Assembly (NCBI GenBank): GCA_020631315.1
Contig: JAHDHM010000017.1
Location: 1,654-13,581 of the forward strand
Reading direction: 5' to 3'
Origin: Acidimicrobiales bacterium
Lineage (GTDB): Bacteria; Actinomycetota; Acidimicrobiia; Acidimicrobiales; Poriferisodaliceae
Length of the DNA: 11,928 nucleotides
Part shown: in pieces, positions 1-11,928 of the stretch
How positions within the stretch are numbered: position 1 is the first letter of the stretch
How the letters are laid out: the number at the start of each line of letters is the position of its first letter
Translations under genes and position numbers: made by a program
The notes under the pieces: model-generated
The model's input: only the letters and a program-made list of their open reading frames with translations
Database searches by the model: none
Told to the model about the DNA's origin: nothing

Positions 1-1887
1 GTACCCGCACACGTTCGCCGTCCAGCGCCGGCCAACGGTCCGCTCGGCGTCGGCTTCGGCGGACACTCGGCGAGCTTCGACGTCGAGTGCATCGCCGATC
101 GCCACCCGCAGCCGACTGCATTCGGTGGACTCGCGCGAAGCAGTCGCGAAGCGCTGAACCGCGACGACGGATCGAAGGTGATGTTCGTCCACAGCGCAGG
201 AGGCTCTGTCGACACGTCGGCGAACGAGTTGATCGCCTTCGACGGGGCGACGTGGACGAGGGCGCTGTTGCCGGCGCCCGACCGCGACTCGTGGGTGCTG
301 CCGTACCCCGACCGACGCGCCGTGCTCCACCTCGTACGAACCGACGACGGCCTTCGCTCGACGATCCACGCCGATGACGGCGCGACGCTGTCGACTCCGG
401 CTCGACTCGACATCCCGAACTTCTCTCGTGCGCTCGACGTCAGCCTGTCCTACACCCACGACCCGCTGGCCAATGTGTTCGCAATCGGCGTGCGCTACAC
501 GAGCGGTTTCGAGAACGGCGTGGTGCTGTACGTCGACGGAACCGACGGGTCCCTGATCACGTCGGCCTTCTCCGGCAAAGGTGTCGACGTCGCCGCTGAC
601 CCAGCCACCTCGCGGTTCCACGTGCTGCTGCGACAGTTGCAGGACAACGCCGCCTACATCCGCACGACGGAGCTCGACGGTTCGACGCAGACGGGCGTGG
701 GCGAGGGCAACGGCACCCTCGAGATCGACGGGATCAGCGGCGCTGCGATCGTCGCCGATCCCGAGCGCGGTCGGGTCTTGGTCGTCGCGCTCGTCGGGAA
801 CTCCCTCCAGATCCACGAGATGGATGTCGTGTCAGAACTCGTCGGCGGAGAGCGGTCGCTGCAACTGCTGGCGTCGACCACGGTGACGGTCGCTGGCGAG
901 GTCGACGCGATCGAAGCGGTGTACGACCCGACCACGTCACAGGGACTCGTGGCCATCGACGCCGACCGTCTGACCCTCGTGCCCTTCACCACGGGCGGCT
1001 CGGCGGTGGCGACGTGCAGCGGCACCATGCCCGGCATCGATCAGCTGGAACTCGCTCCCAGCCGAGGCACCGTGGCAACCCCAGTGGTCGAGCGCGTGGC
1101 CATCGAGCCCACCGGGCGGCCGGGCGCTCGCTCGGGCTACTGGCTCGTGGACGCGGCCGGAGAGATCACTGCGTTCGGCGACGCGCCGGACTTCGGTCGG
1201 GCATCAGCCGACGCCGTCGTCGATGTCACCTCGACCCCGTCCGGTGTCGGTTACTGGGTCCTCGAGGCCGATGGTGGGCTGGCTGCCTTCGGCGACGCAG
1301 CGCAGTTCGCCGTGCCGGCGATGCCTGCCGGCGCGTCCGCCGTGGCATTCGCCTCGACACCGACAGGCAGCGGTGGCTGGGTGTTCACGTCGTCCGGGCA
1401 CATCCTGGCTGTCGGCGATGCGAACTGGTTCGGCGACCTTCGTGACCTCGCACTCGCCGCTCCGATCATCGACGCGGTCGCCAAGCCCGACGGCACGGGG
1501 ATGTGGCTCGTCGCCGGCGACGGTGGCGTGTTCACCTTCGGCACCGCGCAGTTCCTGGGGTCGGTCCCGCAGATCCTTCCTGGCGTGCCGCTCGCAGCCC
1601 CGGTGATCGGTCTGGTGCCGACCACTGACGGCACCGGTTACTGGCTCGTGGCCGGCGATGGCGGCGTGTTCTCCTTCGGCGCGCCGTTCGTCGGGTCGAT
1701 CCCGGGGGTGCTTCCTCCCGGTGCCCAGCTCGATGCGTCGATCACGGGCATGGTGTCGTTCGGCTCGGGCTATCTGCTGGTGGGCTCCGACGGTGGCGTG
1801 TTCAACTTCTCCGACCTGCCGTTCGACGGCAGCCTCGGCGGACAGGGCGTGGCAGGCATCGTGGCCGTCGAGCCGTATCGAGGCTGA
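1..1887 (+). CDS. Probable exported protein with C-terminal GYW/GDGGVF repeats (5' end outside window)
   Basis: The reading frame is open from base 1, so the start lies upstream of the window; an internal ATG at 178 has no convincing ribosome binding site. About 628 residues are visible. The first ~360 are rich in short beta-strand-like stretches with no motif I recognise. The last ~250 contain six repeats of the type GYWLV-x-GDGGVF-x-FG, 38 to 46 residues apart. Similar repeats are common in large exported proteins of actinobacteria and probably form a beta-propeller or similar beta-fold; that fold is inference. No enzyme motif, membrane segment or sorting signal occurs in the visible part. 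The gene ends 71 bp before cysS and need not be functionally linked to it. Surface or extracellular location is likely but unproven because the N-terminus is missing. Confidence is high that it is a gene and low for any function. Confidence 0.85.
   Translation, partial: VPAHVRRPAPANGPLGVGFGGHSASFDVECIADRHPQPTAFGGLARSSREALNRDDGSKVMFVHSAGGSVDTSANELIAFDGATWTRALLPAPDRDSWVLPYPDRRAVLHLVRTDDGLRSTIHADDGATLSTPARLDIPNFSRALDVSLSYTHDPLANVFAIGVRYTSGFENGVVLYVDGTDGSLITSAFSGKGVDVAADPATSRFHVLLRQLQDNAAYIRTTELDGSTQTGVGEGNGTLEIDGISGAAIVADPERGRVLVVALVGNSLQIHEMDVVSELVGGERSLQLLASTTVTVAGEVDAIEAVYDPTTSQGLVAIDADRLTLVPFTTGGSAVATCSGTMPGIDQLELAPSRGTVATPVVERVAIEPTGRPGARSGYWLVDAAGEITAFGDAPDFGRASADAVVDVTSTPSGVGYWVLEADGGLAAFGDAAQFAVPAMPAGASAVAFASTPTGSGGWVFTSSGHILAVGDANWFGDLRDLALAAPIIDAVAKPDGTGMWLVAGDGGVFTFGTAQFLGSVPQILPGVPLAAPVIGLVPTTDGTGYWLVAGDGGVFSFGAPFVGSIPGVLPPGAQLDASITGMVSFGSGYLLVGSDGGVFNFSDLPFDGSLGGQGVAGIVAVEPYRG
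1135..1842 (+). repeat. Six tandem protein repeats, GYWLV...GDGGVF.FG type
   Basis: Repeat starts (the G of GYW or its variant) are at 1135, 1249, 1372, 1498, 1636 and 1768, giving spacings of 114, 123, 126, 138 and 132 bp. The first three are degenerate (GYWLVDAAGEI, GYWVLEADGGL, GGWVFTSSGHI). The last three are closer to each other (GMWLVAGDGGVFTFG, GYWLVAGDGGVFSFG, GYLLVGSDGGVFNFS). The gradient suggests more recent duplication at the C-terminal end. The repeat is at protein level; DNA identity between units is only partial. Confidence 0.8.
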
Positions 1888-1892
1888 CCAAA

Positions 1893-1940
1893 TCGGGTCA
1901 GGGCCGATCGGCGGGGTCGATACCCTCGTGCCCTGACCGA
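1893..1940 (+). other. Inverted repeat / possible branched hairpin between the repeat protein and cysS
   Basis: The left arm at 1893-1904 and right arm at 1930-1940 pair over 11 bp with one bulged G (core GGTCAGGGC / GCCCTGACC). Inside lie two further small hairpins: GCC-GATC-GGC at 1903-1912, which overlaps the end of the left arm, and GGGT-CGAT-ACCC at 1914-1925. There is no T-tract, so it is not a classical intrinsic terminator. It could end the upstream transcript or act in the cysS leader. A weak -10-like TACCCT at 1921-1926 lies inside it, in which case the arms would be operator DNA rather than RNA. The structure is seen; the role is not known. Confidence 0.4.
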
Positions 1941-1958
1941 CGAGCGACGGAGCGAACC

Positions 1959-3347
1959 GTGCTGCACCTGTACGACACGATGACCAGGGAGAAGGTGGCG
2001 CTGCAGACGCGCGTCCCCGACCGGGTGTCGATGTACGTGTGTGGCCCCACCGTCTATGACCACCCACACCTCGGTCACGGCCGTACCGCCCTCACCTACG
2101 ACGTGCTGACCCGCTACCTGCGCTGGTCCGGCTACGAGGTGACCGTCGTCAGCAACGTCACCGACATCGACGACAAGATCATCGCCAGGGCCCAGAACGA
2201 GGACCGGACCGAACCCGACGTGGCCGAGGAGTTCCTCGACTCGTACGTCGCCCAGCTCGATCGCCTCGGCATCGAACACCCCGACGAGCGGCCCAAGGCC
2301 ACCGAGTTCATCGACGGCATGGTCGACACGATCACCGAGCTGATCGACGCCGGCGCCGCCTACGTGGTCGAGGGTCGTGGCGTGTACTTCGACGTCACCT
2401 CGGCGCCGGACTACGGCAAGCTCGCCGGCCGCAACCTCGAGCAGCTGCTCGAGGACGCCGGTCAACGCGTCGACGTCGACGAGGCGAAACGCTCGCCGCT
2501 CGACTTCGCCCTCTGGAAGGCCGCCAAGCCCGGCGAACCCACCTGGGACACCCCGTGGGGTCCCGGCCGCCCCGGCTGGCACACCGAGTGCGTCGCCATG
2601 TCGCTGTCGATCCTCGGCGACGACTTCGACATCCACGGCGGCGGTGACGACCTGACGTTCCCGCACCATCAGAACGAGCAGGCCCAGGCCGTCGCCTGCG
2701 GCAAGTCGTTCGCTCGGCTGTGGATGCACAGCGCCATGCTCAACGTGTCCGGGGAGAAGATGTCGAAGTCACTCGGCAACTTCACGACGCTCGCCGACGC
2801 GCTCGACGCCCACGACCCGCGGGCGATGCGTCTTGCGACGCTGCAGACGCACTACCGGTCGACGATGGAGCTCGGGCCCGAGACCCTGGCCCAGACGTCT
2901 GAAGCGGTGAACCGCCTCGACGCCATGGTGCGACGAGTGCGCACCAAGGCCGAGGTCGCACAGGCCGACGCGTCGACCGATCGGACCGCCCTCGACGCCC
3001 CGACGGTCGAGCGGTTCGTCGCGGCGATGGACGACGACATGTCGACACCGGGCGCCATCGACGCGATCTTCGGCGCGGTCCGGGCGGCGAACACCGCACT
3101 CGACGACGGCGACGACGCACGTGCCGTCGAACTGGCCACGACCGTCATGTCGCTCATGGCCGTACTCGGGGTCGAGGTCGGCGTCGAGAACACCGACGGC
3201 CTCGACGAGGCGCAGGCACTGGCCCGTGAACGCGACGACGCCCGCTCTGCGAAGGATTTCGCACGAGCGGACGCCATCCGTGATCAGTTGACGGCCATGG
3301 GCTTCCAGGTCATGGACACACCGGAAGGGACCGTCATCCACCGCTGA
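1959..3347 (+). CDS. cysS: Cysteinyl-tRNA synthetase
   Basis: Class I aminoacyl-tRNA synthetase that attaches cysteine to tRNA-Cys in the cytoplasm, using ATP. The HIGH-type signature HLGH is at residues 37-40 after CGPTVYD, and KMSKS is at 267-271. The zinc ligands expected in the family are present as C28, C211, H236 and E240, nearly the same numbering as the E. coli enzyme. The C-terminal region (about 330-462) matches the anticodon-binding part. At 462 residues it has normal CysS length. The related mycothiol ligase MshC is shorter and lacks this C-terminal extension, so CysS is preferred. The start is GTG, with a weak purine-rich ribosome site (ACGGAGCG) at about 1947-1954; no better upstream start is visible. 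The gene converges with lexA, with 28 bp between the stop codons. Confidence 0.95.
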
Positions 3348-3358
3348 GACTGCAGCGG
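3341..3358 (+). terminator. Hairpin at the cysS stop codon, possible terminator
   Basis: A perfect 6-bp stem CCGCTG / CAGCGG (3341-3346 and 3353-3358) with a 6-nt loop overlaps the cysS TGA and lies in the short gap to convergent lexA. No T-run follows, so it is at best a U-less actinobacterial-style terminator. It could serve either strand. Confidence 0.35.
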
Positions 3359-3375
3359 ACGATGTGGGAGTCGGC

Positions 3376-4008
3376 TCAGAGGCGGCGTAGGACGGTGACG
3401 ACCCGTCCGTAGACGTCGACCTCGTCGGAGCGGTACTCCATCGGCTCGAGGTTGGGGTTCGCCGGCAGGAGCGTGACCTTGTTGCCCTTCTTGGTGAAGG
3501 TCTTCACGGTCGCCTCTTCGCCGGGGATGCCCGCCACGACGATGTCGCCGTTGGTGGCGGTGCCCTGGCGGCGGACGACGACGAAGTCACCGTCGAGGAT
3601 GCCGGCGTCGATCATCGACTCGCCACGGACCCGGAGCATGAACAGCTCGCCGTCGCCGGTCATGTCGGCGGGGAGGGGAACGAGCTCCTCGACGTTCTCC
3701 TGGGCGAGCACGTCGGTACCGGCGGCGACGTCACCCACGAGCGGGATGTGGCGAGTCGGACGACGCTCGGCGTGGGTGAAGGAACCGGCCTCGAACGAGA
3801 CCTCGAGTGCACGGGGCTTGGTCGGGTCCCGACGGAGATAGCCGAGGTCCTCGAGCTTGCGCAGGTGCGAGTGGACGGTGGACGGCGAGGTCAGGCCGAC
3901 CGCCTCGCCGATCTCGCGCACCGACGGGGGATAGCCCCGGTCGCGCATGGCGCTGTCGATGAACTCGAGGATCCCTCGATGGCGCTCGGTCAGCTGTGGG
4001 CTGTTCAC
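3376..4008 (-). CDS. lexA: SOS response repressor LexA (autoproteolytic)
   Basis: LexA represses DNA-damage genes and cleaves itself when RecA-ssDNA filaments form. The 210-residue protein has the N-terminal winged helix-turn-helix (about 5-65, with PPSVREIGEAVGL and SPSTVHSHLRKLE). The scissile Ala96-Gly97 lies in VAAGTD, the catalytic Ser131 in GESM, and the catalytic Lys169 in ATVKTF. The S24-type peptidase domain fills the C-terminal half. I place the start at GTG 4008 because GAGGGAG stands 5 nt upstream. An in-frame TTG at 4065 would add 19 residues unlike LexA and has no ribosome site. A divergent LysM gene shares the upstream region, which carries four perfect and one degenerate LexA operator, so strong autoregulation is expected. 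Confidence 0.97.
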   Translation of the reverse strand: MNSPQLTERHRGILEFIDSAMRDRGYPPSVREIGEAVGLTSPSTVHSHLRKLEDLGYLRRDPTKPRALEVSFEAGSFTHAERRPTRHIPLVGDVAAGTDVLAQENVEELVPLPADMTGDGELFMLRVRGESMIDAGILDGDFVVVRRQGTATNGDIVVAGIPGEEATVKTFTKKGNKVTLLPANPNLEPMEYRSDEVDVYGRVVTVLRRL

Positions 4009-4036
4009 GTTGACTCCCTCGATCGGTGTGGGAACG

Positions 4037-4065
4037 ACGATAACGATCGCGCGTTCGTAATGCAA
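4037..4065 (-). promoter_or_regulatory. Putative lexA promoter
   Basis: On the minus strand TTGCAT (4060-4065) and TATCGT (4037-4042) are separated by exactly 17 bp. Transcription would start near 4030, leaving a leader of about 20 nt containing the GAGGGAG ribosome site. A degenerate LexA site lies in the spacer. The hexamers match the consensus only partly, so this is a prediction. Confidence 0.45.
4045..4056. promoter_or_regulatory. Degenerate LexA operator (GATC-N4-GTTC)
   Basis: GATCGCGCGTTC differs from GAAC-N4-GTTC by one base in the left half. It falls between the predicted -35 and -10 of lexA, where a bound repressor would block polymerase. It is weaker evidence than the four perfect sites. 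Confidence 0.4.
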
Positions 4066-4078
4066 ACACCTGTTCGAC

Positions 4079-4090
4079 GAACGGTCGTTC
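4079..4090. promoter_or_regulatory. LexA operator (SOS box) 1
   Basis: GAAC-GGTC-GTTC is a perfect match to the Gram-positive SOS box core. It lies upstream of the predicted lexA -35 and is the perfect site nearest lexA. Confidence 0.85.
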
Positions 4091-4111
4091 TGAATTTCTC
4101 TCGCCTCGCCC

Positions 4112-4140
4112 TTGACGGCGAACGAACGTTCTGGTCTCTT
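4112..4140 (+). promoter_or_regulatory. Putative promoter of the LysM gene
   Basis: TTGACG (4112-4117), a 17-bp spacer and TCTCTT (4135-4140). The -35 is good; the -10 is weak. LexA operator 2 fills the spacer and operators 3 and 4 follow just downstream, the arrangement expected for an SOS-repressed promoter. The transcript would carry a leader of about 150 nt before the ATG at 4294. Confidence 0.5.
4120..4131. promoter_or_regulatory. LexA operator (SOS box) 2
   Basis: GAAC-GAAC-GTTC is a perfect core match, placed between the predicted -35 and -10 of the LysM gene. The spacer repeats the GAAC half-site, so the site could bind in more than one register. Confidence 0.85.
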
Positions 4141-4143
4141 CTC

Positions 4144-4155
4144 GAACGAGCGTTC
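4144..4155. promoter_or_regulatory. LexA operator (SOS box) 3
   Basis: GAAC-GAGC-GTTC with flanking TC on the left gives the closest match in the window to the longer palindromic consensus TCGAAC-N4-GTTCGA. It lies at the expected start of the LysM transcript, 15 bp (start to start) from operator 4. Confidence 0.9.
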
Positions 4156-4158
4156 GCA

Positions 4159-4170
4159 GAACGTCCGTTC
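4159..4170. promoter_or_regulatory. LexA operator (SOS box) 4
   Basis: GAAC-GTCC-GTTC is a perfect core match, separated from operator 3 by only 3 bp. Two LexA dimers at this spacing could touch, which would favour cooperative binding; cooperativity is inference. Confidence 0.85.
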
Positions 4171-4293
4171 GGATCACTGCCGTGAGACCGAGAGCGCGAC
4201 GGTCATGCGGGCGGGCAGGGGTCGGTGTCCCACCCCCTCTGCACTCTTCGAATCACCACCTCAGCCCACAAGCCACGACGAGGAGCACACGAC

Positions 4294-4704
4294 ATGGCCG
4301 CAGCACTACTGCATCACGATCGCTTCGACACACCGCTCGAGCAGCGGTTGCCGCGTCACCTGCGCCTCGTCCCCGACGCTGCACCGAACGTGGCCCGTCT
4401 CGATCACCCGGCCGCAGTGGTTCCCGATGCCGCCACGATGCGCCGTCGTCGGTTCGTGGCGCTCGTCGTGGTCGTGGCGATGTGTTGGTTGCTGTTCGAG
4501 GCGGCCGTCACCGCTCGCTCGATGCTCGCCGCGCCGGTCGGCTCGGGTGAACTGACCGTCGTGGTGCAGCCGGGCGACTCGATGTGGTCCATCGCCCGGG
4601 CCCAGCAGCCGGTGGGGGACATCCGGCCGCTGGTCGACCTGCTGGTCGAGGCGAACGGCGGGACCGAGCTGGTGCCCGGCCAGCTGATCCAGCTGTCCTG
4701 GTGA
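4294..4704 (+). CDS. Small membrane-anchored LysM protein, probable SOS-induced cell-division inhibitor (YneA/DivS/ChiZ-like)
   Basis: A 136-residue protein: a polar N-terminal tail (1-49), a basic stop RRRR (50-53), one hydrophobic membrane segment (about 54-74), then a single LysM domain (about 89-135, with QPGDSMWSIA and a final VPGQLIQLSW) expected outside the membrane to touch peptidoglycan. The ATG at 4294 is chosen because GAGGAG stands 8 nt upstream; the frame extends to a GTG at 4225 without a ribosome site. It is divergent from lexA behind an array of LexA operators. In Bacillus (YneA), Corynebacterium (DivS) and Mycobacterium (ChiZ/Rv2719c), small membrane proteins next to lexA, mostly with a LysM domain, halt septation during the SOS response. 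By position and architecture this is the local counterpart, but no residue-level proof is possible here. Its long cytoplasmic tail is worth noting. Confidence 0.85.
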   Translation: MAAALLHHDRFDTPLEQRLPRHLRLVPDAAPNVARLDHPAAVVPDAATMRRRRFVALVVVVAMCWLLFEAAVTARSMLAAPVGSGELTVVVQPGDSMWSIARAQQPVGDIRPLVDLLVEANGGTELVPGQLIQLSW

Positions 4705-4706
4705 CC

Positions 4707-5474
4707 TCAACCCTCGCCGTCGTCGCTCTCGGGTGGGACCACGAGGTAGCGCAGGAAGAGGTAGTGGTCCTCGGTCAGCACGTGCGTGAGCTCGAGCTCC
4801 AGCGGCAGGTCGAGGTCGGCGCCCACAGCGATCCGTCGAGCGCCACCGGCCACCAGCAGCGGTGCCAACGAGAGGCACACCTCGTCGACCAGGCCCGCGG
4901 CCACGAGCTGACCGTTGAGGGACGGCCCGCCCTCGCTGAGCACGACCTTGGCGCCGAGCTCGCGCAGTGCAGCGAGGCCGGCCGCCAGGTCGACCCGGTC
5001 CCCGGGCGTCACGATGACGTCGGCCTTGGCCTCCACTGCCGCGAGTCGGTCCGGGTCCGCGGCCTCCGACGTGATGAAGATCGGACGCTGATCCTCGGTC
5101 CCGGTGAACAGGCGTCCGTCGAGGTCCACGCTGAGGGAGTTCGACACGACCGCGATGCGTGCCACCGGCCAGGCCCCGCTCGCGAGGCGCCGTGCCCGGG
5201 TGCTCACCGAGGTGGAGGTGGGGCCGTAGTCCTCGGCGATCGCGGTGCCCGACCCGACGAGGATCACGTCGGGCAGCGTGCGCAGGGTGCCGAACACGTC
5301 CTTGTCGCCGGCGCTGCCGAGGGGGCCCGACACGCCGCCGATCTCGATGCCGCCGTCGGCCGAGGCGATCATGTTCATCAGCACCCACGGACGGTCGTGG
5401 TGGGCGACTCGGTCGTCCCGGTAGGCGTCGTCGGTGTCGAGCTCGACGGTCGGAGCCGGAAGAATTCGGTGCAT
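4707..5474 (-). CDS. RibD C-terminal-type reductase (pyrimidine reductase / DHFR-like, Rv2671-like)
   Basis: A single-domain member of the RibD_C (dihydrofolate-reductase-like) family. It lacks the deaminase domain of full RibD. Signatures are the N-terminal strand ending in ASADGG (about 37-42), GSGTAIAEDYG (74-84), and EGGPSLNGQL followed by GLVDE (181-198), the usual NADPH and substrate-site elements. From memory it resembles mycobacterial Rv2671, including the C-terminal HVLTED...Y-LRY segment. Rv2671 has been reported to supply dihydrofolate reductase activity as well as being a riboflavin-type reductase. Either role is possible; no other riboflavin gene is in the window, which leaves the folate/DNA-precursor reading open. 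I choose ATG 5474 because AGGA lies 7 nt upstream; a GTG directly before it (5477) is possible. The stop is 2 bp from that of the LysM gene, tail to tail. Confidence 0.85.
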   Translation of the reverse strand: MHRILPAPTVELDTDDAYRDDRVAHHDRPWVLMNMIASADGGIEIGGVSGPLGSAGDKDVFGTLRTLPDVILVGSGTAIAEDYGPTSTSVSTRARRLASGAWPVARIAVVSNSLSVDLDGRLFTGTEDQRPIFITSEAADPDRLAAVEAKADVIVTPGDRVDLAAGLAALRELGAKVVLSEGGPSLNGQLVAAGLVDEVCLSLAPLLVAGGARRIAVGADLDLPLELELTHVLTEDHYLFLRYLVVPPESDDGEG

Positions 5475-5504
5475 CACGTGGTCCTGGTCGCTGTGGAACA
5501 GCGG

Positions 5505-5510
5505 ACGCTA
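5505..5510 (-). promoter_or_regulatory. Possible -10 element of the RibD-like gene
   Basis: TAGCGT on the minus strand fits TAnnnT and would give a leader of about 25 nt. No good -35 is seen. A small hairpin, CGCTGT-GGA-ACAGCG at 5489-5503, would lie at the 5' end of the transcript. Confidence 0.25.
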
Positions 5511-5554
5511 GCAAGGCGATCGCGGCTCCGAGCCGGTCTTGCCACGTTCGGCGC

Positions 5555-5563
5555 GTGTCCACA
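5555..5563 (+). promoter_or_regulatory. Near-consensus DnaA box (8/9)
   Basis: GTGTCCACA differs from TTGTCCACA at the first base. It forms a perfect inverted pair with a weaker site immediately downstream (CCACAG-CCG-CTGTGG, 5559-5573). Alone it could be chance; its value comes from the cluster. Confidence 0.45.
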
Positions 5564-5612
5564 GCCGCTGTGGAGAGCTGTGGGCAGTCATCCATCGTTC
5601 ACCTGTTCGTCA

Positions 5613-5621
5613 TGGGGACAA
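5613..5621 (-). promoter_or_regulatory. Near-consensus DnaA box (8/9), minus orientation
   Basis: The minus strand reads TTGTCCCCA, one base from TTGTCCACA. It directly abuts the left arm of the inverted repeat at 5620-5636. Confidence 0.4.
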
Positions 5622-5717
5622 CTCCGCACAACTGTGAACTCATCACACGCGTCATCACCCCAGGTCAGCGCACCTGCGCGCCGTCCGTGGTCGAAGTTGT
5701 CCACAGTTGTGGGAGTT
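5620..5717. repeat. Interrupted inverted repeat, arms 5620-5636 and 5702-5717
   Basis: The reverse complement of 5620-5636 is CACAGTTGTGCGGAGTT and 5702-5717 is CACAGTTGTGGGAGTT, identical except for one extra C. The arms are 65 bp apart. Each contains CACA-N2-TGTG, a short dyad. The right arm overlaps the perfect DnaA box at 5697-5705. It could be a pair of sites for a dimeric regulator or a cruciform. I know of no named factor for it. Confidence 0.6.
5697..5705 (+). promoter_or_regulatory. DnaA box (perfect TTGTCCACA)
   Basis: Exact match to the DnaA box described for Streptomyces and close actinobacterial relatives. It is followed at once by TGTGG in the opposite orientation (CCACA-GT-TGTGG), giving a small dyad. 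Confidence 0.65.
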
Positions 5718-5794
5718 CGGCGCACCGTCGAACTCGGTCACCGCGTGTGGCGAGGCTCGTCCGGCGCGCCAGCGCGTCCACATGTCGAGTCGAT

Positions 5795-5803
5795 TTGTCC
5801 ACA
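5795..5803 (+). promoter_or_regulatory. DnaA box (perfect TTGTCCACA)
   Basis: A second exact copy, 98 bp downstream of the first and in the same orientation. It is followed by a pyrimidine-rich stretch (5808-5823) of lower GC content than the surroundings. It lies about 45 bp upstream of the presumed nrdJ -10. Confidence 0.65.
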
Positions 5804-5826
5804 GAACTTTTCTCTCTGTCCTCTGG

Positions 5827-5835
5827 GTGTCCACA
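5827..5835 (+). promoter_or_regulatory. Near-consensus DnaA box (8/9) overlapping the presumed nrdJ -35 region
   Basis: GTGTCCACA, one mismatch from consensus, 32 bp after the second perfect box. DnaA bound here would contact or block polymerase at the presumed nrdJ promoter. Confidence 0.45.
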
Positions 5836-5847
5836 GGGTCGGGTTCC

Positions 5848-5853
5848 TAGGTT
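5848..5853 (+). promoter_or_regulatory. Possible nrdJ -10 element
   Basis: TAGGTT fits TAnnnT and sits in CTAGGTTC, the same octamer found upstream of the surface-protein gene (8945-8952). No good -35 is visible. If used, the nrdJ leader would be about 165 nt. Confidence 0.3.
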
Positions 5854-5854
5854 C

Positions 5855-5978
5855 GGTCCCCGTGCGCGACGGCCGGGGGCCAGGCGGAACAGAGGTGTCG
5901 ACGGGTCAGTCCCGTCGGCCGCGAGCAACGACGACGGCCACTGGCTGGAGGCCGGAGCTCCACCTGCCACCCCGGGCC
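5855..5978 (+). other. Probably structured nrdJ leader RNA (undefined)
   Basis: Several hairpins can be drawn in this non-coding stretch. One pairs GGTCCCC (5855-5861) with GGGGGCC (5875-5881) with one G-U pair. A second is a perfect 7-bp stem CGACGGG / CCCGTCG (5899-5905, 5911-5917) with a 5-nt loop, extendable by two pairs. A third is a short GGCC / GGCC stem (5936-5939, 5950-5953). The high GC content makes chance pairing likely, so only the second is strong. The motifs GGTG (5894-5897), GCCACTG (5937-5943) and ACCTGCC (5962-5968) recall parts of cobalamin riboswitches in the right order, but other parts are missing. No known RNA class is claimed. Confidence 0.35.
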
Positions 5979-6024
5979 GTCGCCACTCTCGTCTTCGGAC
6001 ACCATCGGACACAGGAGGCTGCCC

Positions 6025-8823
6025 ATGTCCATCGCACCTGATCGCAACGAGCTCGGTCTGCGACGGCACTTCACGATCGAGGGCATCTCTCCCTACGACG
6101 AGGTCGCCTGGGAGCGGCGTGACGCCCGCCTGACCGACTGGCGCGACGGCAGCGTGAGCTTCGAGCAGCTCGACGTCGAGTTCCCCGCCTCCTGGTCCGT
6201 CAACGCGACGAACATCGTCGCCCAGAAGTACTTTCGCGGCGCCCTCGGTACGCCCGAACGCGAGTCCAGCCTGCGCCAGGTGATCGACCGGGTCGTCGGC
6301 ACCATCACCAAGTGGGGCGCCGCCGACGGCTACTTCGGTGACGGCCCCGAAGCCGACGAGGCTGCGGCGTCGTTCGCCGCCGAGCTCACCTGGTTGCTGC
6401 TGCACCAGCGAGTCGCCTTCAACTCGCCGGTCTGGTTCAACATCGGTGTCCCCGGCGCCCGTCAGCAGGCGTCGGCGTGCTTCATCCTGAGCGTCGACGA
6501 CAGCCTCGACGACATCCTCGAGTGGTTTGCCGAGGAAGGTCGCATCTTCAAGGGTGGCTCCGGCTCGGGCGTGAACCTGTCGAAGCTGCGCGGCGCCGCC
6601 GAGGCGATCCGCGGTGGCGGCCAGGCCTCCGGCCCCGTCAGCTTCATGCGTGGCGCCGACGCGTCCGCCGGCACGATCAAGTCCGGCGGCACGACCCGGC
6701 GTGCGGCGAAGATGGTCGTCCTCGACGTCGATCACCCCGACGTCGAGGAGTTCATCTGGTGCAAGGCCCGCGAGGAGCGCAAGGCCCGGGTCCTGCGCGA
6801 CGCCGGTTTCGAGATGGATCTCGACGGCGCCGACAGCCACTCGATCCAGTACCAGAACGCCAACAACTCGGTCCGCCTGTCCGACGACTTCATGGCCGCA
6901 GTCGAAGCCGACGAGGACTGGGACCTGATGGGTCGCCTCGACGGTGAGGTCCTCGAGTCCGTGCCTGCCCGGCGGATCTTCCGGGCCATCGCCGAAGCCG
7001 CATGGGAGTGCGCAGATCCCGGCATCCAGTTCGACACCACGATCAACGGCTGGCACACGACACCCAACGCCGGCCGCATCTCGGCCAGCAACCCGTGCTC
7101 GGAGTACCTGCACCTGGACGACTCCGCCTGCAACCTCGCCAGCCTGAACCTGCTGCCGTTCCTCTCCGACGACCTCGAGTTCGACATCGCCGGCTTCGCG
7201 CACGCGGTGGAGGTCACCTTCACCGCGATGGACATCCTCGTGGGCCACGCGGACTACCCGACCGAGGCCATCGCCAAGAACACTCGGGCGTACCGGCAGC
7301 TCGGCATCGGCTACACCAACCTGGGCGCCACGCTCATGGCGCAGGGCATGGCCTACGACTCCGACGCAGGCCGCTCGTTCGCCGCGGGCGTCACCGCCCT
7401 GATGAGTGGTACGGCCTACGCCACCTCCGCACGGCTCGCAGCACAGCTCGCGCCGTTCGACGGATTCGCTGCCGATCGCGACGGCACCACGGCCGTGATC
7501 GAACGACACCGCGACGCCGTCGCTGCGATCGACGAGGAGCAGGTCGACCTCGGCCTGCTGAGTGCGGCACAGCAGGCGTGGGATGCAGCCGTCGAGGGCG
7601 TGCAGCTCGTCGGTGTTCGCAACGCACAGGCGTCAGTGCTCGCTCCGACCGGAACGATCTCGTTCATGATGGACTGCGACACCACGGGCATCGAGCCTGA
7701 CCTCGGCCTCGTGAAGTACAAGAAGCTGGTCGGCGGCGGCACCATGACGATCGTCAACCAGACGGTGCCGCGGGCGCTGCGCCAGCTCGGCTACTCCGCC
7801 ACCTCGATCGCGTCGATCAGCGACCACATCCTCGAACACGGGTCGATCGTCGGCGCCCCCGGTCTCGACCCGGCCCACCTGCCGGTCTTCGCCTGCTCGA
7901 TGGGTGACAACACGATCGGCCACATGGGCCACATCGAGATGATGGCCGCAGTCCAGCCCTTCTTGTCGGGTGCCATCTCCAAGACCGTCAACCTCCCCGA
8001 AGAGGCGACCGTCGACGACATCGAGGAGCTGCACCTCGAGGCCTGGAAGCTCGGCCTCAAGGCCGTCGCCGTCTACCGCGACAACTGCAAGGTCGGGCAG
8101 CCGCTCTCGACCAGCAAGGACGACGCAGCAGCCGACGCCGGTGACTCCGTCGTCGACTCGCCTGTCGGCGCCGTCGAGGCGATCACGGCACCGGCGCCTG
8201 CGCCGGTCACCCCCCGCCGGGAGTCGCTGCCCCGCACGCGTGCCAGCCGGACCTTCTCGTTCCGGGTGGCGGACTGCCATGGCTTCATGACCGTCGGCGA
8301 GTACGACGACGGCCGACCGGGTGAGATCTTCCTCACGGTCGCGAAGCAGGGGTCCACGCTCGCCGGCATCATGGACGCGTTCGCCATCTCGGTGAGCCAC
8401 GGCCTCCAGTACGGGGTGCCGCTCGCCGCCTACGTCGAGGCGTATTCGAACGTGCGCTTCGAGCCGGCCGGCATCACCGATGACCCGGATCTGCGCATCG
8501 CCACCTCACTGGTCGACTACCTGTTCCGCCGCCTCGCGCTGGAGTACCTGTCGGTCGAGGAGCGCAGCTCGCTCGGCATCCTCACGACGGCCGAACGAAC
8601 CGAACCGACGTTGCCGGGCTTCGAGACCGTCGCGGTCCCGAGCAGTTCCGGTGCCGATCTGGCCGGGTCCGACGGCATCACCGCCGTCGTGCCGTCGTCG
8701 GCACCTGCCCCGTCGGCGAACGCCGATTCGGCTCCGCTGTGCTTCACGTGTGGCGACGTGATGGCGCGCGCCGGTTCCTGCTACACGTGTCGCTCGTGCG
8801 GCTCGACCAGCGGCTGCAGCTGA
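6025..8823 (+). CDS. nrdJ: Adenosylcobalamin-dependent (class II) ribonucleoside-diphosphate reductase
   Basis: Reduces ribonucleotides to deoxyribonucleotides in the cytoplasm, using vitamin B12 rather than oxygen to make its radical. The 932 residues show the class II layout: an N-terminal region, the ten-stranded barrel with NPCSEY (N356, C358 as radical cysteine, E360), and the redox partners C152 (SACF) and C369, which keep the 11-residue spacing known from Thermotoga NrdJ. A proline/alanine-rich linker (about 700-740) precedes a TSCPD domain (about 742-843). A C-terminal zinc-ribbon-like tail follows, with C906, C909, C919, C922, C925 and C931, which delivers reducing electrons in this family. 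ATG 6025 has AGGAGG about 7 nt upstream. The upstream region carries DnaA boxes. The neighbourhood lexA-nrdJ is shared with Streptomyces, but no nrdR is present between them here. Confidence 0.97.
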   Translation: MSIAPDRNELGLRRHFTIEGISPYDEVAWERRDARLTDWRDGSVSFEQLDVEFPASWSVNATNIVAQKYFRGALGTPERESSLRQVIDRVVGTITKWGAADGYFGDGPEADEAAASFAAELTWLLLHQRVAFNSPVWFNIGVPGARQQASACFILSVDDSLDDILEWFAEEGRIFKGGSGSGVNLSKLRGAAEAIRGGGQASGPVSFMRGADASAGTIKSGGTTRRAAKMVVLDVDHPDVEEFIWCKAREERKARVLRDAGFEMDLDGADSHSIQYQNANNSVRLSDDFMAAVEADEDWDLMGRLDGEVLESVPARRIFRAIAEAAWECADPGIQFDTTINGWHTTPNAGRISASNPCSEYLHLDDSACNLASLNLLPFLSDDLEFDIAGFAHAVEVTFTAMDILVGHADYPTEAIAKNTRAYRQLGIGYTNLGATLMAQGMAYDSDAGRSFAAGVTALMSGTAYATSARLAAQLAPFDGFAADRDGTTAVIERHRDAVAAIDEEQVDLGLLSAAQQAWDAAVEGVQLVGVRNAQASVLAPTGTISFMMDCDTTGIEPDLGLVKYKKLVGGGTMTIVNQTVPRALRQLGYSATSIASISDHILEHGSIVGAPGLDPAHLPVFACSMGDNTIGHMGHIEMMAAVQPFLSGAISKTVNLPEEATVDDIEELHLEAWKLGLKAVAVYRDNCKVGQPLSTSKDDAAADAGDSVVDSPVGAVEAITAPAPAPVTPRRESLPRTRASRTFSFRVADCHGFMTVGEYDDGRPGEIFLTVAKQGSTLAGIMDAFAISVSHGLQYGVPLAAYVEAYSNVRFEPAGITDDPDLRIATSLVDYLFRRLALEYLSVEERSSLGILTTAERTEPTLPGFETVAVPSSSGADLAGSDGITAVVPSSAPAPSANADSAPLCFTCGDVMARAGSCYTCRSCGSTSGCS

Positions 8824-8890
8824 TCGCGACCACACGAACCGCGGCCGTCAACTGCGGAGAGTGATTGTATTGCGGCGGCCTCGTGGCGTT

Positions 8891-8907
8891 CCTCACGTTG
8901 TGTGAGG
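8891..8907. terminator. Hairpin in the nrdJ/surface-protein gap
   Basis: CCTCAC-GTTGT-GTGAGG is a perfect 6-bp inverted repeat 68 bp after the nrdJ stop. No T-run follows, so it may be a U-less terminator of nrdJ, or an operator for the next gene, whose possible -10 lies 39 bp downstream. The rest of this gap shows nothing else I can support. Confidence 0.35.
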
Positions 8908-8945
8908 TGTCCGATTCCTGCCGTGTTCACGCGTCGGAGAGCGAC

Positions 8946-8951
8946 TAGGTT
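8946..8951 (+). promoter_or_regulatory. Possible -10 element of the surface-protein gene
   Basis: TAGGTT within CTAGGTTC, the same octamer as upstream of nrdJ. GTGTTC lies 17 bp before it but is a poor -35. The predicted transcript would start about 30 nt before the chosen ATG at 8989. Confidence 0.3.
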
Positions 8952-8988
8952 CCCGGCTGGCAGTGTGAATGGGATGAGGTGCAAGCGA

Positions 8989-11181
8989 ATGCGCTTGGCG
9001 AGCCGCGTGTGTGCGGTCATGGCGATGATGGCAATGGTGTTGGTGGCACCTGCCGCGCCCGCGGGCGCTGACGGATCCATCACCATCTATCGGACGGAGT
9101 CCGGTTGCGAGACCATTCGCGACCTGGGGCTCGGGCTGCGGCCCAGTGGCTCCGGCACCCTCCAGGTGCCCGCCGGCGAGGGTGAGTTGGTCGCGGCGTT
9201 CATCGAGTGGGCCGGGTACGACGACACGACCCCGAACGACATCGCGCCCGGCGGTCCGCGAGCCGACAGCACGTTGACCATCAACGGTGTCGAGGTCGTC
9301 GGCATCCAGCCCGAGGGCGACGCCGGCTGGGCCCCGTCGGGCCTGCTGGAGCCGTGGTACACGTGGTACGCCGACATCGGCCCGAACGGCCTCGGCATCC
9401 TGCCCGACTCGTCCGCCGCCACCCTCGAGGTCTCCGGCTACGACGCAGCGCTGTTCAACAACGGCCTCAGCCTCATCGCGGTCTATCGCCAGGACACCTG
9501 CCCGATCCCGTCGCTCGTCGAGGTCCGGACGGGTATCGACTACTACTGGCAGGGTCTGCCGAACGGTGAGGGTGTGACCGACCCGCTGATCTACGAGTTC
9601 GCGCCGCTCGCCGAGGATCGCACCGCCAGCTTCTTCATCAACCACGCCGGTACCGACTCGTCGCAGACCGTGTGCCGCGGTGACGCCATCTGGATGTTGG
9701 CGGGCTCGGGTGACCAGCCCGCGACCCTCGTCGACATCAGCGGCCCTGCCGGTGTCGGCGTGAACGGAGCCGTTGAAGCCGTCGACGATCCGTTCGGTTC
9801 CGACTCGCTGCCGTGCACGATCGAGATCAACCCGGCACCCGACGTCCCGTACGAGGACGGGCACCCGTACCCCAACGGTGCCGTCGACGCGCCGTACAAG
9901 GTCGTGTCGATCGAGCGGGACTTCGAGCCCGAGTGGACCTCGCTCGAGATCGAGATCGTCATCCCCGCCGGTGCGTCGTGGCTGATGCTCCAGATGGAGT
10001 CCGAGAAGGACCAGGTCGGCGAGTCCGGCGCATCGCTCGGCGGCGGGCCGTTCCTGCTCACGCCGTCGGCCAGCACCGACCGGGACCTCGACATCGACGT
10101 CGAGCTGACCAAGGGCGTCTCGCTCAGCGCCGACGGCCCCTTCTCCGACGAGGTCGCCGGCTCGCTCGGTGACACGGTGTACTGGCAGCTGACCGTCGAA
10201 GCCAAGACCGAGGCTCCCGACGGCTCGCCGCTCGGCCCGGCGACCGGCGTCACGGTCACCGACGCCGCACCGGCGGGCATCACCGTCACCGGCTCCAGCG
10301 GCGACGGGTCGTTCGATGCCACCACGGGCGTCTGGACCGTCGGCGACATGATCCCGGGCGACACGGCGACCATCGTGCTCGAGTCGACCGTCGACGCCGT
10401 CGGTCGCCACGTCAACGAGGCCGACGTCGCCACCCACGTCGAGACCGACATCGACTCGACGCCGGGCAACGGTCAGAACGACGAGGACGACGACGATGAC
10501 GCCGCGATCACCGTCGAACTCGTCGACGTCGAGCTCGACAAACTCGTCGACGGCGAGCAGGGCCCGGTCGATCGGCAGGTCGGCGACACGATCACCTACA
10601 CCCTGACGGTGAGCGCACGGTCCGCGGCGCCCGATGGTTCGGCGCTGTCGGACGTCACCGGCGTCGTCGTCAGCGATGTTCTGCCTGACGCCGTCACGTT
10701 CGTGTCGGCGACAGGTGACGGCAGCTACGACAGCGCCACCGGGGAGTGGCTCGTCGGTGATCTGGCAGCGGGGAGCTCGGCGTCGATCGATCTCGTGGTG
10801 ACCATCGACGACGACGCTCCGGTGGAGTGGGTCAACGAGGCCGAGGTCGTGCGCCACGACCAGCCCGACATCGACTCGACACCCGGCAACGGCCCGCAGG
10901 ATCCGGTCGAGGACGATCGCGACGAGGTCGTGGTGAAGCTGCCGACGGTCTCGCCGACGACGGCCGTCAACACGACGACCACGACGCCGGTCGACACGAC
11001 GACGTCGACGCCCACGGACACCACGACGCCTGGTGGGGTCGACGGCGGCGAAGAGCTGCCCGACACGGGAGCGGAGTCGGGATGGCTCACGTGGCTCGGC
11101 ATCCTGGTGCTGATCCTCGGCGTCGATCTGCTCATCATGGGCACGTCGATCGACCGTCTGCGGGCCCGTCGCACCAGCTGA
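8989..11181 (+). CDS. Secreted, LPxTG (sortase)-anchored surface protein with two DUF11 domains
   Basis: A 730-residue cell-wall protein. Residues 1-27 form a signal peptide (basic start, hydrophobic core, cleavage likely after AGA). An N-terminal beta-rich region (about 30-364) has four cysteines (SGCET, DTCPI, TVCRG, LPCTI) that could form two disulfides; I do not recognise the fold with confidence. Two DUF11 domains follow (about 366-511 and 512-651), each ending in DIDSTPGNG and an acidic stretch. Then comes a Thr/Pro-rich wall-spanning stalk (652-687), LPDTG at 690-694, a hydrophobic segment (about 699-718) and an Arg-rich tail. That is a complete cell-wall sorting signal, so a sortase should exist elsewhere in the genome. 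ATG 8989 is chosen because GAGGTG lies 7 nt upstream; ATG 8974 is in frame but has no ribosome site. It has no evident link to DNA metabolism despite its neighbours. Confidence 0.9.
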   Translation: MRLASRVCAVMAMMAMVLVAPAAPAGADGSITIYRTESGCETIRDLGLGLRPSGSGTLQVPAGEGELVAAFIEWAGYDDTTPNDIAPGGPRADSTLTINGVEVVGIQPEGDAGWAPSGLLEPWYTWYADIGPNGLGILPDSSAATLEVSGYDAALFNNGLSLIAVYRQDTCPIPSLVEVRTGIDYYWQGLPNGEGVTDPLIYEFAPLAEDRTASFFINHAGTDSSQTVCRGDAIWMLAGSGDQPATLVDISGPAGVGVNGAVEAVDDPFGSDSLPCTIEINPAPDVPYEDGHPYPNGAVDAPYKVVSIERDFEPEWTSLEIEIVIPAGASWLMLQMESEKDQVGESGASLGGGPFLLTPSASTDRDLDIDVELTKGVSLSADGPFSDEVAGSLGDTVYWQLTVEAKTEAPDGSPLGPATGVTVTDAAPAGITVTGSSGDGSFDATTGVWTVGDMIPGDTATIVLESTVDAVGRHVNEADVATHVETDIDSTPGNGQNDEDDDDDAAITVELVDVELDKLVDGEQGPVDRQVGDTITYTLTVSARSAAPDGSALSDVTGVVVSDVLPDAVTFVSATGDGSYDSATGEWLVGDLAAGSSASIDLVVTIDDDAPVEWVNEAEVVRHDQPDIDSTPGNGPQDPVEDDRDEVVVKLPTVSPTTAVNTTTTTPVDTTTSTPTDTTTPGGVDGGEELPDTGAESGWLTWLGILVLILGVDLLIMGTSIDRLRARRTS
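10084..10941 (+). repeat. Duplicated DUF11 domains within the surface protein
   Basis: The two halves (10084-10521 and 10522-10941) align through VELTKGV / VELDKLV, GDTVYWQLTV / GDTITYTLTV, DGSFDATTGVWTVGD / DGSYDSATGEWLVGD, HVNEADV / WVNEAEV and DIDSTPGNG in both. Such immunoglobulin-like stalk domains often occur in tandem and lift an N-terminal domain away from the cell surface. Confidence 0.8.
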
Positions 11182-11213
11182 GACCTGCGGGGTCCGCCGC
11201 GTCGAATCGACGG

Positions 11214-11242
11214 TGGACAGCGCGGAATCACAGTGATGTACT
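11214..11242 (+). promoter_or_regulatory. Putative tdk promoter
   Basis: TGGACA (11214-11219) and TGTACT (11237-11242) with a 17-bp spacer; five and four of six bases match the vegetative consensus. A short leader follows. A 5-bp hairpin CGTCG-AAT-CGACG (11200-11212) directly precedes it and may end the upstream transcript. This supports separate transcription of tdk. Confidence 0.45.
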
Positions 11243-11267
11243 TCTCCGTCGAGGGAACGGAGACCAC

Positions 11268-11882
11268 GTGGCGAAGCTGCGCTTCTACTTCGGGACCATG
11301 GGTGCGGGGAAGAGCACCATGGCCCTGCAGATCCACCACAACCTGTGTCAGGCGCAGCGCGGCATGCTCGTGACCCAGCACGACCGCGAGGGCGCCGCCG
11401 TGTCCTCGGCGTTGGGTGTGTCGGCGTCGGCCGAGGTCATCGGTCCACACGACGACCTGTGGAGCCTCGTGGACACCCACGCCACCGCCCACGGCGAACT
11501 CGGGTTCGTGATCTGCGACGAGGCGCAGTTCTACCGAAGCGAGCAGATCGACCAGCTGGTTCGTGTCGTCGACCATCTCGATGTCGACGTCTACGCCTTC
11601 GGTCTCCTCAGCGACTTCCGTGGTCGTCTGTTCGACGGCACCACCCGCCTGCTGGAGGTCGCCGACGAGCGCCACGAGATCCAGGTGCAGTCACGGTGCT
11701 GGTGCGGCGAGCTGGCCACGCACAACGCCCGTCTCGTGAACGGTGTGCAGGTCTACGACGGCGATGTCGTCGTGGTCGACGACGGCACGACCGCCGACGT
11801 CACCTACGAGCTGCGCTGCCGCCGCCACTGGAACGAGGGCACCAGCGCCCCGAGCGCCGAACCCCTCCGCAGTGTCGTCTGA
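11268..11882 (+). CDS. tdk: Thymidine kinase (TK1-type)
   Basis: Phosphorylates thymidine to dTMP with ATP in the salvage pathway. The 204-residue protein has the P-loop GTMGAGKST (9-17), DEAQF (84-88, with E85 as the expected catalytic base), and DVYAFGLLSDFRGRLF (107-122). The zinc-binding set is C144, C146 (CWCG), C184 and H187 (CRRH). The segment THNARLVNGVQV is the lasso-like part that holds thymidine in this family. Length and motifs fit the TK1-type enzymes of actinobacteria. Start GTG 11268 has GGAG 5 nt upstream; the frame is open far upstream, but only as a shadow of the preceding gene. The stop codon is part of the first unit of a 16-bp tandem repeat, so the last residues (SVV) are encoded partly by repeat DNA. 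Confidence 0.95.
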   Translation: MAKLRFYFGTMGAGKSTMALQIHHNLCQAQRGMLVTQHDREGAAVSSALGVSASAEVIGPHDDLWSLVDTHATAHGELGFVICDEAQFYRSEQIDQLVRVVDHLDVDVYAFGLLSDFRGRLFDGTTRLLEVADERHEIQVQSRCWCGELATHNARLVNGVQVYDGDVVVVDDGTTADVTYELRCRRHWNEGTSAPSAEPLRSVV

Positions 11883-11928
11883 AACCAGCGTCGTCTGAAA
11901 CCAGCGTCGTCTGAAACCAGCGTCGTCT
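11874..11928. repeat. 16-bp tandem repeat over the tdk stop, continuing past the window
   Basis: The unit GTCGTCTGAAACCAGC occurs at 11874-11889, 11890-11905 and 11906-11921, with a fourth copy begun at 11922-11928. All visible copies are identical. The first supplies the last two codons and TGA of tdk. Since 16 is not a multiple of 3, each copy is read in a different frame. It may be a true minisatellite-type array or an assembly effect at a sequence end. Confidence 0.9.

Follow-up and report, generated by a model that had tools for sequence, protein, structure and literature searches.

Six LexA-type boxes between divergent lexA and LysM genes of an Acidimicrobiales bacterium: a probable operator cluster for two back-to-back SOS promoters

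The region between lexA and a divergently oriented gene encoding a LysM-domain protein very probably carries a cluster of LexA operators that controls two back-to-back SOS promoters, as judged from the sequence and its counterparts in related genomes. The window, i.e., the whole analyzed stretch of 11,928 nucleotides, contained six LexA-type boxes within positions 4045–4170, of which four were exact and two had one mismatch (4045 and 4064–4075), with start-to-start spacings along the array of 19, 15, 41, 24, and 15 bp. A previous sequence-only reading had proposed LexA-type operators common to two divergent SOS genes, which agrees with the retention of several boxes in relatives, and had listed four perfect sites and one degenerate site; all five were found in place, but the count was too low, as the box at 4064–4075 had been missed. 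As for the extra half-sites described around the array, the one at 4072–4075 turned out to be the right half of this sixth box (box E below), and GAAC at 4032–4035 was present, but found no support as an operator. The features of the region were as follows:

3376–4008, minus strand: lexA coding sequence, with the GTG start at 4008 chosen by the ribosome-binding sequence GAGGGAG
4037–4042, minus strand: putative lexA −10 element, TATCGT, 17 bp from the TTG of the box at 4064
4045–4056, no strand assigned: LexA box F, one mismatch, in the lexA promoter spacer
4060–4065, minus strand: putative lexA −35 element, TTGCAT, whose TTG is formed by the last three bases of GTTTG in box E
4064–4075, no strand assigned: LexA box E, one mismatch, overlapping the lexA −35 element
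4079–4090, no strand assigned: LexA box D, exact, between both −35 elements, 15 bp from box E
4112–4117, plus strand: putative LysM −35 element, TTGACG, corresponding to TTGAC before the box in relatives
4120–4131, no strand assigned: LexA box C, exact, in the LysM promoter spacer
4135–4140, plus strand: possible weak LysM −10 element, TCTCTT, placed by position only, 17 bp from the −35 element and lacking the TAnnnT pattern
4144–4155, no strand assigned: LexA box B, exact, at the expected LysM transcription start
4159–4170, no strand assigned: LexA box A, exact, in the early transcribed LysM leader, 15 bp from box B
4226–4247, plus strand: PafBC-like second promoter motif of putative function in the LysM leader, TGTCCC-N10-CACTCT
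4294–4704, plus strand: LysM gene (136 aa), with the ATG start at 4294 chosen by GAGGAG

The lexA product scored 230.4 bits with the NCBIfam model TIGR00498 (cut-off 110.95) and contained the Pfam domains LexA_DNA_bind (PF01726) and Peptidase_S24 (PF00717); that is, the DNA-binding and S24 autocleavage peptidase domains of a LexA repressor were both present, above the curated cut-off. On the 3′ side of lexA, cysS and a gene for a protein without a Pfam match were located. A search with the LexA protein gave 393 confirmed loci, and among the best 80 of these, which were taken as the lexA relatives, the closest belonged to Acidimicrobiia-type genomes (82% for L001), in agreement with the LexA tree. 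Three loci titled as Bifidobacterium breve MAG (L018, L019, and L021) carried lexA regions of the Acidimicrobiia kind, the species label being probably wrong; in L018 and L019, the boxes were at the same places as in strain IMCC26207 (L020).

Between the divergent genes, a pattern search of the window revealed exact GAAC-N4-GTTC sites at 4079, 4120, 4144, and 4159, and the whole window contained five. Chance is a poor explanation for the array, because 200 shuffled windows averaged 0.15 exact sites with a maximum of two; sites with at most one mismatch numbered 14 in the window, against 4.55 on average and 11 at most after shuffling. The fifth, lone exact site (GAACTCGGGTTC) was at 11496–11507 within the thymidine kinase reading frame and is probably a chance occurrence.

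The GAAC-N4-GTTC motif behaves as the LexA box of the class, since single copies also stand at recA and further SOS genes, as expected of an actinobacterial SOS box, which makes the sites putative LexA operators. Upstream of recA in class genomes, one box was found at 27 of 29 loci, two boxes at one locus, and none at one locus (29 of 30 loci, drawn from 58 genomes with a match). A single box each was also present at seven other SOS loci, namely, three error-prone polymerase genes, imuA′, the DNA polymerase IV gene, uvrA, and a pcrA-like helicase gene; these had been picked by CGAAC-N4-GTTCG in five genomes and are informative only for the lack of a second box. The 35 motif loci comprised two belonging to the lexA array of one genome, three with two boxes (L091, L207, and L212), and 30 with a single box, many of the last being probably chance sites inside genes; seven genes among these loci were named by family search and three, all recA, by eye. 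If GAACGNNCGTTC-type sites served another repressor with a similar palindrome, LexA would use only the box at 4064. The presence of G..C inside all four exact sites (GAACG..CGTTC) versus A..T in the box at 4064 is consistent with such a division, as is the suggestion, made in the available part of PMC8151990, that ArsR-type repressors share the SOS boxes of M. tuberculosis; however, A..T and G..C centers were interchangeable at matching positions in relatives and also at the single recA box, and a second repressor of this kind is extremely unlikely.

The strength of the boxes was evaluated with a scoring matrix built from the 29 recA boxes of related genomes, which on their own matrix had a median score of 21.4 and a lowest score of 15.9. 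The window boxes at 4144, 4064, 4159, 4120, 4079, and 4045 scored 19.1, 16.5, 14.1, 14.0, 13.6, and 13.5, respectively. Consequently, the earlier distinction between perfect and degenerate sites was misleading, as the one-mismatch box at 4064, which reads CGAACAGGTGTTTG on the lexA strand, outscored the exact sites at 4159, 4120, and 4079. In three of the four exact window sites, the outer C or G was missing on one side. In the 45 related regions with both anchors, LysM-spacer and LysM-downstream boxes had median scores of 20.9 and 20.8, against 16.5 at the lexA −35 element and 15.1 in the lexA spacer. All six window boxes were below the recA and LysM-side medians, and four were below the lowest recA box, which weakens the suggestion of very tight LysM repression; by their sequences, the LysM side tends to hold the stronger boxes in relatives, those of the window lying below them.

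For the comparison with relatives, the 80 loci and the window were reduced to 79 regions with at least 200 nt upstream (L038 and L078 dropped) and then to 72 non-redundant regions (seven near-duplicates removed), and a box was counted if it was exact or had one mismatch and was flanked by C and G. One, two, three, four, five, and six boxes were found in 1, 1, 12, 41, 15, and 2 of the 72 regions, respectively, the window included (shuffled mean 0.034). At least three boxes were thus retained in 70 of the 72 regions, the opposite of the single conserved site that the sequence-only reading had named as speaking against it. In an evenly drawn class sample (50 of 58 genomes with lexA), zero to five boxes occurred in 2, 6, 7, 14, 18, and 3 of 50 regions, i.e., at least three boxes in 35 regions. 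The array is therefore typical of the class, not universal, because the remaining 15 of the 50 class regions had zero to two boxes. In the phylum sample (49 of 58; three loci were in both samples), zero to five boxes occurred in 3, 20, 4, 11, 9, and 2 of 49 regions, one box being the commonest number. The relatives represent a natural series of promoters with zero to six boxes for probing the role of extra LexA operators.

A generic promoter and terminator scan of positions 3950–4350 found nothing, and the promoter elements were assigned by comparison with relatives. Upstream of lexA, a box with a GTTTG instead of a GTTCG end was found in 49 of the 72 related regions, in 37 of the 50 class regions, and in 30 of the 49 phylum regions. 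The spacing TTG-N17-TAnnnT from this box (counted as 18 when measured from the T before TTG) was observed in 45 of the 49 regions, with a rate of 0.37% at shifted positions, and at 51 of 64 loci in the two further samples. The recurrent mismatch of the lexA box can be attributed to the box supplying the lexA −35 element, so that LexA boxes would double as promoter elements. The degenerate site at 4045 lies inside the lexA promoter, as had been proposed, namely, in the spacer between the putative −35 and −10 elements. Boxes within 26 bp downstream of the −35 box were present in 23 of the 45 regions with both anchors and were exact in none of the 23; those 17 bp past the GTTTG box ended in GATCG (nine) or GCTCG (two), and those 24 bp past it ended in GTACG in 10 of 10 cases, with TACG beginning the −10 element. 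The window counterpart, the box at 4045, belongs to the GATCG type, at a distance of 19 bp. As defined here, box E cannot be exact, and the comparison of exactness is informative for the other box classes only.

The LysM protein had a short N-terminus, one predicted transmembrane stretch (FVALVVVVAMCWLLFEAAV; hydropathy maximum of 2.6 over 19 residues), and a C-terminal LysM domain just above the Pfam cut-off (21.2 versus 20.9 bits). This is the layout of YneA-, ChiZ-, and DivS-like proteins, and by analogy with YneA, ChiZ, and DivS, the product probably delays cell division. The placement of the site at 4120 within the LysM promoter was borne out on one side, as the box lies just behind a conserved −35 element, but the −10 element of the window is weak. 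TTGAC stood immediately ahead of a box in 60 of the 72 regions. In 47 of these, the box begins 8 nt after the first base of TTGAC, which is also the distance in the window. The −10 element was poorly conserved, with no nAnnnT at 15–19 bp in 32 of the 60 relatives. Of the 64 additional boxes located up to 80 bp past box C, 63 lie 22–50 bp away (4144 and 4159 in the window), where, judging by the promoter positions, they are expected to cover or closely follow the LysM transcript start; the distance of 24 bp, that of box B, is one of the two commonest (9 of 64 boxes).

Beyond the LysM gene, the minus strand carries a RibD-like reductase gene, and the plus strand carries nrdJ (B12-dependent ribonucleotide reductase, window positions 6025–8823), a DUF11 protein gene, and a thymidine kinase gene. 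In some relatives (L101, L117, and L037), an NrdR-like frame was seen by eye after the divergent gene, and in others (L142 and L146), a ribonucleotide reductase-like frame was seen there by eye.

The segment at 4116–4144 was a 72% identical copy of that at 4075–4103, i.e., 29 nt around box D are repeated around box C. Such a repeat would fit the assumption that one or two boxes are functional and the others are leftovers of promoter duplication or of binding-site turnover, which is also in line with the low scores of four window boxes relative to the lowest recA box, with the range of zero to six boxes across relatives, and with the reported dependence of M. tuberculosis lexA on a sole box (PMC8151990, available part). 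Leftovers are nevertheless decidedly unlikely: boxes C, A/B, and E were kept across relatives despite diverged flanks (in the 45 regions with both anchors, box C was exact in 44 and the A/B boxes in 41 of 47 cases), and the retention of at least three boxes in nearly all of the 72 regions also argues against them.

Retaining the operator cluster with two back-to-back promoters as the preferred explanation, we infer the following course of LexA binding, promoter use, derepression, division arrest, and PafBC action. LexA on box E would cover the lexA −35 element and LexA on box F the lexA spacer, resulting in autorepression by imperfect boxes, while LexA on boxes C, B, and A would cover the LysM promoter spacer, the start site, and the early transcribed region, with box D placed between both −35 elements. 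Upon DNA damage, RecA would promote LexA self-cleavage, the boxes would become empty, and lexA and the LysM gene would be expressed; the LysM protein, with its transmembrane stretch and LysM domain, would then probably delay cell division. The PafBC-like promoter in the LysM leader would probably provide a LexA-independent route to the LysM gene.

This explanation is compatible with a cooperative binding of LexA to closely set boxes as side-by-side dimers, which would make the LysM gene a sharp threshold switch; cooperativity had been raised in the sequence-only reading. The 15 bp spacing, corresponding to 14-bp operators 1 bp apart, recurred in 28 successive pairs in the 72 regions and at two places of the array, A–B in the window and D–E (10 of the 49 GTTTG-box regions have a further box upstream of box E at exactly this distance), the window having both; moreover, exact box pairs 15 bp apart gave four matches in 296 class genomes, all upstream of lexA. 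However, spacings of 17, 24, 29, 30, and 33 bp were also common (12, 24, 33, 22, and 12 pairs in the 72 regions, respectively), and a single geometry is therefore not required. In addition, 15 bp is by our reckoning about 1.4 helical turns, which would place the dimers on different faces, and LexA of B. thuringiensis bound two adjacent or overlapping boxes of phage GIL01 independently, with no cooperativity (PMC4551915, available part). Cooperative binding is thus considered unlikely. A more far-reaching proposal, in which a cooperative LexA array covers both promoters with 15-bp-spaced dimers as its unit and one damage threshold, and the PafBC promoter bypasses the closed array, is quite improbable; if true, such a switch would depart from the repression through independent boxes that is usually assumed for LexA. 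In Streptomyces venezuelae, a graded response was ascribed to distinct box affinities (PMC9380542, available part).

Exact box pairs 15–45 bp apart were found in 185 of the 296 class genomes (9 of 296 for the reversed-pattern control). The pairing is not unique to lexA, as pairs of this range also occurred elsewhere, one of them at recA. Among the matches listed, nine genomes with a known place of lexA had 15 pairs, eight at lexA and seven elsewhere, and a sixteenth pair among the matches listed was in G056, where no lexA was found. Two exact boxes 19–20 bp apart with TTGAC between them (on either strand) were observed in G007 (C1:1704166), G024 (C7:67220), G056 (C9:179973), and G162 (C1:1147268).

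A divergent LysM relative adjoined 71 of the 80 loci according to tblastn, and a profile built from 55 of those regions found LysM in 73 of the 76 regions that were long enough, the window included. In the phylum sample, at least three boxes accompanied a divergent LysM gene in 19 of 23 cases, versus 3 of 26 loci lacking the gene (Fisher test, p = 5 × 10−7); the corresponding counts in the class sample were 31 of 40 versus 2 of 8. A GTTTG box was found at 14 of the 18 single-box loci without LysM in the phylum sample. The LexA tree of 56 rows provided six well-supported independent contrasts, of which three agreed, one was against, and two were ties (p = 0.625). An explanation of the array by the LysM gene was therefore rejected, since the strong raw association was non-significant over independent lineages; the link between LysM and the array is inseparable from shared ancestry, because the independent lineages are too few. 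Three or four boxes without a LysM match were found in L101, L117, and L126 of the phylum sample, in L142 and L146 of the class sample, and in L037 and L069; at the arrays of L101, L117, L142, and L146, another small putative membrane protein was seen by eye in place of LysM.

The yneA gene of B. subtilis and the divS gene of C. glutamicum are divergent from lexA, and Rv2719c (chiZ) of M. tuberculosis presumably has a LysM domain. The E. coli LexA operator differs in sequence, and no divergent LysM gene is known at E. coli lexA. The window has the elements of an M. tuberculosis-type region, namely, lexA, a LysM gene divergent from it, and three or more boxes between them (six in the window), and the multi-box plan is already reported for M. 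tuberculosis in the available part of PMC8151990. According to that text, there are four known SOS boxes at lexA; apart from the sole box on which lexA seems to depend, the other three together with a PafBC motif act on the divergent operon, which is printed as Rv2019c–Rv2017c in one place and as rv2719c in another. The title of a paper of 2002 by Dullaghan, cited there, names "multiple SOS boxes". By the published description, the lexA–Rv2719c region resembles the window in that a division regulator is encoded opposite to lexA and several SOS boxes stand at lexA; its PafBC motif, which points away from lexA, may have a PafBC-like counterpart in the window. The window differs in its six boxes, the one-mismatch ones included, and in organism and class, the sequences being compared by description; features of its own are a box inside the lexA spacer, a box between both −35 elements, and the 15-bp pairs. 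The YneA and DivS proteins are SOS-induced division inhibitors (PMC4211646, available part); YneA consists of one transmembrane domain and an extracellular LysM domain, acts on FtsW through the membrane domain, and requires the LysM domain (PMC13396833, available part). The window gene is like those of the B. subtilis lexA–yneA and C. glutamicum divS–lexA regions in topology and in the LysM domain, as far as these are described there. The E. coli lexA promoter has two LexA operators (PMC9210283, available part) and, like the window, more than one. A literature search on LexA in the class and on comparative genomics of the LexA regulon in Actinobacteria found no SOS study in Acidimicrobiia among the titles and the beginnings of abstracts. 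The data suggest a wide occurrence in Acidimicrobiia of the mycobacterial plan, in which several LexA boxes and a PafBC-like input lie between lexA and the gene of a division inhibitor.

One form of the PafBC motif of M. tuberculosis is given as TGTCAC-N10-TAnnnT in the available part of PMC8151990, and the window copy, TGTCCC-N10-CACTCT, which the sequence-only reading had missed, differs from the published form. Published PafBC forms (TGTCGG/AG/AC-N10-TAnnnT) were found in none of the 72 regions when the 350 nt upstream of lexA were searched on the LysM strand (reversed control, 0). A relaxed motif, TGTC.CACC, was derived from sequence enrichment and is thus no blind test; it was present in 37 of the 72 regions in the 220 nt that follow the array, and in 43 of the 72 when 800 nt from lexA were considered on the LysM strand. 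The hexamer 10 nt after the first six bases of the motif had a final T in 43 of 43 regions and matched nAnnnT in 32 of 43; in at least five of these 43 regions (L063, L065, L069, L071, and L076), the counted copy was nearer to lexA than the LysM leader. At recA, a related motif, TGTCNC-N10-TAnnnT, was found in 19 of 29 leaders (a count without a control). The extended form TGTCACACC-N7-TAnnnT was found in 46 of the 60 class genomes searched, against none of the 60 for the reversed control, with 24 copies in G008; among the matches listed, at least eight stood just upstream of lexA and were directed away from it (G006, G013, G023, G027, G031, G051, G054, and G055). Two WYL-domain genes approximately 1 kb apart, as expected of PafB and PafC, were present in all six genomes checked. 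Taken as sequence evidence, this suggests a PafBC regulon with an extended TGTCACACC consensus in Acidimicrobiia.

In the LysM leaders of L010, L017, L021, L032, L050, and L064, the PafBC-like −10 element (e.g., GAGAAT) was seen by eye to overlap a ribosome-binding-like GGAG. The LysM message from the PafBC-like promoter may be leaderless, because its −10 element lies approximately 7 nt before the start codon in several loci. Finally, TGTCACACC-N7-TAnnnT was also observed upstream of recA (L219–L246), and a related form was present in the LysM leaders (L001–L080).
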